Shown here one piece after another: positions 1 to 64,000 of a stretch of DNA of 64,000 nt. The first letter of the stretch is position 1; each line of letters opens with the position of its first letter. The stretch is taken from positions 1 to 64,000 of the forward strand of contig JAETNQ010000017.1 of the NCBI GenBank assembly GCA_021772075.1, written 5' to 3'. Below the pieces are notes generated by a model that worked only from the letters and a program-made list of their open reading frames with translations, searched no databases and had not been told where the DNA came from. A program made the translations under genes and the position numbers. The stretch comes from Lachnospiraceae bacterium. GTDB taxonomy: Bacteria > Bacillota > Clostridia > Lachnospirales > Lachnospiraceae.

Positions 1-37
1 TGCCAAAAAATGTTGAAAATCCAACATTTTTTTGGCA
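1..37. terminator. AT-rich inverted repeat at the left edge
   Basis: Arms TGCCAAAAAATGTTG and CAACATTTTTTTGGCA pair across a short AAAATC loop with a single A bulge. The A tract in one arm and the T tract in the other are what a bidirectional rho-independent terminator would have, so it probably ends a gene lying left of the window. The following 38-154 holds no gene or other structure that I recognise. Confidence 0.6.
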
Positions 38-154
38 CTTGCACACTCTGATTTATATGGTTATGAAAACACAGAAATTTTAAAAATCCTAATCGGCTGG
101 GCCGTGAATTGTAACTATTGTTACACATTTAACCAGCTTCTTAGAAAATAATTC

Positions 155-183
155 TTGCTATCTCCTGCCCTTTATGCTATAAT
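155..183 (+). promoter_or_regulatory. Promoter of tRNA-Trp
   Basis: TTGCTA (155-160), a 17-nt spacer and a perfect TATAAT (178-183) form a sigma-A type promoter. The predicted start near 190 is about 24 nt before the tRNA, a usual distance for a tRNA leader. Confidence 0.75.
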
Positions 184-213
184 AATTTTCGGCGGTTGAA
201 AACTGTCAAAAAT

Positions 214-284
214 AGGGGCATAGTTCAAAGGTAGAACAGTGGTCTCCAAAACCATCGATGTGGGTTCGATTCCTACTGCCCCTG
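214..284 (+). tRNA. tRNA-Trp (anticodon CCA)
   Basis: Complete cloverleaf. The acceptor stem AGGGGCA (214-220) pairs with TGCCCCT (277-283), followed by discriminator G284. The anticodon loop is CTCCAAA, giving anticodon CCA for tryptophan. The T arm contains GGTTCGATTCC. The 3' CCA is not encoded, so it must be added by the CCA-adding enzyme. The gene stands alone, with its own promoter upstream and a terminator downstream, just before lspA. Confidence 0.96.
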
Positions 285-304
285 TTTCCTTCATAAGTCA
301 AAAG

Positions 305-337
305 GCGCTGATAATTTATTTTGTCAGTGCTTTTTTT
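305..337 (+). terminator. Rho-independent terminator after tRNA-Trp
   Basis: GCGCTGA (305-311) pairs, with one G-T pair, with TCAGTGC (324-330), and is followed by a run of seven T. It lies 20 nt after the tRNA and separates it from lspA. Confidence 0.8.
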
Positions 338-398
338 ATCAATAGGATCTTAAGCCATAAAAAATGCAATCCATGGGTTGCTTCAACGGGGGTTCCAT

Positions 399-911
399 AT
401 GAAAAAAATATTGAAAAAAATATATCCTGCTGTCATTGTATTTCTTCTGATCTTCCTGGACCAAGCCGTTAAGCTGTCCGCCGCCGGCCGTTTAAAAGGA
501 AAGCCGGACTATCCTCTTCTTTCCGGCATTCTCGAATTCTCTTATCTGGAAAATACAGGAGCTGCTTTCAGCTCTTTTATGGGAAAACAAGGGTTTTTGA
601 TTACACTGACTACATGCGCCATGCTTTTTCTGATCCTTAAGTACTGGCAGATCCCAAAGGCTGGAACCAGCCGTTATCTGCCTATGAAAGCATCCTTGCT
701 CCTTATTATCAGCGGAGGAATCGGAAACCTGATCGACCGGATCAAAAATGGGTACGTCATAGACTTCATCTACTTCGTACCCATCGATTTCCCCAAATTC
801 AACATCGCCGACTGTTATGTCTGTATCGGGATGGCTGTATTGGCCTATCTGTGCTTTTTCTACTATAAAGACGAAGAACTGGACTTTCTCTTTACTTTAA
901 AAAGAAAATAA
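399..911 (+). CDS. lspA: Lipoprotein signal peptidase (signal peptidase II)
   Basis: Integral membrane aspartyl protease that removes the signal peptide from diacylglyceryl-modified prolipoproteins. The 170-residue product has the usual family length and about four hydrophobic segments. Family motifs are visible: NTGAAFS at about 52-58, GNLIDRI..GYVIDF at about 109-123 and FNIAD at 134-138. The catalytic aspartates would be D122 and D138. I start at ATG 399, which has GGGGG about eight bases upstream; a TTG at 378 opens the same frame but has no good ribosome binding site. It faces the ABC exporter genes tail to tail. Likely substrates in this window include PotD, the TPR lipoprotein and the DUF4430 lipoprotein. 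Confidence 0.95.
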   Translation: MKKILKKIYPAVIVFLLIFLDQAVKLSAAGRLKGKPDYPLLSGILEFSYLENTGAAFSSFMGKQGFLITLTTCAMLFLILKYWQIPKAGTSRYLPMKASLLLIISGGIGNLIDRIKNGYVIDFIYFVPIDFPKFNIADCYVCIGMAVLAYLCFFYYKDEELDFLFTLKRK

Positions 912-917
912 ATGCCA

Positions 918-2666
918 TTATACCGCAAACTGGCTTTGATAGAGCTGTGCATAAAAGCCGCCCTTTTCCAACAGCGACTCATGGTTTCCCTGTTCCATGA
1001 TATTTCCGTCTTTCATGACCAGTATAATATCCGCCTCCTGGATCGTAGAAAGCCTGTGGGCGACGATAAAGCTGGTTCTGCCCTCCATCAGCTTTGCAAA
1101 AGCATTCTGTATTTTCAATTCCGTCCTCGTATCGATAGAGGATGTCGCTTCATCCAGGATCAGCATATCCGGCTGGCAGAGCATCACCCTTGTAATACAC
1201 AGAAGCTGTTTCTGCCCCTGGGACAAATTGCCTCCATCCTCCGCGATCATGGTATCATATCCTTCCGGCAGACGCTTGATAAAACTATGTGCATGAGCTG
1301 CCTTGGCTGCCGCAACTATTTCCTCTTCCGTTGCATCCGGTCTTCCCATCACAATATTTTCCCTTATCGTTCCTGTTTTTAACCATGTCTCCTGCAGCAC
1401 CATCCCATAAGCGGTACGGAGGCTTTCCCTCGTCACATCACGTATATCGGTTCCTTCTACCCGGATGCATCCTTGATCCACATCGTAAAAGCGCATCAAA
1501 AGATTAATCACCGTCGTCTTGCCGCATCCGGTAGGCCCTACAATCGCTACCCTCTGCCCCGGTTCCACGCATAGATTGAACCCTTGGATCAGTTTTTTAT
1601 CCGGTACATAGGAAAAAGAAACCTTTTCCAGCGATACATTTCCCCGAACATCCCTGAGTTCCAGGGCATTTTCCGCATCCGGTACCTGCGGCTCTTCTTC
1701 CATCAATTCAAAGATCCTCCCCGCGCACGCAAGCGCGTTCTGCAATTCCGTAATCACGCCGGATATTTCATTAAAAGGCTTGGTATATTGGTTGGCATAG
1801 GTCAGCAGACAGGAAAGCATACCCACGCTGATGCCGCCCCGGATGGCAAAAAAGGCTCCTGTAATACCTACTCCCGTATAAACCAAGCTATTGACAAAGC
1901 GGGTGGCCGGATTGGTAATAGAGGAAAAGAAAATAGCCTTTAACGAACACTCTTGTAGTCTTCCATTGATTTCATCAAAACGCTCCATCGCATTTTCTTC
2001 ATACCCGAATGCCTGCACGACTCTCTGCCCACCTATCATTTCATCGATGAACGCCGTCTGTTCCGCCCTCGTCTCGGACTGCCGGTGAAACATATGGAAC
2101 GTTTTTTTCGCAATAAAATTCGCCACCAGGAAGGATACCGGCGTAATGCAGACTACCACCGCTGTAATCCCTATGTTGACCGTCAACATAATCGCCAAAG
2201 TTCCGAGAATTGTCACGACTCCCGTAAACAGCTGGGTAAAGCCCATCAAAAGCCCGTCGGCGAACTGATCCACATCCGCAATCACCCGGCTGACCACTTC
2301 CCCGTAGGGATGGGAGTCAATATATTTTAAGGGCAGTTTTTCTATTTTTCGGAAAGCCTCGTTCCTGATATCCCGCACAATCCCGTAAGTCATTTTATTG
2401 TTGCAAACGTTCATCAGCCACTGGGCAGCGGCCGTCACGCCGATCGCTGCCGCCATTTTCTCCAGAATCACCATTATCCCCGGAAAATCCACCAATCCTT
2501 TGTCTATAATCAAATCGATGGCATCCCCTGTAAGAATAGGGAGATACAGCGTCAGCGCCACCGTAAGAGCCGCCATCAGGATAGATACGCCCAGATAAAT
2601 CCAATACCGTTTGATATAGCCCATTACCTTAAAAAAAATATCTTTCTGACTGTTTCTGCCGCTCAT
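918..2666 (-). CDS. ABC exporter subunit with the canonical Walker B (BmrD/LmrD-like)
   Basis: A 582-residue half-transporter with an N-terminal six-helix exporter domain (about 20-310) and a C-terminal ATPase domain (about 340-580). Walker A is GPTGCGKT, and Walker B ILDEATS has the catalytic glutamate. Its signature reads LSQGQ instead of LSGGQ. Together with the upstream partner this gives one normal and one degenerate ATP site, as known for heterodimeric type IV exporters such as BmrCD, LmrCD and TM287/288. The start codon overlaps the partner's stop by 4 nt (ATGA), so the two are translationally coupled. Probable role is export of drugs or amphipathic compounds; the substrate cannot be read from sequence. 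Confidence 0.9.
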   Translation of the reverse strand: MSGRNSQKDIFFKVMGYIKRYWIYLGVSILMAALTVALTLYLPILTGDAIDLIIDKGLVDFPGIMVILEKMAAAIGVTAAAQWLMNVCNNKMTYGIVRDIRNEAFRKIEKLPLKYIDSHPYGEVVSRVIADVDQFADGLLMGFTQLFTGVVTILGTLAIMLTVNIGITAVVVCITPVSFLVANFIAKKTFHMFHRQSETRAEQTAFIDEMIGGQRVVQAFGYEENAMERFDEINGRLQECSLKAIFFSSITNPATRFVNSLVYTGVGITGAFFAIRGGISVGMLSCLLTYANQYTKPFNEISGVITELQNALACAGRIFELMEEEPQVPDAENALELRDVRGNVSLEKVSFSYVPDKKLIQGFNLCVEPGQRVAIVGPTGCGKTTVINLLMRFYDVDQGCIRVEGTDIRDVTRESLRTAYGMVLQETWLKTGTIRENIVMGRPDATEEEIVAAAKAAHAHSFIKRLPEGYDTMIAEDGGNLSQGQKQLLCITRVMLCQPDMLILDEATSSIDTRTELKIQNAFAKLMEGRTSFIVAHRLSTIQEADIILVMKDGNIMEQGNHESLLEKGGFYAQLYQSQFAV

Positions 2667-4429
2667 CCCGCTCTCCCCTCCTTTTTAAACTGGGAATCGT
2701 AGATTTCCTTATATACCCCGCAATTTTCCAGCAATTCCTCGTGGGTTCCAATACCTGCGACTTCGCCGTCATCCATCACGATAATGGAATCCGCATATTG
2801 TATGGAAGAGGCTCTTTGGGATACGATAAACACCGTGATCTTCTCTTCCATTTCACGGATTGCTTTCCTGAGCCTGGCGTCCGTAGCAAAATCCAGAGCC
2901 GACGCACTGTCGTCCAAAATAAGAATTTCCGGTTTTCGGATCAGCGCCCTTGCTATCGTAAGCCTTTGCTTCTGTCCTCCGGAAAGATTTTTTCCTCCCT
3001 GCGCGACCTCCGCCTCCAGCCCTCCTTCTTTCGTTTCCACAAACTCCTTCGCTTGGGAAATTTCCAGCGCTTTCCACATTTCTTCTTCTGTCGCATCTTC
3101 CTTTCCCCATAGCAGGTTATCCCTGACCGTTCCTTTAAAAAGCACTGCTTTCTGCATGACCATGCCTATTTTTGCCCGCAATTCCTCCAATGGATATTCC
3201 TTTACATCAACCCCGTCCACCTTCACAGTTCCCCTCGTAGCGTCATAAAACCGGGGAATCAAATGGACAATGGAAGATTTTCCCGAACCTGTTCCGCCTA
3301 TAATCCCGATGGTCTGCCCTTTATATGCCCGGAAACTGATATCTGTCAACGATTCCGCTCCTGCATTTTTATAAGTAAGGCCCACTTGCTCAAAGCTGAC
3401 AGCCACTTCCTTATCTTCTTCCGCCTCCCCCTTTTCTCTTTTTCCCGCTTTCTTTGCCGACTGGCCGGCCGGAGCCGGCCGAACCCCAGGCTCCGTTTCA
3501 AAAATATCCTGAATACGGTTCGCACAGGCAAAAGCCTTTGTCACGGTAATAATCAGGTTCGCCAGCTTGATCAGCTCCACCAGTATCTGGGACATATAAT
3601 TCACCAATGCCACGACTTCCCCCTGGGTAATATACCCCTGGTCCACCTGCCATGCCCCTGTATGGATGAGGACAATCACCGCTCCGTTAATAATGATATA
3701 AGTGACCGGGTTCATCAGGGCTGAAATCCGTCCTACAAACATCTGCATCTTTGTAAGATCCCTATTTCCTTCCTCGAAACCATGGATTTCCGCCTCTTCC
3801 TTATGAAAAGCGCGCACCACCCTGGCTCCGGTCAGGTTCTCCCTCGTGATTTTCAGGATTTTGTCCAGCCCTGCCTGTACCTTTTTATACAAAGGCATGC
3901 TGATCAGCATAATCCCAAACACCACGACGCAGAGAAGAGGTATGGTCACCGTAAAGACCGCCGCCGCTTTCGTATCGATCGTAAACGCCATCACCATCGC
4001 GCCGACTACGATAAAAGGCGAGCGGAGAAAAAGACGAAGGATCAAGTTGACTCCTGACTGCACCTGGTTGACATCACTCGTCATCCTGGTAATCAGCGTC
4101 GAGGTTCCGATCACATCCATTTCTGAAAAGGACAACGACTGAATATGGGCAAATAAAGAATGCTTCAGCTGCGCCGAAAATCCAACAGCCGCCTTTGCTG
4201 CAAAATATTGCGCAGTAATCGAACAAACAAGGCCGATCATGCCCAGCGTTATCATAAGAAGGCCCATCCGGAAAATAAACCCTCTGTCCGCCCCTGCGAT
4301 TCCCCTGTCGATAATCTGTACCATCACCAGCGGGATCAGCAATTCAAAGGAAGCTTCCAGCATTTTAAAAAGAGGCGCAAGCACTGTCTCCTTTTTATAG
4401 CCCTTTAAATACACCATTAATTTTCCCAT
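2663..4429 (-). CDS. ABC exporter subunit with the degenerate Walker B (BmrC/LmrC-like)
   Basis: A 588-residue half-transporter with transmembrane domain (about 15-310) and ATPase domain (about 345-580). Walker A is GGTGSGKS and the signature is the canonical LSGGQ. Walker B ends ILDDSASALD, with aspartate where the catalytic glutamate should be. The linker before the ATPase domain is rich in Lys/Glu/Gly. This complements the neighbouring subunit, which has glutamate but an altered signature, so the canonical site is built from this subunit's LSGGQ and the partner's Walker motifs. It follows radA by 14 nt on the same strand and may be co-transcribed with it. Confidence 0.9.
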   Translation of the reverse strand: MGKLMVYLKGYKKETVLAPLFKMLEASFELLIPLVMVQIIDRGIAGADRGFIFRMGLLMITLGMIGLVCSITAQYFAAKAAVGFSAQLKHSLFAHIQSLSFSEMDVIGTSTLITRMTSDVNQVQSGVNLILRLFLRSPFIVVGAMVMAFTIDTKAAAVFTVTIPLLCVVVFGIMLISMPLYKKVQAGLDKILKITRENLTGARVVRAFHKEEAEIHGFEEGNRDLTKMQMFVGRISALMNPVTYIIINGAVIVLIHTGAWQVDQGYITQGEVVALVNYMSQILVELIKLANLIITVTKAFACANRIQDIFETEPGVRPAPAGQSAKKAGKREKGEAEEDKEVAVSFEQVGLTYKNAGAESLTDISFRAYKGQTIGIIGGTGSGKSSIVHLIPRFYDATRGTVKVDGVDVKEYPLEELRAKIGMVMQKAVLFKGTVRDNLLWGKEDATEEEMWKALEISQAKEFVETKEGGLEAEVAQGGKNLSGGQKQRLTIARALIRKPEILILDDSASALDFATDARLRKAIREMEEKITVFIVSQRASSIQYADSIIVMDDGEVAGIGTHEELLENCGVYKEIYDSQFKKEGRAG

Positions 4430-4443
4430 CTCGCTCCACTCCT

Positions 4444-5829
4444 CTATATCAGATCGATGGCGTCCCTGACCGATTTCACACCGATTATTTTGATCCCCGC
4501 TTTATTTTTTATTCCTTTCAGACAAACCGCCGGCACCACGCAGGAAGTAAATCCCAGTTTCTCTGCTTCCTGCACCCTTTGTTCCGCCATACTCACCGCC
4601 CGCACTTCCCCGCTCAGACCTACCTCGCCGAATACGATCATTTTATCATCCACGGCACGGTTTTTAAAACTGGATACAACCGCCATCACGATTCCAAGAT
4701 CAATGGCCGGTTCCGTAATCTTTATGCCCCCGGCAAGATTGACATAAGCATCGCAGTCCGACAGCTGTAACCCCGCCCTCTTTTCCAGCACTGCCATCAA
4801 AAGATTGACTCTGTTAAAGTCCGTCCCTGTAGCCTGTCTTCTCGGAATTCCAAAGTTGCTTCTGCAGACAAGAGCCTGGATCTCAATCAGTATGGGTCTC
4901 GTACCCTCCATGGAACATACCACGACAGACCCGCTGGCTTCCTCCGGCCTTCCTTCCAGCATAAATTCCGATGGGTTTTTTACCTCTGTCAACCCCTCCT
5001 CCCGCATTTCAAATACTCCAATCTCATTGGTCGATCCAAACCTGTTCTTCACCCCTCTGAGAATGCGGTAAGAAGCATGTCTGTCCCCTTCAAAATAAAG
5101 CACGGCATCCACCATATGCTCCAGCACCCTGGGACCTGCCACAGTTCCCTCCTTCGTCACATGCCCTACAATAAAAATCGATACATTCATTCCCTTGGCC
5201 AGCTGTAAAAAAAAGCCTGTGGCCTCTCTTACCTGGGACACGCTTCCCGGCGCCGCCGATATTTCTTCGCTGTACATCGTCTGTATAGAATCGATGACTA
5301 CCACATGGGGCCGGATATGCCGAATGGTTTCTTCAATGATGCCCAAGTTGGTTTCGCAAAGCAACAGCAGTTCATTACCGAATTCCCCAATGCGTTCCGC
5401 CCTTATTTTGATCTGTTGCAAGGATTCCTCCCCCGAAATATACAATACTTTACACCCCTTACCCACCAGTTTTTGGCAGACTTGCAGCAAAAGGGTGGAT
5501 TTCCCGATGCCCGGATCACCTCCTACCAAAGTCAGGGAGCCGGGTACGATTCCGCCTCCCAGCACCCGATCCAGCTCTTTTATCCCTGTTCCGATCCTCT
5601 CCCCTCCGTCCATGACGACTTCGGAAAGCCGCGCCGGTTCCGCCCCCGCTCCTGCCGGTCCACCGGCTCTCGCAGGGCCTATCGCGCCGGTTCTTCTGCT
5701 TCCGATGCTTATTTTTTCTTCCACAAAGGAGTTCCATGTCTTGCAGCCGGGACACTGTCCCATCCATTTTACCGATTCATATCCGCATTCCTGACAAAAA
5801 AATACGACCGTGTTTTTAGCCTTAGCCAT
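4444..5829 (-). CDS. radA: DNA repair protein RadA
   Basis: A 461-residue RecA-like ATPase and branch-migration helicase acting in recombinational repair. An N-terminal zinc finger (CQECG...CPGC, about residues 12-28) is followed by an Ala/Gly/Arg-rich linker, Walker A GDPGIGKST at about 104, the RadA-specific KNRFG motif, and a C-terminal Lon-protease-like domain without catalytic residues (GGIKITEPA region). Length and domain order are normal. It lies downstream of clpC, as in many Firmicutes, although a small gene, a terminator and a repeat element intervene here. The ribosome binding site GGGGGAGGAAGG lies directly upstream of ATG 5829. Confidence 0.95.
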   Translation of the reverse strand: MAKAKNTVVFFCQECGYESVKWMGQCPGCKTWNSFVEEKISIGSRRTGAIGPARAGGPAGAGAEPARLSEVVMDGGERIGTGIKELDRVLGGGIVPGSLTLVGGDPGIGKSTLLLQVCQKLVGKGCKVLYISGEESLQQIKIRAERIGEFGNELLLLCETNLGIIEETIRHIRPHVVVIDSIQTMYSEEISAAPGSVSQVREATGFFLQLAKGMNVSIFIVGHVTKEGTVAGPRVLEHMVDAVLYFEGDRHASYRILRGVKNRFGSTNEIGVFEMREEGLTEVKNPSEFMLEGRPEEASGSVVVCSMEGTRPILIEIQALVCRSNFGIPRRQATGTDFNRVNLLMAVLEKRAGLQLSDCDAYVNLAGGIKITEPAIDLGIVMAVVSSFKNRAVDDKMIVFGEVGLSGEVRAVSMAEQRVQEAEKLGFTSCVVPAVCLKGIKNKAGIKIIGVKSVRDAIDLI

Positions 5830-5846
5830 TCCTTCCTCCCCCTCTT

Positions 5847-5889
5847 TTGCAACAAACGCTGCTACGCTTCGCGAACCAGCTTATTGCAA
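5847..5889. repeat. Interspersed hairpin element, copy A
   Basis: Starts and ends with TTGCAA. Its central 39 nt (5851-5889) match 33 of 39 bases of the copy at 42171-42209, and all six differences are transitions. The core can fold as GCTG..CAGC outer stem, a T-A pair and CGC-GAA-GCG inner hairpin. In the other copy two of these pairs change on both sides (T-A to C-G), which favours a conserved RNA or DNA structure. In both places the element sits immediately behind a rho-independent terminator and before the next gene, here radA. Confidence 0.6.
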
Positions 5890-5890
5890 G

Positions 5891-5928
5891 AAAAACGGGA
5901 CTTTCATATACTGATGACCGTCCCGTTT
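5891..5928 (-). terminator. Terminator of the 5956-6366 gene
   Basis: On the minus strand AAACGGGAC pairs with GTCCCGTTT across an 18-nt loop, with the second arm running into five T. It lies 28 nt after the stop codon of the small conserved gene and would separate it from radA. Confidence 0.75.
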
Positions 5929-5955
5929 CCATAAAACGCATACTTGTAAAGTATA

Positions 5956-6366
5956 TTATTTTGTTACTCTGACGCTCACTTCTCCGTCCCCGCTAAGTTC
6001 TACGCTCAAATTCAGCTTGCCTCCCAAATTTGTACGCATCTTGCCGATGCTTTCGTCATTTATAAATACTTCATATTCCGTTTCGTCCTGAAGCCCTACG
6101 GTAATCTGCGCATCTTCGCTTCCTTCTACCATAAAGCTGATGCCGTCCTGCGTTTCCTGGAAGTGATTTACGCTCGTTCCCGGTACCGATTCATAAACAA
6201 ACATCCCGTTTTTTTCAAGTTTAGTCATCGTTTTATAAGTTTTTACCTTCCAAAGATCCCCGCCGAATTCGAAATCGACTAGCTTCGCTTTTTCTTCCAG
6301 TTTATGGTTGCCAAAACTGATTGCACCCCCGTCTTCTCCTCGGAGTAATTCTTCCACCACTGCCAT
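5956..6366 (-). CDS. Conserved Lachnospiraceae protein of unknown function (often labelled endosialidase)
   Basis: A 136-residue soluble, acidic, beta-rich protein without signal peptide or membrane segment. It begins MAVVEELLRGEDGG. From memory, homologues are widespread in Lachnospiraceae and are named endosialidase in databases. I see no catalytic motif supporting that name, and the length is far below that of sialidases. The regular alternation of Val/Glu/Asp and Gly turns suggests a small beta-sandwich. It lies between clpC and radA, with an AGGAGG ribosome binding site upstream and its own terminator downstream. Function unknown. Confidence 0.7.
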   Translation of the reverse strand: MAVVEELLRGEDGGAISFGNHKLEEKAKLVDFEFGGDLWKVKTYKTMTKLEKNGMFVYESVPGTSVNHFQETQDGISFMVEGSEDAQITVGLQDETEYEVFINDESIGKMRTNLGGKLNLSVELSGDGEVSVRVTK

Positions 6367-6440
6367 TTCTTATGTCCTCCTAAACCCTGATATGCTTTCC
6401 TCTGCATATTCTATAGTACAGTATAATATATTTTCCCAGT

Positions 6441-8900
6441 TTAATCCACTGATTTTTTATTATGAAAAACTACTTTTTTATCCCTTACTCCTGCGCTTAC
6501 GTTATCTCCCGGTTTTATCTTTCCCGCCAGTATCTCCTCTGCCAAGGCATCCTCGACCACGGTCTGTATCGCCCGTTTCAAGGGTCTCGCCCCCATCTTG
6601 GCATCGGAATGTTCCTCAATGATCCATTCTTTCAGGGATGAAGTCAGCGTCAAATCGATATTCATCTGCTCCTTGCACCGTCTGGCCAGATTCCTGGCAA
6701 GCAATGTAACGATCTGCTTCATATCCTCCTTTTGCAGCGGATGGAATACCATAATCTCATCGATACGGTTAATGAATTCCGGCTTAAAGAGCCGCTTTAC
6801 TTCCTCCATCACGCCGGATTTCATTTTGTCATAATCCTTTTTTTCGTCGGAAGCCACAGAAAACCCAAGATTCTTTGGATCCACGATTCTCTGTGCCCCC
6901 GCGTTGGAAGTCATAATCAGTATCGTATTCTTAAAATTGACTTTTCGCCCTTTGGAGTCCGTAATATGCCCGTCATCCAGCACCTGAAGCAAAATATTGA
7001 AGACATCCGGATGAGCCTTTTCGATCTCGTCAAAAAGAACAACCGAATAAGGATTCCTCCTTACTTTCTCGCTCAGCTGCCCGCCATCCTCAAATCCCAC
7101 ATAGCCCGGAGGAGATCCTATCATTTTCGATACGGAATGTCCTTCCATATATTCCGACATATCCACGCGTATCAAAGCGCTTTCCGACCCGAACATTGCC
7201 TCTGCCAATGCCTTGCTCAACTCCGTTTTCCCTACTCCGGTAGGCCCAAGAAAAAGAAAAGAACCTATCGGGCGGTTCGGATCCTGCAGCCCTACTCTTC
7301 CCCTGCGCATCGCTCTCGCCACGGCGGATACCGCTTCCTCCTGCCCGATCACCCGTTTATGGAGTATGGACTCCAGTTTCAACAAACGTTCGCTTTCCTT
7401 TTCTGCCAGCTTTTTCAACGGTATCTTGGTCCACATGGCCACCACTTCCGCGATCTCGTTTTCTCCAACCACATATTGGCGTTCCCGCTGGTTTTTGTCG
7501 AAACGCTGTTTCAAAGTGTCATATTTTTTCATCAATGCATCCTGGCTGCGTTTTAGTTCCCCGGCCTGGGAGAACGCTTCCATTCGGATGGAACGCTCTA
7601 TCTGCACATCGATTTTCGCAATCTGCTCCGCCAGTTCCTTCATTTTATCCGGCATATGCATTGTCTTAAGACGCAGCGCGGCCGCCGCTTCATCGATCAG
7701 GTCAATGGCTTTATCCGGCAGGTTTCTGTCATTGATATAACGGACGGACAGCTTTACTGCCGCCTCAATGGCATCCTCACGTATCTGGACATGATGGTGT
7801 TCCTCATATTTTCCTGCCACTCCTTTTAAAATGCCGATTGCTTCCTCTTCCGTAGGCTCCTCCACATTAACCGGCTGGAACCGGCGTTCTAAAGCCGCAT
7901 CTTTTTCCACATATTTCCGGTATTCGGATATCGTCGTCGCCCCGATCAACTGGATTTCCCCTCTTGCCAGGGACGGCTTTAATATATTGGAAGCATCGAT
8001 AGCTCCTTCCGCTCCCCCCGCGCCAATAATGGTATGCATTTCATCGATAAAAAGGATGACATTGCCGCTGGCAATCACCTCTTTGATCACTTTTTTGATT
8101 CTTTCTTCGAATTCTCCCCGGTATTTGCTCCCGGCCACCATCCCCGATAAATCGAGGGTCATTACCCGTTTGTCCTGCACCGTAAAAGGCACTTCCCCCG
8201 CCACGATCCGTAAGGCTAACCCTTCCACTACCGCAGTTTTTCCAACGCCAGGCTCTCCGATCAGACAGGGATTATTTTTCGTTCTCCTGCTCAATATCTG
8301 AATGACCCTGCCGATTTCATCTTCCCGCCCGATGACCGGATCCAATTCTCCCTTTCTGGCAAGAGCCGTCAGATCCCGGCTATATTGTTCCAGCACAGAA
8401 ACGCCCCCCTTTTTTCTCCCCCCCTGTTTCTTTGCCAGATCTTCTTTATACAGCGCGCCATCCTGTCCCATGGCTATCAGCGTATCCACATAAACTTTCT
8501 GCATGGAGATTCCCATCGTGTTCAACAGCCTGGCCGCCACGTTCTCCCCTTCTTTTATAAGAGCCAGCAGAATATGCTCTGTCCCCGTGCATCCTGTTTC
8601 AAAGCGTTCTGCCTGGCGGTGTGCCTCTTCCAGCACTTTCATCGCCCTTGGGGAATATCCGTCCCTGTCCTTTGCAAGCACGCCGGTATCCGGCGTAATC
8701 AGCTCACGGATCATTTCCAAAAGCTGCTTTTCTTCCACGCCGTTTTCCGCAAGTACTTTTGCAGCGACTCCTGTTCCTTCTTTTAAAAGTCCTGCCAGGA
8801 TATGTTCCGTTCCCACATATCCCTGTCTCAGGCCCGCCGCCGTCTTTTCCGCTAACAGCAGCGCTGCCTTCGCTTTTTCCGTAAACTTTGGCTGCATCAA
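6441..8900 (-). CDS. clpC: ATP-dependent Clp protease ATPase subunit ClpC
   Basis: An 819-residue Hsp100 unfoldase. Two N-terminal Clp-N repeats (about 1-145) precede AAA domain 1 with Walker A GEPGVGKT, a coiled middle region containing a UVR-like segment (about 415-470), and AAA domain 2 with Walker A GPTGVGKT. The C-terminal part contains the FINRIDE sensor motif. It unfolds substrates for ClpP and may act with adaptor proteins, although none is encoded nearby. It overlaps the upstream GntR gene by 4 nt (ATGA), so both are one transcription unit. The CtsR-McsA-McsB genes that usually precede clpC in Bacilli are absent. Confidence 0.95.
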
Positions 8901-9298
8901 TCGATTCCTCCATAATCTTCATATATTTCATCAATAAGAGCATGTACTTCTTCTCTGGAAATATTCTTGCAGCTTACTTTTGCAAGAATAACTTTTAGCT
9001 CCTTGCGCAGTTCCCTTATCGTTTCCACGCGGTCTGCATCGATAGCAATGACCGCGCCTCTGCGCCGGTCCACCTTTACAAATCCTTCCTGCTTCAGGAC
9101 GGCATAAGCCTTATTCACCGTATGCATATTAATGCCGATATCTCCTGCCAGCTGTCGCACCGAAGGCAGTTCGTCCCCTTCTCTGATCCTGGCAGTCGCA
9201 ATTCCAAGAATAATCTGGTTCCTGAGCTGCAGATACAGCGCTTCATCGCTGTTAAAATCAATTTCTATCATCATATGCCAATACCGCTTTCCTTCCAT
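8897..9298 (-). CDS. Short GntR-family regulator (YtrA type) upstream of clpC
   Basis: A 133-residue protein with an N-terminal winged helix (about 20-85: the LRNQIILGIA...SVRQLA..IGINMHTVNKAY pattern) and a short helical C-terminus. This is the arrangement of the small YtrA-like GntR repressors, which lack a large ligand-binding domain. An alternative start lies at the ATGATG near 9274. It occupies the place where ctsR stands in Bacilli and overlaps clpC by 4 nt, so by inference it controls clpC and itself. A possible operator overlaps the -10 region upstream (9334-9355). Confidence 0.85.
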   Translation of the reverse strand: MEGKRYWHMMIEIDFNSDEALYLQLRNQIILGIATARIREGDELPSVRQLAGDIGINMHTVNKAYAVLKQEGFVKVDRRRGAVIAIDADRVETIRELRKELKVILAKVSCKNISREEVHALIDEIYEDYGGID

Positions 9299-9333
9299 CA
9301 GTCCTTCCGTTATAAATGGATATCCCTATACAA

Positions 9334-9355
9334 GTTATATCCATATAATTATAAC
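9334..9355 (-). promoter_or_regulatory. Candidate operator and -10 region for the GntR-clpC operon
   Basis: GTTATA (9334-9339) and TATAAC (9350-9355) form an inverted repeat. It overlaps a minus-strand TATAAT (9348-9353) about 50 nt before the GntR start. The AT-rich dyad with about ten central bases resembles sites of YtrA-type GntR regulators. No convincing -35 element was found, so promoter assignment is tentative. Confidence 0.5.
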
Positions 9356-9420
9356 AGATACAGGGTATACAGGTTTTCCCATATACCCCATTCTCTTATC
9401 GCAACCTTGTAGCAACGGCA

Positions 9421-10824
9421 TTAATTTCTGTCATCCATATTCAGGAACTCAAACTCAAACTCATCGTCATCAATCAAAAAATTCTTTGCTTTTCTTTTTG
9501 CCTGAGGCTTCGATACGACGGATCTTCCCGGTTCAAAAGGTTCTTCCTCAGGAATATATTCCACATTCTTAATTGTAATTCCCTTTTCCTTTTCTTTCGC
9601 GATCTTTGCGGAACCGGCATTATTGACTGCTTTCAGATTATCCGCCATGGATCTTTTTTTACGAGGCTTCTTTTTTTCTTCTTCCTCGTCGTCGTCATCC
9701 TCCTCATCGTCATCATCGTCGTCGTCATCGTCGTCATCGTCGTCGTCATCCTCGTCATCATCATATTCGTCGTCATTCAGATCTTTGATTTTAAAAAGAA
9801 GAAGTACGATAATGATCAACAGGATTGCCACGGCAGCCCCCAAAGCAATAATAATAATTTTCTGGACGGAAAGTTCCTCTTCATCAGCCTCCCCTATGCT
9901 TGCCCCGGCTTCTGCCGCCGCCTGGAGGTTGGAAAGCGCCTGTCTCGTGCCGTTAATATTATCATATAAAAACCATTCTTCCACTCCCTGGTCATTCTGC
10001 GTGAATACCATTTCATAATCGGGCTTTGCCGCAGGCTCCTCAGGCGCCGGTTCCTCCACAGGAACTTCTTCCGGAACTTCTTCGCCGCCTTCCGCAGGAG
10101 CCTCCCCTTCCGCCGGCGTTTCCGTTCCTTCCCCCGCTCCTTCTTCCGGTGCAGGCTCTGCCGGTTCCGCAGGAGTTTCTGCAGGCGCTGCGGCTGCCGG
10201 AGGATCCCCTACCGTCAGCAAATCCGCCCTTACAAAACCGATCACTTCCCTGCCTGACTGGTTGGTATAGCGAATCTGATACCATTTTCTTCCGTTCGCC
10301 CCGTTCGCCTCCCCGGTAATAATCACAGGCGTATTCTCCGTTACAGACCCCATCACTTCATGATCCGTGGAAGCTCCCTGGCGTACCACGACGCTTTTAT
10401 AATTCACATATGCTTTCGTTTCCGCGATCGGAGTCGCCGTAGTCGTCGCCGGCTTGCTTCCCGTCGCGGCAGCCTGTACAGTCTGGGTCGTCGTTTGGAC
10501 GCTGTTCGGCGTAGTCACTGTCGCCTTGATCAACAGATCCGAACGAATATAACCTGTATTTCCTTCAAACGTCACTTTATACCATTTGGATCCCGCGCTG
10601 TCCGTCACCTCATCCGTCACCGTAACGCTGCTGCCTTTCAGCACGCTTCCTACCACGTCGCTGGATGTGCTTGGCTCTTTTCTCACTTTCGCCGCAGCCG
10701 CCGATACAATTCCCACCGTAGGCTGATAGGCCATAACTTCTGCAGGCGCGTTGATAAACATGACGGCCGCCAAAACAATGCCTGACATAATTGTAACAAT
10801 TTTTCTTCCTAATGTTGTCCTCAT
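9421..10824 (-). CDS. Membrane-anchored SH3b-domain protein with poly-Asp cytoplasmic tail
   Basis: A 467-residue protein beginning with a signal peptide (about 1-32, MRTTLGRKIVT then a hydrophobic core). Two bacterial SH3 domains follow (about 37-105 and 135-205), then a Pro/Ala/Glu-rich linker (about 210-270), a short globular stretch, one transmembrane helix (about 325-345) and a long tail. The tail contains about 35 consecutive or near-consecutive Asp/Glu, then a Lys/Arg cluster. SH3b domains usually bind cell-wall peptides, so the N-terminus is expected outside and the acidic tail in the cytoplasm. It is downstream of the zinc-ribbon gene and purD on the same strand. Function unknown. 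Confidence 0.75.
   Translation of the reverse strand: MRTTLGRKIVTIMSGIVLAAVMFINAPAEVMAYQPTVGIVSAAAAKVRKEPSTSSDVVGSVLKGSSVTVTDEVTDSAGSKWYKVTFEGNTGYIRSDLLIKATVTTPNSVQTTTQTVQAAATGSKPATTTATPIAETKAYVNYKSVVVRQGASTDHEVMGSVTENTPVIITGEANGANGRKWYQIRYTNQSGREVIGFVRADLLTVGDPPAAAAPAETPAEPAEPAPEEGAGEGTETPAEGEAPAEGGEEVPEEVPVEEPAPEEPAAKPDYEMVFTQNDQGVEEWFLYDNINGTRQALSNLQAAAEAGASIGEADEEELSVQKIIIIALGAAVAILLIIIVLLLFKIKDLNDDEYDDDEDDDDDDDDDDDDDDDEEDDDDEEEEKKKPRKKRSMADNLKAVNNAGSAKIAKEKEKGITIKNVEYIPEEEPFEPGRSVVSKPQAKRKAKNFLIDDDEFEFEFLNMDDRN
9685..9775. repeat. GAY trinucleotide repeat coding for poly-Asp
   Basis: About 90 bp of (GTC/ATC)n on the plus strand, read as GAC/GAT/GAA on the minus strand. It encodes the acidic tail of the SH3b protein. 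Mixed GAC and GAT codons with a few Glu and one Tyr show it is an imperfect tract, which may still vary in length between strains by slippage. In the other strand it reads as poly-Ser, which is an artefact. Confidence 0.8.
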
Positions 10825-10868
10825 CCGTATTTCCTCTCTGATCCGTATTTTCAGGAAAATGTACTTCT

Positions 10869-10915
10869 ATTCGCTGCGAAGGAAACGCTTTTTTTCATTC
10901 GCTGCGAAGGAAACG
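10869..10915. repeat. Short direct repeat at the end of the zinc-ribbon gene
   Basis: The 19-mer ATTCGCTGCGAAGGAAACG occurs at 10869-10887 and again at 10897-10915, with a 28-nt period. It contains the near-palindrome TTCGCTGCGAA. The second copy includes the last codons and stop of the 10895-11377 gene; the first copy lies just after it, so the gene end looks locally duplicated. Confidence 0.75.
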
Positions 10916-11377
10916 TTTTTCACCTTTCTGACGCCCCAATCTTTCTTCTTCGTTTTCCAGTCCAAATCCTTTTAATTTTTCCCTCATTTTCTTTTCTTTT
11001 TCTTTATGATAAGAAGCCTCGCATTTGGGGCAGAACCTGCCGGAACGGATATTCGTTCCGCATATTTCGCATCTCATGAACGCTACGGAATCAGCAGTGA
11101 TCTCCAGTTTGGACTCTTTCAGCATCTGCCGGATTGATTTCTGTGTTACCCCGGTCCGTGCTTCGATTTCTGCTGCATTCGCCCCCCTGTGCAGCTCGAT
11201 ATAATTCCTCACTTTGCCATAATCATCATAGCCCTTCGTATGGCAGTCTTCACATTCGTATTCACCGCATCCTTTAAACTCCATAAGCCCGCCGCAGTTA
11301 TCGCATATATACGGCCTGTTATAATTCGTAATACCCAATGCTTCCATTCTAAGCGCTTCTTTATCCGTGATACCCAT
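10895..11377 (-). CDS. Zinc-ribbon and helix-turn-helix protein
   Basis: A 160-residue cytoplasmic protein. An N-terminal zinc ribbon (CDNCGG...CEDC, about 25-42) is followed by a helix-turn-helix-like segment (ANAAEIEARTGVTQKSIRQML, about 65-88) and a second zinc ribbon (CEICGT...CPKC, about 102-120). The tail is basic and helical. The layout resembles the YvyF / TIGR03826 regulators of flagellar operons, but no flagellar gene is near. It begins 6 nt after purD with AGGAGG inside the purD end, so it is probably co-transcribed with the purine genes. Role likely regulatory, target unknown. Confidence 0.7.
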   Translation of the reverse strand: MGITDKEALRMEALGITNYNRPYICDNCGGLMEFKGCGEYECEDCHTKGYDDYGKVRNYIELHRGANAAEIEARTGVTQKSIRQMLKESKLEITADSVAFMRCEICGTNIRSGRFCPKCEASYHKEKEKKMREKLKGFGLENEEERLGRQKGEKRFLRSE

Positions 11378-11382
11378 ACCTC

Positions 11383-12654
11383 TTATACCTCCTCAATCGC
11401 TTTTCCGATATCATTGCGCATATACTTATTTTCAAATGTCACCCATTGCGTAGCCCGATAGGCGTTCTCCCTGGCCTCTTTCAGACCCTTTCCTTTCGCT
11501 GTAATGCCTAAGACGCGCCCTCCGTTCGTAACAATTCCATCTTCTGTCCTCTTCGTTCCGGCATGGAAACAGTAATAACCCTCTTTCCCTTCAAAATTTT
11601 CCAGTCCTTGTATCGCATACCCCTTTTCATATTTGACCGGATATCCTTTGGAAGCAAGTACGACGCAGACAGCGGCATTATCCTCAAATTGCAGATCGAT
11701 TTCATCCAGCCTTCCGTCAATGCATGCTTCTATTACTTCTATTATATCATTTTTCATTCTCGGCAGCACCACCTGTGCTTCCGGGTCTCCGAAACGCGCA
11801 TTATACTCCAGCACTTTCGGCCCCTTTTCCGTCAGCATCAGGCCAAAGAAGATGACTCCCTTAAATTCCCTTCCTTCGGCCGCCATGGCATCCACCGTAG
11901 GCTGATAAATATTTTTCATGCAGAATTCATCGATTTCCTCCGTATAAAACGGGCTGGGTGAAAAAGTTCCCATACCGCCCGTATTCAAGCCCATATCCCC
12001 ATCCATGGCTCTTTTATGGTCCTGCGCTGAAGTCATTGTCTTAATGGTTTTCCCATCGACAAAAGAAAGTACCGACACTTCCCGTCCGGTCATAAATTCT
12101 TCAATCACCATACGGCTTCCTGCCGAACCGAATTTCTTGTCCAGCATGATCGATTTGACGCCTTCTTTTGCTTCCTCCAGATTCTGGCAGATCAGCACTC
12201 CTTTTCCCAGCGCGAGCCCGTCTGCCTTTAACACTACGGGAAACTGCGCCTTTTCCAGATAAGCTTCCGCCGCCCCGGCATCGTCAAAGTTCTCATATTC
12301 CGCCGTAGGAATATGGTATTTTTTCATCAGATCTTTGGAAAACGCCTTGCTTCCTTCCAGTATCGCCGCATTCTTCCTCGGCCCGAAAGCTCTCAGCCCT
12401 GCAGCTTCCAGTTCGTCTACCAGGCCGCCCACCAGAGGATCATCCATGCCGACGATGGTCAGGCCGATTTCTTTTTCCTTCGCAAAAGATACGATTTTAC
12501 CGAATTCCATCGGCCCGATAGGAACGCACTCCGCCACGCCGCCGATACCTGCATTCCCGGGCGCACAATATATCTTATCCACTTTCGGGCTTTTTGCCAC
12601 GCTCAACGCAATCGCATGTTCTCTTCCGCCGCTCCCGACAATTAAAACCTTCAT
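11383..12654 (-). CDS. purD: Phosphoribosylamine-glycine ligase
   Basis: A 423-residue ATP-grasp enzyme of de novo purine synthesis, joining phosphoribosylamine and glycine to form GAR. The N-terminal motif is [16 protein letters not shown], and later segments are KADGLALGKGV, the GGMGTFSP substrate loop and ARFGDPEAQ (metal and ATP binding). I start at ATG 12654 because it overlaps the purN stop by 4 nt (ATGA), a typical coupled arrangement; upstream in-frame codons belong to the purN end. Fourth gene of purE-M-N-D. Confidence 0.95.
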   Translation of the reverse strand: MKVLIVGSGGREHAIALSVAKSPKVDKIYCAPGNAGIGGVAECVPIGPMEFGKIVSFAKEKEIGLTIVGMDDPLVGGLVDELEAAGLRAFGPRKNAAILEGSKAFSKDLMKKYHIPTAEYENFDDAGAAEAYLEKAQFPVVLKADGLALGKGVLICQNLEEAKEGVKSIMLDKKFGSAGSRMVIEEFMTGREVSVLSFVDGKTIKTMTSAQDHKRAMDGDMGLNTGGMGTFSPSPFYTEEIDEFCMKNIYQPTVDAMAAEGREFKGVIFFGLMLTEKGPKVLEYNARFGDPEAQVVLPRMKNDIIEVIEACIDGRLDEIDLQFEDNAAVCVVLASKGYPVKYEKGYAIQGLENFEGKEGYYCFHAGTKRTEDGIVTNGGRVLGITAKGKGLKEARENAYRATQWVTFENKYMRNDIGKAIEEV

Positions 12655-13301
12655 GAAACACCACTTTCCTTTCTGCTTTTCAGGATTCTGCATCTATTAT
12701 CCTTGATTTCCACCCGCTGGTTTGCTATTGCATCCACAGCCTCCGGCAATAAAATCCATTCTGCCTCTTCCATAACCCGCTTCTGTAAAATCTCCGGCGT
12801 ATCTCCCTCCATAATTTCCACCGGCTTCTGTAAAAGGATCGGGCCGGTGTCCGTTCCTTCGTCTACGAAATGAACCGTCGCCCCGGTAAATTTTACCCCT
12901 CGTTCCAATGCCGCTTCATGTACTTTCAGCCCATAATATCCCGTACCGCAGAAAGACGGGATCAGGGAAGGATGTATATTAATAATCTTATATTTGTATT
13001 CCGCAATCATTTCTTCAGGAATTACCACAAGGAATCCTGCCAATACGACAAGATCCGGCTCCGCCTCCCTTACGGCTTCCAAAAGCGCTTTATGGAACGC
13101 CTCTCTGTCCGTATAATGTTTCGGGGATATGCATATCCCTGGTATATCATTTTCTTCTGCCCGCTTTAAAGCATAAGCATCTTTGTTATTGCTGATCACC
13201 CGTACAATTTCCGCATTCTTTATACGGCCGTTTTCGATGCCGTCGATCATGGCCTGGAGATTCGTCCCTCCGCCGGAGACGCATACGACTACCCTCAGCA
13301 T
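12651..13301 (-). CDS. purN: Phosphoribosylglycinamide formyltransferase
   Basis: A 216-residue GAR transformylase using 10-formyl-tetrahydrofolate. It begins [17 protein letters not shown] (phosphoribosyl binding). [11 protein letters not shown] carries the catalytic Asn and His, and a later segment is [16 protein letters not shown] with the catalytic Asp. Length is as usual. The start overlaps the purM end by a few bases and its stop overlaps purD by 4 nt. The 5-formyl-THF cyclo-ligase elsewhere in the window supplies the same folate pool. Confidence 0.95.
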
Positions 13302-14320
13302 AAAACTACCCCTTTTTCACCGGACTCGGCATATCCTAACCGGAAAGGCATTTCCCCCGCCCGGCGAACCGCCTCCATCGCTTCTTCCGCCCGGCTTTCC
13401 TCCAGCGCCAATACCATGCCGATCCCCATGTTGTATGTATTATACATCATTTTTTCTTCCAATCCGCCTTTTTCCTGCAAAAGCCGGAAAATAGCCGGAA
13501 CTTCATAACTTTCTTTCTTCACGACGGCCCGTATGCCCTCCGGCAGCATTCTCGGAATATTTTCATAAAAGCCTCCGCCCGTAATATGGCTGCAGCCTTT
13601 GATCCTGACGCCGGCATCTTTTACCTCTCTTAATGCCTTTACATAAATCTTCGTAGGCTCGATCAGAGCCTCGCCCAATGTTTTCCCCAGCACGTCATAA
13701 TAGGTATCCAGGCTCTCCTTCGTCATATCGAATACCTTTCTGATTAAGGAGAAACCATTGCTATGCACCCCGGAAGAAGCGATGCCGATGAGAACGTCGC
13801 CCGGTTTGATATCCTGCCCGGTAACCAGATTCTTTTCATCCACTGCTCCTACCGCGAATCCCGCCAGATCGTATTCGTCCTCCGGGTAAAATCCCGGCAT
13901 CTCCGCCGTTTCCCCGCCGATCAGCGCCGCCCCGGACTGCTTGCAGCCTTCCGCCACGCCTTTTACGATCGTCGCAATCTTCTCCGGATAATTCTTGCCG
14001 CATGCAATGTAATCGAGGAAAAACAAAGGCTCCCCTCCTGCACAAGCGATGTCGTTCACGCACATGGCAACGCAGTCGATGCCCACCGTGTCATGTTTAT
14101 CCATCAAAAATGCCAGCTTCAGCTTTGTGCCTACGCCGTCCGTCCCCGACACAAGGGCAGGCTTTTCCATATTTTTTATTGCTGAAAGGGAAAATGCCCC
14201 GGAAAAACCGCCTAAGCCGCCGAGCACCTCCGGCCGCATCGTTTCTTTCACATATTTCTTCATTAATTCTACCGATCGATACCCGGCCTCAATGTCTACG
14301 CCGGCTTTTTTATAATCCAT
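13295..14320 (-). CDS. purM: Phosphoribosylformylglycinamidine cyclo-ligase (AIR synthetase)
   Basis: A 341-residue PurM-superfamily ATPase that closes the imidazole ring, turning FGAM into AIR. Recognisable segments are [17 protein letters not shown] at the N-terminus, [11 protein letters not shown] (ATP and phosphate binding), [12 protein letters not shown] and the C-terminal [13 protein letters not shown]. It follows purE by 23 nt and overlaps purN by 7 nt. Confidence 0.96.
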
Positions 14321-14343
14321 GCTTTTCTCCTCCGCCAGATTCT

Positions 14344-14850
14344 TTATTCCATATAACCTTTATAACCCAATTCCTGAAGTTTGCCATCCTTTGCCTGTAC
14401 GCTTTCCTTTAAAGAACTGCTGTAATCCTTCAGTCTTTTTAACAACGCCCCATCGGAAACGGCAAGAATCTTCGCTGCCAGAATACCCGCATTGGCTCCG
14501 CCGTTAATCGCCACCGTCGCCACCGGAATTCCCGACGGCATCTGGACGATGGAATACAGGGAATCCCTTCCCCCTAAAGAAGTGGTATGCATCGGGATGC
14601 CGATCACCGGCATCGGAAAAATTGCCGCACACATGCCCGGCAGATGCGCGGCCATGCCTGCCCCTGCAATAATTACCTTAAATCCTTTTTCTTCCGCCGT
14701 ATTGGCATATTCAAAAAACACATCCGGCTCCCTGTGGGCCGAAATAATCCTCATCTCATAAGAAACCCCCAGCTCATCCAAAACCTGGGCGGCCTTTGCC
14801 ATAACCGGCATATCCGAATCGCTTCCCATCACAATCCCAACTTGCGCCAT
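14344..14850 (-). CDS. purE: N5-carboxyaminoimidazole ribonucleotide mutase
   Basis: A 168-residue class I Pur[10 protein letters not shown] near the N-terminus, SAHREPD with the catalytic histidine and [11 protein letters not shown] are the family motifs. In class I systems it works with PurK, but no purK is in the window; a class II PurE would use CO2 directly, and I cannot fully exclude that. First gene of the purE-M-N-D operon, with AAGGAG upstream and a clear promoter at 14891-14919. purF, purL, purC and purH are not here. Confidence 0.95.
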
Positions 14851-14890
14851 AACTGCTGATCTCCTTTATACATATTCTACTCCATTTCTT

Positions 14891-14919
14891 AGTTTACTAA
14901 AAAATGATTTCACACGCAA
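14891..14919 (-). promoter_or_regulatory. Promoter of purE-M-N-D
   Basis: Minus-strand TTGCGT (14914-14919), 17-nt spacer, TAAACT (14891-14896), placed 41 nt before the purE start. No purine riboswitch or PurR box is evident in the short leader. Confidence 0.65.
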
Positions 14920-14930
14920 CCCATATTTTC

Positions 14931-17051
14931 TCATATTTCGCTATTCATTCCATGGATGAATTCATCCAGCGGAACATTTAACGCCTCGCATCCCTTCAGG
15001 ACGAAACGCCCTTCCCTGATAATCGCTTCCTTTTTTCCATCCTTCTTCACTGCCGCCAGTTCCCCCAGTTCATCATAGGGTATTGTGATATCCGTATGGC
15101 AGTTAAAATAAGCTTTTCCCCTATCCGTATGGCGCAGAGCCGACACTTCGTTTTCCTTCGCCGCCATCGCCTTTCCGTCTGGATTATAAGTGACCAGATC
15201 TTCTTCATGGGAATAACAGGTATCCCCTACCGCAAAGTGCGGTCCCATCTTCTCTGCAATCAATATGGGCAGCTTATCCCCAATCCCGTATTTCTTTGCC
15301 ATGACATAAGCAGCCGTATTGGTTCCAATGGCGAATTCACCCATAGGCAGGGTGTCATGCCGGAACAGCACATGGTCTTTGATATATTTTTTATTTTCTT
15401 CCTCCGATGTGAAATTCCTGCAGCGGTACCCGCTGATCATTCCATCGGTAAATGTAATTTCCAAATCCCTGTATTCCAGTCCGTTTAAAAAGACCCGGCT
15501 CACATGAAGCAGACCGTTTGTTCCCTTTAAAAGCGGGGAGGTAAACACTTCGCCTACCGGAATATTTACGTCTGCCACGCAATTTTCGAAATTGGTTTCC
15601 TTGGACGGATCTCCCAGTTCGTGGAGTTTTACCTTCAGATCCGTCCGATTCTCCCCCATTCCCTTTACCGTCACATAGTCCGCCTTGTCCAACGCCTCGG
15701 TCATGGTCTGCTGGATCTTCCGGTAAAGGTTATAATCCAGCGTATTGATCCTGACGGTCTCGTCAAAAATCTCTTCATATTTTCCGCCGATCGCTGGAAC
15801 CGGAAAGGCAATGATCGTAAAACTTCTCTCTTCCCCTTTGATATATTCGTTCCTTAATTCCCCCGCATCGGCCATATATGCGACTTCCAGTTTCTGTTGT
15901 CTTTCGGAAAGCTTTAAAGTCTCTGCCTTCGTCTCCGGCACAAAAGGTTCCTCCCCGAACACTTCCACTACTGCGGGGCCGCCAAGCAATGACGCCTCCT
16001 CCTTAAGTTCCTCAAAAGCCTCTTTCATTACTTCCAGTCTGCGGTTGGTGTACTGTTTGTCCAGATACAGCGCCTGGTCTTCCTTATGGTCGTACTCATA
16101 CTGCCTATTGGCAGCCGCCCCGTAATACCCATTCTTTCGGATGCTTTTCCCCCACAATACGCTTTCCCTCGCTCGGTATATGGCAGGGCGAAGCCCCATT
16201 GCCGCAAAATTATCCACTGCAGCCCTTATCATCCGTTCAAACCCGAGGCAATAAAGAATATTCACGGTTTTCTTTTTGGAAATATCTTTGTTGCATACTT
16301 CAAATCCGATCCGGTATCCTTCCGTATACGTATCAGCCATCCGCCGGATCTCCTCAGGCTCCATCCTGCTTAAATGCCTTGCCGTTTCCAGTTCTTCCTC
16401 CGTAATATACTCCCCAAAATAATAAAGATACCGCAGGTCATCCAAATCGCTGTCCGCAATAATTCTCAGGACAAAATCTTCCTCCGGGCTAAGCTGCTCC
16501 CTGAGCCTCTTTTTTGCCGACAGTTCCGAATAATCGCTGACAAACCAATAAACAATCTGCCGCAGTTCTTCATAATCCGGCACTTCTTCTCCCTCTTCTC
16601 CTGCACAGACAAAAGCGCTGTATATCTCAAGGAACAACTCCATCCGGATTGTCATTTCAAACAGGTCTTTTTCATAAGCAAACGCAATCAGGCTCCTCAG
16701 TTCTGCATAAAGGAAGGAAAGAAGCTGCCCGTAACCGTCCCCCAGCTTTTTCACGGCATATGACGGATTTCCATAACTTCTTTCATAGTTCTCCGGCAGG
16801 ATATCCCTGTAAAGGCTCCGGTTCCTTTCCTGCAGTTCTTCCAAAGATGCCTCGTACAATTTCCCGCTCTCCGCATAATTATAGGCATCCCCTATCTCTC
16901 CCAGAAAAACCGCCATATTCCTGAAATATACGCCATATTCCCCTTGGATGCCGTCTTCCACGGCTATTTCCGATATACGCTCTTTCGCTAATCCATATCG
17001 CTCTTTTACATTTTCCGCCATATCCATAACGTTGTTCCGCTCCTGTTCCAC
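14931..17051 (-). CDS. M29-family aminopeptidase with long N-terminal extension
   Basis: A 706-residue protein. The C-terminal ~400 residues match thermophilic metallo-aminopeptidases (AmpS/AmpT, family M29): ENCVADVNIPVGEVFTSP, HDTLPMGEFAIGTN, EKMGPHFAVGDTCYSHEED and NCHTDITIP contain the Glu, His and Asp metal ligands. Typical M29 enzymes have about 400 residues, so roughly the first 290 are an extra helical, Glu/Arg/Tyr-rich region that I do not recognise. No signal peptide is present, so it is cytoplasmic. The start is adjacent to the stop of the upstream membrane protein gene. Peptide turnover is the likely role; the extension may set quaternary structure or substrate access. Confidence 0.85.
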   Translation of the reverse strand: MEQERNNVMDMAENVKERYGLAKERISEIAVEDGIQGEYGVYFRNMAVFLGEIGDAYNYAESGKLYEASLEELQERNRSLYRDILPENYERSYGNPSYAVKKLGDGYGQLLSFLYAELRSLIAFAYEKDLFEMTIRMELFLEIYSAFVCAGEEGEEVPDYEELRQIVYWFVSDYSELSAKKRLREQLSPEEDFVLRIIADSDLDDLRYLYYFGEYITEEELETARHLSRMEPEEIRRMADTYTEGYRIGFEVCNKDISKKKTVNILYCLGFERMIRAAVDNFAAMGLRPAIYRARESVLWGKSIRKNGYYGAAANRQYEYDHKEDQALYLDKQYTNRRLEVMKEAFEELKEEASLLGGPAVVEVFGEEPFVPETKAETLKLSERQQKLEVAYMADAGELRNEYIKGEERSFTIIAFPVPAIGGKYEEIFDETVRINTLDYNLYRKIQQTMTEALDKADYVTVKGMGENRTDLKVKLHELGDPSKETNFENCVADVNIPVGEVFTSPLLKGTNGLLHVSRVFLNGLEYRDLEITFTDGMISGYRCRNFTSEEENKKYIKDHVLFRHDTLPMGEFAIGTNTAAYVMAKKYGIGDKLPILIAEKMGPHFAVGDTCYSHEEDLVTYNPDGKAMAAKENEVSALRHTDRGKAYFNCHTDITIPYDELGELAAVKKDGKKEAIIREGRFVLKGCEALNVPLDEFIHGMNSEI

Positions 17052-17402
17052 TTATATTCCGGCATACAAAATAAAACTGATCATAACAAGGCAAAGCGCA
17101 TTCAATCCTATGCCCAAATGGGGAAACAAATAATAATTATCCTTTTCCACTCTGGAAAGGATGCCCAATACCAGCCCCGCCAAAGAAAAAAGGGTAACAA
17201 GAAATACGGCGGCTCCATACTGCGGCAATGCCTCCCCTCCGTTCCTGTAGGCCAAGTAAATTGCCGCCCCCACGGAAAGAATCGAAAGCACGCCCAAAAT
17301 CGTTGACATAATTCCCTTTTCCGGATGTTTTCGCACCGTAAATATATAACCGCTCCTTTTTTTCCCTTTGCGGCCTTTCTTCTGAACCATTTTAACAGCC
17401 AT
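17052..17402 (-). CDS. Small membrane protein (DUF6142-like)
   Basis: A 116-residue protein with a Lys/Arg-rich N-terminus (MAVKMVQKKGRKGKKR) and three hydrophobic segments (about 33-52, 63-83 and 95-114). The positive N-terminus should stay in the cytoplasm. From memory it resembles the DUF6142 family common in Lachnospiraceae. Its stop abuts the M29 peptidase start, so the two genes are likely co-transcribed. Function unknown. Confidence 0.65.
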   Translation of the reverse strand: MAVKMVQKKGRKGKKRSGYIFTVRKHPEKGIMSTILGVLSILSVGAAIYLAYRNGGEALPQYGAAVFLVTLFSLAGLVLGILSRVEKDNYYLFPHLGIGLNALCLVMISFILYAGI

Positions 17403-17462
17403 GCCTCCATTATCGTTTAATCTCCGAATGGGCAGTTCCTTTCCGGGAAATGCCCATCCTTG

Positions 17463-17615
17463 CTAAAACAGTATCTTTGATTTGCTCGCCAGCAGCTTCG
17501 CCCCGCTTATAATCAGAAGCACTCCCCCAGTGATCCCAGCCACCAGCGCGACCACCCCCACTACGATATTCAAAGCCCCCGAGCCGCTCATCGTTTTATA
17601 TATTTTTTCTTCCAT
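17463..17615 (-). CDS. 50-residue single-pass membrane protein
   Basis: ATG 17615 is preceded by GGAGG with a six-base spacing. It opens a 50-codon frame that starts MEEKIYKTMSG, continues with a Val/Gly/Ala-rich hydrophobic helix (about 14-37) and ends in a basic tail KLLASKSKILF. The good ribosome binding site and clean membrane-helix composition support a real gene between pyrE and the DUF6142-like gene. Function unknown; no toxin-antitoxin partner was identified. Confidence 0.6.
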   Translation of the reverse strand: MEEKIYKTMSGSGALNIVVGVVALVAGITGGVLLIISGAKLLASKSKILF

Positions 17616-17656
17616 GCCCTTCCTCCATTCCAGCAGTTTTCTTAACCGCTTCCTAT

Positions 17657-18334
17657 TTATTCTTTTGCGCCGTATTGCTTATAGTATGCGTCGATCGATG
17701 CCTTACATTCATCATCGATATAAATTGTACCATGGTACGGTCTGTTATACAAATATTCCACCACTTCTCCCATCGTTACGATAGCATTGGCGTCAAACCC
17801 ATACTTTTCTCTTATCTCCTGAAGCGCGCTTATCTCTCCCTGCCCCTTTTCCATGCGGTTTAAAGATACCATAAGCCCTTTGATCTCCACATCTGCCTGG
17901 GCTTTCAAAATGGGAAACGTTTCTTCGATCGACTTGCCAGAGGTAGTCACGTCCTCTATGATAACGACCCTGTCGCCGTCCTTCAGTTTGCTCCCTAAAA
18001 GGATGCCTGTATCTCCGTGGTCTTTCTCTTCCTTCCGGTTGGAACAGTACCTCACATCTTTTCCGTACAGCTCGCTGATCGCCATGGCCGCCGCCACGCT
18101 GAGAGGAATCCCTTTATAGGCAGGTCCGAACAGCACATCAAAATCCAACCCGTAGTTGTCATGAATCGCCCTGGCATAATATTCCCCCAGCTTTCTTAAC
18201 TGCGTTCCCGTCACATATCCTCCGGCATTCATAAAGAAAGGGGATTTCCGTCCGCTTTTTAAAGTGAACTCCCCGAACTTCAGCACTCCGCTGTCTACCA
18301 TGAATTCGATGAATTCTCTCTTATAATTGTTCAT
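17657..18334 (-). CDS. pyrE: Orotate phosphoribosyltransferase
   Basis: A 225-residue enzyme of UMP synthesis that adds PRPP to orotate. The N-terminal segment FTLKSGRKSPFFMNAG and the PRPP-binding motif VVIIEDVTTSGKS are clear. Its promoter is at 18402-18430. pyrF lies about 2 kb further upstream on the same strand in its own unit, so the pyrimidine genes are split here. No PyrR-type antiterminator structure was recognised in the short leader. Confidence 0.95.
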   Translation of the reverse strand: MNNYKREFIEFMVDSGVLKFGEFTLKSGRKSPFFMNAGGYVTGTQLRKLGEYYARAIHDNYGLDFDVLFGPAYKGIPLSVAAAMAISELYGKDVRYCSNRKEEKDHGDTGILLGSKLKDGDRVVIIEDVTTSGKSIEETFPILKAQADVEIKGLMVSLNRMEKGQGEISALQEIREKYGFDANAIVTMGEVVEYLYNRPYHGTIYIDDECKASIDAYYKQYGAKE

Positions 18335-18401
18335 AATATCCGCAAGCCTCCCTGTTTACAGGTTTTTTATCTTTGTATCCCATAAATAAATTATTTTCCC
18401 A

Positions 18402-18430
18402 ATTTTACCATATCTGTTGCTGGTATTCAA
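18402..18430 (-). promoter_or_regulatory. Promoter of pyrE
   Basis: Minus-strand TTGAAT (18425-18430), 17-nt spacer and TAAAAT (18402-18407) give a start near 18395, about 60 nt before pyrE. The rest of the 18335-18654 gap holds only weak dyads and the 18610-18647 hairpin. Confidence 0.65.
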
Positions 18431-18609
18431 CCGTTTTTCATCCTTAGGTTTACGTGGCGGAAATCCTTCCTTTCAGCTCATCCTCCATTCCGCCGGCATG
18501 GAATTCCCGTTGAAACAAAAAAAAGAAACCCATCCCGGATTTTCTTCTCCAGGCGGGCAATTACTTCCTGTTTCTCCTGAGCCGTCTTCCAGGACAGATA
18601 CCAAATTCC

Positions 18610-18647
18610 GGTGGCAGAGATGCCGTCCCGATGCCATCTCTGCCACC
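18610..18647. terminator. 13-bp hairpin between the 73-residue gene and pyrE
   Basis: GGTGGCAGAGATG (18610-18622) pairs perfectly with CATCTCTGCCACC (18635-18647) over a 12-nt loop. It lies just after the stop of the 18655-18876 gene. There is no T run on either side, so it may be an mRNA-stabilising or pausing structure instead of a classical terminator. Confidence 0.5.
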
Positions 18648-18654
18648 TCATGCT

Positions 18655-18876
18655 TTATTTTGAAAGCTTCTTTATCAGCGCATCCAGCTTTTCTATCGCC
18701 CGCATATGGTCCCTTATAATGGTATCCCTGCTATGCCCTCTTGCCGCCTCACGCAGGGCAGTCTCCAGATGCTTTCTGTGCCAGTCCCTGTCATTTTGCG
18801 CTTTTGCCAGCTCTTTTGCCGCCTCAGACGACATTTTACCAAGAAAATGAATTGCAGAACCCAAATTAAATTTCAT
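18655..18876 (-). CDS. Small hypothetical protein
   Basis: A 73-residue basic, helical, soluble protein beginning MKFNLGSAIHFLG, rich in Ala, Lys, Arg and His (ELAKAQNDRDWHRKHLETAL). AAAGGAG lies five to six bases before ATG 18876. It is on the same strand as the small membrane protein and DUF697-like genes upstream, and is likely the last gene of that unit. No family recognised. Confidence 0.55.
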   Translation of the reverse strand: MKFNLGSAIHFLGKMSSEAAKELAKAQNDRDWHRKHLETALREAARGHSRDTIIRDHMRAIEKLDALIKKLSK

Positions 18877-18915
18877 AAACGCTCCTTTCTGCCGCAGGCA
18901 TGAAACCTTCGCGCC

Positions 18916-19122
18916 TCAATATACCAGCACGTCCATGCAGAACGACAATACGAGTACCGCCGCCAGTATGGCCAGAATGACATTCATCATCGTTTTTTTA
19001 TCCGCCGCCGCTATCGCTCCGTCTTTCTGGACACTGACATAGGAAATATCCCAGTATAAGAGCAGCAATATGACCGCTATGACGACCAAGCAGATGAAAA
19101 ATATCGTCCCTGCTATCTTCAT
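18916..19122 (-). CDS. Small two-helix membrane protein
   Basis: From ATG 19122 (GGGAGG four bases upstream) a 68-residue protein starts MKIAGTIFF. It has two hydrophobic helices (about 3-25 and 47-66) separated by a polar loop (VSVQKDGAIAAADKK). The frame is open back to ATG 19179, so an 87-residue form is possible. In another frame, just upstream at 19219, there is a near-copy of the first codons of the DUF697-like gene, suggesting a past duplication or frameshift. Function unknown. Confidence 0.5.
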   Translation of the reverse strand: MKIAGTIFFICLVVIAVILLLLYWDISYVSVQKDGAIAAADKKTMMNVILAILAAVLVLSFCMDVLVY

Positions 19123-19250
19123 GCCGCCTCCCAGCATATCTTTTTTCCCCCAGAACCCTATGACGGCCTCCAAAGCCATACAGAATGGAGTAATCTGTCA
19201 CCCTTTTTTTCTCTTCCATAAAACAGAACCCCCATTCCTGCTGACAGTCC

Positions 19251-19826
19251 TTATACATACTTGCCCGTTATTTTCTCCAATCTGTCCAGCAAGTACTTAC
19301 GGGTGCTTTCCGGCAGTTCCTCCTTTAATTGTTTCATGATCTCCTTATACTCCGCTTCATCCTCTTTTGACATGGATTCATAGAGACGCTTGCTTTCTTC
19401 CGCTTCCTTCTCGCGCATCTCCTTCGCTTCCTTCCACAAGCTGTCTTTATCATTCTTTGTCATGTCTTTTGGATTTTTCTTGCCTTTTCTGACAAACAGA
19501 TAAGTCGCCCATCCAAGCACTTCCGTAGTCGCAAAAGTTACTGCCGCATTGGCTGCATTTCCTACTCCCGGAATCCATTTCACCAGCATGGTCGCCCCTC
19601 TTACGCCGATATAACTTCCTGCAAAGACACCCAAAAAAGCCAACGCCGCGCCGGAATCCCAGTCCGCGCCGTTCAGCTTCGCCACTGCCACGATCATAGC
19701 GACTGTCAAAGCCGTCAGTACGGCTTCATCACCGACTACCGTCTGCGCCAGCAACGCGGCGCTGACCATGTGCGCTACAGCAAATCCATGAATCATCATT
19801 CCTGTCATTCTTTTTTTCTCTTCCAT
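19251..19826 (-). CDS. Membrane protein with DUF697-like region
   Basis: A 191-residue protein from ATG 19826 (GAGAGGA seven bases upstream); the frame extends to 19904 without a better start. Three to four hydrophobic segments occupy about 8-115, with IPGVGNAANAA..FATTEVLGWA resembling the Gly-rich segment of DUF697 proteins. The C-terminal 70 residues are highly charged and probably coiled coil (KEAKEMREKEAEESKRL). It begins a small operon of membrane and hypothetical genes under the strong promoter at 20220-20248. Function unknown. Confidence 0.6.
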   Translation of the reverse strand: MEEKKRMTGMMIHGFAVAHMVSAALLAQTVVGDEAVLTALTVAMIVAVAKLNGADWDSGAALAFLGVFAGSYIGVRGATMLVKWIPGVGNAANAAVTFATTEVLGWATYLFVRKGKKNPKDMTKNDKDSLWKEAKEMREKEAEESKRLYESMSKEDEAEYKEIMKQLKEELPESTRKYLLDRLEKITGKYV

Positions 19827-19946
19827 GGCTGTTCCTCTCTTTCTGTCCGACTTGCCTGATCTGTTTCGAACATGCTTTTCATCCTCTTGTCCTTTGAAAT
19901 ACAATGATCATCTCCGTTCCGTCACTCCGGCGGTCTATCCTTTTTT

Positions 19947-20042
19947 GCGCCCCTGTGCAATCGAGCAGGGAAGATTTTCCCCTACTCGCCGCGCGGCCCG
20001 TGCGCCGCTTTAGCGGCAAGTTTCCACTGCACGAGCCTGCGC
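19947..20042. other. GC-rich structured segment, possible leader RNA or repeat
   Basis: A 96-nt segment framed by GCGC on both sides, much richer in GC than its flanks. On the minus strand it holds GCCGC-TAAA-GCGGC inside a GTGC..GCAC stem, then a CGAG(T)AGGG..CCCT(G)CTCG hairpin. It lies inside the ~385-nt leader between the promoter at 20220-20248 and the gene at 19826. It is not followed by a T run on either strand. Could be a structured leader, a small RNA or an interspersed palindromic element. The rest of 19827-20300 shows nothing else I recognise. Confidence 0.45.
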
Positions 20043-20219
20043 ATAAAAAAACAGGCACAGCAGATAATCTGTACCCGTCCGCCATGAAAAATCCCCTTGT
20101 TACATGAATCCTTTTGCAAGGATATCTTTTATCCTTCCGTACCTTGTCCTCCTTTTCCCCTATACCCCCTTTATTCTTATTCTGTGCTTTGTTCCGTTTC
20201 CATACTATCTGTTAGTAAT

Positions 20220-20248
20220 ATTATCCGTTCCTTGAATAATATTGTCAA
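20220..20248 (-). promoter_or_regulatory. Strong promoter facing the 19826 gene
   Basis: Minus-strand TTGACA (20243-20248), 17-nt spacer, GATAAT (20220-20225). The next gene in this direction starts 385 nt later at 19826, so the transcript has an unusually long leader that includes the structured segment 19947-20042, or the promoter serves a small RNA. Confidence 0.75.
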
Positions 20249-20300
20249 GAATATTTATATGTTTTGCACAAAATAATTTTTGCAAAAACTAATTTGGCAT

Positions 20301-20330
20301 AAAAACAGGCTATGGTTACATCCATAGCCT
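20301..20330 (-). terminator. Terminator of pyrF
   Basis: Minus-strand AGGCTATGG (20322-20330) pairs with CCATAGCCT (20307-20315) over a six-base loop, followed by GTTTTT. It begins seven bases after the pyrF stop. Confidence 0.9.
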
Positions 20331-20336
20331 TTCTTA

Positions 20337-21266
20337 TTACCCTCTTCGATTCAAAGCCGACATAATGTCGTCTCTCATATCTTCCACTGCCGCCCTGGCC
20401 GCCTCACCGAAATGCAGATCTCCGAACTTCGCGTATTTTTCCTGCTTATAAGCTGCGATAATTCCCCTGGAGGAATTGACGACGGCTCCCAGGCCGTCCT
20501 CGTTGAAGAAATCCACAAGATCTTCTCCCTTTCCGCCCTGCGCGCCGTAACCAGGCACGAGAATATACGCTTTCGGCATGATCCGGCGCAATACCTTCCC
20601 CATCTCCGGGTAAGTCGCGCCTACCACCGCACCCACATAACTGTAGGAATCCCCCATGCAGGATTCGCCCCATTCGGCCACCTTTTCCCCGACAATCTCA
20701 TAAAGAGGCCGTCCGTCTGCCAAACGGTCCTGGAACTCGCCGCTGCTGGGATTGGATGTCTTTACCAAAATAAAAATCCCCTTTTTCTCCTGTCTGCATA
20801 TGTCGATAAACGGTTTTATGCCGTCTGTTCCAAAATAAGGGTTTACCGTCGCAAAATCCTCATCGAAACCCGCATAAGATTTCCCTCCGACCTGAACCTT
20901 TCCCAGATGCCCGACTGCATAGGCTTTGGAAGTGGAACCGATATCCCCCCTCTTAATATCTCCGATCACCACCAGATCTTTTTCTTTACAATAATCCAAG
21001 GTTTTCTTAAAAACCTTCAACCCTTCCAGACCGAACTGCTCATACATCGCGATCTGCGGCTTTACTGCGGGAACCAGATCCCAGATATTGTCGATGATTT
21101 CCTTATTAAACTGCCAGATCGCTTCTGCCGCCCCTTCCAGCGTCTCGCCAAACTCCTGGTACGCTTTCTCCGTAATATAACCGGGGATATAATCCAGCAT
21201 AGGATCCAGTCCCACTACCACAGGAGCATTTGTTTTTCTTATCTTTTCCGTCAGTTTCTGAATCAT
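20337..21266 (-). CDS. pyrF: Orotidine 5'-phosphate decarboxylase (type 2)
   Basis: A 309-residue enzyme producing UMP from OMP. VVGLDPM near the N-terminus and the catalytic GDIKRGDIGST (Lys-Asp-Lys/Arg set) are clear, with LVPGYGAQGG near the C-terminus. The ~310-residue length is that of the longer type-2 PyrF, not the ~240-residue type 1. It follows the Nudix-like gene by about 20 nt on the same strand and ends in its own terminator. Confidence 0.95.
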   Translation of the reverse strand: MIQKLTEKIRKTNAPVVVGLDPMLDYIPGYITEKAYQEFGETLEGAAEAIWQFNKEIIDNIWDLVPAVKPQIAMYEQFGLEGLKVFKKTLDYCKEKDLVVIGDIKRGDIGSTSKAYAVGHLGKVQVGGKSYAGFDEDFATVNPYFGTDGIKPFIDICRQEKKGIFILVKTSNPSSGEFQDRLADGRPLYEIVGEKVAEWGESCMGDSYSYVGAVVGATYPEMGKVLRRIMPKAYILVPGYGAQGGKGEDLVDFFNEDGLGAVVNSSRGIIAAYKQEKYAKFGDLHFGEAARAAVEDMRDDIMSALNRRG

Positions 21267-21287
21267 TCCTTCTCTCCTTTTATCCTT

Positions 21288-21686
21288 CTATAATTCCACG
21301 CCTTCCAGATCATTCATCACATACTTATTCTCAATATACTCCGGGAACTGATCCCTTGCCACCCATTCCCACTCTCCATATTCTTCCCCAAGCACAATGC
21401 TGCTGTCGTCTTCGATGGAGCAGATATAGGCGATCCCTACGCATTGGGAATCTCCTATCATATTGGACCATGTATAGACAATGCGTTCTATCTTCCCTTC
21501 GACCGAAAGAATCTCCCCGATTGCCCTTAGCATGGCTTCGTCAGGCGCTTCCCCGTAATTTACTTCCGCGTCTACGAATTCCCATAAAAACGGATCCGGT
21601 ATCCTGTCGTCTACCCACCTTTTTAACAAGAGATATTTATCATCCTGTTTAATAATGCCTTTTACCTTTAAATAAATTTTGCCCAT
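21288..21686 (-). CDS. Nudix-fold protein with altered Nudix box
   Basis: A 132-residue protein with the Nudix fold pattern: VKGIIKQDDKYLLLKRW at the N-terminus, FVDAEVNYGEAPDEAMLRAIGEI at the helix-loop-helix and EWEWVARDQFPEY near the end. The Nudix box consensus G-x5-E-x7-R-E-U-x-E-E is changed: Ala replaces the first Gly, and the REUxEE part reads RAIGEI. Two of the three metal-binding glutamates are therefore missing. It may be inactive as a hydrolase or act as a binding protein. Located between nrdD and pyrF on the same strand. Confidence 0.75.
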   Translation of the reverse strand: MGKIYLKVKGIIKQDDKYLLLKRWVDDRIPDPFLWEFVDAEVNYGEAPDEAMLRAIGEILSVEGKIERIVYTWSNMIGDSQCVGIAYICSIEDDSSIVLGEEYGEWEWVARDQFPEYIENKYVMNDLEGVEL

Positions 21687-21721
21687 CCCTTTCCATACTC
21701 CTTTCCCCTAGTCTTTATTGA

Positions 21722-24142
21722 TCAAACGGAAGACCGTGCCATGGCATCCACGTATTTCCGTATGTTGGAGATATTGACATACTTCCTGAAATCCTCCCCG
21801 TTTACTACCACCAGCGCAGGCGCCTGCATGACTCCATATTGATATGCCAACTCTATGTTTTCTTCCGCATCTATCGCCACATACTGCTCTCCCTCCAGAT
21901 ATTCCTTTGCCAGTTTGCAGTTCGGACAGGTTTTTGTCGTAAAAAGATACTTTATATTTTCCGGCTTTGCATCCGCTTCGCAGTCCGCCCCGCGGTTTGC
22001 TTGGCGCTTCGCCCCTGGCAGCGTCACGATGCTTGCCGCCGGCCGTTTCAACCGGGAAGGCGCCACGTCATATTCCGTCCGGTTTGCATACTCCTGCAGC
22101 TTTCCATCGTTCCAATTCTGCACGGGACGATAATATCCGGTAATACGGCTATATACCTCCGTCGCCCTGCCGCAATGCGGGCATATCTTTTTCTCCCCTG
22201 ACAGATATCCATGATCCCGGCAGATCGAATAAGTCGGCGATATCGTATAATAAGGCAGTCTGTAATTCTCCGCAATCGTTCTGACCAGACCGGCCGCTGC
22301 TTTCCAGTCCGGCAGTTTTTCTCCTAAAAAGGCATGGAACACAGTACCCGACGTATATAAGGTCTGTAATTCATCCTGAATATCCAGCGCATCAAAAATA
22401 TCCGCCGTATAATCCACCGGCAGATGGGATGAATTCGTATAATAAGGCGTATCCCCCATGCTTCCTGCCGTTCGAATGCCGGGCCATCTTTTTTTATCAT
22501 GTTTCGCCAGACGGTAAGCCGTGCTTTCTGCCGGCGTCGCTTCCAGATTATACAAATCCCCGTACATCTCCTGATAATCGGAAAGCCGGTTCCTCATATG
22601 GTTCAATACTTTTTTTGCAAACTCCTGCGTCTTCCCGCTGCCCAGATCCGCCCTTAACCAGTTGGCGTTCAAACCCGCCTCGTTCATTCCTACCAGCCCG
22701 ATCGTCGAAAAATGATTATTAAAATTCCCCAGATAACGCTTCGTATAAGGATAAAGCCCTTCTTCCAAAAGCTTTGTTATGACTCCCCGCTTAATCTTCA
22801 GGGAACGGGCGGCAATATCCATCATCCGGTCCAGCCGCCTGTAAAAATCAGCTTCATTGGCAGACAGATAAGCCAGACGCGGCATGTTAATCGTCACAAC
22901 CCCCACGCTTCCCGTGCTTTCGCCGGAACCAAAGAACCCTCCCGTTTTCTTCCTGAGTTCCCTCAAATCCAGCCGAAGCCTGCAGCACATGCTTCGCACA
23001 TCCCCGGGTTCCATATCCGAGTTGATATAATTAGAAAAATAAGGCGTCCCGTATTTTGCCGTCATTTCAAACAACAATCGGTTATTTTCATTATCCGACC
23101 AGTCAAAATCCTTGGTAATAGAATACGTGGGAATGGGATATTGGAATCCCCTTCCGTTTGCGTCCCCGTCGATCATGGTTTCAATAAACGCCTTGTTCAC
23201 CATATCCATTTCTTTTTTGCAGTCCTTATATCGGAAATCCATCTCCCTTCCGCCCACGATTGCCGGCAGTTCCGCCAGATCTTCCGGTACGGTCCAGTCC
23301 AGGGTGATATTGGAAAAAGGAGCCTGCGTCCCCCATCGGCTGGGCGTATTCACGCCGTAAATAAAAGATTCTATGCATTTCTTTACTTCCGGATAAGCCA
23401 GATTGTCCGCTTTTACAAAAGGAGCGAGATAAGTATCAAACGAAGAAAATGCCTGTGCGCCCGCCCACTCATTCTGCATAATGCCCAAAAAATTTACCAT
23501 TTGGTTGCATAAAACGGAAAGATGGGCTGCCGGCGCGGATGTGATCTTGCCGGTAATGCCCCCCAGCCCTTCCTTTATTAACTGCTTCAGCGACCAGCCG
23601 GCGCAATAACCGGTCAGCATGGACAGGTCATGGATATGGATGTCCGCATTCCTATGCGCTTCCGCAATCTCATTATCATAGATTTCCGAAAGCCAGTAAT
23701 TCGCTGTCACCGCCCCGGAATTGCTGAGGATCAGCCCTCCTACCGAATACGTCACCGTGGAATTTTCCTTAACCCGCCAGTCCTCTACTTTTACATAACT
23801 GTTTACTACGTCTTTATAATCGAGGATCGTGGATTTCATGTTGCGCATCTTTTCCCGCTGTTTGCGGTAGAGGATAAACGCCTTTGCCGTTTCCGCATAC
23901 CCCGCCTGTTCCAGCACCTTCTCCACGCTGTCCTGAATATCTTCCACATGGATCCTTCCATCGTCCATTTTGCTTTGGAATTCCGCTGTCACGCGCAGCG
24001 CTAATAAATCCACGATATCATTATTATACTGTATATCCGTCGCCTGAAAGGCTTTTATAATGGCATCTTTGATTTTACCCAGCATAAAATCCGCCACTTC
24101 GCCATTCCTTTTCATTACCTGAAACATGCCAACCTCCATCAT
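21722..24142 (-). CDS. nrdD: Anaerobic ribonucleoside-triphosphate reductase with C-terminal glutaredoxin domain
   Basis: An 806-residue class III ribonucleotide reductase making dNTPs in strict anaerobiosis. An ATP-cone (about 10-100) is followed by the ten-stranded barrel. The zinc-binding part has CPHCG at about 650, and the glycyl-radical motif RITGYY places the radical at Gly669. After residue ~725 there is an added glutaredoxin/thioredoxin-like domain (YLFTTKTCPNCKLAK, CxxC at about 740, and cis-Pro APALVV). Many NrdDs end shortly after the radical site. This fused domain could supply electrons in place of formate. nrdG is not in the window. Transcribed from a strong promoter with NrdR-like boxes. 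Confidence 0.93.
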   Translation of the reverse strand: MMEVGMFQVMKRNGEVADFMLGKIKDAIIKAFQATDIQYNNDIVDLLALRVTAEFQSKMDDGRIHVEDIQDSVEKVLEQAGYAETAKAFILYRKQREKMRNMKSTILDYKDVVNSYVKVEDWRVKENSTVTYSVGGLILSNSGAVTANYWLSEIYDNEIAEAHRNADIHIHDLSMLTGYCAGWSLKQLIKEGLGGITGKITSAPAAHLSVLCNQMVNFLGIMQNEWAGAQAFSSFDTYLAPFVKADNLAYPEVKKCIESFIYGVNTPSRWGTQAPFSNITLDWTVPEDLAELPAIVGGREMDFRYKDCKKEMDMVNKAFIETMIDGDANGRGFQYPIPTYSITKDFDWSDNENNRLLFEMTAKYGTPYFSNYINSDMEPGDVRSMCCRLRLDLRELRKKTGGFFGSGESTGSVGVVTINMPRLAYLSANEADFYRRLDRMMDIAARSLKIKRGVITKLLEEGLYPYTKRYLGNFNNHFSTIGLVGMNEAGLNANWLRADLGSGKTQEFAKKVLNHMRNRLSDYQEMYGDLYNLEATPAESTAYRLAKHDKKRWPGIRTAGSMGDTPYYTNSSHLPVDYTADIFDALDIQDELQTLYTSGTVFHAFLGEKLPDWKAAAGLVRTIAENYRLPYYTISPTYSICRDHGYLSGEKKICPHCGRATEVYSRITGYYRPVQNWNDGKLQEYANRTEYDVAPSRLKRPAASIVTLPGAKRQANRGADCEADAKPENIKYLFTTKTCPNCKLAKEYLEGEQYVAIDAEENIELAYQYGVMQAPALVVVNGEDFRKYVNISNIRKYVDAMARSSV

Positions 24143-24178
24143 ACTATTCCGGAATTTCCACCCGTACTGCCTATGGGC

Positions 24179-24207
24179 ATTGTATCATCCCCAAAATAAA
24201 AAGTCAA
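24179..24207 (-). promoter_or_regulatory. Promoter of nrdD
   Basis: Minus-strand TTGACT (24202-24207), 17-nt spacer and TACAAT (24179-24184), about 37 nt before the nrdD start. Confidence 0.8.
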
Positions 24208-24213
24208 TCGTAT

Positions 24214-24260
24214 ACACAAGATATCAGCCGGCGTTTTTATGCAGCCACAACATCTTGTGC
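24214..24260 (-). promoter_or_regulatory. Tandem NrdR-like boxes
   Basis: Two degenerate matches to the NrdR box (consensus acaCwAtATaTwGtgt) start at 24214 (ACACAAGATATC, one strong half) and at 24245 (CCACAACATCTTGTGC, both halves). They are 31 bp apart, i.e. three helical turns, as known for NrdR operators. They lie directly upstream of the nrdD -35. By inference NrdR-dATP represses nrdD here. nrdR itself is not in the window. Confidence 0.55.
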
Positions 24261-24268
24261 CATCTTTA

Positions 24269-25318
24269 TTATCTTGTTTTCAAAAACGTATACTCCCTCT
24301 GCGCCGCCGCATCATCCGGGTATGTAGATAAATAGCTGTTCATCAGGCTGGCCGCCGTCTGGTATTGTCCAAGCCTTTCATAAGTGACGATTTCATTAAA
24401 CTTAAGGGTCTGCATAATCGTACAGTTTTCCACATTCATCCCTGCCTGGAACGCCGTCAGCGCCTCGTCATACGCCCCCAGCTCCATCTTGCAGAGTCCC
24501 AGGCGGTTATACACGCTGGCATTCGTCTGGTCGCTGTCTATAAAACTGCTGTAAACACTGATCGCATAATTGAGGTCGCCAAGCTCTTCATAAGTCTGCC
24601 CTAACAGGAGAACCGCTTCATACCCCTCGGATTTCCTGGCTTTTTCCAGATAATTCCTGGCGTTATCATAATCTTCCAGATAATAATAAATCCTGCCCCT
24701 CTGATAATCCGTCATCGTCTTCGTATCGCTGGCAAGAGCCGTCTGGAAATATTCCTGTCCCGCTTCTTTATATCCATTACGCTCCAATACCAGATAAATA
24801 TCGATCAGCTGGTCATAATCCTCCGGTGCCAGGGAGATCGCCTTGTCAAAATCCGCTTTCGCCTTATCATAATCGTCGGCAATCCTCACGCTTCCTCTCA
24901 AATGATAAGCCATCCTGTCCTTCGGGTTCATAGCGATAATTGCATTATATACGCCAATGCTTTTGTTCACATCCCCCGTTTTGTAATACGCAACAGCCAG
25001 ATAATAATTGATATCATAATCGATATCGTCCACCCTTCCGCTGCCGGAGTCAAGCGCTTTCTCAAATGCCTCTGCCGCCTTATCATACTGGGTCAGCCCC
25101 ATATAAGCCAGCCCCTGGCCCCTGTACAAAAGCCGCAGGTCCTCTCCGTCCGCCATCGCTTTATCAAAACATTGCAGCGCCCCCGCATAATCCAGCGATT
25201 CCACCGCCGCCATCCCTTCGTCTATGGAAGGCGTCCTGCTTCCCCCGCATCCGCCCAGCATAACTGCAGCCATAAGCGCCGCTAAAACAACTGCATTTTT
25301 CCCTCTTCGTCCTCTCAT
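24269..25318 (-). CDS. TPR-repeat lipoprotein
   Basis: A 349-residue secreted protein. The signal peptide is MRGRRGKNAVVLAALMA followed by lipobox LGGC, so Cys ~25 would be lipidated and the protein anchored outside the membrane. The rest is about eight tetratricopeptide repeats, with recurring LYRGQGLAYMGL, YHLRGSVRIA and YNRLGLCKMELG type helices and Ala/Tyr at TPR positions. Such proteins usually act as scaffolds; no partner is evident. It lies upstream of the nrdD promoter on the same strand, in its own unit. Confidence 0.85.
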   Translation of the reverse strand: MRGRRGKNAVVLAALMAAVMLGGCGGSRTPSIDEGMAAVESLDYAGALQCFDKAMADGEDLRLLYRGQGLAYMGLTQYDKAAEAFEKALDSGSGRVDDIDYDINYYLAVAYYKTGDVNKSIGVYNAIIAMNPKDRMAYHLRGSVRIADDYDKAKADFDKAISLAPEDYDQLIDIYLVLERNGYKEAGQEYFQTALASDTKTMTDYQRGRIYYYLEDYDNARNYLEKARKSEGYEAVLLLGQTYEELGDLNYAISVYSSFIDSDQTNASVYNRLGLCKMELGAYDEALTAFQAGMNVENCTIMQTLKFNEIVTYERLGQYQTAASLMNSYLSTYPDDAAAQREYTFLKTR

Positions 25319-25477
25319 CCTCTATCCTCTTCCGCTCTTCTTATCCCCTGCTGTCCCTTGTCTGTCTTTCTCGAAATGAATATCCTTATTCTTTAATATA
25401 TTACTATATTTTGCGCAGCCAGACAAGCCTAAACCATGAAATCAGCCGCGCATGCATCTGCCCGGCAGCCCCCAATA

Positions 25478-25508
25478 CAAAAGCCCTCTTAATTCAAAAA
25501 GAGGGTCT
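25478..25508 (-). terminator. Terminator of rubrerythrin
   Basis: On the minus strand CCCTCTT (25499-25505) pairs with AAGAGGG (25484-25490), followed by CTTTTGT. The remaining part of the 25319-25551 gap shows no gene. Confidence 0.8.
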
Positions 25509-25551
25509 TTGTACATGAACGCCTATAAAAATTTGCCTTTGCTATTCTTTC

Positions 25552-26160
25552 TTATCCTGCAAACCTGCATTCATAGGGCGACAGTTCAAACCGGATAAAA
25601 TACCCCTTGTCATGATCGCATACCGGGCATTTCCCCGGGACTTTCTCCCCTTCGAAAACAAAACCGCAGTTCAGGCACAGCCATGCCGTTTTCACATCGG
25701 ATACGAACAGCTTATTCTGTTCCAGCAGTTCCGCCAGCCGCCCGAAACGGTCTCCGTGGATTTTTTCTATTTCCGCTATTTGGTAGAAAGAAGAAGCCAC
25801 ATCCAAATAACCTTCCGCTTTCGCCTTATCCCCAAAAGCCTTATACACCGGGTCATGCTCTTCATACTCGTTATGCTGGGCCATGCGCAGCAGTTTCGTC
25901 ACGTCATCCGCCAGATCCACCGGGTAGCCGCCGTCCACCCGTATTGTTTCCCCGGCCAGTTTCTTTAAATGATTGTAAAACACCTCGGCATGTTCCTTTT
26001 CCTGGTCAGCCGTATAACGGAACACCGCGCTGACTACGTAGAGATTTTCTTTTTTTGCCTGTCCCGCCGCAAAAGTATACCGGTTCCTTGCCTGGCTTTC
26101 CCCTGCGAACGCCCGCATCAAATTGTCTTTTGTTTCGCTGTTCTTAAAATCCATTCCCAT
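25552..26160 (-). CDS. rbr: Rubrerythrin
   Basis: A 202-residue peroxide-reducing diiron protein of anaerobes. The N-terminal ferritin-like four-helix bundle (about 1-150) carries Glu/His ligands in FAGESQARNRY, EKEHAEVFYNHL and EIEKIHGDRF. The C-terminal rubredoxin domain has CLNCG and CPVC (about 162-180). It reduces hydrogen peroxide with electrons from NADH or ferredoxin via rubredoxin. Single gene with a terminator downstream and AGGAGG before the start; a PerR box was not recognised. Confidence 0.95.
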   Translation of the reverse strand: MGMDFKNSETKDNLMRAFAGESQARNRYTFAAGQAKKENLYVVSAVFRYTADQEKEHAEVFYNHLKKLAGETIRVDGGYPVDLADDVTKLLRMAQHNEYEEHDPVYKAFGDKAKAEGYLDVASSFYQIAEIEKIHGDRFGRLAELLEQNKLFVSDVKTAWLCLNCGFVFEGEKVPGKCPVCDHDKGYFIRFELSPYECRFAG

Positions 26161-26230
26161 CCTGAACCTCCTGTATCATCCATAAACTTTTTAACGTTTC
26201 TGTTATACAGTCTGCCCATTTTTTCCCTTT

Positions 26231-26662
26231 TTAATCCTCCGGACCATCCTCGTTCTTCCAGCCGATCTTCAATACGTTATCCAGCTCAGGGAACTGTTTC
26301 CTGAGGGCAATCGGGCTTCCCTCTTCGCTCAGGAAACAATGCCTGGATTCTCCCAGCGCCACGACGGCTTCCGTATAGATATCCTTCATCACATACTTTA
26401 ATGTCAATTTGATGCCATTATATCCCTCTACCTCTATCTCTATCCGAATGCGGTCGTTAAAAGTGGTGCTTTTTTTATATTCGCATTCCACGCCGATCAC
26501 CGGAGAAATGATCCCGCAGTCTTCCATTTTGTCATAACCCCATCCGATCTGTTCCATAAAGTCCGCCCTTGCCTCTTCCATCCAGCGTATATAGTTGGAA
26601 TGGTGGGTGATTCCCATTTTGTCCGTTTCATAATATTGCACTTTGTGAATGTATGGTTTCAT
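26231..26662 (-). CDS. Acyl-CoA thioesterase (YbgC/4-hydroxybenzoyl-CoA thioesterase type)
   Basis: A 143-residue single hot-dog protein. The active-site segment YYETDKMGITHHSNYIRWMEEAR has the conserved Asp and following His/Tyr of YbgC-like thioesterases. It hydrolyses short- or branched-chain acyl-CoA in the cytoplasm; the exact substrate is not readable. It sits between rubrerythrin and alpha-galactosidase on the same strand with short gaps. Confidence 0.88.
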   Translation of the reverse strand: MKPYIHKVQYYETDKMGITHHSNYIRWMEEARADFMEQIGWGYDKMEDCGIISPVIGVECEYKKSTTFNDRIRIEIEVEGYNGIKLTLKYVMKDIYTEAVVALGESRHCFLSEEGSPIALRKQFPELDNVLKIGWKNEDGPED

Positions 26663-26717
26663 AAAAAATCTCCTTTCCTTTTACCTGCTCCCTTTGCCCC
26701 AAGCGCCGCCGCTTTTT

Positions 26718-28949
26718 TCACCGGCCCGCGTCCTTTGCTGTAAGCACAAAAACTCTGGAATCAAAATCCCCCGTACATAAGTCTCTGTCCGCGCCTTCCC
26801 CGGAAGCATAATCCGTCGTTATCAGTCCGAGGTTCATCAGCTCATTTCCAAAATAATACCCTTCCCGGCCTGAAATTTCATAACGGTATTCTTCCTCCAG
26901 GCCTTGCAGCTTTATTCTTCCATAAGGCATGTTCGCCCCGCACAAAATCCGGTACCATCCCACGACAGCCAGCGTCCGTTCCGCATTCACCGCCATCCAT
27001 GCGGCCACATTACCGTCAAAGGGACTTCTCAGCCGGTAAAAATCGCCGAATTGCAGCACTTCCCTGTATTTTTTCATGAAACGGATCTGTTCCTTCACCT
27101 GCTCCTGCTCTTTGTCCGAAATCTTATTCAAATCCAATTCATAGCCAAAGGTACCGAAATACGCCACATTTGCCCGCGTATGCAGAGGGGTATTGCGGTA
27201 CACCTGGTGGTTCGGCGTCACCGAAACATGGCTCCCGATACTGCTGACAGGATAGCAGAAAGAAGTGCCGTACTGGATTTTCAGCCTTTCCGCCGCATCG
27301 GAATCGTCGCTCGCCCATCCCTGCGGCGCATAATAAAGGATACCCGGATCAAACCTCCCGCCGCCGCTGGCGCAGGACTCAAACAATACTTCAGGGAATC
27401 GGGCGGTCAGTCTTTCATACAAGTCATATACGCCCAGAATATATCTGTGGAATACCTCCCCCTGGCGGTCGGCCGGAAGCGCCCGCGAATAGCATTCCGT
27501 AATGCTGCGGTTCATATCCCATTTTACATACGATACCTTCGCACCGCCGAGTATTTTTTCCATCATATGATAAATCCTGTCCACCACTTCCTTCCGGGAA
27601 AAATCAAGAACATACTGGAACCGCCCATGGGAACTATGACGGCCCGGCGTCTCGATGATCCAGTCAGGATGTTCCCTATATAGATCGGAATCTTTATTTA
27701 CCATCTCCGGTTCAAACCAGAGCCCGAACTTCATGCCAAGCCCTTCTATTTCCTCTGCCAGCCCTTCGATGCCATCCGCCAGGCGTTCCGGATTCGCCAC
27801 CCAGTCTCCAAGCCCGGCCCGCTCATTGCTTCGCTGCCCAAACCACCCGTCATCCAGGACAAACAGCTCCACCCCGAATTCCGCCGCCTTTTTGGCAATT
27901 TCCAAAAGACGTTCCTTTGTAAAATCAAAATAAGTAGCTTCCCAGTTATTGATCAGGATCGGCCTTGCCCTGTCCCTCCAATATCCTCTTGCCAGCCGTT
28001 CTCTGTACAGCTTATGGAAAATCCGGCTCATGCCGTTTAATCCTTCCGCAGAATAAACCATTACTGCTTCAGGAGTCTGGAAACTTTCCCCGGTTTCTAA
28101 TTTCCAGTCAAACCAGGACGGATGGATTCCCATCAGAACCCTTGTGGTATCATGGGTATCCACCTGCGCCTGTGCCAGAAAATTGCCGCTATAGACTAAG
28201 CTGAACCCGATCGCCTCCCCCTGGAACTCGTCTGCCGCAGGACGTTTCAGCGCAATAAAGGGATTATGTTCATGGGAAGAATGCCCCCTCATACTGTCCA
28301 CCGCCTGGATCCCCTGTTCCAGCTTCCTCACCTTCACATGCCTTTCCCTTGCCCACGCGCCGGAAAGCTGCACCCATTCATAATCGCTGTCCGGCAGATC
28401 CATGCAAAGGCTCATGGCAGTCAGGAGATGCACCGGTTCCTCCCCGTCATTCATGATCCTCGCGCTTCTCGCAAGGGCGCCCGTTTCAAAGATCGTATAC
28501 AAAAGCTCCAGACGGATATCCGCCTCCGCATCCTCTAAGAAGACAGTCAATGTCATTCCTTCTTCCGGGGACTCCGTATACGTCGCGGGAAGGCCGGGCA
28601 GTTTCGGCTTCCCTTTTGCAATGGCAAAATCCCGGAACCGGAAGTCCGAAATCCTGCTTCCGTTTTTTTGAAGAATTTCAATCGCCGGACTGCGGAAATC
28701 CGTAGTCCCGTATACCCCGTATTCCTGTTTCACATGCGCCAGTGAAAATCTCTTTTCATCATCAAATATATAGGATGACATCGCCCGGGGCATCATCTCC
28801 AGCAAATAAGAATAATCCTTCCCTTCGCTGATCCTCTTTCCGAAGTACAGCTGCCCCAGATGGCCGTTCGGCAGCACGATCATCAAATGGCTGATCTCGT
28901 CATTATATAAATGAAAAATTCTTTTTTCTTCCTGATATATGATGTTCAT
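26718..28949 (-). CDS. Alpha-galactosidase, GH36
   Basis: A 743-residue cytoplasmic glycosidase hydrolysing alpha-1,6-galactosides such as melibiose and raffinose-family sugars. An N-terminal beta-sandwich (about 1-320) is followed by the (beta/alpha)8 barrel and a C-terminal sheet. The nucleophile is in KWDMNR at Asp478 and the acid/base in WASDDSD at Asp548. FESCASGGGRFD is a further family motif. I start at ATG 28949 with GGGGAGGAGG upstream; a longer frame to 29030 has no such site. No signal peptide. A TATAAT at 28998-29003 may be its -10, but no -35 fits, so an activator may be needed. No sugar transporter lies next to it. Confidence 0.93.
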   Translation of the reverse strand: MNIIYQEEKRIFHLYNDEISHLMIVLPNGHLGQLYFGKRISEGKDYSYLLEMMPRAMSSYIFDDEKRFSLAHVKQEYGVYGTTDFRSPAIEILQKNGSRISDFRFRDFAIAKGKPKLPGLPATYTESPEEGMTLTVFLEDAEADIRLELLYTIFETGALARSARIMNDGEEPVHLLTAMSLCMDLPDSDYEWVQLSGAWARERHVKVRKLEQGIQAVDSMRGHSSHEHNPFIALKRPAADEFQGEAIGFSLVYSGNFLAQAQVDTHDTTRVLMGIHPSWFDWKLETGESFQTPEAVMVYSAEGLNGMSRIFHKLYRERLARGYWRDRARPILINNWEATYFDFTKERLLEIAKKAAEFGVELFVLDDGWFGQRSNERAGLGDWVANPERLADGIEGLAEEIEGLGMKFGLWFEPEMVNKDSDLYREHPDWIIETPGRHSSHGRFQYVLDFSRKEVVDRIYHMMEKILGGAKVSYVKWDMNRSITECYSRALPADRQGEVFHRYILGVYDLYERLTARFPEVLFESCASGGGRFDPGILYYAPQGWASDDSDAAERLKIQYGTSFCYPVSSIGSHVSVTPNHQVYRNTPLHTRANVAYFGTFGYELDLNKISDKEQEQVKEQIRFMKKYREVLQFGDFYRLRSPFDGNVAAWMAVNAERTLAVVGWYRILCGANMPYGRIKLQGLEEEYRYEISGREGYYFGNELMNLGLITTDYASGEGADRDLCTGDFDSRVFVLTAKDAGR

Positions 28950-29107
28950 ACTTTTTCCTCCTCCCCATTTCCTTTCTTTATCCCTGCTTAATATGCCATT
29001 ATAAAGAAATACACGGAGGATTCCCAGCATTCCTTGTTGAAAAAAACAGTCAAAATGTTAAATAATATTTTTTCTCTTACATATACTGTTTTTAAGGAGC
29101 TGATGAC

Positions 29108-29632
29108 ATGCGAAATAAATTACTCATTTATACCCTGATTGGTATCTTTTTTACTATTCTTACCGGCACCCTTTCCCATTTCCTCTATGAATGGAGCGGA
29201 AACAACCGATATATCGGTTTAATTGCCCCTGTCAGCGAGTCCGTATGGGAACATATGAAAATGGTCTTTTTCCCTATGTTTCTCTATTGCAGCATAGAAA
29301 ATATCCTGCTGCAAAAAGATTATCCCTGTATTTACAAAGCCAATGCCTATGCGATTTATACCGGGGTCTTTTCCATCCCTGTTCTTTTTTATACTTATAC
29401 CGGGATTCTCGGCAAAAATTATCTGGCCGGGGACATCGCCGTCTTCTGCCTGAGCGTCGTTCTTGCTTTTCTGTCAAGCTGCCTTCTCTCGAAAACCGCA
29501 TCTGCCTCTTCCTGCAAAAGAAAAAGCAAAATCGCTGTCTGTTATTATGCAGCGGTTTTGCTTCTTTTCTTTTGTTTTACCATATTCACCCGGTATCCGC
29601 CCACAAACATCGGACTTTTCCAAGCGCCCTGA
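29108..29632 (+). CDS. Integral membrane protein (DUF6512-like)
   Basis: A 174-residue protein with about five hydrophobic segments (about 6-24, 48-62, 78-98, 108-125 and 142-162). Characteristic is the polar SESVWEHMKM segment after the first helix. From memory it resembles DUF6512 membrane proteins of Firmicutes. AAGGAG lies eight bases before ATG 29108. A weak promoter (TTGAAA 29037-29042, 16 nt, TAAATA 29059-29064) may serve it. Divergent from the alpha-galactosidase gene. Function unknown. Confidence 0.7.
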   Translation: MRNKLLIYTLIGIFFTILTGTLSHFLYEWSGNNRYIGLIAPVSESVWEHMKMVFFPMFLYCSIENILLQKDYPCIYKANAYAIYTGVFSIPVLFYTYTGILGKNYLAGDIAVFCLSVVLAFLSSCLLSKTASASSCKRKSKIAVCYYAAVLLLFFCFTIFTRYPPTNIGLFQAP

Positions 29633-29653
29633 ATTTTTTCTACCGAAAACCTT

Positions 29654-29893
29654 TCAGGCAGCGCCGTCCCCGGCATTATCTATGTGCCGCTTTAAGATCT
29701 CCGCCACTTCCTCCAAGCTGAGATTGGAATCATCGATCAGTTCTTCAAGGCTTTCCAGCCTGGCCATCCTTTGTTCATGAACCAGTTCCTGCAGTTCTTC
29801 CTTTTCTTTCCGTACTCTTTCTTCCAATGCCCCGATTACTTCCTGCTTATCGGCAATCTTTTCTTCTATGGATTTCCTGACGCCTCTTGCCAT
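29654..29893 (-). CDS. Small coiled-coil protein
   Basis: A 79-residue charged helical protein beginning MARGVRKSIEEKIADK, with a heptad-like run of Leu, Glu and Lys (about 10-60) and a C-terminal helix LSLEEVAEILKRHI. AGGGGTG lies just before ATG 29893. No family or partner is recognised; convergent with the DUF6512-like gene, 20 nt apart. Confidence 0.55.
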   Translation of the reverse strand: MARGVRKSIEEKIADKQEVIGALEERVRKEKEELQELVHEQRMARLESLEELIDDSNLSLEEVAEILKRHIDNAGDGAA

Positions 29894-30002
29894 AATTCAC
29901 CCCTTTTCTGCCATTCCAGCGTTTTTGTGCGCGAAATCTTTTCCGCCCTTCTCTCTCCGGGCAGAATTAGTATATTATATGGACAAGATTGGGATTTTAT
30001 TC

Positions 30003-30070
30003 CAAAAAACTGCAAAGCCCTGAATATTTTCAAAAACTTGCAGTTTGATGCCCCGCTGCTTGCGGCGGGG
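30003..30070 (-). terminator. Two adjacent hairpins after the 96-residue gene
   Basis: On the minus strand AAACTGCAA pairs with TTTGCAGTTT across a long loop (30003-30046) and runs into TTTTTT. Just before it, CCCCGC..GCGGGG (30051-30070) forms a compact GC hairpin. On the plus strand that hairpin is followed by TTTTGG, so this block could stop transcription from both sides. Confidence 0.6.
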
Positions 30071-30078
30071 TTTTGGCT

Positions 30079-30369
30079 TTATGCCAGCTTCGCCTTTAAT
30101 TCTTTTACATCTGTTTCCAGCATTCTTACTTTAATTGCCAGCATTTCCACTTCATTGCTGGGTTTCATGGCTTCATGCAGATTTCTCGACAAATCCAGAT
30201 GCCCTTCTGCAACCCGTTGAATATTCACGCGGATTTCATTTTCGAGAACCAGTTTAATACCCTTCACATCTTCCCTGACAGTTTTTAACTCTGTTTCCAT
30301 CGTACCCATTCGTGCTTCCATCGCATTTACTTTTTCAAGCAGCAGATCCAGCTTTTCGCTGTCTGTCAT
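30079..30369 (-). CDS. Small coiled-coil protein
   Basis: A 96-residue helical protein from ATG 30369 (GGGGGC upstream). It starts MTDSEKLDLLLEKVNAME and shows heptad spacing of Leu, Met and Val through most of its length, ending KVRMLETDVKELKAKLA. Proteins of this build are common in Firmicutes near mobile or phage genes but nothing mobile is visible here. Function unknown. Confidence 0.6.
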   Translation of the reverse strand: MTDSEKLDLLLEKVNAMEARMGTMETELKTVREDVKGIKLVLENEIRVNIQRVAEGHLDLSRNLHEAMKPSNEVEMLAIKVRMLETDVKELKAKLA

Positions 30370-30557
30370 ATTACCGCCCCCTTTCGCTGTTATCTTGACC
30401 ATCTTTTTGTTTTAGTATATCATAGGCCGGATATAAAGTCTATTCAACTGCCCCCAAAAAATTGTCCAAAAAATATGCTTCCCTGCATAATCTATTCGAT
30501 TTTGATCCCTGAAAAATTGATTTCAAAATCTTCCTTTTATTACTTGCCAGACCCGCC

Positions 30558-30594
30558 AAAAAAGATGCCCGAACCATAAGGCCAGGCATCTTTT
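30558..30594 (-). terminator. Terminator of the 30610-31752 gene
   Basis: On the minus strand AAAAGATGCC pairs with GGCATCTTTTTT, with a 13-15 nt loop and a T run. It begins 16 nt after the stop of the secreted protein gene. Confidence 0.88.
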
Positions 30595-30609
30595 CGCTTT
30601 CATAAAAAA

Positions 30610-31752
30610 TTATGGATTGATCACTACCGCATAGGTTCCGAATGCAGTCGCATTGATAGTAATTGTCGCATTGTTCGTGTCAATATCTTCAAAGAGAACC
30701 GGGGTTCCATCCGGATTCAGGCACAGGATCGAATAACTATGTCCTGCATTTGCCAGTGAACCGGGCAGACCAAAGGTCATTGCAACCGGCGCTGCCGTAT
30801 TACGGATATTTGTAACCACGCCGGCTTTTGTAATCGTATACAAATCCACATTGAGATATGCCACAATGCTTCTGCCGCTTGTCTCAGCAACCGTTTTCAA
30901 AGCATCTTTCATTTCCCTGTTGCGGCTGTCGCAAATATATGTCCTTACATTCGTGCCGGCCGCCACGTCCGCCTCGCTAAGCCCTGCCGCCGCTGCTACT
31001 GCTGCCGCCGGGGAAGTTACTGCAACGTTGTTCATGGATGTGGCCGTATAAACGCCTCCTACTGTGGAAGCTCCTGCATTTCCAGCCGCTCCGCCATTGC
31101 CAGCGGGTGCTGCCGCTCCGCCGCCCCCTGCTGCCGGCGCGGAATCGGAAGAACCGCCGGAAGAACTGGATCCGCCGCCGGAAGAACCGGAATCTCCGCC
31201 GGAACCGGAGTCTCCATTGGAGTCACCACCGGAAGGATTGTCGCAATCAGAATCGGGTGCCTCTGATAACGGAGAAACCGTCAGTTCCTTTGACATATCG
31301 CCTCTGAACGATGCCGATATATAATCAACCTGCGACTCTCCACTGACCGTCGTTGTCTTTGTTATGGAAGCATATTCGTTATGCATTTCAAAACTAATAT
31401 TCTTGTATGATGGATCGGGTACTGTAAAAGTTGCCGAACGATTATTCGCATTAAGCGTCGGACCGTCATTAATACTCAATGTCCAAACATCAAATTCCAA
31501 CCCTTTAATTTCCTCTGCCGGCACAGCCGTTCCATCCGAATAGGTAGGTGTTGTTATTACATTAACCGTTATCTGTTCTCCAGGACTAGCGTTTGTAACT
31601 TCTTCTCCCGACGCATTCAAGAACTGGATCTTTACATCCACATACGCTTCCTCCGATGCATTCGCACTCGCAACCTTCATAATCACAGGTATGCAGACAG
31701 CCAATGTCAACGCCGTCATCAAAGCTTTTTTGATAAAACTTTTAAAATCCAT
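30610..31752 (-). CDS. Secreted protein with Ser/Gly/Ala linker
   Basis: A 380-residue protein from ATG 31752 (AAGGAGGAG upstream). A signal peptide (MDFKSFIKKALMTALTLAVC, cleavage near ASA) is followed by a beta-rich domain (about 30-170), a low-complexity linker of Gly, Ser, Asp, then Ala and Gly (about 180-245), and a second domain (about 250-380) of alternating beta strands ending FGTYAVVINP. No LPxTG or lipobox is present, so it is probably released or wall-associated. No family recognised. The long leader and its own terminator show a monocistronic, possibly regulated gene. Confidence 0.65.
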   Translation of the reverse strand: MDFKSFIKKALMTALTLAVCIPVIMKVASANASEEAYVDVKIQFLNASGEEVTNASPGEQITVNVITTPTYSDGTAVPAEEIKGLEFDVWTLSINDGPTLNANNRSATFTVPDPSYKNISFEMHNEYASITKTTTVSGESQVDYISASFRGDMSKELTVSPLSEAPDSDCDNPSGGDSNGDSGSGGDSGSSGGGSSSSGGSSDSAPAAGGGGAAAPAGNGGAAGNAGASTVGGVYTATSMNNVAVTSPAAAVAAAAGLSEADVAAGTNVRTYICDSRNREMKDALKTVAETSGRSIVAYLNVDLYTITKAGVVTNIRNTAAPVAMTFGLPGSLANAGHSYSILCLNPDGTPVLFEDIDTNNATITINATAFGTYAVVINP

Positions 31753-32013
31753 CTTTATCTCCTCCTTACATATTAAGTAATCGCTAAATACAGTCTCATC
31801 CATTTCACCCCCCCCCGAAAAAAATCGGGGCAAATGAACCTAACGGAAAATCGATAAAATTGAAAAATAAATTCTCACTTACTTCTTTCCTTTTATTCTC
31901 TCTTCCTTAGGAATCAACTCTTTTTCGCGCATCCTCCTTCCTTAATATTTGGGAGTGACAAACCTATCAGAATATTGAATTCAGCTGTTTTCTGTAAGAT
32001 TACCTTTGTAATT

Positions 32014-32042
32014 AATTTACCATATGTTGTCACCCTATGCAA
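32014..32042 (-). promoter_or_regulatory. Promoter of the secreted protein gene with a 250-nt leader
   Basis: Minus-strand TTGCAT (32037-32042), 17-nt spacer, TAAATT (32014-32019). Transcription would start near 32007, leaving a leader of about 255 nt before ATG 31752. The leader contains a CCCCGA..TCGGGG dyad next to a C8/G9 tract (31808-31830) but no riboswitch class that I recognise. Confidence 0.6.
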
Positions 32043-32115
32043 GTCCGAATTTTCAGTCCCCCTCCCCTTTTTCTCCTATTTTTGCTTATTGAATCACTAT
32101 ATAAAAAAGACGAAA

Positions 32116-32163
32116 TACCAAATATAGTTCCTTTCGGCGCAACGGAATCTATATCTGGTATTC
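32116..32163. repeat. Inverted repeat upstream of aroC
   Basis: AATACCAAATATAGTTCC and GGAATCTATATCTGGTATT pair with two or three mismatches around a GC-rich 11-nt loop. On the minus strand the second arm is followed shortly by TTTTTT, as in a terminator, but no minus-strand gene precedes it. It lies about 110 nt before aroC. The remaining 31753-32273 interval holds only the two promoters described. Confidence 0.6.
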
Positions 32164-32273
32164 TGAAAATAATTACAAAACATTGAGCCGGCGGCCATCC
32201 ATGGACTTTGTCTGTCAGCTGTGTTACAATAAAACCACTTTATAAATTCCATCATTATAAAAGGAGGGCAATT

Positions 32274-33374
32274 ATGTCCGGTTCCACATTCGGTACTTTT
32301 TTTAGAATATCCACCTGGGGCGAATCCCACGGGAAAGCGCTCGGCGCAGTCATCGACGGCTGCCCTGCGGGGCTTCCTCTCACCGAGGAAGATATCCAAC
32401 AGTATTTAGACAGGCGCAAGCCCGGCCAAACCAATATTTCCACCCCCCGGAAGGAGGACGACCTTGTGGAAATCCTTTCCGGCACGTTCGAAGGGCTTAC
32501 CACCGGTACGCCCATTTCCCTTATCGTCAGGAATACTTCCCAAAAATCCCGGGATTACAGCGAAATCGCTTCTTACTACCGTCCCGGCCACGCAGACTAT
32601 ACTTTTGACCAGAAATACGGTTTCCGCGATTACCGGGGCGGAGGACGCTCTTCGGGCAGGGAAACCATCGGAAGGGTTGCCGCAGGGGCAATCGCCGCCA
32701 AAATCCTGAAAGAACTCGGGGTAGAAATCCTTACCTATACCAAATCCATCGGCCCCATCCAGATCAATCCTGATGCTTTTGATAAGGAAGCCATCCGCAA
32801 TACTTCCACCTGTATGCCCGATTATCAGGCGGATAAGGAAGCTAACGCCTATCTGGCTTCCTGCATGGCGGACAAAGATTCGGCAGGCGGCGTCATCGAA
32901 TGCCGCATCCAAGAGGTACCTGCCGGAATCGGCGATCCCGTCTTTGAGAAGCTGGATGCCAATCTGGCGAAAGCCATTATGTCCATCGGCGCAGTAAAGG
33001 CTTTTGAAATCGGAGACGGTTTCCGGGTCAGCACGGCCAACGGCTCCTCCAACAACGATTTCTTTCTTTCCGAAAATGGAGAAATCCGAAAGAAGACCAA
33101 CCATGCGGGCGGCATTCTGGGCGGCATAAGCGATGGATCGGAAATTGTCCTGCGCGCCTATGTCAAACCCACTCCTTCTATTTTCCAGGAGCAGGAAACC
33201 ATAAACCAAAACGGGGAAAATATCCGTGTCCAAATAAAAGGAAGACATGATCCCATCATCGTCCCCCGCGCCGTGGTCGTCGTAGAAGCAATGGCTGCTC
33301 TTACACTGGCGGATGCCATGATCGGAAACATGTCCTCCCGTATTTCCTATTTAAAAGATTTTTATCATATTTGA
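32274..33374 (+). CDS. aroC: Chorismate synthase
   Basis: A 366-residue FMN-dependent enzyme, last step of the shikimate pathway (EPSP to chorismate). Motifs WGESHGKALG at the N-terminus, DYRGGGRSSGRETIGRVAAGA near 120-140, and the C-terminal GRHDPIIVPRA are diagnostic. I start at ATG 32274, which has AAAGGAGGG upstream; in-frame codons before it back to 32208 lack a ribosome binding site. A likely promoter is TGGACT, 17 nt, TACAAT ending near 32229. No other shikimate gene is nearby. Its last 10 bases overlap the convergent lactonase gene. Confidence 0.96.
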   Translation: MSGSTFGTFFRISTWGESHGKALGAVIDGCPAGLPLTEEDIQQYLDRRKPGQTNISTPRKEDDLVEILSGTFEGLTTGTPISLIVRNTSQKSRDYSEIASYYRPGHADYTFDQKYGFRDYRGGGRSSGRETIGRVAAGAIAAKILKELGVEILTYTKSIGPIQINPDAFDKEAIRNTSTCMPDYQADKEANAYLASCMADKDSAGGVIECRIQEVPAGIGDPVFEKLDANLAKAIMSIGAVKAFEIGDGFRVSTANGSSNNDFFLSENGEIRKKTNHAGGILGGISDGSEIVLRAYVKPTPSIFQEQETINQNGENIRVQIKGRHDPIIVPRAVVVVEAMAALTLADAMIGNMSSRISYLKDFYHI

Positions 33375-34420
33375 TGGAATATGATGCAATTCGGTTTATC
33401 CACCTTAAGTTCCGGCCCGTTCATGACAAGAAGCCCTTTTTCCATGTCCACAGTGAAAAACGTCATCGTATCCGATTCATGGTTTAATGACACCAGATGC
33501 CTGTTATCAGGGAAAAGGGCGGCATCCTTCGGATAATCGCCGCTGATCGGCAGGCAAAGCACTTTCTTCAGCAGGCCGCTCTCATGCCCGATCCGGTAGA
33601 TCACTACGCTGTTATCCCCCGCATTGGAACTCACCATATATCGGTAATCCGCAGAGAAGTTAAGCGCGCTGGCGGCAGAGCCGCTGGCATGGTAATCGTT
33701 CAACGTGGAAATATTCTGCAGTTTTTCAAATTCCGGATTATTGTTGACCTCGCGGTATCCATATACATCGATATAATTTTTTAACTCATGGACAATATAA
33801 AGCAATGTGCCGTCCGGAGAAAACTTCAGATGCCTGGGGGCGGATTCCTGCTCGCTCCTGATAACGTCCGCCAGATGAAGGGTTCCTTTTTCCTTATCCA
33901 GCCTGTAAACCTTCACATGATCCATGCCGAGATCCGCCGCGCAAAGATATTTATTATCCCTCGTCATTTTCACGCAATTTACATGGGGCCTGAAATTCCT
34001 CTCCGCAATGCTTCCCAAGCCTTTATGGAATATCTCATCCGTAATATCCCCTGCCTTCCCGTCCTCGTTCAGACGAAGCACCGTTATTTTGCCGTCATGG
34101 TATCCGGCCACAAAAAGGTATTTATCTTCATAATCCGTCGATAAATAGCATCCCCTCATTCCATTGATGGACGCATGCCCAAGGAAATCCAGTTCCCCGC
34201 CGGGCAGTATTTTATAAGACTCCACTCCAAAATCCGTAATAGAATAAAGATATTTCTTGTTATGGGAAATCGTCACATAAGAAGAATTCGTAATCTCCAC
34301 CTGATCTTTCGCCAGCAGTCTTCCGTTCTCCATATCTACATCATAAATCTTAATTCCATGGTTATCGCCCTTGCCCATCGTATAGGTTGAAACATATGCC
34401 ACATACTTTTCTCCACCCAT
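33365..34420 (-). CDS. Seven-bladed beta-propeller lactonase (6-phosphogluconolactonase type)
   Basis: A 351-residue protein of repeated propeller blades (KYLYSITDFGVESYKI, DKYLFVAGYHDGKITVL, NKYLCAADLGMDHVKVYRL and similar). The segment RPHVNCVKMTRDNKYL and the following ESAPRHLKFSPDG match the YbhE/Pgl lactonase family. Cytoplasmic; would open 6-phosphogluconolactone or a related sugar lactone. No pentose phosphate gene is adjacent, so the physiological substrate is open. It ends convergent with and overlapping aroC by 10 nt. Confidence 0.85.
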   Translation of the reverse strand: MGGEKYVAYVSTYTMGKGDNHGIKIYDVDMENGRLLAKDQVEITNSSYVTISHNKKYLYSITDFGVESYKILPGGELDFLGHASINGMRGCYLSTDYEDKYLFVAGYHDGKITVLRLNEDGKAGDITDEIFHKGLGSIAERNFRPHVNCVKMTRDNKYLCAADLGMDHVKVYRLDKEKGTLHLADVIRSEQESAPRHLKFSPDGTLLYIVHELKNYIDVYGYREVNNNPEFEKLQNISTLNDYHASGSAASALNFSADYRYMVSSNAGDNSVVIYRIGHESGLLKKVLCLPISGDYPKDAALFPDNRHLVSLNHESDTMTFFTVDMEKGLLVMNGPELKVDKPNCIIFHQI

Positions 34421-34493
34421 CGGACCATCCCTCCATAAAAGTTTATCATTTGCAATTCATTATACCACGTTTCTGTTTTTTTGTCATTCCCTA

Positions 34494-34521
34494 TTGACAT
34501 CCGTTCAACTCCTAGTATAAT
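34494..34521 (+). promoter_or_regulatory. Promoter of the regulator-potABCD unit
   Basis: Consensus TTGACA (34494-34499), 16-nt spacer, TATAAT (34516-34521). Transcription would start at about 34528, immediately before the palindrome at 34536-34552. Confidence 0.85.
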
Positions 34522-34535
34522 GGATATCAGCGCTT

Positions 34536-34552
34536 GTTTAGTAAAACTAAAC
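34536..34552 (+). promoter_or_regulatory. Perfect 7-3-7 palindrome, likely operator of the XRE-cupin regulator
   Basis: GTTTAGT-AAA-ACTAAAC is a perfect palindrome located about 8 nt downstream of the expected transcription start and 55 nt before the regulator's ATG. Its size and place suit autorepression by a dimeric XRE-type repressor, here the product of the next gene. Confidence 0.7.
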
Positions 34553-34606
34553 TTTATGTTTATTATCATTTAATCCGCCGGTTACGGAAAGAACACGGAG
34601 AGCCAT

Positions 34607-35149
34607 ATGAATATAGGAAACCGACTAAAGGAACTGCGAATACAAAAAGGTCTTACCCAAGAGGAACTCGCTGACCGCTGCGAGCTGTCCAAAGGCTTTA
34701 TTTCCCAGCTGGAGCGGGATCTTACGTCTCCCTCTATCGCAACGCTGGTAGATATCCTCCAATGTCTCGGCACGGATATCCGGGAATTTTTTTCCGAAGG
34801 CCCCAAAGAGGAACAGATCGTTTTCCACGATTCGGACTATTTTGAAAAAATAGACGAAGAGCTGGGCAACACGGTGGAATGGATCATTCCAAACGCCCAG
34901 AAGAATATAATGGAACCGATACGGCTTACCCTAAAGCCCGGCGGCTCCACCTACCCCGACAATCCCCATGAAGGAGAAGAGTTCGGTTATGTGCTGTCGG
35001 GAAGCATTACGATCGTCATGGGCAAAAAAATGATACGAGCCAAAAAAGGGGAGTCTTTCTATTTTGTCCCTAATACTACCCATTACATAAAGGCAAGCCC
35101 GAAAACCGGAGCCGTCCTTCTGTGGGTCAGCTCGCCCCCCAGCTTCTAA
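34607..35149 (+). CDS. XRE-cupin transcriptional regulator (PuuR-like)
   Basis: A 180-residue regulator with an N-terminal helix-turn-helix (about 5-60: [29 protein letters not shown]) and a C-terminal cupin sensor domain (about 105-178: [28 protein letters not shown]). This two-domain build is shared by PuuR-type regulators of polyamine metabolism. It precedes potA by 55 nt on the same strand, so it most likely senses a polyamine and controls the transporter and itself through the palindrome at 34536-34552. Confidence 0.9.
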
Positions 35150-35204
35150 AGGCTGTTTCGGCTGCTCTTTACGGAAGAAGATTCATATACCGGAGGTATC
35201 TGAA

Positions 35205-36278
35205 ATGAACAAAGAATTAATTAACTTAGTGGATATATCCAAAGCCTTTGACGGCGAGACGGTGCTGGATGAACTGAACCTGAACATTCATGAAAATGAG
35301 TTTCTCACCCTCCTGGGTCCCAGCGGCTGCGGAAAAACTACGACGCTGCGCATCCTGGGCGGTTTTGCTACCCCTGACAAGGGAAGCGTTATTTTTGACG
35401 GCAAAGATATCACAAATCTTCCGCCGAACAAACGCCAGCTTAATACCGTATTCCAAAAATATGCGTTATTCTCCCATATGAATATCGCGGAAAATATTGC
35501 TTTCGGCCTGAAAATTAAAAACAAACCGAAAACTTACATAGACGACAAGATCAAATATGCTTTAAAACTGGTGAATCTGGAAGGCTTTGAAAAACGTATG
35601 CCCGATTCCCTGAGCGGCGGCCAGCAGCAGCGTATCGCTATCGCCAGAGCCATTGTGAACGAACCGAAAGTACTTCTCCTGGATGAACCTCTCGGCGCCC
35701 TGGATCTGAAGCTGCGCCAGGATATGCAGTATGAGCTGATCCGTCTGAAAAATGAGCTGGGCATTACTTTTATTTATGTTACCCATGACCAGGAGGAAGC
35801 CCTTACCATGTCCGATACGATCGTCGTCATGAACCAAGGCTATATCCAGCAGATCGGCACGCCGGAAACGATCTATAACGAGCCGGAAAATGCTTTTGTC
35901 GCCGATTTTATCGGAGACAGCAATATCATCGATGCCATTATGCTGGAGGACCGCCTGGTTTCCATCCTTGATACTAGATTCCACTGCGTGGATACAGGCT
36001 TCGGGCGCAATCAACCGGTAGACGTCGTCATACGTCCGGAGGATGTGGAACTGACAGCCCCTGAGGACGGCATCCTGAAAGGAACCGTTACCCACCTTAT
36101 TTTCAAAGGCGTTCATTATGAAATGGAAGTAACGGCAAACGGTTTTGAATGGCTGGTGCATTCCACAGGCATGTTCCCGGTGGGAACGGAAGTCGGGATC
36201 AAAGTAGATCCCTTTAACATCCAGATCATGAACAAACCGGCATCGGAAGACGAGGAGGCGGCAGGAATTGAAGAATAG
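35205..36278 (+). CDS. potA: Spermidine/putrescine ABC transporter ATPase
   Basis: A 357-residue ATPase. Walker [10 protein letters not shown] (about 38-46), signature LSGGQQQR (about 135-142), Walker [12 protein letters not shown] and the switch His in THD are present. The C-terminal ~110 residues form the TOBE/OB regulatory domain ([11 protein letters not shown]). It powers uptake by PotBC. CCGGAGG lies upstream of ATG 35205; its end overlaps the potB start by 11 nt. Confidence 0.95.
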
Positions 36279-37089
36279 CAGATTGAAATTACTTTCTTCA
36301 CCCTATATCGTTTGGGCGGTCATTTTTATTATCGTCCCTCTGGGAATGGTATTCTATTACGGCCTGACGGATAAAACAGGGGCATTTACTTTGGAAAATG
36401 TCATGGCGGTAATGAGCGAGGAACATGCCAAGGCTTTATGGATATCCCTTGGATTATCCCTGCTCAGCACGGCGGTCTGCTTTTTTCTTGCCTATCCGCT
36501 GGCTATGATACTCGCCCACATGAATGTGAACCAGCATAGTTTTATCGTATTGATTTTCATCCTTCCCATGTGGATGAATTTTTTGCTGCGCACTCTGGCA
36601 TGGCAGACGCTGTTGGAAAAAACAGGAGCGATCAATAACCTTCTCTCCTTTTTCCATCTGCCCCCGCTCAATATTATCAATACGCCCTATGCGATTGTTC
36701 TTGGCATGGTATATAACTTTCTGCCTTTTATGGTACTGCCCATTTATAATGCTCTTGTTAAAATTGACCCCAATGTAGTAAATGCGGCAAAAGACTTGGG
36801 CGCAAACCCTATACAGACCTTTTTTAAGATCACCCTCCCGCTGTCCATACCGGGCATTATCAGCGGGATTACCATGGTATTCATTCCCGCCCTCACCACC
36901 TTTGTTATCAGCAAATTACTGGGCGGAAGCAAAATACTTCTGATCGGCAACGTGATTGAAGAGGAATTTACCCAAGCGGGCAACTGGCATCTGGGCAGCG
37001 GCCTTTCCATTGTTTTAATGATTTTTATTCTTATTAATATGGCGGCTTCTGCTATTTTCGATAAGGATGGGGAAGGAGGCCTTTTATGA
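36268..37089 (+). CDS. potB: Spermidine/putrescine ABC transporter permease PotB
   Basis: A 273-residue permease with six transmembrane helices. The EAA loop is [22 protein letters not shown] (split here at the conserved Gly) and contacts PotA. The frame opens with TTG at 36268, nine bases after GGAGG inside potA; no ATG fits as well, so a TTG start is likely. It overlaps potC by 4 nt. Confidence 0.93.
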
Positions 37090-37868
37090 TAAAAACCACG
37101 GCAAAAAAAATATATATTGTACTGATATTTATTTTTCTTTATGCACCCATCGCGACGCTGATGGTATTTTCCTTCAACAAAAGCCGTACGCGGGCAAAAT
37201 GGGGCGGATTTACCTTTCAATGGTATCTGTCGCTTCTGGGCAACAGGGAAATTATGCAGGCTCTATGGAACACGCTTTTTATCGCCCTTGTCTCTTCCCT
37301 TTCCGCCGTCGTAATCGGAACAGTGGCATGTATCGCGATCAATAACATGAACAAGCGCAGACGCGCCGTAATTCTGGGCATCACCAATATACCGATGCTG
37401 AATGCGGACATCGTCACAGGTATCTCGCTGATGCTTCTTTTCATCAGCCTTGGATTTAAGTTTGGTTTGGGTACCATTCTCTTGTCCCATATCACTTTTA
37501 ATATCCCTTACGTTATCCTGTGCGTCATGCCGCGGATGAAGCAGCTCAACCCAAGCACATATGAGGCTGCCCTGGATCTGGGGGCTTCCCCTGTCCTTGC
37601 CTTTTTCAAAGTGGTGTTTCCGGATATCCTTCCCGGTGTATTGTCGGGCTTCCTGATGGCCTTTACGATGTCTCTGGACGATTTTATCATCACTCACTTT
37701 ACAAAAGGAGCCGGAGTAGATACCTTATCCACTAAGATCTATACCGAAGTAAAGAAAGGCATAAAGCCGGAAATGTACGCTCTTTCCACTATTATTTTTG
37801 TCACGGTGCTGCTTCTTCTGTTTCTTGTCAATAAAGCGCCGAAGGAAAAAAACGAAAGGAGAATTTGA
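37086..37868 (+). CDS. potC: Spermidine/putrescine ABC transporter permease PotC
   Basis: A 260-residue permease with six transmembrane helices. The EAA loop is at DLGASPVLAFFKVVFPDILPG (about 165-185). ATG 37086 overlaps the potB stop (ATGA) with GGAGG upstream. It forms the membrane channel with PotB. The gene ends one base before potD's ATG. Confidence 0.94.
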   Translation: MIKTTAKKIYIVLIFIFLYAPIATLMVFSFNKSRTRAKWGGFTFQWYLSLLGNREIMQALWNTLFIALVSSLSAVVIGTVACIAINNMNKRRRAVILGITNIPMLNADIVTGISLMLLFISLGFKFGLGTILLSHITFNIPYVILCVMPRMKQLNPSTYEAALDLGASPVLAFFKVVFPDILPGVLSGFLMAFTMSLDDFIITHFTKGAGVDTLSTKIYTEVKKGIKPEMYALSTIIFVTVLLLLFLVNKAPKEKNERRI

Positions 37869-37869
37869 G

Positions 37870-38928
37870 ATGAAAAAAATATTTCTTTTATTCATATGTT
37901 CGGCCATCCTCTTATCCCTGGCGGGCTGCGGCAGCTCATCTTCCGGGGAGAACGGAGAAGTTATCGTCTATAATTGGGGGGAATACCTCGATCCGGAAGC
38001 AATCCGCCTCTTTGAAGAGGAGACGGGAATCAAGGTAATCTATGATGAATTTGAAACCAATGAAATCATGTATCCCAAAGTAGAGGCAGGGGCGACGGAA
38101 TATGATGTCATCTGCCCCTCCGACTACATGATCCAGAAAATGCTGGAAAACGATTTGTTGGCGGAACTGGATTTCAACAACATTCCCAATGCAAAAGCCA
38201 ACATCGGCGTTCCCTATTGGGAGCAATCCAAAGAATTCGATCCGGAAAACAAATATTCCGTTCCGTACTGCTGGGGAACCGTGGGAATCCTTTACAACAA
38301 GACTATGGTGGACGGAACCATCGACAGCTGGAGCGTTTTATGGGATGAAAAGTATAAAGACAATATTTTGATGCAGGACTCTGTCCGCGATGCTTTCATG
38401 GTCGGCTTGAAGCTGAACGGCTTTTCCATGAACTCCACCGACGCCGGGGAACTGGAAACGGCCAAGAATTCCCTGATTCAGCAAAAACCTCTTGTCCAGG
38501 CATACGTGGTGGACCAGGTACGGGATAAAATGATCGGCAACGAAGCGGCTATCGGCGTAATCTATTCCGGCGAGGCAATCTACACCCAAAGGGAAAATCC
38601 GGATCTGGAATATGTGATTCCAAAAGAAGGAACCAATATATGGATCGATTCCTGGGTCATTCCCAAAAATGCCCCCAACAAAGAAAACGGCGAAAAATTC
38701 ATTGACTTCATGTGCCGGCCGGAAATCGCCCTTATAAACTTTGAATATATTACCTATTCCACGCCCAACGATGCAGCCAGAGAGTTAATCGAAGACGATG
38801 ATATCCGCAACTCATCCATCGCCTTCCCCGACCTCTCCCAATACCAGAACCTGGAAACTTTCCAATATTTAGGAGAAGAGGCTGACCGGCTTTATAATGA
38901 CCTCTGGAAGGAAATAAAATCTGAATAA
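37870..38928 (+). CDS. potD: Spermidine/putrescine-binding lipoprotein PotD
   Basis: A 352-residue extracellular substrate-binding protein. The signal peptide ends in lipobox LAGC (Cys ~20), so it is lipid-anchored. The mature part begins EVIVYNWGEYLDPE and includes YDVICPSDYMI and WIDSWVIPKNAPN, typical of PotD/PotF with aromatic and acidic residues lining a polyamine site. AAAGGAG precedes ATG 37870. Last gene of the operon, convergent with proA. Confidence 0.95.
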   Translation: MKKIFLLFICSAILLSLAGCGSSSSGENGEVIVYNWGEYLDPEAIRLFEEETGIKVIYDEFETNEIMYPKVEAGATEYDVICPSDYMIQKMLENDLLAELDFNNIPNAKANIGVPYWEQSKEFDPENKYSVPYCWGTVGILYNKTMVDGTIDSWSVLWDEKYKDNILMQDSVRDAFMVGLKLNGFSMNSTDAGELETAKNSLIQQKPLVQAYVVDQVRDKMIGNEAAIGVIYSGEAIYTQRENPDLEYVIPKEGTNIWIDSWVIPKNAPNKENGEKFIDFMCRPEIALINFEYITYSTPNDAARELIEDDDIRNSSIAFPDLSQYQNLETFQYLGEEADRLYNDLWKEIKSE

Positions 38929-38970
38929 ATAATAGGCATGCCCTTCCACATTCTATGCGAGCGCCTTATC

Positions 38971-40215
38971 TCATGGACGTACCTGTCCCGTACCTTCGAT
39001 CGTATACTTATAGGAAGTTAATTCCTTCAGCCCCATAGGCCCTCTGGCATGCATCTTTTGAGTGCTGATTCCGATCTCGGCTCCAAATCCGAATTCAAAA
39101 CCATCCGTAAATCGGGTGGAAGCGTTGGCATAGACACAGGCGGCATCCACCTCGTTTAAGAACTTCCGGGCATTTTCCTCATTTTCTGTAAGTATAGTCT
39201 CGGAATGCCTCGTACTGTACTGGTTGATATGGGCAATGGCCTCGTCGATATTGCTTACTATTTTGATGGACAGGATATAATCCAGATATTCTTTTCCATA
39301 GTCTTCTTCCGTAGCCGCCAACGCATCCCCGATCACATCGCATACTTCTTCGTCCCCGCGCATTTCTACATTTTTTTCCCTCAAAGCCTGCGCCAGTTTC
39401 GAGAGAAAACTATCTTTCAGAGCCCGGTGGATCACCAAAGACTCGCAAGCATTGCAAACGCCGATGCGCTGTGTTTTAGCATTAATAATGATCGGAAGCG
39501 CTTTATCCAGATCGGCATATTCGTCCACATAAATATGACAATTTCCTGTTCCTGTTTCGATGACGGGGATCGTGCTGTTTTCCACTACGCTGCGGATCAG
39601 TCCTGCGCCTCCTCTCGGAATCAGCACATCTACATATTGATCCAGCTTCATGAACCGGGAAGTAACTTCCCTGTCCGTAGTCTCTATCATCTGGATAGCA
39701 TCCGCATTCACGCCGCATTCCTCCAGAACCCTTCGAATGGAATCCGTAATCGCTTTGTTCGACTGAAGCGCATCGCTTCCTCCCTTTAAGATCACCGCAT
39801 TGCCCGATTGAAAGCAAAGACCGAAAGCATCGGCTGTCACATTGGGCCTGGATTCATAAATAATGCCGATGACTCCGAAGGGCACTCTCTTTTTCGTGAT
39901 CTTCAGGCCATTCGGCCGGGTAAAAGTATCCAATACTTCCCCCACCGGATCTTCCAATTCCGCTATCTGCCTCAAGCCTTCCGCCATAGACTGTATTCTT
40001 TCTTCTGTCAGACGCAGACGGTCGATCATGCCCGGATGCATTCCGCTTTCTTCCCCCCGTCCGATATCCTTCGCATTTTCCTTAAGAATTTCTTTCGCAT
40101 CTCCGATTAATCCTTCTGCCACTGCTTCCAATACTTGGCGCTTTTTTTTCGAAGACAATTTCTGCAGCTCATATTTCGCCGACACCGCTCTTTCTCCCAT
40201 TCTATTCAACTCCAT
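38971..40215 (-). CDS. proA: Glutamate-5-semialdehyde dehydrogenase (gamma-glutamyl phosphate reductase)
   Basis: A 414-residue aldehyde-dehydrogenase-superfamily enzyme of proline synthesis. The nucleotide-binding part has [17 protein letters not shown], and the catalytic cysteine lies in [17 protein letters not shown]-like segment [11 protein letters not shown] and the C-terminal [14 protein letters not shown] are characteristic. proB is not next to it, which is unusual since proBA often form an operon. It follows 5-formyl-THF cyclo-ligase by 20 nt. Confidence 0.95.
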
Positions 40216-40234
40216 AGCAGTCTCCTTTCCCGAC

Positions 40235-40831
40235 TCAATCTTGGTAGATCCTTTTCTCCGTAATCACCATGTCCGTTTTTTTATCGTAAACATCCACAGG
40301 AATCTTTTCCTTCATCTGGCACTCAAAACATAGCCCGATCGTTTTTAATTGGAAAGCCCGATCTCCATTCCCTTTTAAAATAAAATCGAGATATTTATCA
40401 TAGTACCCTTTTCCATAACCCATTCGATGACACTTCCTATCAAAAACGCTGCCTGGCATGACCATCAGACAGCGGCCAAACAAAGATTCATCCGCAGAAA
40501 ACAGATTCTCCTCCTTCACCGACGGTTCCCTGATCTTGGCATATCCTTCCTCCAGTTCGTCCGGGGATAGAATACGGTAAAAATTCATCCATTCTCCTTC
40601 GACTTTTGGGCAATATACTTTTTTTCCGTCCAGCAAGGCTTTCCTGATCAGCTCCCCGGTGTCCACTTCGCTTCGGAAATTCACATAAGCCAGCACTATG
40701 CCGGCCGCCAGATACCACTGGGTTTGGAACAGCTTTTCCATAATATCGGCACTTTTCCTTCTTCGCTCTTCTTTTGGCATCCTTTCCCTGAGTGCCAGAA
40801 TCTGCCGTCTAATGGGTTCCTTTTTTTCCAT
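40235..40831 (-). CDS. 5-formyltetrahydrofolate cyclo-ligase
   Basis: A 198-residue enzyme converting 5-formyl-THF to 5,10-methenyl-THF with [14 protein letters not shown] at the N-terminus, [27 protein letters not shown] (diagnostic, split at residues around 130-155) and the final TEKRIY are typical. I start at ATG 40831, nine bases after GGGAGAG. It overlaps the end of the DUF896 gene. It feeds the one-carbon pool used by PurN in the same window. Confidence 0.93.
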
Positions 40832-41045
40832 ATTTCTCTCCCAGATTGGTAATCGATCCATCCTTTTCCTGGATATCTATATGATCCAGCTGCCCTCTGA
40901 GATTCGCGCGCATATTGGCAATATACTCGCTCCTCAGAGCCGCTTGTTCTTTTTTTTCTGCTTCCGTCAATCCCTCTGCTTTTGACTTATGGTATAATTC
41001 ATTAATCCTCGCTATTTTTTCTTCCATCCCGTTCCTATTACTCAT
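40809..41045 (-). CDS. DUF896 family protein (YnzC-like)
   Basis: A 78-residue soluble helical protein. The segment ARINELYHKSKAEGLTEAE followed by LRSEYIANMRANLRGQLDHI is the hallmark of DUF896. ATG 41045 is preceded by GAGG at six bases; a shorter start at 41027 is possible. Bacillus YnzC is an SOS-linked protein of uncertain role. The gene overlaps the 5-FCL start by 23 nt. Confidence 0.9.
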   Translation of the reverse strand: MSNRNGMEEKIARINELYHKSKAEGLTEAEKKEQAALRSEYIANMRANLRGQLDHIDIQEKDGSITNLGEKYGKKGTH

Positions 41046-41076
41046 TATTTTCCTCATTTCCGAACTTTTTCAATCT

Positions 41077-41598
41077 CTAAGCCGTATCCGTCCCTTTCTT
41101 CTCCGCCAGTCTCAATACCGAAATGATCGGAACAATTAATATTCCACAGAAAAAGTTACTGATCCCATGAATGCAATCCCAAGGCAGTCCTGCCGCAATC
41201 CAGGCCATCATTCCTTGAAAGTTCAGACCATAAAGGAGTGCCTGCGCCGGAGCATATAAAGTTCCGAACAGAAAACCGTGAGCCGCGCATAATGCCATAT
41301 ATACGAAAGGTTTTGCCTTCCTGGATATATTCTGCGGAAGCATCATGACTGCCCCCCAAAGAACTGCCCATATATATAAATAAGGGATCCACCACGTCGC
41401 AAATCCACAAAAAATGCCATTCAATATGACATAGGTATAGATTGGATACAAGGCTTTTTTCCTATAAACCACCGTATATGCGATCGTAAACACACCGAGC
41501 AGATGAATGTTCGGGGCAAATTCCATCACAGCCTTTGAAGCATACATGACAGCTCCAAGCATTGCGAATACAACGGTTTCCCTGACAGCAAGCTTCAT
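41077..41598 (-). CDS. ECF transporter substrate-binding (S) component
   Basis: A 173-residue integral membrane protein with about six hydrophobic helices. It begins MKLAVRETVVFAMLGAVMYA, the Arg and Ala-rich first helix typical of ECF S components, and contains Trp/Tyr-rich loops (ATWWIPYLYIWAVLW). Group II S components share an energising module encoded elsewhere; none is in the window. Two bases separate it from the DUF4430 lipoprotein gene, so they are coupled, suggesting the lipoprotein delivers the ligand. The ligand is likely a vitamin-type compound, not identified. Confidence 0.75.
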   Translation of the reverse strand: MKLAVRETVVFAMLGAVMYASKAVMEFAPNIHLLGVFTIAYTVVYRKKALYPIYTYVILNGIFCGFATWWIPYLYIWAVLWGAVMMLPQNISRKAKPFVYMALCAAHGFLFGTLYAPAQALLYGLNFQGMMAWIAAGLPWDCIHGISNFFCGILIVPIISVLRLAEKKGTDTA

Positions 41599-41600
41599 AC

Positions 41601-42080
41601 TTATTCCATTCTGAAGGAGTAAATTTCTCCCTCCTTAATCTCAGTAACATCCACTCCGGTCTGCGCATATTCATCATTAATATAAAATGCCCAATACTTT
41701 CCATCCGTATCATAATCAGCAGTTACGCCGTTGACAGTCTTTACATAAAGCCCGTATTCGCTTTCTTCCCCGGCAATCAACCCGACCTCTTCCAGAGCTT
41801 CCCCCACCGTTTCCTTATCCGTATGGATCTCAAACTCCGTTTCATCACCATCCTGTCCCGTCACGGTAAATACAAACTCCCTGCTTCCTTCTCCCAGGAC
41901 TCCGCCGTCTAACGGAGCGCTTTCACCCGCTTCTACAGTCTCCTGCGCCGTTTCTGCCTTCGCATCTCCCGGCTGCTTCTGACAGCCCGTAATAAAAAAT
42001 GTCAGGGAAAATACCGCGCAAAGAACAGCCAGCGATATTCCTTTCCTATCCTTTTTGCAAAAGGTATACTTTTTCTTCAT
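41601..42080 (-). CDS. DUF4430-domain lipoprotein
   Basis: A 159-residue surface protein. A basic N-terminus and hydrophobic helix end in a lipobox (ITGC at about 32). After an acidic linker the C-terminal ~90 residues (VFTVTGQDGDETEFEI to EGEIYSFRME) match DUF4430, the domain also found as the beta domain of transcobalamin/intrinsic factor. GKYWAFYINDEYAQTGVD is the most typical segment. First gene of a unit with an ECF S component immediately downstream and its own promoter (42136-42164). A role in ligand capture for that transporter is inferred. Confidence 0.82.
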   Translation of the reverse strand: MKKKYTFCKKDRKGISLAVLCAVFSLTFFITGCQKQPGDAKAETAQETVEAGESAPLDGGVLGEGSREFVFTVTGQDGDETEFEIHTDKETVGEALEEVGLIAGEESEYGLYVKTVNGVTADYDTDGKYWAFYINDEYAQTGVDVTEIKEGEIYSFRME

Positions 42081-42135
42081 AATCCAACACTCCTCATCTT
42101 TTCCTTTTTAATATCTTTATCGCCATACTTAAAAA

Positions 42136-42164
42136 AGTATAATATCTCTTATCCGTTCCGTCAA
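42136..42164 (-). promoter_or_regulatory. Promoter of the DUF4430-ECF-DUF896-5FCL-proA unit
   Basis: Minus-strand TTGACG (42159-42164), 17-nt spacer, TATACT (42136-42141). Only about 50 nt remain before the first ATG, so there is no room for a cobalamin riboswitch. Confidence 0.8.
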
Positions 42165-42170
42165 GATACG

Positions 42171-42209
42171 AACAAACGCCGCCACGCTCCGCGAGCCGGC
42201 TTATTGTAA
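42171..42209. repeat. Interspersed hairpin element, copy B
   Basis: Matches 33 of 39 bases of 5851-5889. The core pairs GCCG with CGGC where copy A has GCTG with CAGC, and a second pair changes from T-A to C-G. The inner CGC-GNA-GCG hairpin is kept. It lies between the terminator of the MCP gene (42211-42243) and the -35 of the next unit. Confidence 0.6.
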
Positions 42210-42210
42210 C

Positions 42211-42243
42211 GAAAGGCCGGGCATATTCCAACCCGGCCTTTCC
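42211..42243 (-). terminator. Terminator at the end of the chemosensory cluster
   Basis: On the minus strand GGAAAGGCCGGG pairs with CCCGGCCTTTCG over a 10-nt loop. It begins about 17 nt after the stop of the last MCP gene. The T run is short (TTTCGTT). Confidence 0.75.
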
Positions 42244-42259
42244 TTATGTTCTTTTCCAA

Positions 42260-44029
42260 TTAATATTTTCCTAAGTCGATATCCATGACTTCCATCGGTT
42301 CCGGAACCGAGCCGCCGGCAGCAAAACTGCCGGTGTTTACTGCCATATTGGCATATTCACCACGAAGCCTGAATTTCGAAACAAGACCTTTCATGATCTC
42401 CGCCTGGTGGGAAAGCTCCGCACTGGCTGCTGCGCTTTCTTCCGATGTAGCCGAATTCGTCTGTACTACGTCGGAAATCTGATCCACGCCTACCGTTACT
42501 TGTTCTACCGCGCCCGCCTGCTCTTCGGCTGCATCCGCAATCTTATCCACAGTAGCGGCAGCAATACGAACTTCCTCCACTACTTTCTTCAGGGAATCTG
42601 CAGTTGCTCCGGCAAGATCCTTTCCTCTTGCTACCGCTTCGAGGGATCCTTCGATCAAAGCAGCCGTGTCGTTGGAAGCTACGGAACTCTTATTTGCCAG
42701 ACTGCGCACTTCTTCCGCAACCACGGCAAAGCCCTTGCCGGCTTCTCCTGCGCGCGCTGCTTCTACTGCCGCGTTCAAAGCAAGAATATTGGTCTGGAAG
42801 GAAATATCCTCGATCGTTTTGATAATCTTCCCGATTTCATCAGAAGTACGGGTAATTTCTTCCATAGCAGCCATCATATCACGCATCTGGCTATTGCATT
42901 CTTCTACCACGTCCCCTGCCATACTCGTTTGATTTCTTGCATTTCTTGCATTTTCTGCCGTATCTTTCACCTGCTGGGAGATGCCTGCGATCGTCGCCGC
43001 CAATTCTTCTACTGCTGCCGCCTGTTCCGTTGCACCCTGTGCAAGAGCCTGGGCTCCGCTGGATACCTGTTCCGATCCTGAAGCCACCTGGTCGGCACTT
43101 GTATTGATCTGACCCATTGTGGAACTCAAATCACGGTTTAATTTCCTGATTGCCAAGAGTAACCCCTGCAAATTTCCTACATAACGTTCTTCCGCCTGCG
43201 TCCTTACATCAAAATTGCCATCCGCCATTTCCTGCAGAAGCCTGGAAGCATCGGCGATTACCTCTTCCAAAATAGAACTCATATTCTTAAATGCATTCGC
43301 CAAACTTCCCAATTCATCCCTAGACTGATAAGTTACCTCAATATCAAAATCACCTTCCACGATCTGCCCTGCCGCTTTTTCCAATTGATGGAGCGGGCGC
43401 GTAATTGCCCTTGTCAGATAAACGGAAAGAAGAATCGTGAGGATCAGCGCTCCTCCGGCAAGCCCTAATTCTTCAAAAATCAATTGCTTCTGCATCGAAA
43501 CCGTACTCAGATAATCGCTTTCTGCTCCGCTTGCCGCCGCATCGCTGATAGCAATCAAATTATTTACCGCCTCTTCTACCAAAGGCTGATATTCATCTAA
43601 CAGCTTCTCCTCTGCCGCTTCTATATCCGTCTTGGAAAGTTCAAGAACTTCCTCCTGCATTGCTACCGCATTGGTAATATTCTTTTCAAACTCATTCAGC
43701 AGCGCCTCTTCTCCATTGAAATTCGTATGAAGCCATGTTGCGTTTTCGCTCATCAGTTTTAATTCCTTCTCCATATCCGCCAAATATTCCGCATTCTTTG
43801 CTTCATCGCTCTCAAGCATTGTAAAGGAAATATCCTTTACAATAATCTGTAAACCGCGGCGCATATTCATCACACGGTTCGTTATCTGATAGCCGACATT
43901 ATAAAACTCCGAATATTTATCCGCATTCTGCCTCAGCCCCGTAACTGCCAGCACCACCGTCGTGCAGAACAATATGATAATTATCATAAATGTCAATAAT
44001 AACTTTTTCCAAATTTTCATGTTTTTCAT
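42260..44029 (-). CDS. Methyl-accepting chemotaxis protein
   Basis: A 589-residue receptor. First transmembrane helix at about 8-30, an extracellular four-helix-bundle sensor (about 31-190), second helix (about 195-215), HAMP (about 215-270) and a long cytoplasmic signalling coiled coil. The hairpin tip contains [27 protein letters not shown] (split at residues about 420-445). No CheR-binding pentapeptide at the C-terminus. I prefer ATG 44029 over a GTG at 44038 because the AAAGGA site is too close to the latter. Last gene of the chemosensory cluster. Confidence 0.93.
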
Positions 44030-44149
44030 TTTATCCACATTCCTTTCACCAGGCCGCTCTATCTATGCATAGATTTGATGTGCCGCCCGCTTTTTCGCTT
44101 ATTTTTTACATTTTTATATGTTCCATCTGATACCCTTCATCTTAGCCTG

Positions 44150-45505
44150 CTAATACTTTCCAAAACCATCCCCCAAAGAAATAATCTGCTCATTATCATT
44201 AGCCATTGGAGATGTATAATCCATTCCACGGGCGGAAGATACACCAGAACCGTTCCCAAGATTATAGCTGGAAAGAAGATCATGCATTCTCGTTGCCAGA
44301 TTGGATAATTCTTCGCTGGCTGCCGCACATTCTTCGCTGGTAGCGGAAGTAGTCTGTACGACCTGCGATACCTGATTGATCGCCTGGTTGATCTGAAATA
44401 CCGCAGTCGCCTGGTAATTGGAGGATTCCGCGATTCCATTGATAATCTTTTCACTCTGCTGTACTACCCCGGTAATCGTTTCCAAGGCTTTGGCCGTATC
44501 ATCGGCAAGTCTGGAACCGGCGCTTACCTTTTCAATAGAATCCTCGATCAGTTCTGCTGTCTCGGAAGCCGCCGCCGCGCTCTTCGCCGCCAGGCTCCTT
44601 ACTTCTTCCGCAACAACGGCAAAACCTTTTCCTGCCTCCCCTGCCCTTGCTGCTTCCACCGCTGCATTCAAAGCAAGAATATTGGTCTGAAAAGCAATAT
44701 CATCGATCACTTTAATTATTTTTGAAATACTTTCCGATGCCTTGTTAATGTCCTCCATCGCTGTCATCATATCATGCATCTGGGCATTGCCGTATTTCAC
44801 GTCCTTGATCGCCTGTACCACAAGTTCTGCGGCAGAATTCGCTTCTTCCGCATTTTGACGCGTTTTCTCTGCGATTTCATCAATGGATGCCGTGATCTGC
44901 TGGATCGCGCTCGCCTGTTCGGTGGAACCCTGCGCCAAAGACTGGCTTGCGCCCGCTACCTGTGAGGAGTTGGTCGTCACCTGATTCCCAACTTCTTTTA
45001 TATTGCTAAGTATATGAAAATTGTCTTCCACAAGTTGTTTTAAGGAATTGCCAAGCAGATCTTCCGGAGATTTTGGATTTACGGTAATCGTCAGATTCCC
45101 GTGGGCTACTTCTTCCGCAATCTCTGCCTGATATTTAATGTTATCGATAACTGCTTTGTATTCATCTACCAATGCGCCGAATTCATCATTACGGTATTTT
45201 ACAAGTTCCACATCCACATGTCCTTGGGCTATTTCTTTTGCCGCGGCAGAAAGCTGACTCACTGATTTTTCGATAATCTTGATCAGCGCAGATGCAATCG
45301 CCACTGAAATTACAATAGAAACTACAGCCAGACCAAGCGTAAGAAGATTCACAAATATTTTAAACTCATTTGCCTTCACCGGATCCGTAATTGAAGCAGC
45401 TATCTTTGTCGTAACATTGCTTACGATCATATTAGCAAGCGTAAGTAATATCGGAATTAAAAATCCTACAACTAACTTTGTCTTCATTTTCATATTCTGT
45501 ATCAT
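44150..45505 (-). CDS. Methyl-accepting chemotaxis protein with short periplasmic loop
   Basis: About 451 residues from ATG 45505 (GAGGG upstream; 45526 is an alternative that overlaps cheW). Two transmembrane helices at about 8-28 and 46-68 enclose only a ~17-residue external loop, so there is no extracellular sensor domain. A HAMP follows, then the signalling domain with the conserved hairpin ([20 protein letters not shown] region). It probably senses membrane, cytoplasmic or CheW-array inputs. It follows cheW directly, indicating it is the core receptor of this system. Confidence 0.93.
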
Positions 45506-45512
45506 TTTACCC

Positions 45513-46049
45513 TCACTCTCCCTCAACCATCAATTCGTTTGTCCTCTCAGCCGCCGGCGGCTCCTCATCGTTTAACAGCCTTTCCGGATCTAAAAGCAAT
45601 TTGACCGTATCCCCTACTTTACCGATCCCGTACACATACTTGTTCTGCCCTCTGTCAACCCTGCTGATCGACGGCGGCGGCAGGATATTCTCCTCCTGAA
45701 TCTCCACTACCTCCGCGATTTTCTCCACGATCAGACCTACTACCGTAGATTTCACATCTACTACAATAATACACGTCCTGTCATCATACTCAAAAGGCTC
45801 CTGGTTAAAACGTTTGTGGACATCAATCACCGGAATAATCTTTCCTCTCAGATTAATCAGACCCATGATATAATCTTCTGTTTCAGGAACCGGCGTAATT
45901 TCCTGAAATCCAATAATTTCGTTTACATACTGGATTTTCAGCCCGTAATACTCCTCTCCGGATTTAAATGTCATATACTTTCCTTTTTGGGTATCATGTT
46001 CATCTGTCACAGCCACAGATTCCTCTATCGGCTTGCTTATTTCATCCAT
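45513..46049 (-). CDS. cheW: Chemotaxis coupling protein CheW
   Basis: A 178-residue scaffold linking receptors to CheA. The two SH3-like subdomains are visible in [18 protein letters not shown] and [19 protein letters not shown], plus [14 protein letters not shown]. It has short acidic extensions at both ends. 21 nt after cheA and overlapping or adjacent to the MCP gene. Confidence 0.95.
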
Positions 46050-46070
46050 AGGATACTCCTTTCCTCTATT

Positions 46071-48200
46071 CTATTCTATAAATCCACTAGGATCCAGAAT
46101 CAGGGCAATGCTGCCGTCTCCTAGCTGCGTGCATCCGGATATTCCTCTTACCTTCTTAATATAGGAAGGTATCGGCTTTACAACGATTTCCTGCTTGCCG
46201 ATCAGCTTATCCACAAACATGCAGATGGTTTTGCCATCCAGTTCCAGAACAACCATCATCCCGTCTTCCACAGACTGCTGATAATCTTTCAAACCATACC
46301 AGTCGCCAAGGCGGAGTACAGGAAAACATTCGCCGCGCAGCATGACGAATTCATCGCCAGTAGGCTCATGTATCATCATATCCTCTCTGACGCTTACAAA
46401 TTCTTTCACCAACCCTGTTTCCACAACGAAGGAAGAAGTTCCCGTCTCCAGGACAACGCCATCGACAATCGCCAGCGTCAGCGGTATCTTCAGGCTCATC
46501 GTGCTTCCTTCTCCGGGTTTGCTTTCAATCTCCAGCATTCCGCCGATCGCCTGGATATTCTGTACTACCACATCCATGCCGACGCCGCGCCCGGAATATT
46601 CCGTAACCTGTTCATTGGTAGAAAATCCCGGCAGAGTGATAAACTGGTATACTTCCTTATCCGTATAAGCAGAATCCGGTTTTCCATCTTCCAGAATCCC
46701 CTGTTTCCGCGCTTTTGCCAGAATCTTGTCTCTTTCCAGCCCTTTCCCGTTATCCGTAACGCTGATCCAGACTTTTCCGGCTTCGGTCTTCGCCGAAAGC
46801 GTCACTTTTCCTTTTTCCCTCTTACCCGTCGCTTTCCGCTCTTCATCGGTTTCAATTCCGTGGTCCACCGCGTTACGGACAAGATGCATCAGAGGATCGG
46901 AAATATGTTCGATAATATTCTTATCTACTTCCGTATTTTCCCCTACCATCTCGAAATCGATATCCTTTCCAAGCTTCCTCGATACATCGAATACGATTCG
47001 GTTCATTTTCTGGAAGGTATTGGTCAAAGGAACCATTCTCATGGACATAATCACATTCTGCAGATCCGTAGAAATCTTCGCCATCTGAGTCGCCGCTTTA
47101 TTAAAATTCGTCAGATCCAAACCAGGCACTTTCAAGTCCGGATTCTGCATAACGACCGACTCCGATATTACCAGTTCTCCGATCAGATCCATCAGCATAT
47201 CCATTTTGTTTACGTTTACACTGATGAAAGTCGCCTTATCGGATTTCGCCTTATCTTTGACAAGCTTTTTAGGCTTTCCGGGTTCTTTGGGCTTAATCAC
47301 GTAATCGCCGGGAGCAATTGCATTTTCTTTCTTTTCTTCCTTCTTTCCTTCCTTCTTCGCCTCGATTTCCTCCACGCTGGAATCCAAATCAATCGAAGTT
47401 TCCCCAAAATCAAATCCCTGCAGGAATTCCTCCGCATGGCATTCGTAAATATCTACTCTTTCAATATCATATCCTACGCCGATTATATTCCGCACCTCTT
47501 CTTCCGATGCCTGGGCCTGTAAAAGAATGCGAAATCCCTTCTCTATAATCGTCTGCGCACTGCTTTCATCCGCAATGATGTCCTCCGGTGAATAGAGGAT
47601 ATCCTCCGCTATTTCTTTCAACGCATATACCACTTTATATGCATGTACATTCGCCATCTCCGTTTCCTGGAAAAAGATAACGTTAATCTTATAGAAACGG
47701 CTGTCACTGCTGGCTACCGGGGCAATATAAAACTGCTTCGGTTCCTCATGGACATTCTGCGGCAGGTCTTTCGCTTCGTTTTCCTCTCCGCTGTTCTGGA
47801 TCTTGTTCAAAAACTGATCCAGATCCGCAATAATTTCACTCGGATCCCCATCCGTCGCCTGACCGCTCTTGATTTTTTCCATTTCTCCGGTAATGAAATC
47901 TTCTACCTCAAGAACATGCTCCACCAGTTCCAAATGCGGAACATTATCCGGATGCGACTCCCTCAAATAGAAAAATACGTCTTCCAGCTTATGGGAGATA
48001 GCCGTTATATTATCAAACATCATAATGCCTGATGAACCTTTGATGGTATGCATCGTCCGGAATATCTCATTGATACTGTCCTCATCAAAGCATTCGGCAT
48101 CCTTCTGGTCCAGCACCATCTCCTGCAGCTGCTCAAGCAGCTGCTCATTCTCAAACAAATACATGTCCAACATGCCTTCCGTGTTAAATTCGTCAGCCAT
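46071..48200 (-). CDS. cheA: Chemotaxis sensor histidine kinase CheA
   Basis: A 709-residue kinase from ATG 48200, chosen because AGGAAGGAG lies six bases upstream; an ATG at 48218 precedes that site. P1 HPt domain with phospho-His in HTIKGSSG (about 52), a P2-like domain (about 170-270), P3 dimerisation (about 330-400), P4 ATPase with HLVRNAVDHGIE (N box), VTDNGKGL and GRGVGMDVV (G boxes), and P5 CheW-like domain. Order and length are normal. Response regulator partners in the cluster are CheB, the 130-residue CheY-like protein and the HD-GYP proteins. Confidence 0.96.
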   Translation of the reverse strand: MADEFNTEGMLDMYLFENEQLLEQLQEMVLDQKDAECFDEDSINEIFRTMHTIKGSSGIMMFDNITAISHKLEDVFFYLRESHPDNVPHLELVEHVLEVEDFITGEMEKIKSGQATDGDPSEIIADLDQFLNKIQNSGEENEAKDLPQNVHEEPKQFYIAPVASSDSRFYKINVIFFQETEMANVHAYKVVYALKEIAEDILYSPEDIIADESSAQTIIEKGFRILLQAQASEEEVRNIIGVGYDIERVDIYECHAEEFLQGFDFGETSIDLDSSVEEIEAKKEGKKEEKKENAIAPGDYVIKPKEPGKPKKLVKDKAKSDKATFISVNVNKMDMLMDLIGELVISESVVMQNPDLKVPGLDLTNFNKAATQMAKISTDLQNVIMSMRMVPLTNTFQKMNRIVFDVSRKLGKDIDFEMVGENTEVDKNIIEHISDPLMHLVRNAVDHGIETDEERKATGKREKGKVTLSAKTEAGKVWISVTDNGKGLERDKILAKARKQGILEDGKPDSAYTDKEVYQFITLPGFSTNEQVTEYSGRGVGMDVVVQNIQAIGGMLEIESKPGEGSTMSLKIPLTLAIVDGVVLETGTSSFVVETGLVKEFVSVREDMMIHEPTGDEFVMLRGECFPVLRLGDWYGLKDYQQSVEDGMMVVLELDGKTICMFVDKLIGKQEIVVKPIPSYIKKVRGISGCTQLGDGSIALILDPSGFIE

Positions 48201-48245
48201 ATGTTTCTCCTTCCTCATTTTATCTTGCTCTTTGCTTTTTTATTT

Positions 48246-48638
48246 TCAGACCAAGTTAAGCTTCTTCAATGCCTGTTCAAACCTTTCCTGGTCGATAGGC
48301 TTGCCTGAATATATAGTACATCCCAGTTCAAAAGCCATTTTTACATTTCTTTCCTCATTCAGCGCCGTCGTCATAATTACCTTAACCGCCTCATCTTCCG
48401 GAATATTTTTCTGCTTTTCCAGATTACGGATCCCCTTCAGCGCCTGATACCCATCCATAACGGGCATCATAATGTCAAGACACACCAAATCATACGGCTC
48501 CTCTTCTTCCAAGGCAAGCATAAAGGCATCCACAGCTTCCATCCCATCTACCGTTACATCACATTCCCCATATTTGGATAAGAAGTTCGCCATAAATTTT
48601 CTTGTTACAAAATCATCTTCCGCCAATAAAATTTTCAT
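48246..48638 (-). CDS. CheY-like response regulator
   Basis: A 130-residue single receiver domain. Acidic pocket AEDD at 7-9, phosphoacceptor in VCLDIMMPVMDG (about 57), Thr in MTTALN and Lys in GKPID. It lacks an output domain. Between cheB and cheA, so it is the natural CheY of the system, or a phosphate sink. Without flagellar genes nearby its target is open. Confidence 0.9.
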   Translation of the reverse strand: MKILLAEDDFVTRKFMANFLSKYGECDVTVDGMEAVDAFMLALEEEEPYDLVCLDIMMPVMDGYQALKGIRNLEKQKNIPEDEAVKVIMTTALNEERNVKMAFELGCTIYSGKPIDQERFEQALKKLNLV

Positions 48639-48650
48639 CCTCTCTCTCCT

Positions 48651-49682
48651 CTACATTTTACTTAAAACGCTATATGTTTTTTTGGCAATCTCATCAAGCC
48701 TTACCTGATACTTCACGGCTCCAATATCATATGCAACTTTCGGCATTCCATATACGACGCAAGTGGACTCATCCTGTCCGATCGTCTGCGCTCCGGCTTT
48801 CCTCATAGCCAGAAGCCCTTTCGCCCCGTCGCCGCCCATCCCCGTCAGGATAATGCCGAGCGCATGGGCGCCCGCCACGTTTGCCACGGAATAGAACAGT
48901 TCGTCTACCGACGGGCAGTGTCCGTTTACTTTCGGCCCCTGCCTGCATTCCACCTGGTAAACGCCGTTCACTTTTACCAGCCGCATATGCCTGTCGCCTC
49001 CGGGGGCGATCAATACCTGGCCTCTCATAACCCTGTCGCCGGTACACGCCTCCTTTACTTTCACTCTGCACTGTCCATCCAGCCTTTTTGCATACATTTC
49101 CGTAAAACCCGGAGGCATATGCTGCACGATCACAACGCCGGGGATATCCTGGCCGAAATCCTTGACAACGGAAAAAATTGCTTCCGTCCCGCCCGTGGAT
49201 GCCCCGATTGCCACGATAAGATTATTATCCTTCAACTGCATCGGCTGTTGCGCCGTCTGCATCATTGCCGTCTTTTTAATATTACTCGTTTTTACGTTAG
49301 AAGCTATTTTTACCTTCTCGCTCAGTTCATTATGGATGAAATCTTCTATTTGCGCCCGCCCCGTGCCTACCGGCTTCGCAACAAAATCCACCGCCCCTGC
49401 GTTCAGCGCTTCGAAAACCTTATCGCTCAATGCGCTGATCACTACAACCGGAATCGGATACTGCGGCATCAATTTCCGCAAAAATTCGATGCCATTCATT
49501 CTTGGAAGCTCTACATCCAATGTCATGACATCCGGACGGTATTTGAGAATCGCATCCCTCGCCTCGAAAGGATCCTTCGCCACCGCTACTACCTCAATAG
49601 CGGGATCTTTATTCAGGTTCTGTACCAGCAATTCCCGAAAAACCAAGGAATCTTCCACTACCAAAACTCTAATTGGACGCAT
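48651..49682 (-). CDS. cheB: Chemotaxis protein-glutamate methylesterase CheB
   Basis: A 343-residue protein with an N-terminal receiver (phospho-Asp in VMTLDVELPRMNG, about 56) and a C-terminal methylesterase/deamidase. Catalytic Ser is in IGASTGGTEA, His in VQHMPPGFT and Asp in GMGGDGAKGL. It removes methyl groups from receptor glutamates, opposing CheR, for adaptation. Immediately downstream of cheR. Confidence 0.96.
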   Translation of the reverse strand: MRPIRVLVVEDSLVFRELLVQNLNKDPAIEVVAVAKDPFEARDAILKYRPDVMTLDVELPRMNGIEFLRKLMPQYPIPVVVISALSDKVFEALNAGAVDFVAKPVGTGRAQIEDFIHNELSEKVKIASNVKTSNIKKTAMMQTAQQPMQLKDNNLIVAIGASTGGTEAIFSVVKDFGQDIPGVVIVQHMPPGFTEMYAKRLDGQCRVKVKEACTGDRVMRGQVLIAPGGDRHMRLVKVNGVYQVECRQGPKVNGHCPSVDELFYSVANVAGAHALGIILTGMGGDGAKGLLAMRKAGAQTIGQDESTCVVYGMPKVAYDIGAVKYQVRLDEIAKKTYSVLSKM

Positions 49683-49697
49683 ACAATTATTATCCTC

Positions 49698-50504
49698 TTA
49701 TTTTCTAAAGATTGAAGGGCGGATGATCTTAAAGTCGCTGCTGCCCCTCTCCAGCGTTTCCGTCGTGCCGATAAACAGATATCCCCCTGGCTCCAGGCAG
49801 TCATATACCTTCCGAACCAATTCCTGTTTTGTCGGGCCGTCAAAATATATCATTACATTACGAAGAAAAACTACATGCATTTTTTTCTTAAAAGGAAACG
49901 GATTCATCAGGTTAAACTGGCGAAAAAGCACTTCCCTCTTCAGTTCATCCGTTACCGCATATTTGTCCTGGCCGGGAATCTTCTTTAAGAACTGGCGTTT
50001 CCACTTATCGGGAAGCGAATCAATGCTTTCGCTGCTGTAAACGCCCGCCATTGCCTTTTGCAATACTTTGGTGGAAATATCAGTCGCCAGCACTTTCGTA
50101 TCCCAGTTCTTATGATCCGGCCCGAAGAATTCCTTGAGAACCATCGCGATCATATAAGGCTCTTCCCCTGTGGAAGATGCCCCGCACCAGATACGCAGAT
50201 CCTTTCGCGCCCGCTCCTTGTCCTTAAGATAAGGAAGCACCGTGCTTTTAAAAAATTCAAAATGTTCGAATTCCCGCATAAAAAAGGTATGATTCGTAGT
50301 CAGATGGTCAATCAGCGCTTTCTCCAGCTTTCCCGATGAATCCTTCTGCAAAGCATCCATATAATCGTTAAAGCTATGCCAGCCCTCCCGTCTCATATAA
50401 TTTTCGAGCCTACCATTCATTATAACCTTTTTCTGGCCCATATCAATACCGTAACGCTTTTTTAAATAATTTGCAATCCTGAAAAACTCCTCATCTGTAA
50501 TCAA
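49698..50504 (-). CDS. cheR: Chemotaxis protein methyltransferase CheR
   Basis: A SAM-dependent enzyme methylating receptor glutamates. I start at TTG 50504, which has GGGGAGG about nine bases upstream and gives 268 residues beginning ITDEEFFRIANYLKKRYGI, the normal CheR start. The frame is open to 50615 but that part is not CheR-like. RIWCGASSTGEEPYMIA is the SAM-binding motif, and FLRNVMIYFD and GGYLFIGTTET complete the family pattern. A gap of 120 nt before it may hold a promoter (TTGTTA near 50580). Confidence 0.93.
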   Translation of the reverse strand: MITDEEFFRIANYLKKRYGIDMGQKKVIMNGRLENYMRREGWHSFNDYMDALQKDSSGKLEKALIDHLTTNHTFFMREFEHFEFFKSTVLPYLKDKERARKDLRIWCGASSTGEEPYMIAMVLKEFFGPDHKNWDTKVLATDISTKVLQKAMAGVYSSESIDSLPDKWKRQFLKKIPGQDKYAVTDELKREVLFRQFNLMNPFPFKKKMHVVFLRNVMIYFDGPTKQELVRKVYDCLEPGGYLFIGTTETLERGSSDFKIIRPSIFRK

Positions 50505-50624
50505 ATACCTCAACCTCCCCAAGACACCGGTCTTTTTTTCCCTTTCCCCTGCGGCCGTTATAATATAATATGAAATAAAATAACAAGGATATGATCCACG
50601 GATGTTGCTTGGCATTTCATCTGT

Positions 50625-51677
50625 TCAGCATAACTGGCGGTATATCTTGCAATATATACGAAACATATCAGGATCAAACTTTTTGCCTGCATCCTTCTCC
50701 ATAATGGAAAGAGCCTCATCCATACCAAGAGAAGAACGGTAAGACCGGTTTTCCGTCAACGCACAATAAACACTGACTAATGAAGCTATTCTGGCCGAAA
50801 GAGGAATCTCCTCCCCTGTCCGTCCTTCAGGATAGCCGCTTCCATCCCAGTTTTCGTGGTGAAAATGGGCAATATCAATAGCCAGCTCTATAAAATCATT
50901 ATAATCGCTGCCCGTCCGGATGTCACTAAGCAATTTTGCGCCGATCGTCGTATGCTGCCTTGCGATCTCCGTTTCTTCCTCCGTCAGTTTGGAATTTTTT
51001 TGTAAAATTTCTCTCGGGAGGGCAATATTCCCAATATCGCACAATGGAGCGGCGATTTCTATCGTATCTATAAAATTATCGGAAATTCTATCTTCGAACA
51101 TAGGCGAAAGCTGCAGCCCCTGTGCCAGGGTTCTGCAGTTTTTACGCATCCTTTCCGTATGGCCTTTATCAAAATAAGCATTCTCCGCCGCAGCATTCGC
51201 CAGAGCGTATAATACATTTTTTTTCCCCTTCTCAATTTGATCCAGCTGTGTGCTGACGGAGACCTGTAAACGTCTATTTGTTTCTTTTAACTGCCTGTTG
51301 CTTTCATACAAGCGCAGATGTACGCCTACCCTCGCCTGTACAACCGCCGGGATAAATGGTTTGGTGATATAATCATCGCCTCCCAAAGAAAATCCATGGA
51401 CAATATCCTGCGCATCCGTAAAAGCCGATATGAAAATAACGGGAATATCCCTCGTTTCCGCATTGTTCTTTATAATTCGGCAAAGTTCATAGCCGTCCAT
51501 TCCAGGCATTGAAATATCCGACAAAACAAGATACGGCCTGTGTTCATACAAAAACTCCAACGCCTGTTCGCCGCTTTCCGCCAAAACAGGCTCATACCCC
51601 ATATCCGCAATAATCTGCTCCAGAATTACCCGGTTGGTTTCCATATCATCTACGATCAAAATCCGAATGGCGCTCAT
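50625..51677 (-). CDS. Response regulator with HD-GYP-type domain, HD motif altered
   Basis: A 350-residue protein with an N-terminal receiver (DDM, phospho-Asp in VLSDISMPGMDG, Lys in TKPF), a linking coiled coil (about 120-160) and a C-terminal HD-GYP-like domain. HFHHENWDGSGYPEG and HTTIGAKLL are kept. The HD motif itself reads APLCDIGNIALP, with Cys in place of the metal-binding His and Asn in place of Lys. c-di-GMP phosphodiesterase activity is therefore doubtful. It overlaps the histidine kinase stop by 4 nt (ATGA), so it should be that kinase's partner. Confidence 0.9.
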   Translation of the reverse strand: MSAIRILIVDDMETNRVILEQIIADMGYEPVLAESGEQALEFLYEHRPYLVLSDISMPGMDGYELCRIIKNNAETRDIPVIFISAFTDAQDIVHGFSLGGDDYITKPFIPAVVQARVGVHLRLYESNRQLKETNRRLQVSVSTQLDQIEKGKKNVLYALANAAAENAYFDKGHTERMRKNCRTLAQGLQLSPMFEDRISDNFIDTIEIAAPLCDIGNIALPREILQKNSKLTEEETEIARQHTTIGAKLLSDIRTGSDYNDFIELAIDIAHFHHENWDGSGYPEGRTGEEIPLSARIASLVSVYCALTENRSYRSSLGMDEALSIMEKDAGKKFDPDMFRIYCKIYRQLC

Positions 51678-53128
51678 TCCTGTCCTTCCCCCGGTTCGCT
51701 TTTTTCTTCATCTATCAATGCATCCAGCGCGCCATAAGCCGCTGATGTCTTTTCATAGTTTTCTTTCTGAACCGCCATCTTCAAACGGAGCGCCATGCTC
51801 TTTACCTCCCTCGGCGCTTCACCGGTCAGTTGTTTCACCGTATCGGCAAACATTTCCGCCTTTTCCCAATTCTCCATTTCTACGCAGAGAATCAGTTTTG
51901 ACAACGTCCTCTTCAGTTGATCCTTATTGGCCTCGCTTCCATACTGCCGTATGTCGTTCTCCTCCGCCTCCTGCAACGGCTTCCTCCTGCTAAATCCAGA
52001 AGGGATTCCCTGTACGGGAACGGAAGCCGCCGGCATTTCCTCCCCTTCCGGAACCGTTACCCAAATGGAAAAAGAAAAATTGGATCCTTTTCCTTTTTCG
52101 CTTTCTACCCCGATCGTTCCTCCCATCAGCTCCACCAGTTCTTTACATATATTCAAGCCCAGCCCGGTTCCGCCGTACTGTCTGGAAATAGAAGCATCTA
52201 CCTGGGAAAAACTTTGGAACAATTTATCTTCATCTTTTTTATCGATGCCGATGCCGGTATCCATTACGAAAAAATATAACTCTATTTTATTATTTACCTG
52301 TGCTGTCTTTACGACTTCCACGCTGATTCTCCCGATTGAAGTGAACTTCATCGCGTTATTGATCAGATTATTCAAGATCTGGACGATACGGAGTTCATCC
52401 CCTATGAGATATTCAGGAATATCATCGGACATAGATACCACAAAATCCAGTCCCTTTTCCGTAATTCTCCTGATATGGCTGTCTTTTACATAATCCAGCA
52501 TATTTTTAAAATGAAACCGCTGGGGATCCAATGTAAACTTGCCCGCTTCCAGCTTGGAAAAATCCAGGATATTGTTAATAATCATCCCCATGTTTTCACA
52601 GCAGCGTTCCATCAAATGCAGATTCTTTAATTTGCCGGAATCCGACTCGATTTCCAACAGTTCCCTTACATTGCCCAGGATGCCGTTTACCGGCGTCCTC
52701 AGCTCATGGGTGACATTGGCGACAAATTCCGATTTTACCTTCATCGCCTGTTCCGCTTCATATCTTACCTGGGCCACTTCTTTGCCCAGAAATTCTTTTT
52801 CCAATATATCGTTGGCCATACACACATACTGCCCGTCGCTGCTTCGCATGATCCGGGCTTCTACCGGAAAACAGGTCTGGTTCTTCCGGTACGCCGACAT
52901 AGTCTCTGTTTTCCGCTCAAATGCATATTCCGTGGAAAATCCTTCCTCCGTTTTTGTGAAAATCATCGGGAAAATATTGCTGATATGTATATTTTCTTTT
53001 TCTCCTCCATATCCAAGCTTTTCCCTTGCCTCGGCATTCGCATAGGATAAGGTTCCTTTTCCATCAAACACAAGAACCATTTCCAGCGCATGCTCTACAA
53101 GGGATGAAAGAAATTCCTTCTTTTCCAT
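51674..53128 (-). CDS. Soluble PAS histidine kinase
   Basis: A 484-residue cytoplasmic kinase without transmembrane segments. PAS domain (about 8-110), HisKA with phospho-His in NVTHELRTPVNG (about 140), and ATPase domain with N box NNLINNAMKF, G1 DTGIGI and G2 GGTGLGLNI. The last ~110 residues are helical and resemble an HPt domain in which the usual His-containing motif reads FADTVKQLTG, so Asp would replace His. Placed between two response regulator-HD-GYP genes, which are its likely targets; the PAS suggests an intracellular or redox signal. Confidence 0.9.
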   Translation of the reverse strand: MEKKEFLSSLVEHALEMVLVFDGKGTLSYANAEAREKLGYGGEKENIHISNIFPMIFTKTEEGFSTEYAFERKTETMSAYRKNQTCFPVEARIMRSSDGQYVCMANDILEKEFLGKEVAQVRYEAEQAMKVKSEFVANVTHELRTPVNGILGNVRELLEIESDSGKLKNLHLMERCCENMGMIINNILDFSKLEAGKFTLDPQRFHFKNMLDYVKDSHIRRITEKGLDFVVSMSDDIPEYLIGDELRIVQILNNLINNAMKFTSIGRISVEVVKTAQVNNKIELYFFVMDTGIGIDKKDEDKLFQSFSQVDASISRQYGGTGLGLNICKELVELMGGTIGVESEKGKGSNFSFSIWVTVPEGEEMPAASVPVQGIPSGFSRRKPLQEAEENDIRQYGSEANKDQLKRTLSKLILCVEMENWEKAEMFADTVKQLTGEAPREVKSMALRLKMAVQKENYEKTSAAYGALDALIDEEKSEPGEGQE

Positions 53129-53159
53129 CGTTCCATCCCCCGGCTCCTCTTCGTCTGGC

Positions 53160-54248
53160 TTATACGAAAGTAAACATCTTAATCACTTCGACAATATTGA
53201 AAAAGTCTTCCTTCGCCAGTTCAAAGCACTCCAATACGTCCGGAGCGAACTGTCCGCATTCCCCCTTCATGATCATATCATATGCCACATTATTTGCATA
53301 AGCGCCCTTATATACCCTGTTGCTTACCAAAGCGTCATATACATCGGCAATCGCAACCACCTGGGCGGATAACGGAATCTCATCCCCGACCAGCTGGTCC
53401 GGATATCCCTTGCCGTCCCATCTTTCATGGTGATGGCGGCAGATATCATAGCAGCACTGAAAGAACTCATCATCCTCGTCCTCGCTCTGGCGGAAGTTTT
53501 TGAGGATCTCACAGCCGATAGTGGTATGCGCCTTCATCGTTTCAAACTCTTCTTCCGTCAAACGCCCCGGCTTTAACAGGATCGCGTCCGAAATACCGAT
53601 CTTGCCGATATCATGCAAAGCGGAAGCCCTGGCGATCTGATCAATCTTTTCCGGCGTCAGGCCGTACTTCGGGAAATATTTTGCCATATATTTCAGTAAT
53701 ATCCTTGTAAAATATTTAATTCTCTTAATATGATCCCCCGTCTCCAGGCTTCTGAACTCCACAACCGCACTCAGCGCGTCGATCATGAATTCATTGTTTT
53801 TCTTGCTTCTGCTCTCCTGGGCAAGGATCTTTTCTTCCTGTTCCTTCAGCTTCTGCTCCATATTGATCTTATTCCGGTACAGCTCGATAATATTGCTGCT
53901 CCTTCTCATAACGATATGAGGATAGAAAGGCTTGTGCATTACATCGGCAACTCCGTAATTATAAGCCCTTCCTTCGCTGGACGCGACGGACTCCCCCGTA
54001 ATCAGGATAACGGGAATCTTATCCAGCAGATCGTTCTCTTTCATATAATCTAATACGCCGAACCCATCCAGAACAGGCATCACGACATCGAGGCAGATCA
54101 GCACGATATTGTCGTTCTCTTTCAAACGCTCGATTGCTTCCTGCCCGTTCGGAGCCTCAATAATGTCATAATCATCGCGGAAAATTTCTCCAAGTATCAC
54201 TCTGTTAACTTCTTCATCATCAACAATCAGTATTTGTTGCCTATCCAT
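53160..54248 (-). CDS. Response regulator with HD-GYP domain
   Basis: A 362-residue protein from ATG 54248 (GAGGG six bases upstream). Receiver domain (DDEE, phospho-Asp in ICLDVVMPVLDG, Lys in HKPFY), coiled coil (about 120-160), then a full HD-GYP domain: ASALHDIGKIGI, HTTIGCEIL, HHHERWDGKGYPD. All metal-binding residues are present, so c-di-GMP hydrolysis is expected on phosphorylation. First gene of the cluster, behind the promoter at 54300-54328. Confidence 0.93.
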   Translation of the reverse strand: MDRQQILIVDDEEVNRVILGEIFRDDYDIIEAPNGQEAIERLKENDNIVLICLDVVMPVLDGFGVLDYMKENDLLDKIPVILITGESVASSEGRAYNYGVADVMHKPFYPHIVMRRSSNIIELYRNKINMEQKLKEQEEKILAQESRSKKNNEFMIDALSAVVEFRSLETGDHIKRIKYFTRILLKYMAKYFPKYGLTPEKIDQIARASALHDIGKIGISDAILLKPGRLTEEEFETMKAHTTIGCEILKNFRQSEDEDDEFFQCCYDICRHHHERWDGKGYPDQLVGDEIPLSAQVVAIADVYDALVSNRVYKGAYANNVAYDMIMKGECGQFAPDVLECFELAKEDFFNIVEVIKMFTFV

Positions 54249-54299
54249 ATTTTTCCCTCTTTTCAATATATTTTCCGGCACTGCGTACCAATCATAATA

Positions 54300-54328
54300 A
54301 GACTAACATTTTTCAACATAAATGTCAA
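54300..54328 (-). promoter_or_regulatory. Promoter of the signalling/chemosensory cluster
   Basis: Minus-strand TTGACA (54323-54328), 17-nt spacer, TAGTCT (54300-54305). About 45 nt of leader remain before ATG 54248. No sigma-28 type (TAAA..GCCGATAA) element was seen. Confidence 0.65.
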
Positions 54329-54372
54329 AGATTTTTGTAATATTGGACACAAATTAAGACATAACAATTATA

Positions 54373-54401
54373 TTGCGCCGGGTTTATAAAAATGCTAAAA
54401 T
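54373..54401 (+). promoter_or_regulatory. Promoter of the kdpD-like/kdpE pair
   Basis: TTGCGC (54373-54378), 17-nt spacer, TAAAAT (54396-54401), about 42 nt before the start of the kinase gene. It diverges from the chemosensory promoter. Confidence 0.6.
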
Positions 54402-54449
54402 AAACCATCCGCACCAACATAGCGTCCGCAGGCAGAAAAGGATAGGTTT

Positions 54450-55541
54450 ATGCAACGTTTTCTTCATTTTTTACTTCCAAAAATTACTACAAAAAATAAC
54501 CGCAGAAAAGATGCCCTTATTACCCTTCTCCTGCTCGCGCTTGCTACGGCGCTTTCCTTCCTTTATTTCCGCGTATCGAGGAATTCGGCCAATGTGGCGC
54601 TTCTGTACATCCTTGCCCTTGTTCTGATCGCCCGCGTCACGGACGGTTATTTCTGGGGTATATTCGCGTCAATGATCGGCGTTGTCTGCGTCAACTTCCT
54701 GTTCACATACCCCTATTGGGCGTTAAACTTTACGCTGGCAGGTTATCCCGTTACTTTTATCGGCATGCTCGCCATTTCCTTTATTACCAGCGCGGCCGCC
54801 ACCCACATGAAACAACAAATGCAGATGCTCGCCGAAAGGGAACGGCTTCTGGTGGAAGCGGAAAAAGAAAAAATGCGCGCCAATCTCCTCCGCGCCATTT
54901 CCCATGACCTCCGCACTCCCCTGACAGGCATTATCGGCTCCGGAGCCTCTTATCTGGAAAACGGGGATGCTCTTGACGAAAAGCAGAAAAAAGAACTGGT
55001 AAAGCAAATTTATGAAGACTCCAACTGGCTGCTGAACATGGTGGAAAACCTTCTGTCAGTCACCCGCATCCAAGGCGGGGAAGCCAATGTAAATAAATCG
55101 CTGGAATCCGTCGAGGAAGTGGTATCAGAAGCTGTGATCCGGTTAAAAAAGCGTCTGCCCGATGCCCGGATCGATGTCAGCGTGCCGGATGAACTTATTC
55201 TGATCCCTATGGATGCCATTCTCATTGAACAGGTCCTGATCAACCTGATGGAAAACGCCGTCCTGCATTCCAAAAGCGAACTGCCCGTCTCCTGTTATGT
55301 CGAGGACTCGGAAAACGATATTATATTTCATGTGAGGGATTATGGAATCGGTATCCTGCCCGAACGGATAAAGACTATTTTTGACGGAACGGCATATACC
55401 GGAAACATTTCCGCAGACAGTTCCCGGGGCATGGGCATCGGACTTTCCATCTGCAAAACGATCATCTCCGCCCACAAAGGCATAATCGCCGCTTCCCCTT
55501 GTCCGCAGGGAACGGATTTTCATTTTTCCCTGCCCAAATAA
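54450..55541 (+). CDS. Short KdpD-like sensor histidine kinase
   Basis: A 363-residue membrane kinase equal to the C-terminal half of KdpD. Four hydrophobic helices (about 24-110, DUF4118 type) are followed by HisKA (phospho-His in ISHDLRTPLTG, about 151) and ATPase domain (NLMENAVLHSK, VRDYGIGI, SSRGMGIGLSI). The ~400-residue N-terminal KdpD/UspA sensor part of full-length KdpD (about 900 residues) is missing; the AAGGATAGG site before ATG 54450 shows this is the true start and not a truncated read. Paired with a KdpE-type regulator. Confidence 0.88.
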   Translation: MQRFLHFLLPKITTKNNRRKDALITLLLLALATALSFLYFRVSRNSANVALLYILALVLIARVTDGYFWGIFASMIGVVCVNFLFTYPYWALNFTLAGYPVTFIGMLAISFITSAAATHMKQQMQMLAERERLLVEAEKEKMRANLLRAISHDLRTPLTGIIGSGASYLENGDALDEKQKKELVKQIYEDSNWLLNMVENLLSVTRIQGGEANVNKSLESVEEVVSEAVIRLKKRLPDARIDVSVPDELILIPMDAILIEQVLINLMENAVLHSKSELPVSCYVEDSENDIIFHVRDYGIGILPERIKTIFDGTAYTGNISADSSRGMGIGLSICKTIISAHKGIIAASPCPQGTDFHFSLPK

Positions 55542-55585
55542 TCGGACCAGGGTGATATAAAAAGAAAGGCACGGTTATTGATTCT

Positions 55586-56296
55586 ATGAATGCAAAAACT
55601 TATATCGTCCTTATAGAAGACGAAAAAAACATCTGTAATTTTATCGCTACTACGCTTACCGCCCAAGGATACAAAGTATCCGCCGCCCCCAATGCCCGGT
55701 CCGGCCTAAGCCTCATCACCTCCGGCTGCCCGGATCTGGTCCTTCTCGATCTCGGCCTTCCCGACAGGGACGGCATCGAAATCATCCGCGAAATCCGCAC
55801 CTGGGCCAGCATCCCTATTATTGTTATTTCCGCCCGTACCCAGGAACAGGAAAAAGTTCTGGCCCTGGACTGCGGCGCCGACGATTATATTACCAAGCCT
55901 TTCGGCTCTTCCGAGCTGATGGCCCGCATCCGCACGGCCCTCCGGCACAGCAACCGGCTCCAGACCGGTTCCCGCTTGAACCAGAGGCCTTACCGGGCAA
56001 ACGGGCTGGTCATCGACTTCGAAAAACGCCTCGTCACCCTGAACGGAGAAAATATCCACCTGACCCAGATCGAATTCAAGATCGTCTCCCTCCTCGCCCG
56101 CAGCTCCGGCAAGGTAATTACCTATGACTCCATCATTTCCCATGTATGGGGGCCTTATGCCGACGACAATAACCGCATCCTGCGGGTCAATATGGCCAAC
56201 ATCCGGCGGAAGCTGGAGCAGAATCCTGCAGAACCCCATTATATTTTTACGGAAATCGGCATCGGCTACCGTATGCTGGAAGACCAGGAAGGATGA
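55586..56296 (+). CDS. KdpE-like response regulator
   Basis: A 236-residue OmpR/PhoB-type regulator. Receiver with EDEK pocket, phospho-Asp in VLLDLGLPDRDG (about 54), Lys in TKPFG, then a winged-helix DNA-binding domain (about 135-230, ending NIRRKLEQ...FTEIGIGYRML). Sequence features (IIREIRTW, GADDYITKPFGSSEL) are KdpE-like. In other bacteria it activates the potassium pump kdpFABC, which is not in this window. Convergent with copA, 21 nt apart. Confidence 0.88.
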   Translation: MNAKTYIVLIEDEKNICNFIATTLTAQGYKVSAAPNARSGLSLITSGCPDLVLLDLGLPDRDGIEIIREIRTWASIPIIVISARTQEQEKVLALDCGADDYITKPFGSSELMARIRTALRHSNRLQTGSRLNQRPYRANGLVIDFEKRLVTLNGENIHLTQIEFKIVSLLARSSGKVITYDSIISHVWGPYADDNNRILRVNMANIRRKLEQNPAEPHYIFTEIGIGYRMLEDQEG

Positions 56297-56317
56297 CGCA
56301 TATCCCCTTCCGCCGTT

Positions 56318-56530
56318 TTAATCCTTTATTTCCACAACTTCATAGCCCGCTTCCGTCACCGCTTCTTTCAGCGCCTCTTCCGGCACCTCACGATCCAGGA
56401 CAACTACCGCGCTTTTTTCTTCCAGGCTCATCTCCACAGATGTTACGCCCTCCACTGCTTCCAACGCTTTCTGCACCCTTGCTGTGCAATGTCCGCAGGA
56501 CATTCCTTCCACGATCATTGTTTTCGTCAT
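56318..56530 (-). CDS. Possible separate CopZ copper chaperone from an internal start
   Basis: Within copA, ATG 56530 has AAGGAGG (56539-56545) eight bases upstream. From it a 70-residue protein is read in frame, starting [15 protein letters not shown] and ending GYEVVEIKD, the exact size and motif pattern of free CopZ chaperones, with the Cu(I)-binding CxxC. It may therefore be made both as part of CopA and alone. The upstream linker codons ([20 protein letters not shown]) look like translated intergenic sequence, consistent with a lost stop codon. A sequencing error at the stop is an alternative. Confidence 0.6.
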
Positions 56531-58987
56531 CTTTTTTTCCTCCTTGATAATATGGTTATTCATTACATAGTTGCTATCGGAATTTTGTTTCCATTCCGCT
56601 TCGTTCTTACATTCTGCTCCATTTCCGCTTTCCTTTGCCGCCTCCCGAAACCGCCGCAGGCGGAGCGCGTTCGTCACCACGCACACGCTGCTCAGGCTCA
56701 TGGCCGCAGCGCCGAACATAGGATTCAGCTTTATGCCGAAGAAAGGATATAATACCCCTGCCGCCAATGGTATTCCTATGCTGTTATAGAAAAATGCCCA
56801 GAACAGATTTTCTTTGATATTCCTGATCACTGCCTTGCTTAACCGGATCGCTGTAACCGCATCCCGCAGATCGCTTTTCATCAGAATAATATCCGCGCTT
56901 TCCATGGCCACGTCCGTTCCGGCTCCGATAGCGATCCCCACATCAGCGCTTGCCAGCGCCGGAGCGTCATTGATCCCGTCGCCGATCATGGCAACCTTCT
57001 TTCCTTGTTCCTTCAGCGCCCGGATCTTTTCTTCTTTTTCCCCCGGCAGAACTTCTGCAACCACTTCCGCAATTCCCAGTTTCTTCCTCACGGCTTCCGC
57101 TGTCTTCCGGTTATCCCCTGTCAGCATAATCGTTTGGATATGCATTTTCTGCAGCTGCCGGATCGCCTCCGCCGACGAATCTTTGATCGTATCCGCCACC
57201 GCTATCATCGCCATAACACGGACCGGTTCCTTTAGTCCGTCCTGATTTTCCCCTTCGCCGGCCTCCGCCCGTCCAAATATAAGGGGCGTCTTTCCTTCTT
57301 CTGCCAGCTGTTCCATCGCCCGTACTTGTTCTTCCGTAAAATGCGCCTCTTTTTCTTCCAGAAACTTCCGGTTCCCGGCATAATACAGGATATCTCCAAT
57401 CTTTCCCTGTATCCCTTTTCCGAATATTGCCTGGAATTCCTTCACTTCGGGCAATGCGAACCCCAGTTCCCCGGCGTATCCCATCACGGCATCGGCCAAG
57501 GGATGTTCGCTTGGCTTTTCCAATGCTGCCGCCAGCGCCACCGCTTCCTCCTTCGTCCATTCCTTGCCATAAACGACCACATCGGTAACGCGGGGTTTGC
57601 CCTCCGTCACTGTCCCCGTCTTATCCAGCACTACCGTATCCACTCCCCGGGCTTCCTGCAGCGCTTCCCCGGACTTGATCAGCACGCCGTATTTCGCTCC
57701 CACGCCCGTCCCTACCATGATTGCTACCGGGGTTGCCAGCCCGAGGGCGCAGGGACAGGAAATGACCAGCACTGCGATTCCTGCCGACATGGCGAATTCA
57801 AACCCGGCGCCGCTCACAAGCCATACCGCTGCCGCCAGCAAGGCAATCCCGATGACTACAGGCACGAATACACCCGCAATCTTATCCGCCAGCCTGGCAA
57901 TCGGCGCTTTCGATGCGCCCGCCTCTTCCACCAGCCGGATGATCTGGGATAATGTGGTGTCCTCCCCCACTTTTTCCGCGCGGCACTTCAGCGCCCCCGC
58001 CTTATTCACCGTAGCCGACACCACTTGGTCGCCCGCCTTCTTTTCCACCGGTATGCTTTCTCCCGTGATCGCCGATTCATCCACGCTGGAATTCCCTTCC
58101 AGAACCACCCCGTCCACCGGCACAAGGCTTCCCGGTTTTACGAGGAAGATATCCCCCTTTTCCACATCTTCCGTCGGAATCTGCTCTTCGGAACCGTCCT
58201 CCCTGAGTATAATCGCCGTTTTCGGCGACAGATCCATCAATTTCGTAATCGCCGCGCTGGTCTTTCCCTTTGATTTTGTTTCCAGATATTTTCCTACCGT
58301 AATCAAAGTTAAAATCGTTCCGGCGGACTCAAAGTAAATATCCATCGCATACTGCTCCACCAAAGCGGCGTCCCCGTGTCCCAGCCCATAACCGATCCTG
58401 AAAATAGCAAAGCATCCATAGGCGACGGCCGCCGATGCCCCGATCGCGATCAGGCTGTCCATATTCGGGCTTCCCCTGAACAAAGTTTTAAAACCCACTT
58501 TAAAATATTTCTGGTTTACATACAATATGGGCAGCAGCAGCAGGAACTGGGAAAATGCAAAGGCTACCGCATTCTCATTCCCATGGAAAGCCGCTTTGAT
58601 AAAACCGGGAACGGGCAGGCCGAACCACTCATAAAACATATGATGCATGGAAATATACATCAGCGGAACCAGAAAGCCGATAGAAATGCCCAGCCGCCGT
58701 TTCATGGCCTTTTCTTCCTCCTCCACTTTTTTCTTCAAGGCATCTTCTCCAGCCTTTATTCCCGCATTTCCCTGTGCTGTTTTCTTATTATTTTTTTTAT
58801 CCGCCCCGTAACCGGCCTTTTCTACTGCCTCTATGATCTCCTGTTCTGTCGCAGAACCTTCCACGCTCATGGAATTCGTCAGCAGACTGACCGAACAGGA
58901 CGTTACGCCGGGCACCTTCGACACCGCCTTTTCCACATGGGCGCTGCAGGCAGCGCAGCTCATCCCCGTTACTATATATTGTTCCAT
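56318..58987 (-). CDS. copA: Copper-exporting P1B-ATPase CopA with C-terminal CopZ-like domain
   Basis: An 889-residue P1B-1 ATPase. N-terminal HMA domain with CxxC in [13 protein letters not shown] (about 10), eight transmembrane helices, metal-channel CPC in SCPCALG (about 415), phosphorylation site DKTGT (about 455), [10 protein letters not shown] hinge, and YN / MSxSS motifs in the last helices ([11 protein letters not shown]). After the final helix a ~30-residue linker leads into a complete second HMA domain (GMSCGHC). That domain is preceded, within the frame, by AAGGAGG and ATG, exactly as a separate copZ gene would be. It follows csoR, which should repress it. Confidence 0.95.
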
Positions 58988-59050
58988 ACACGCCTCCTAA
59001 TTGCTGTTCTATTTTACGATTCCGGTAACGACAGGACTTTTGCAGCCGAA

Positions 59051-59383
59051 TCATTTCATCAGCTTCTGCAAGGTCTCCAGCAGCTCATCGATCGTTTCCT
59101 CCCTGCCTTCTTTGATATCGTTCACTACGCAGCTCCTGATATGATTCGCAAGCAATACCTTGTTAAAACTATTCAGCGCCGCGTTCACCGCCGCCACTTG
59201 GACGAGGATATCCGTACAATACCTTCCTTCCTCCACCATCCCTCTGATTCCCCGTATCTGCCCTTCGATACGGTTTAAACGGTGGATCAGGTCCTTATAT
59301 TCCTTCTCCTGCCGTTCCTTCGTCCTATATCCATCCTCTTTTTCCATCCGTTTCCCCCTATGCTGATGCATCGTTTCTAACAT
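59051..59383 (-). CDS. csoR: Copper-sensing repressor CsoR
   Basis: A 110-residue all-helical CsoR/RcnR-family regulator. The Cu(I) ligands are Cys in YCTDILVQ, then His and Cys in NHIRSCV. LNRIEGQIRGI is the family signature. I start at ATG 59383 with AAGGA upstream; the longer frame to 59503 crosses the promoter. It should bind the dyad inside its own promoter and control copA, which starts 64 nt downstream. Confidence 0.94.
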   Translation of the reverse strand: MLETMHQHRGKRMEKEDGYRTKERQEKEYKDLIHRLNRIEGQIRGIRGMVEEGRYCTDILVQVAAVNAALNSFNKVLLANHIRSCVVNDIKEGREETIDELLETLQKLMK

Positions 59384-59419
59384 TGAGACTTCCTTTTTAT
59401 TATTCCCCTTTCCAACACT

Positions 59420-59448
59420 AATATATACCCCCATAGGGTATATGTCAA
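59420..59448 (-). promoter_or_regulatory. csoR-copA promoter with CsoR operator in the spacer
   Basis: Minus-strand TTGACA (59443-59448), 17-nt spacer, TATATT (59420-59425). The dyad ATATACCC-CCATA-GGGTATAT (59423-59443) has perfect 8-bp arms and a G/C tract core as known for CsoR operators. It fills the spacer, so bound CsoR would block polymerase. Confidence 0.85.
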
Positions 59449-59512
59449 TAAAAATATGCAGAATCAGGGGAATCCATTTTGGCAGACAACAAGAGCATGC
59501 CATGCTGGAGAC

Positions 59513-59782
59513 AAGGCTGTGGAGCCTGGCGAAAAAATCGGTTGGGAGGAAGAGCGTTTTTTGCTGTTGCTTCCTGTCAGAATTTCACTTATGAAATGGA
59601 TAAAAACCAAGGGAGAAATTGCCACGGATGGCAATTTCAGGAAGACGGGGCATGAATGCCCCTTTCTTCCGACCCGATCGGTTCCACAATACTTTCCCAT
59701 TTCATTAGTGAAATCTGATGGGAAGCTCCAGCAAAAAACGCTCTCCCTCCCAACCGATTTTTTCGCCAGGCTCCACAGCCTT
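59513..59782. repeat. Nested 270-bp inverted repeat
   Basis: Outer arms of 54 nt (59513-59566 and 59729-59782) match at 53 of 54 positions as inverted repeats. The pairing continues inward for about 30 more bases with a few mismatches. The centre holds further hairpins: GAAATTGCC..GGCAATTTC (59615-59638) and GGAAGA.GGGGCA..TGCCCC..TCTTCC (59640-59670). No open reading frame fits. It fills the interval between the zinc ATPase stop (59790) and the csoR promoter. A MITE-like element or a large structured RNA are both possible; no target duplication was found. Confidence 0.85.
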
Positions 59783-59789
59783 ATTCCAA

Positions 59790-61661
59790 TCACTTCATAG
59801 CCCGCATTGCATTCAGGATCGCGATTACAGCCACCCCTACATCCGCAAAAACCGCCGCCCACATAGACGCTATTCCAACGGCCGCCAGCAGCAATACCAG
59901 CACTTTCACCCCTATGGCAAAAACGATATTCTGCTTTACGATTCCAAGAGTCTTTTTCGAAATCTGCATTGCTTTCACAATCTTGGACGGTTCGTCTGTC
60001 ATAATGACCACATCCGCCGCTTCGATCGCCGCATCGGAGCCGAGGCCCCCCATGGCTACGCCGATATCAGCCCTGGCCAGTACGGGAGCGTCGTTGATGC
60101 CGTCGCCTACGAAAATCAGCCGCCCTTTTTCCGATTTCGATGCCAGCAGCTTCTCTACCTGTTCCACTTTATCTCCGGGAAGAAGTTCCGCATACACCTC
60201 CGTAATTCCCAGTTCCCTGGCTATGCTGTCCGCCGTTTTTTTCCGGTCTCCGGTCAGCATGACAATATTTTTCATGCCGACAGCTCTGAAACCGTCCACT
60301 GCCGTTTTCGCATCCTCTTTGACCTCGTCCGCGATCACGATATATCCCAGATATTTCTGTTCTTTTGCCACATGAACGATAGTTCCCGCTTCTTCCGGCA
60401 ATTTGGGTTCCACATTCCGGTTTTTCATCAGTTTATCGTTTCCCGCCAGAACGCGCTGACCGTCCAAAATAGCACAAACGCCATGTCCTGCCGTTTCCTC
60501 CACATCCCTTATCCGGGAATCATCGATCTCCTTTCCGTATGCCTGCACGAGAGAGCGGGAAATCGGGTGATTGGAATAATTTTCCGCATATGCCGCCGTT
60601 TCCAATACTTCCTCTTCCGTGCTTCCTTCCGCCGGAACAATCTTTCTCACGCCAAATACTCCCTTAGTGAGAGTCCCTGTCTTATCCATAACGATCATTT
60701 CCGCAGCCGCAAGGGCTTCCAGATAATTGCTGCCTTTGATTAAAATACCTTCTCTGCTGGCTCCTCCCAGTCCGCCGAAAAAGCTTAACGGAATGCTGAT
60801 CACTAATGCGCACGGGCAGGAAATAACCAAAAAGCTTAACGCCCGGTATATCCAATCCACCCAGCCGCCCCCGGCAGCCAGAGGGGGAACCAGCGCCAGA
60901 AGCGCCGCAAGCCCTACCACCACCGGAGTATAATATCTGGCAAACTTCGTAATAAAATGTTCTGCCTCCGATTTTTTGCTTCCCGCATTCTCCACCAAAT
61001 CCAATATTTTCGCCACCGTGGATTCCCCGAACTCCTTCGATACCTGAACCTCCAGCACGCCGGAAAGATTCACACAGCCGCTGATGACATCCTCGCCCTC
61101 TGCCACATCCCTTGGAATACTCTCCCCGGTAAGAGCCATGGTATCCAAGGAAGAAGTTCCCTTAACCACCTTCCCGTCCAGGGGAATTCTTTCTCCTGGC
61201 TTGACCAGTATCGTCTCGCCGATCTCCACCTCTTCCGGCCCTACTTCCGCCACGGCGCCGTCCCTGATCACATTGGCATAATCCGGGCGGATATCCATCA
61301 AATCGGCAATGGATTTCCTGGATCTGTTTACCGCATAAGACTGGAAGCATTCCCCCACCTGGTAAAAGAGCATCACCGCTACAGCTTCCGCGTATTCCCC
61401 TACAAAGAAGGCTCCTGCGGTAGCAATTGTCATCAGGAAATTTTCATCAAAAATCTGTCCTTGCCCGATATTTTTTACCGCCTTTTTTACAACATCCCCG
61501 CCTATCACAATATAAGCAGCCAGAAATATAATCAGTGAGGCGCTTATGCTCCAGGAACCAAATTCCCAATAAGGAGCGAAACGGGAAAACAAAACTGCGG
61601 CCAAATACACTGCGGCTCCTGCGCCTACCCGCTTTATCCTTTTTTTCAACTTCTTGCTCAT
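59790..61661 (-). CDS. Zinc/cadmium/lead-exporting P1B-2 ATPase
   Basis: A 623-residue metal pump (CadA/ZntA type). Basic N-terminus, transmembrane helices, CPC in SCPCALVISIP (about 285), DKTGTL phosphorylation site (about 330), [11 protein letters not shown] hinge, and the Lys/Asp of the last helices. Pairs of N-terminal HMA domains seen in CadA are absent; a single HMA is encoded as a separate protein upstream, overlapping by 4 nt. P1B-2 class follows from the CPC context. Controlled by the upstream ArsR-type repressor. Cannot tell Zn from Cd preference. Confidence 0.93.
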   Translation of the reverse strand: MSKKLKKRIKRVGAGAAVYLAAVLFSRFAPYWEFGSWSISASLIIFLAAYIVIGGDVVKKAVKNIGQGQIFDENFLMTIATAGAFFVGEYAEAVAVMLFYQVGECFQSYAVNRSRKSIADLMDIRPDYANVIRDGAVAEVGPEEVEIGETILVKPGERIPLDGKVVKGTSSLDTMALTGESIPRDVAEGEDVISGCVNLSGVLEVQVSKEFGESTVAKILDLVENAGSKKSEAEHFITKFARYYTPVVVGLAALLALVPPLAAGGGWVDWIYRALSFLVISCPCALVISIPLSFFGGLGGASREGILIKGSNYLEALAAAEMIVMDKTGTLTKGVFGVRKIVPAEGSTEEEVLETAAYAENYSNHPISRSLVQAYGKEIDDSRIRDVEETAGHGVCAILDGQRVLAGNDKLMKNRNVEPKLPEEAGTIVHVAKEQKYLGYIVIADEVKEDAKTAVDGFRAVGMKNIVMLTGDRKKTADSIARELGITEVYAELLPGDKVEQVEKLLASKSEKGRLIFVGDGINDAPVLARADIGVAMGGLGSDAAIEAADVVIMTDEPSKIVKAMQISKKTLGIVKQNIVFAIGVKVLVLLLAAVGIASMWAAVFADVGVAVIAILNAMRAMK

Positions 61662-61879
61662 TTTTCCACCACTTCCACATCCGGTTCGTATTTTTTTACG
61701 ACCTTTTTAATTTCCTTTGTAATTTTATCCGCCTTTGCATCGTCCACCTCTATTGTCAGCTTCTGCGTCAGGAATGCCACCGTGCTTTTCGTCACTCCCT
61801 CCAGCTTTCCAACCGCCGCTTCGATTTCCGCCGCGCAATGTGCGCAGTCCAATTCCTCCAAAATATAAGTTTTCCTCAT
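61658..61879 (-). CDS. Stand-alone HMA metal-binding protein
   Basis: A 73-residue ferredoxin-fold metal-binding protein beginning MRKTYILEELDCAHCAAEIE, with CxxC preceded by Asp (DCAHC), the pattern of Zn/Cd HMA domains. Probably delivers metal to the ATPase, whose start overlaps its stop by 4 nt (ATGA). GGAGGAG lies before ATG 61879. In most CadA proteins this domain is fused to the pump. Confidence 0.9.
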   Translation of the reverse strand: MRKTYILEELDCAHCAAEIEAAVGKLEGVTKSTVAFLTQKLTIEVDDAKADKITKEIKKVVKKYEPDVEVVEK

Positions 61880-61906
61880 TTTCTTCTCCTCCTTTATTTT
61901 TTCTTT

Positions 61907-62278
61907 TTATTCATCTTCTTCGATATGGTCCAAGCCCTGGCTCAAAATCGTCTTAATATGGCTGTCCGCAAGGGAATAGAACACCGTCTTCCCTTCCCGC
62001 CTGTTTCGCACCAGATCCATTTGCTTTAAAGTGCGGAGCTGGTGGGAAATCGCCGACTGCGTCATATTCAGCGTCTGCGCCAGATCACAGACGCACATTT
62101 CCCCGCACATCAGCACATACAGCATTTTGATTCTGGTGGAATCTGCAAACACCTTGAAAAAATCCGCCAGATCATAAAGCTTATCTTCTTCCGGCATCTG
62201 CTCGTTCACCCTTTTTACCGTCTCCTCATGCACATGGATATATTCACATTTTTCTATCTGCTCTTCCTTACGCTTCAT
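61907..62278 (-). CDS. ArsR/SmtB-family metal-sensing repressor
   Basis: A 123-residue winged-helix repressor from ATG 62278 (GAGG six bases upstream; 62284 is an alternative). MCVCDLA and TQSAISHQLRTLK form the DNA-binding part. The last helix ADSHIKTILSQGLDHIEEDE carries Asp, His, His and Glu at the alpha5 zinc-binding positions, as in CzrA/SmtB. An N-terminal Cys and HVHE cluster plus MCVCD may form a second, CadC-like site. It derepresses the HMA-ATPase genes when zinc or cadmium rises. Confidence 0.9.
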   Translation of the reverse strand: MKRKEEQIEKCEYIHVHEETVKRVNEQMPEEDKLYDLADFFKVFADSTRIKMLYVLMCGEMCVCDLAQTLNMTQSAISHQLRTLKQMDLVRNRREGKTVFYSLADSHIKTILSQGLDHIEEDE

Positions 62279-62300
62279 AACCATCCTCTTATCCTTCTAT

Positions 62301-62320
62301 ATATGAATGAATGTTCATAT
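62301..62320 (-). promoter_or_regulatory. Operator of the ArsR/SmtB repressor
   Basis: ATATGAA-TGAATG-TTCATAT is a perfect 7-6-7 inverted repeat 23 nt before the repressor start. Half-site TGAA and spacing match the 12-2-12 type sites of SmtB/CzrA. A flanking ATGTTCAT may be a further half site. Confidence 0.8.
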
Positions 62321-62390
62321 GTTCATTATATCATTTCTTTTACAGATGTCAACATCGGTTTTACTTATTTTTTTCTATTCGCCCGTACTA

Positions 62391-62438
62391 GCAAAAAACA
62401 GGCATCGACAAATACCTGGATCCTTGTCGATGCCTGTT
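62391..62438 (-). terminator. Strong terminator after the right-edge MCP gene
   Basis: Perfect 15-bp stem: AACAGGCATCGACAA (62397-62411) with TTGTCGATGCCTGTT (62424-62438), loop of 12. On the minus strand it is followed by TTTTTTGC. Begins 39 nt after the MCP stop and insulates the metal operon. Confidence 0.93.
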
Positions 62439-62476
62439 CTCTTCCTTCCTATATATCATTCAAAACTTTCTTTTTC

Positions 62477-64000
62477 CTATGTATTATCTGAAAACTCAAA
62501 ATGCATCAGCATAGCCTGCAAAGTCTGTGCATGCGCTGCCAGTTCCTGGCTGGTAGCCGAACTTTCCTGCGCCGCCGCAGAATTGCTTTCTACAACTCCG
62601 GAAATCACTTCGATCCCTTCGTTAATCTCATTGACCGCCTTCGCCTGGGTTTCGCAGTCCTCCTTTACGATCCCGTTCAGTTCTACCACTTTCTTTATTC
62701 CGTCGCTTACTGCGTAAAAAGCTTCCGCCGTCGTTCTTGCAATCTCGTTTCCGCTTTCCACTTCGCCCATGGACTTTTGGATCAATTCCCTTGTATTAGT
62801 CGCCGCTTCCGATGACTGGCCAGCCAGCTTCCCGATCTCGCTGGCAACCACGGCAAAGCCTTTCCCGGCTTCTCCCGCCCTTGCCGCCTCAATCGAAGCA
62901 TTCAAGGCAAGAAGATTCGTCTGCTCCGCAATTTCTTCAATCGTTCCGATAATGGACTCGATCTCTTTCGATGTCTGGGAAATAATATCCATCTCGCCCA
63001 TCATCCGATCCATCTGCGTATTGCCGATCTCTGCCTGTTCCTTCACTTCATTCGCATAATTGCTGGCTTCTTCGGCACGTTTTGCCCCGTTTGATGCCTT
63101 TTCCCCCATATCGCTGACCATCTCCGCAATCTGCTGCACGCTTTCCGCCTGTTCCGCAGAACCCTCTGCCAAAGACTGGGCAGACATCGCCATTTGCTCC
63201 GACGCGGCGCTCACCTGCTGGGAAGTTTTTGAAATATTAGAGATCGTTGAGCCTAATTCATGCTTAATTTCCCTCATGGAATCCAGAATCGACTTGAAAT
63301 CCCCCTGATATTTATCCTTATGGTAAGAGGTAACGTCAAAATTCCCTCCTGCCATTTTTTCCAATATCGCGCTTTCATCGCGGATAATCGCCACCAAATT
63401 GCCGATAAACTCCCTGATATGATCGGACAATTCCCCGAATTCGTCCTTAGCCTCATATTCCAGACGGGTATCCAGATTCCCTTCCTGGATTCCCTTCATA
63501 GCCTTTGCGATCTCCCTCAAAGGTTTCACGACAATCGTCCTTACCGCTACGGAAACCGTTCCGCCTATCATAATCGCTCCGACTGCGCAGGCTAACATGA
63601 TTATCATGGAAAACCAATAAGTACTCTCCACCTTCACAGAAGCTGTGCGGCTTCCGGCAGCGTTGTATTCCACTATTTTTTCCATCGCGCTGCTAAAGCT
63701 TTTATAATATTCTTCCGCCTGGCTCGCCATCATTTCCCCTGCCCGGGCTACTTCCCCCGCCTGGCTCAGTTCCATAATCTGCTCGCTTACGCCCAAATAG
63801 GTCTCCCATTCCTTTCTTGCCGCTTCCAGCAATGTCCGGTCTTCCTCTTGCTTAATATAGCTTTCATATAAGGCCGTCCGTTCATCGATCTCCGCCAAAA
63901 GCTGTTCCATTTCCGTTTCATAATTCTTCCTCGCTTCTTCCGAGCCAGAAACCATATGCCCGTACTGAAGAGTCCTGAAATCCGCACTCAGCCCCTTCAA
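62477..64000 (-). CDS. Methyl-accepting chemotaxis protein, N-terminus outside the window
   Basis: 507 residues to the right edge; the frame is still open at 64000, so the N-terminal helix is missing. Present are the end of a helical extracellular sensor (about 1-125), a transmembrane helix (about 128-155), HAMP (about 155-210) and the signalling coiled coil with the hairpin [24 protein letters not shown] (split around residues 360-385). No C-terminal pentapeptide. It lies outside the che cluster, 8 kb away, on the same strand, in its own unit. Confidence 0.92.
   Translation of the reverse strand: MKGLSADFRTLQYGHMVSGSEEARKNYETEMEQLLAEIDERTALYESYIKQEEDRTLLEAARKEWETYLGVSEQIMELSQAGEVARAGEMMASQAEEYYKSFSSAMEKIVEYNAAGSRTASVKVESTYWFSMIIMLACAVGAIMIGGTVSVAVRTIVVKPLREIAKAMKGIQEGNLDTRLEYEAKDEFGELSDHIREFIGNLVAIIRDESAILEKMAGGNFDVTSYHKDKYQGDFKSILDSMREIKHELGSTISNISKTSQQVSAASEQMAMSAQSLAEGSAEQAESVQQIAEMVSDMGEKASNGAKRAEEASNYANEVKEQAEIGNTQMDRMMGEMDIISQTSKEIESIIGTIEEIAEQTNLLALNASIEAARAGEAGKGFAVVASEIGKLAGQSSEAATNTRELIQKSMGEVESGNEIARTTAEAFYAVSDGIKKVVELNGIVKEDCETQAKAVNEINEGIEVISGVVESNSAAAQESSATSQELAAHAQTLQAMLMHFEFSDNT

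Follow-up and report, generated by a model that had tools for sequence, protein, structure and literature searches.

A copA-copZ fusion gene of Clostridia with a conserved internal start predicted to yield free CopZ

In the window analysed here, i.e. the whole stretch of 64,000 nucleotides taken from contig JAETNQ010000017.1 of a Lachnospiraceae bacterium (assembly GCA_021772075.1), the copper ATPase gene copA continues in frame past its last transmembrane helix into a second metal-binding (HMA) domain that resembles CopZ. This raises the question of whether the locus produces a fused pump only or a free chaperone as well. The initial annotation described a CopA running in frame into a 70-residue HMA domain, with an AAGGAGG eight bases before an in-frame ATG, a description that proved exact on re-reading. 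It further proposed that a CopA-CopZ fusion and free CopZ may be translated from one and the same frame. The comparison of sequences described below lends strong support to this proposal, and copA is very likely a dual-product gene in which internal initiation would yield free CopZ from the copA mRNA.

Organisation of the copA-copZ locus

The features of the locus are listed in Table 1. The fusion scores 587.6 bits with TIGR01511 (copper-translocating P-type ATPase) for a cut-off of 397, Pfam detects in it an E1-E2_ATPase and two HMA stretches, and the CopA translation contains both a CPC in a membrane helix and the phosphorylation motif DKTGT, which we take to be motifs of P1B-1 copper ATPases. 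The last helix of CopA ends with NALRL and is followed by a charged linker and then by the HMA domain, which is closed by the stop of the fusion, a TAA at 56320-56318. The spacer between the AAGGAGG of the linker and the inner ATG is AAAAAAAG, and the inner Met is invariant in alignment A1 (30 of 30 rows). The 70-residue piece has the size, HMA fold and CxxC of a CopZ and scores 65.4 bits with PF00403 (HMA; cut-off 24.8); it stays below the curated cut-offs for CopZ (NF033795, 63.3 for 91; NF047957, 69.7 for 85; NF033794, 60.7 for 95; TIGR00003, 61.7 for 62) and is therefore called CopZ-like. Its relatives in a search of PDB sequences were CopZ proteins as well as copper ATPase metal-binding domains. 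In the genome of the window, Pfam HMA matches occur three times, two of them in the fusion and one in a small frame at 61691-61867, next to a zinc/cadmium-type pump.

Table 1. Features of the copA-copZ locus and of the region upstream (positions in the window)
Feature	Position	Strand	Description	Basis
copA-copZ fusion gene	56318..58987	-	889 aa, ATG start; P1B-1 copper ATPase bearing an N-terminal HMA domain and a C-terminal, CopZ-like one	ORF list
Nested copZ (candidate)	56318..56530, including stop	-	70-residue HMA domain with GMSCGHC	Pfam HMA
Inner ATG of nested copZ	56528..56530	-	Residue 820 of the fusion	
Linker, last transmembrane helix to C-terminal HMA	56531..56656	-		Limits set by eye
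Internal Shine-Dalgarno, AAGGAGG	56539..56545	-	8 bases before the inner ATG	Anti-SD duplex, -11.2 kcal/mol
N-terminal HMA of CopA	58808..58978	-		Pfam HMA match
AGGAGG before the ATG of copA itself (58987)	58993..58998	-	Ordinary start of the long product	
CsoR/RicR-like copper-sensing repressor	59051..59503	-	Upstream of copA on the same strand; domain from residue 69	PF02583, 109.4 bits
Promoter-like TTGACA-17-TATATT	59420..59448	-	Ahead of csoR, overlapped by a palindrome at 59443-59423	

The true start of csoR is probably the in-frame ATG at 59383. The palindrome that overlaps the promoter-like sequence, ATATACCCTATGGGGGTATAT, occurs once in the window and would fit a CsoR operator, such operators being described as "G-tract containing pseudopalindromes" in an excerpt of PMC3902906. 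When the minus strand was scanned with the sigma-70 consensus between 56200 and 59600, a single promoter-like site was found, the one before csoR (59448), and none within copA; a separate copZ transcript is thus not suggested, and a promoter of its own for copZ was rejected as an explanation. As judged from this arrangement, copA probably belongs to a copper-induced csoR-copA operon.

Several other features were observed around the locus. Between csoR and the zinc/cadmium-type pump lies an inverted repeat of 72 bases (59513-59584 and 59711-59782; 92% complementary, with 126 bases between the arms) that has the appearance of a MITE-like dispersed element and that gave 34 matches in its own genome, some of which represent one place read on both strands. 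The adjacent region (59790-62284) encodes an ArsR-family regulator, a 73-aa HMA protein and the zinc/cadmium-type ATPase, whose start overlaps the end of the HMA gene by four bases; metal-binding domain and pump are thus split between two genes, the opposite of the neighbouring copA. On the other side, convergent with copA, a short KdpD-like histidine kinase (363 aa, DUF4118) is found beside a KdpE-like response regulator (54450-56296).

Distribution and age of the fusion

Sixteen genomes of the genus were searched, including that of the window, and fused copA was found in 12, with G001, G002, G007 and G011 giving unfused copA only. In an even draw of 110 Lachnospiraceae genomes, 95 had a match and 76 carried the fusion (hand count). 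An error of the assembly, which the initial annotation had envisaged together with separate genes in relatives, fails as an explanation in view of these 76 genomes and is ruled out because the fusion recurs in many other assemblies. The same draw contains 79 fused loci (hand count), namely 69 rows in which both domains are spanned and the linker has no stop, nine split matches lying inside one long frame, and G090, a partial match within a frame of 931 residues; the lone TAA of G095, read in its copy L074, falls after the HMA domain and not in the linker. At three loci of the draw (G063, G141 and G052), copA and copZ are neighbours separated by a stop. In the draw of the class Clostridia, 219 of 343 genomes had a match, with fusions in many families and, in other families, copA followed by a stop and then by copZ; in the draw of the phylum a match was obtained in 58 of 348 genomes. 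Where the two genes are separate in related Clostridia (25 pairs), copA comes first and a stop plus 15-183 bases lie between them.

For comparison of the fused genes, a main set of 265 distinct fusions was fetched from Clostridia and other groups, 70 of them from named records. It covers part of the fusions found, the material fetched comprising at most 30 loci from each search, 80 named loci and 148 regions, and copies at least 97% alike were merged. Sixteen entries could not be parsed and stand outside the set (L003, L026, L027, L057, L108, L112, L128, L137, L158, L175, L199, L205, L215, L247, L296 and L318); some of these are not copA stretches and some are fusions, as in L057, L112 and L137, where a Met precedes the HMA domain. 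Entries L332-L339 were added later and are outside its counts. A clustered set was obtained by grouping at 70% CopA identity (123 clusters).

The fused state spans all these 123 clusters of less than 70% CopA identity, and four changes between fused and unfused are needed in a tree built quickly from 154 CopA rows, one "unfused" row (L001) having a long branch and being probably a zinc pump and not a copA. Together, the clusters and the small number of changes indicate that the fusion is old and stable, and the suggestion made in the initial annotation that a recent loss of the copA stop gave rise to it is not supported. The same data render it very unlikely that the internal motif is a relic of such a recent loss, in which the ribosome binding site of a former copZ would not yet have decayed and only the fusion would be made or would matter. 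Loss of a stop is in itself a believable origin, since separate copA-stop-SD-ATG-copZ arrangements exist in other families of Clostridia and at G063, G141 and G052, yet the linkers range in length from 22 to 96 residues (from the helix to the G of GMxCxxC; 232 fusions) while the Shine-Dalgarno (SD) sequence persists far above synonymous expectation (see below).

The converse, that free CopZ is what counts and that the fusion, with a functionless tethered domain, reflects tolerated read-through where a stop was lost, would agree with the poor conservation of the linker and is nevertheless considered unlikely. The shifted frames of the linker are open in only 43 of 264 fusions (+1; 16%) and 13 of 264 (+2; 5%), base composition alone predicting ca. 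10%; frame 0 is open in all fusions by definition, the sample having been chosen as fused, and the fairer measure is that of the family draw, with its 79 fused loci vs three stop-split pairs. An old fusion whose linker frame is kept open suggests that selection has retained both products, the fusion and the free CopZ.

Conservation of the internal Shine-Dalgarno sequence and start

Candidate starts were in-frame ATG, GTG or TTG codons located 4-30 codons before the GMxCxxC of the last HMA domain, and each was scored by the energy of the anti-SD duplex in the stretch from 20 to 5 bases upstream, with a threshold of -8 kcal/mol. Taking the best in-frame candidate, an inner SD at or below the threshold was found in 255 of the 265 fusions and in 114 of the 123 clusters, part of the sampling having relied on a profile in which the Met is included, which favours Met-bearing fusions but not the SD. 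When the nearest ATG was taken irrespective of its energy, the threshold was reached in 250 of 265. In 222 of the 264 fusions with a candidate, the HMA motif follows the chosen codon at a distance of exactly 8 codons. By comparison, the threshold was reached by 5.7% of the 3677 Met codons located in the bodies of CopA (232 fusions), by 14.0% of 1325 random 27-codon windows subjected to the same best-of choice, and by 4.4% of 641 other in-frame Met codons of the linker and HMA domain.

The internal SD is as strong as that of the start of copA itself and comes near the strength found in separate copZ genes, the median energies being -10.8 kcal/mol for the internal sites, -10.2 for the start of copA (n=65, 82% at -8 or lower) and -12.3 for separate copZ genes (23 of 25 at threshold). 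Its position is also constrained: GGAGG begins at -13 or -12 in 207 of the 258 fusions assigned, and the information content near the SD reaches its maximum at -12 (1.47 bits). The start region is unstructured, with a mean MFE of -1.9 kcal/mol in the clustered set vs -10.6 in windows of the body.

The linker is rich in K and E, and a charged peptide (K-E-E or K-G-E) selected for protein function could in principle leave an SD as a by-product of codon choice. Indeed, when the eight residues before the start were recoded synonymously, the threshold was still reached in ca. 45% of cases with the codon usage of the body and in 35% with that of the linker, as compared with 255 of 264 in the observed fusions. 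The codons actually used speak against this explanation: at the site, AAGGAG encodes the pair KE (codons -5/-4) in 98 of 115 cases, as opposed to 173 of 836 in other parts of these genes, and KG is written AAAGGA in 39 of 42 vs 80 of 601. On an earlier set of 231 fusions, the Wilcoxon test of observed against recoded sequences gave p 3e-37 and Fisher tests on the earlier set gave p 3e-42 for KE and 3e-23 for KG, these p values counting related species as separate events while the clustered set shows the same proportions. Furthermore, each of the three possible phases of the SD motif with respect to the reading frame is represented (172, 76 and 10 fusions, with 7 of 265 unassigned), so that differing peptides such as KEE, KGE/KGD or ERK encode it. 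Selection on the peptide, already contradicted by the choice of codons, is thus left with a negligible probability, and a chance SD in a K/E-rich linker is rejected by the control counts together with the recoding test. These data indicate that the SD and the initiator codon are conserved beyond what the protein requires.

Predicted products, known systems and natural variants

According to the dual-product model, ribosomes that start at the ATG of copA itself would make the 889-residue pump with its tethered CopZ-like C-terminal domain, while 30S subunits binding the internal AAGGAGG, in an unstructured A-rich region of the same mRNA, would start at the ATG at 56530 and make a free CopZ of 70 residues. 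Initiation at the inner ATG would then really take place, as its conservation leads us to infer. Free CopZ would presumably act as a chaperone for CopA, carrying Cu(I) to the pump and buffering the cytosol. Since both products would come from a single transcript, probably controlled by CsoR, they would be induced together by copper; the control of the operon by CsoR is itself deduced from the neighbouring gene and its putative operator. The tethered domain may have a role of its own as an extra metal sensor or loading domain.

Production of two proteins from copA has a precedent in E. coli, in which, according to excerpts of PMC5009743 and PMC7558416, a free copper chaperone of ca. 70 residues, CopA(Z), is made from the 5' part of the gene by -1 programmed frameshifting. 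In both cases one copA gene would supply the pump and a free metal-binding product of ca. 70 residues. The E. coli product derives from the 5' part and depends on a slippery sequence, an mRNA pseudoknot and the nascent chain, whereas the one proposed here would correspond to the C-terminal domain and would be translated, with no change of frame, from a second start. In-frame starts within genes are themselves a recognised class in enterobacteria, with proteoforms such as those of clpB, infB and yebG detected by Ribo-RET (excerpt of PMC11005335). These resemble the present case in that a shorter proteoform lacking the N-terminal part is translated from the same mRNA, beginning at an in-frame start further downstream; they differ in having been found by profiling in enterobacteria, the copZ start being deduced from conservation across many families of Clostridia, and in that the inner start of copA would yield a complete CopZ-like protein. 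Finally, copZ often shares an operon with copA, as stated in the excerpt of PMC7558416. Such operons in related Clostridia encode the same two proteins in the same order with SD sequences of similar strength, and differ from the fusion by the stop and the intergenic bases described above. No report of a nested or internal copZ start was found among the titles and abstract openings of the open-licence papers listed, which leaves its absence from print unproven.

What appears to be new is therefore a known device, the internal start, serving a known need, a pump and a chaperone from one gene, in a new way and over a wide range. It is likely that much of the class Clostridia, gut commensals included, makes chaperone and pump from one frame with two starts, tethered and free forms being both selected and the ribosome binding site being conserved inside the linker, as a convergent, class-wide alternative to the E. 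coli frameshift. If so, bacteria of very many kinds would use internal initiation to make a small chaperone contained in a longer frame, the locus would stand out for its clarity among comparative examples of functional internal starts, and distant bacteria would have met the same need by two unlike translational devices. The role of the tethered CopZ would also become testable, fused, split, tandem and start-lost versions all existing in nature.

Among these natural versions, three fusions have a codon other than that of Met behind a strong SD, and in all three it is an alternative initiator (GTG in L147 and L287, TTG in L152). Five fusions carry two or three C-terminal HMA domains. In four of them (L075, L155, L254 and L339) SD and start precede the last HMA only; in the fifth, L315, the last HMA has a site of -9.2 kcal/mol and the first a borderline one of -8.2, the Met of which lies 4 codons from the motif of the first HMA, inside that domain. 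These variants bear on the idea that the purine-rich motif is an elongation pause that would help the last helix to insert or the pump to fold before the HMA domain is made. Stretches resembling an SD within genes have been proposed to slow ribosomes, although the proposal is disputed. However, the distance from the last helix varies from 22 to 96 codons (to the motif) while that between SD and start is tight; initiator codons are kept, GTG and TTG included, and the last domain alone is marked in four of the five tandem fusions. We therefore hold a pause to be extremely unlikely.

The threshold was missed by 10 of the 265 fusions. Four of these (L164, L174, L299 and L308) display a weaker match (-5.9 to -7.3 kcal/mol) before an ATG, and the other six (L177, L179, L180, L266, L271 and L326) have no convincing inner start, which indicates that the latter is dispensable in some lineages. 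In L177 the stop of the fusion is directly followed by an HMA gene with its own SD, which could be taken as compensation; it belongs, however, to a different HMA subtype, and a similar gene lies downstream of the fusion in L052, whose inner start is strong, so that little weight is given to L177. The second HMA gene found closely downstream of the fusion in both L052 and L177 is of the subtype GMMCGMCExHVN. No small HMA gene was present in the stretches fetched for L179, L180, L266, L271 and L326. More generally, at least one other small HMA protein (frame of less than 160 aa) occurs in 21 of 23 genomes checked (hand count), irrespective of whether the inner start is kept, as well as in the genome of the window, meaning that a free HMA protein is not unique to the nested start, and loss of the inner start showed no clean correlation with the presence of a separate copZ (L177 and L052; 23 genomes).

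L271, whose record is titled Bacteroidetes, keeps the ATG and lacks the SD, and its pump frame shows one HMA domain, at the C-terminus. The Bacteroidetes are not known to rely on the SD, and this single record would fit such a group. Lastly, in the class members L167-L170, the HMA domain fused to CopA has DMSCxHC in place of GMxCxxC and is preceded by an in-frame Met and a purine-rich stretch.
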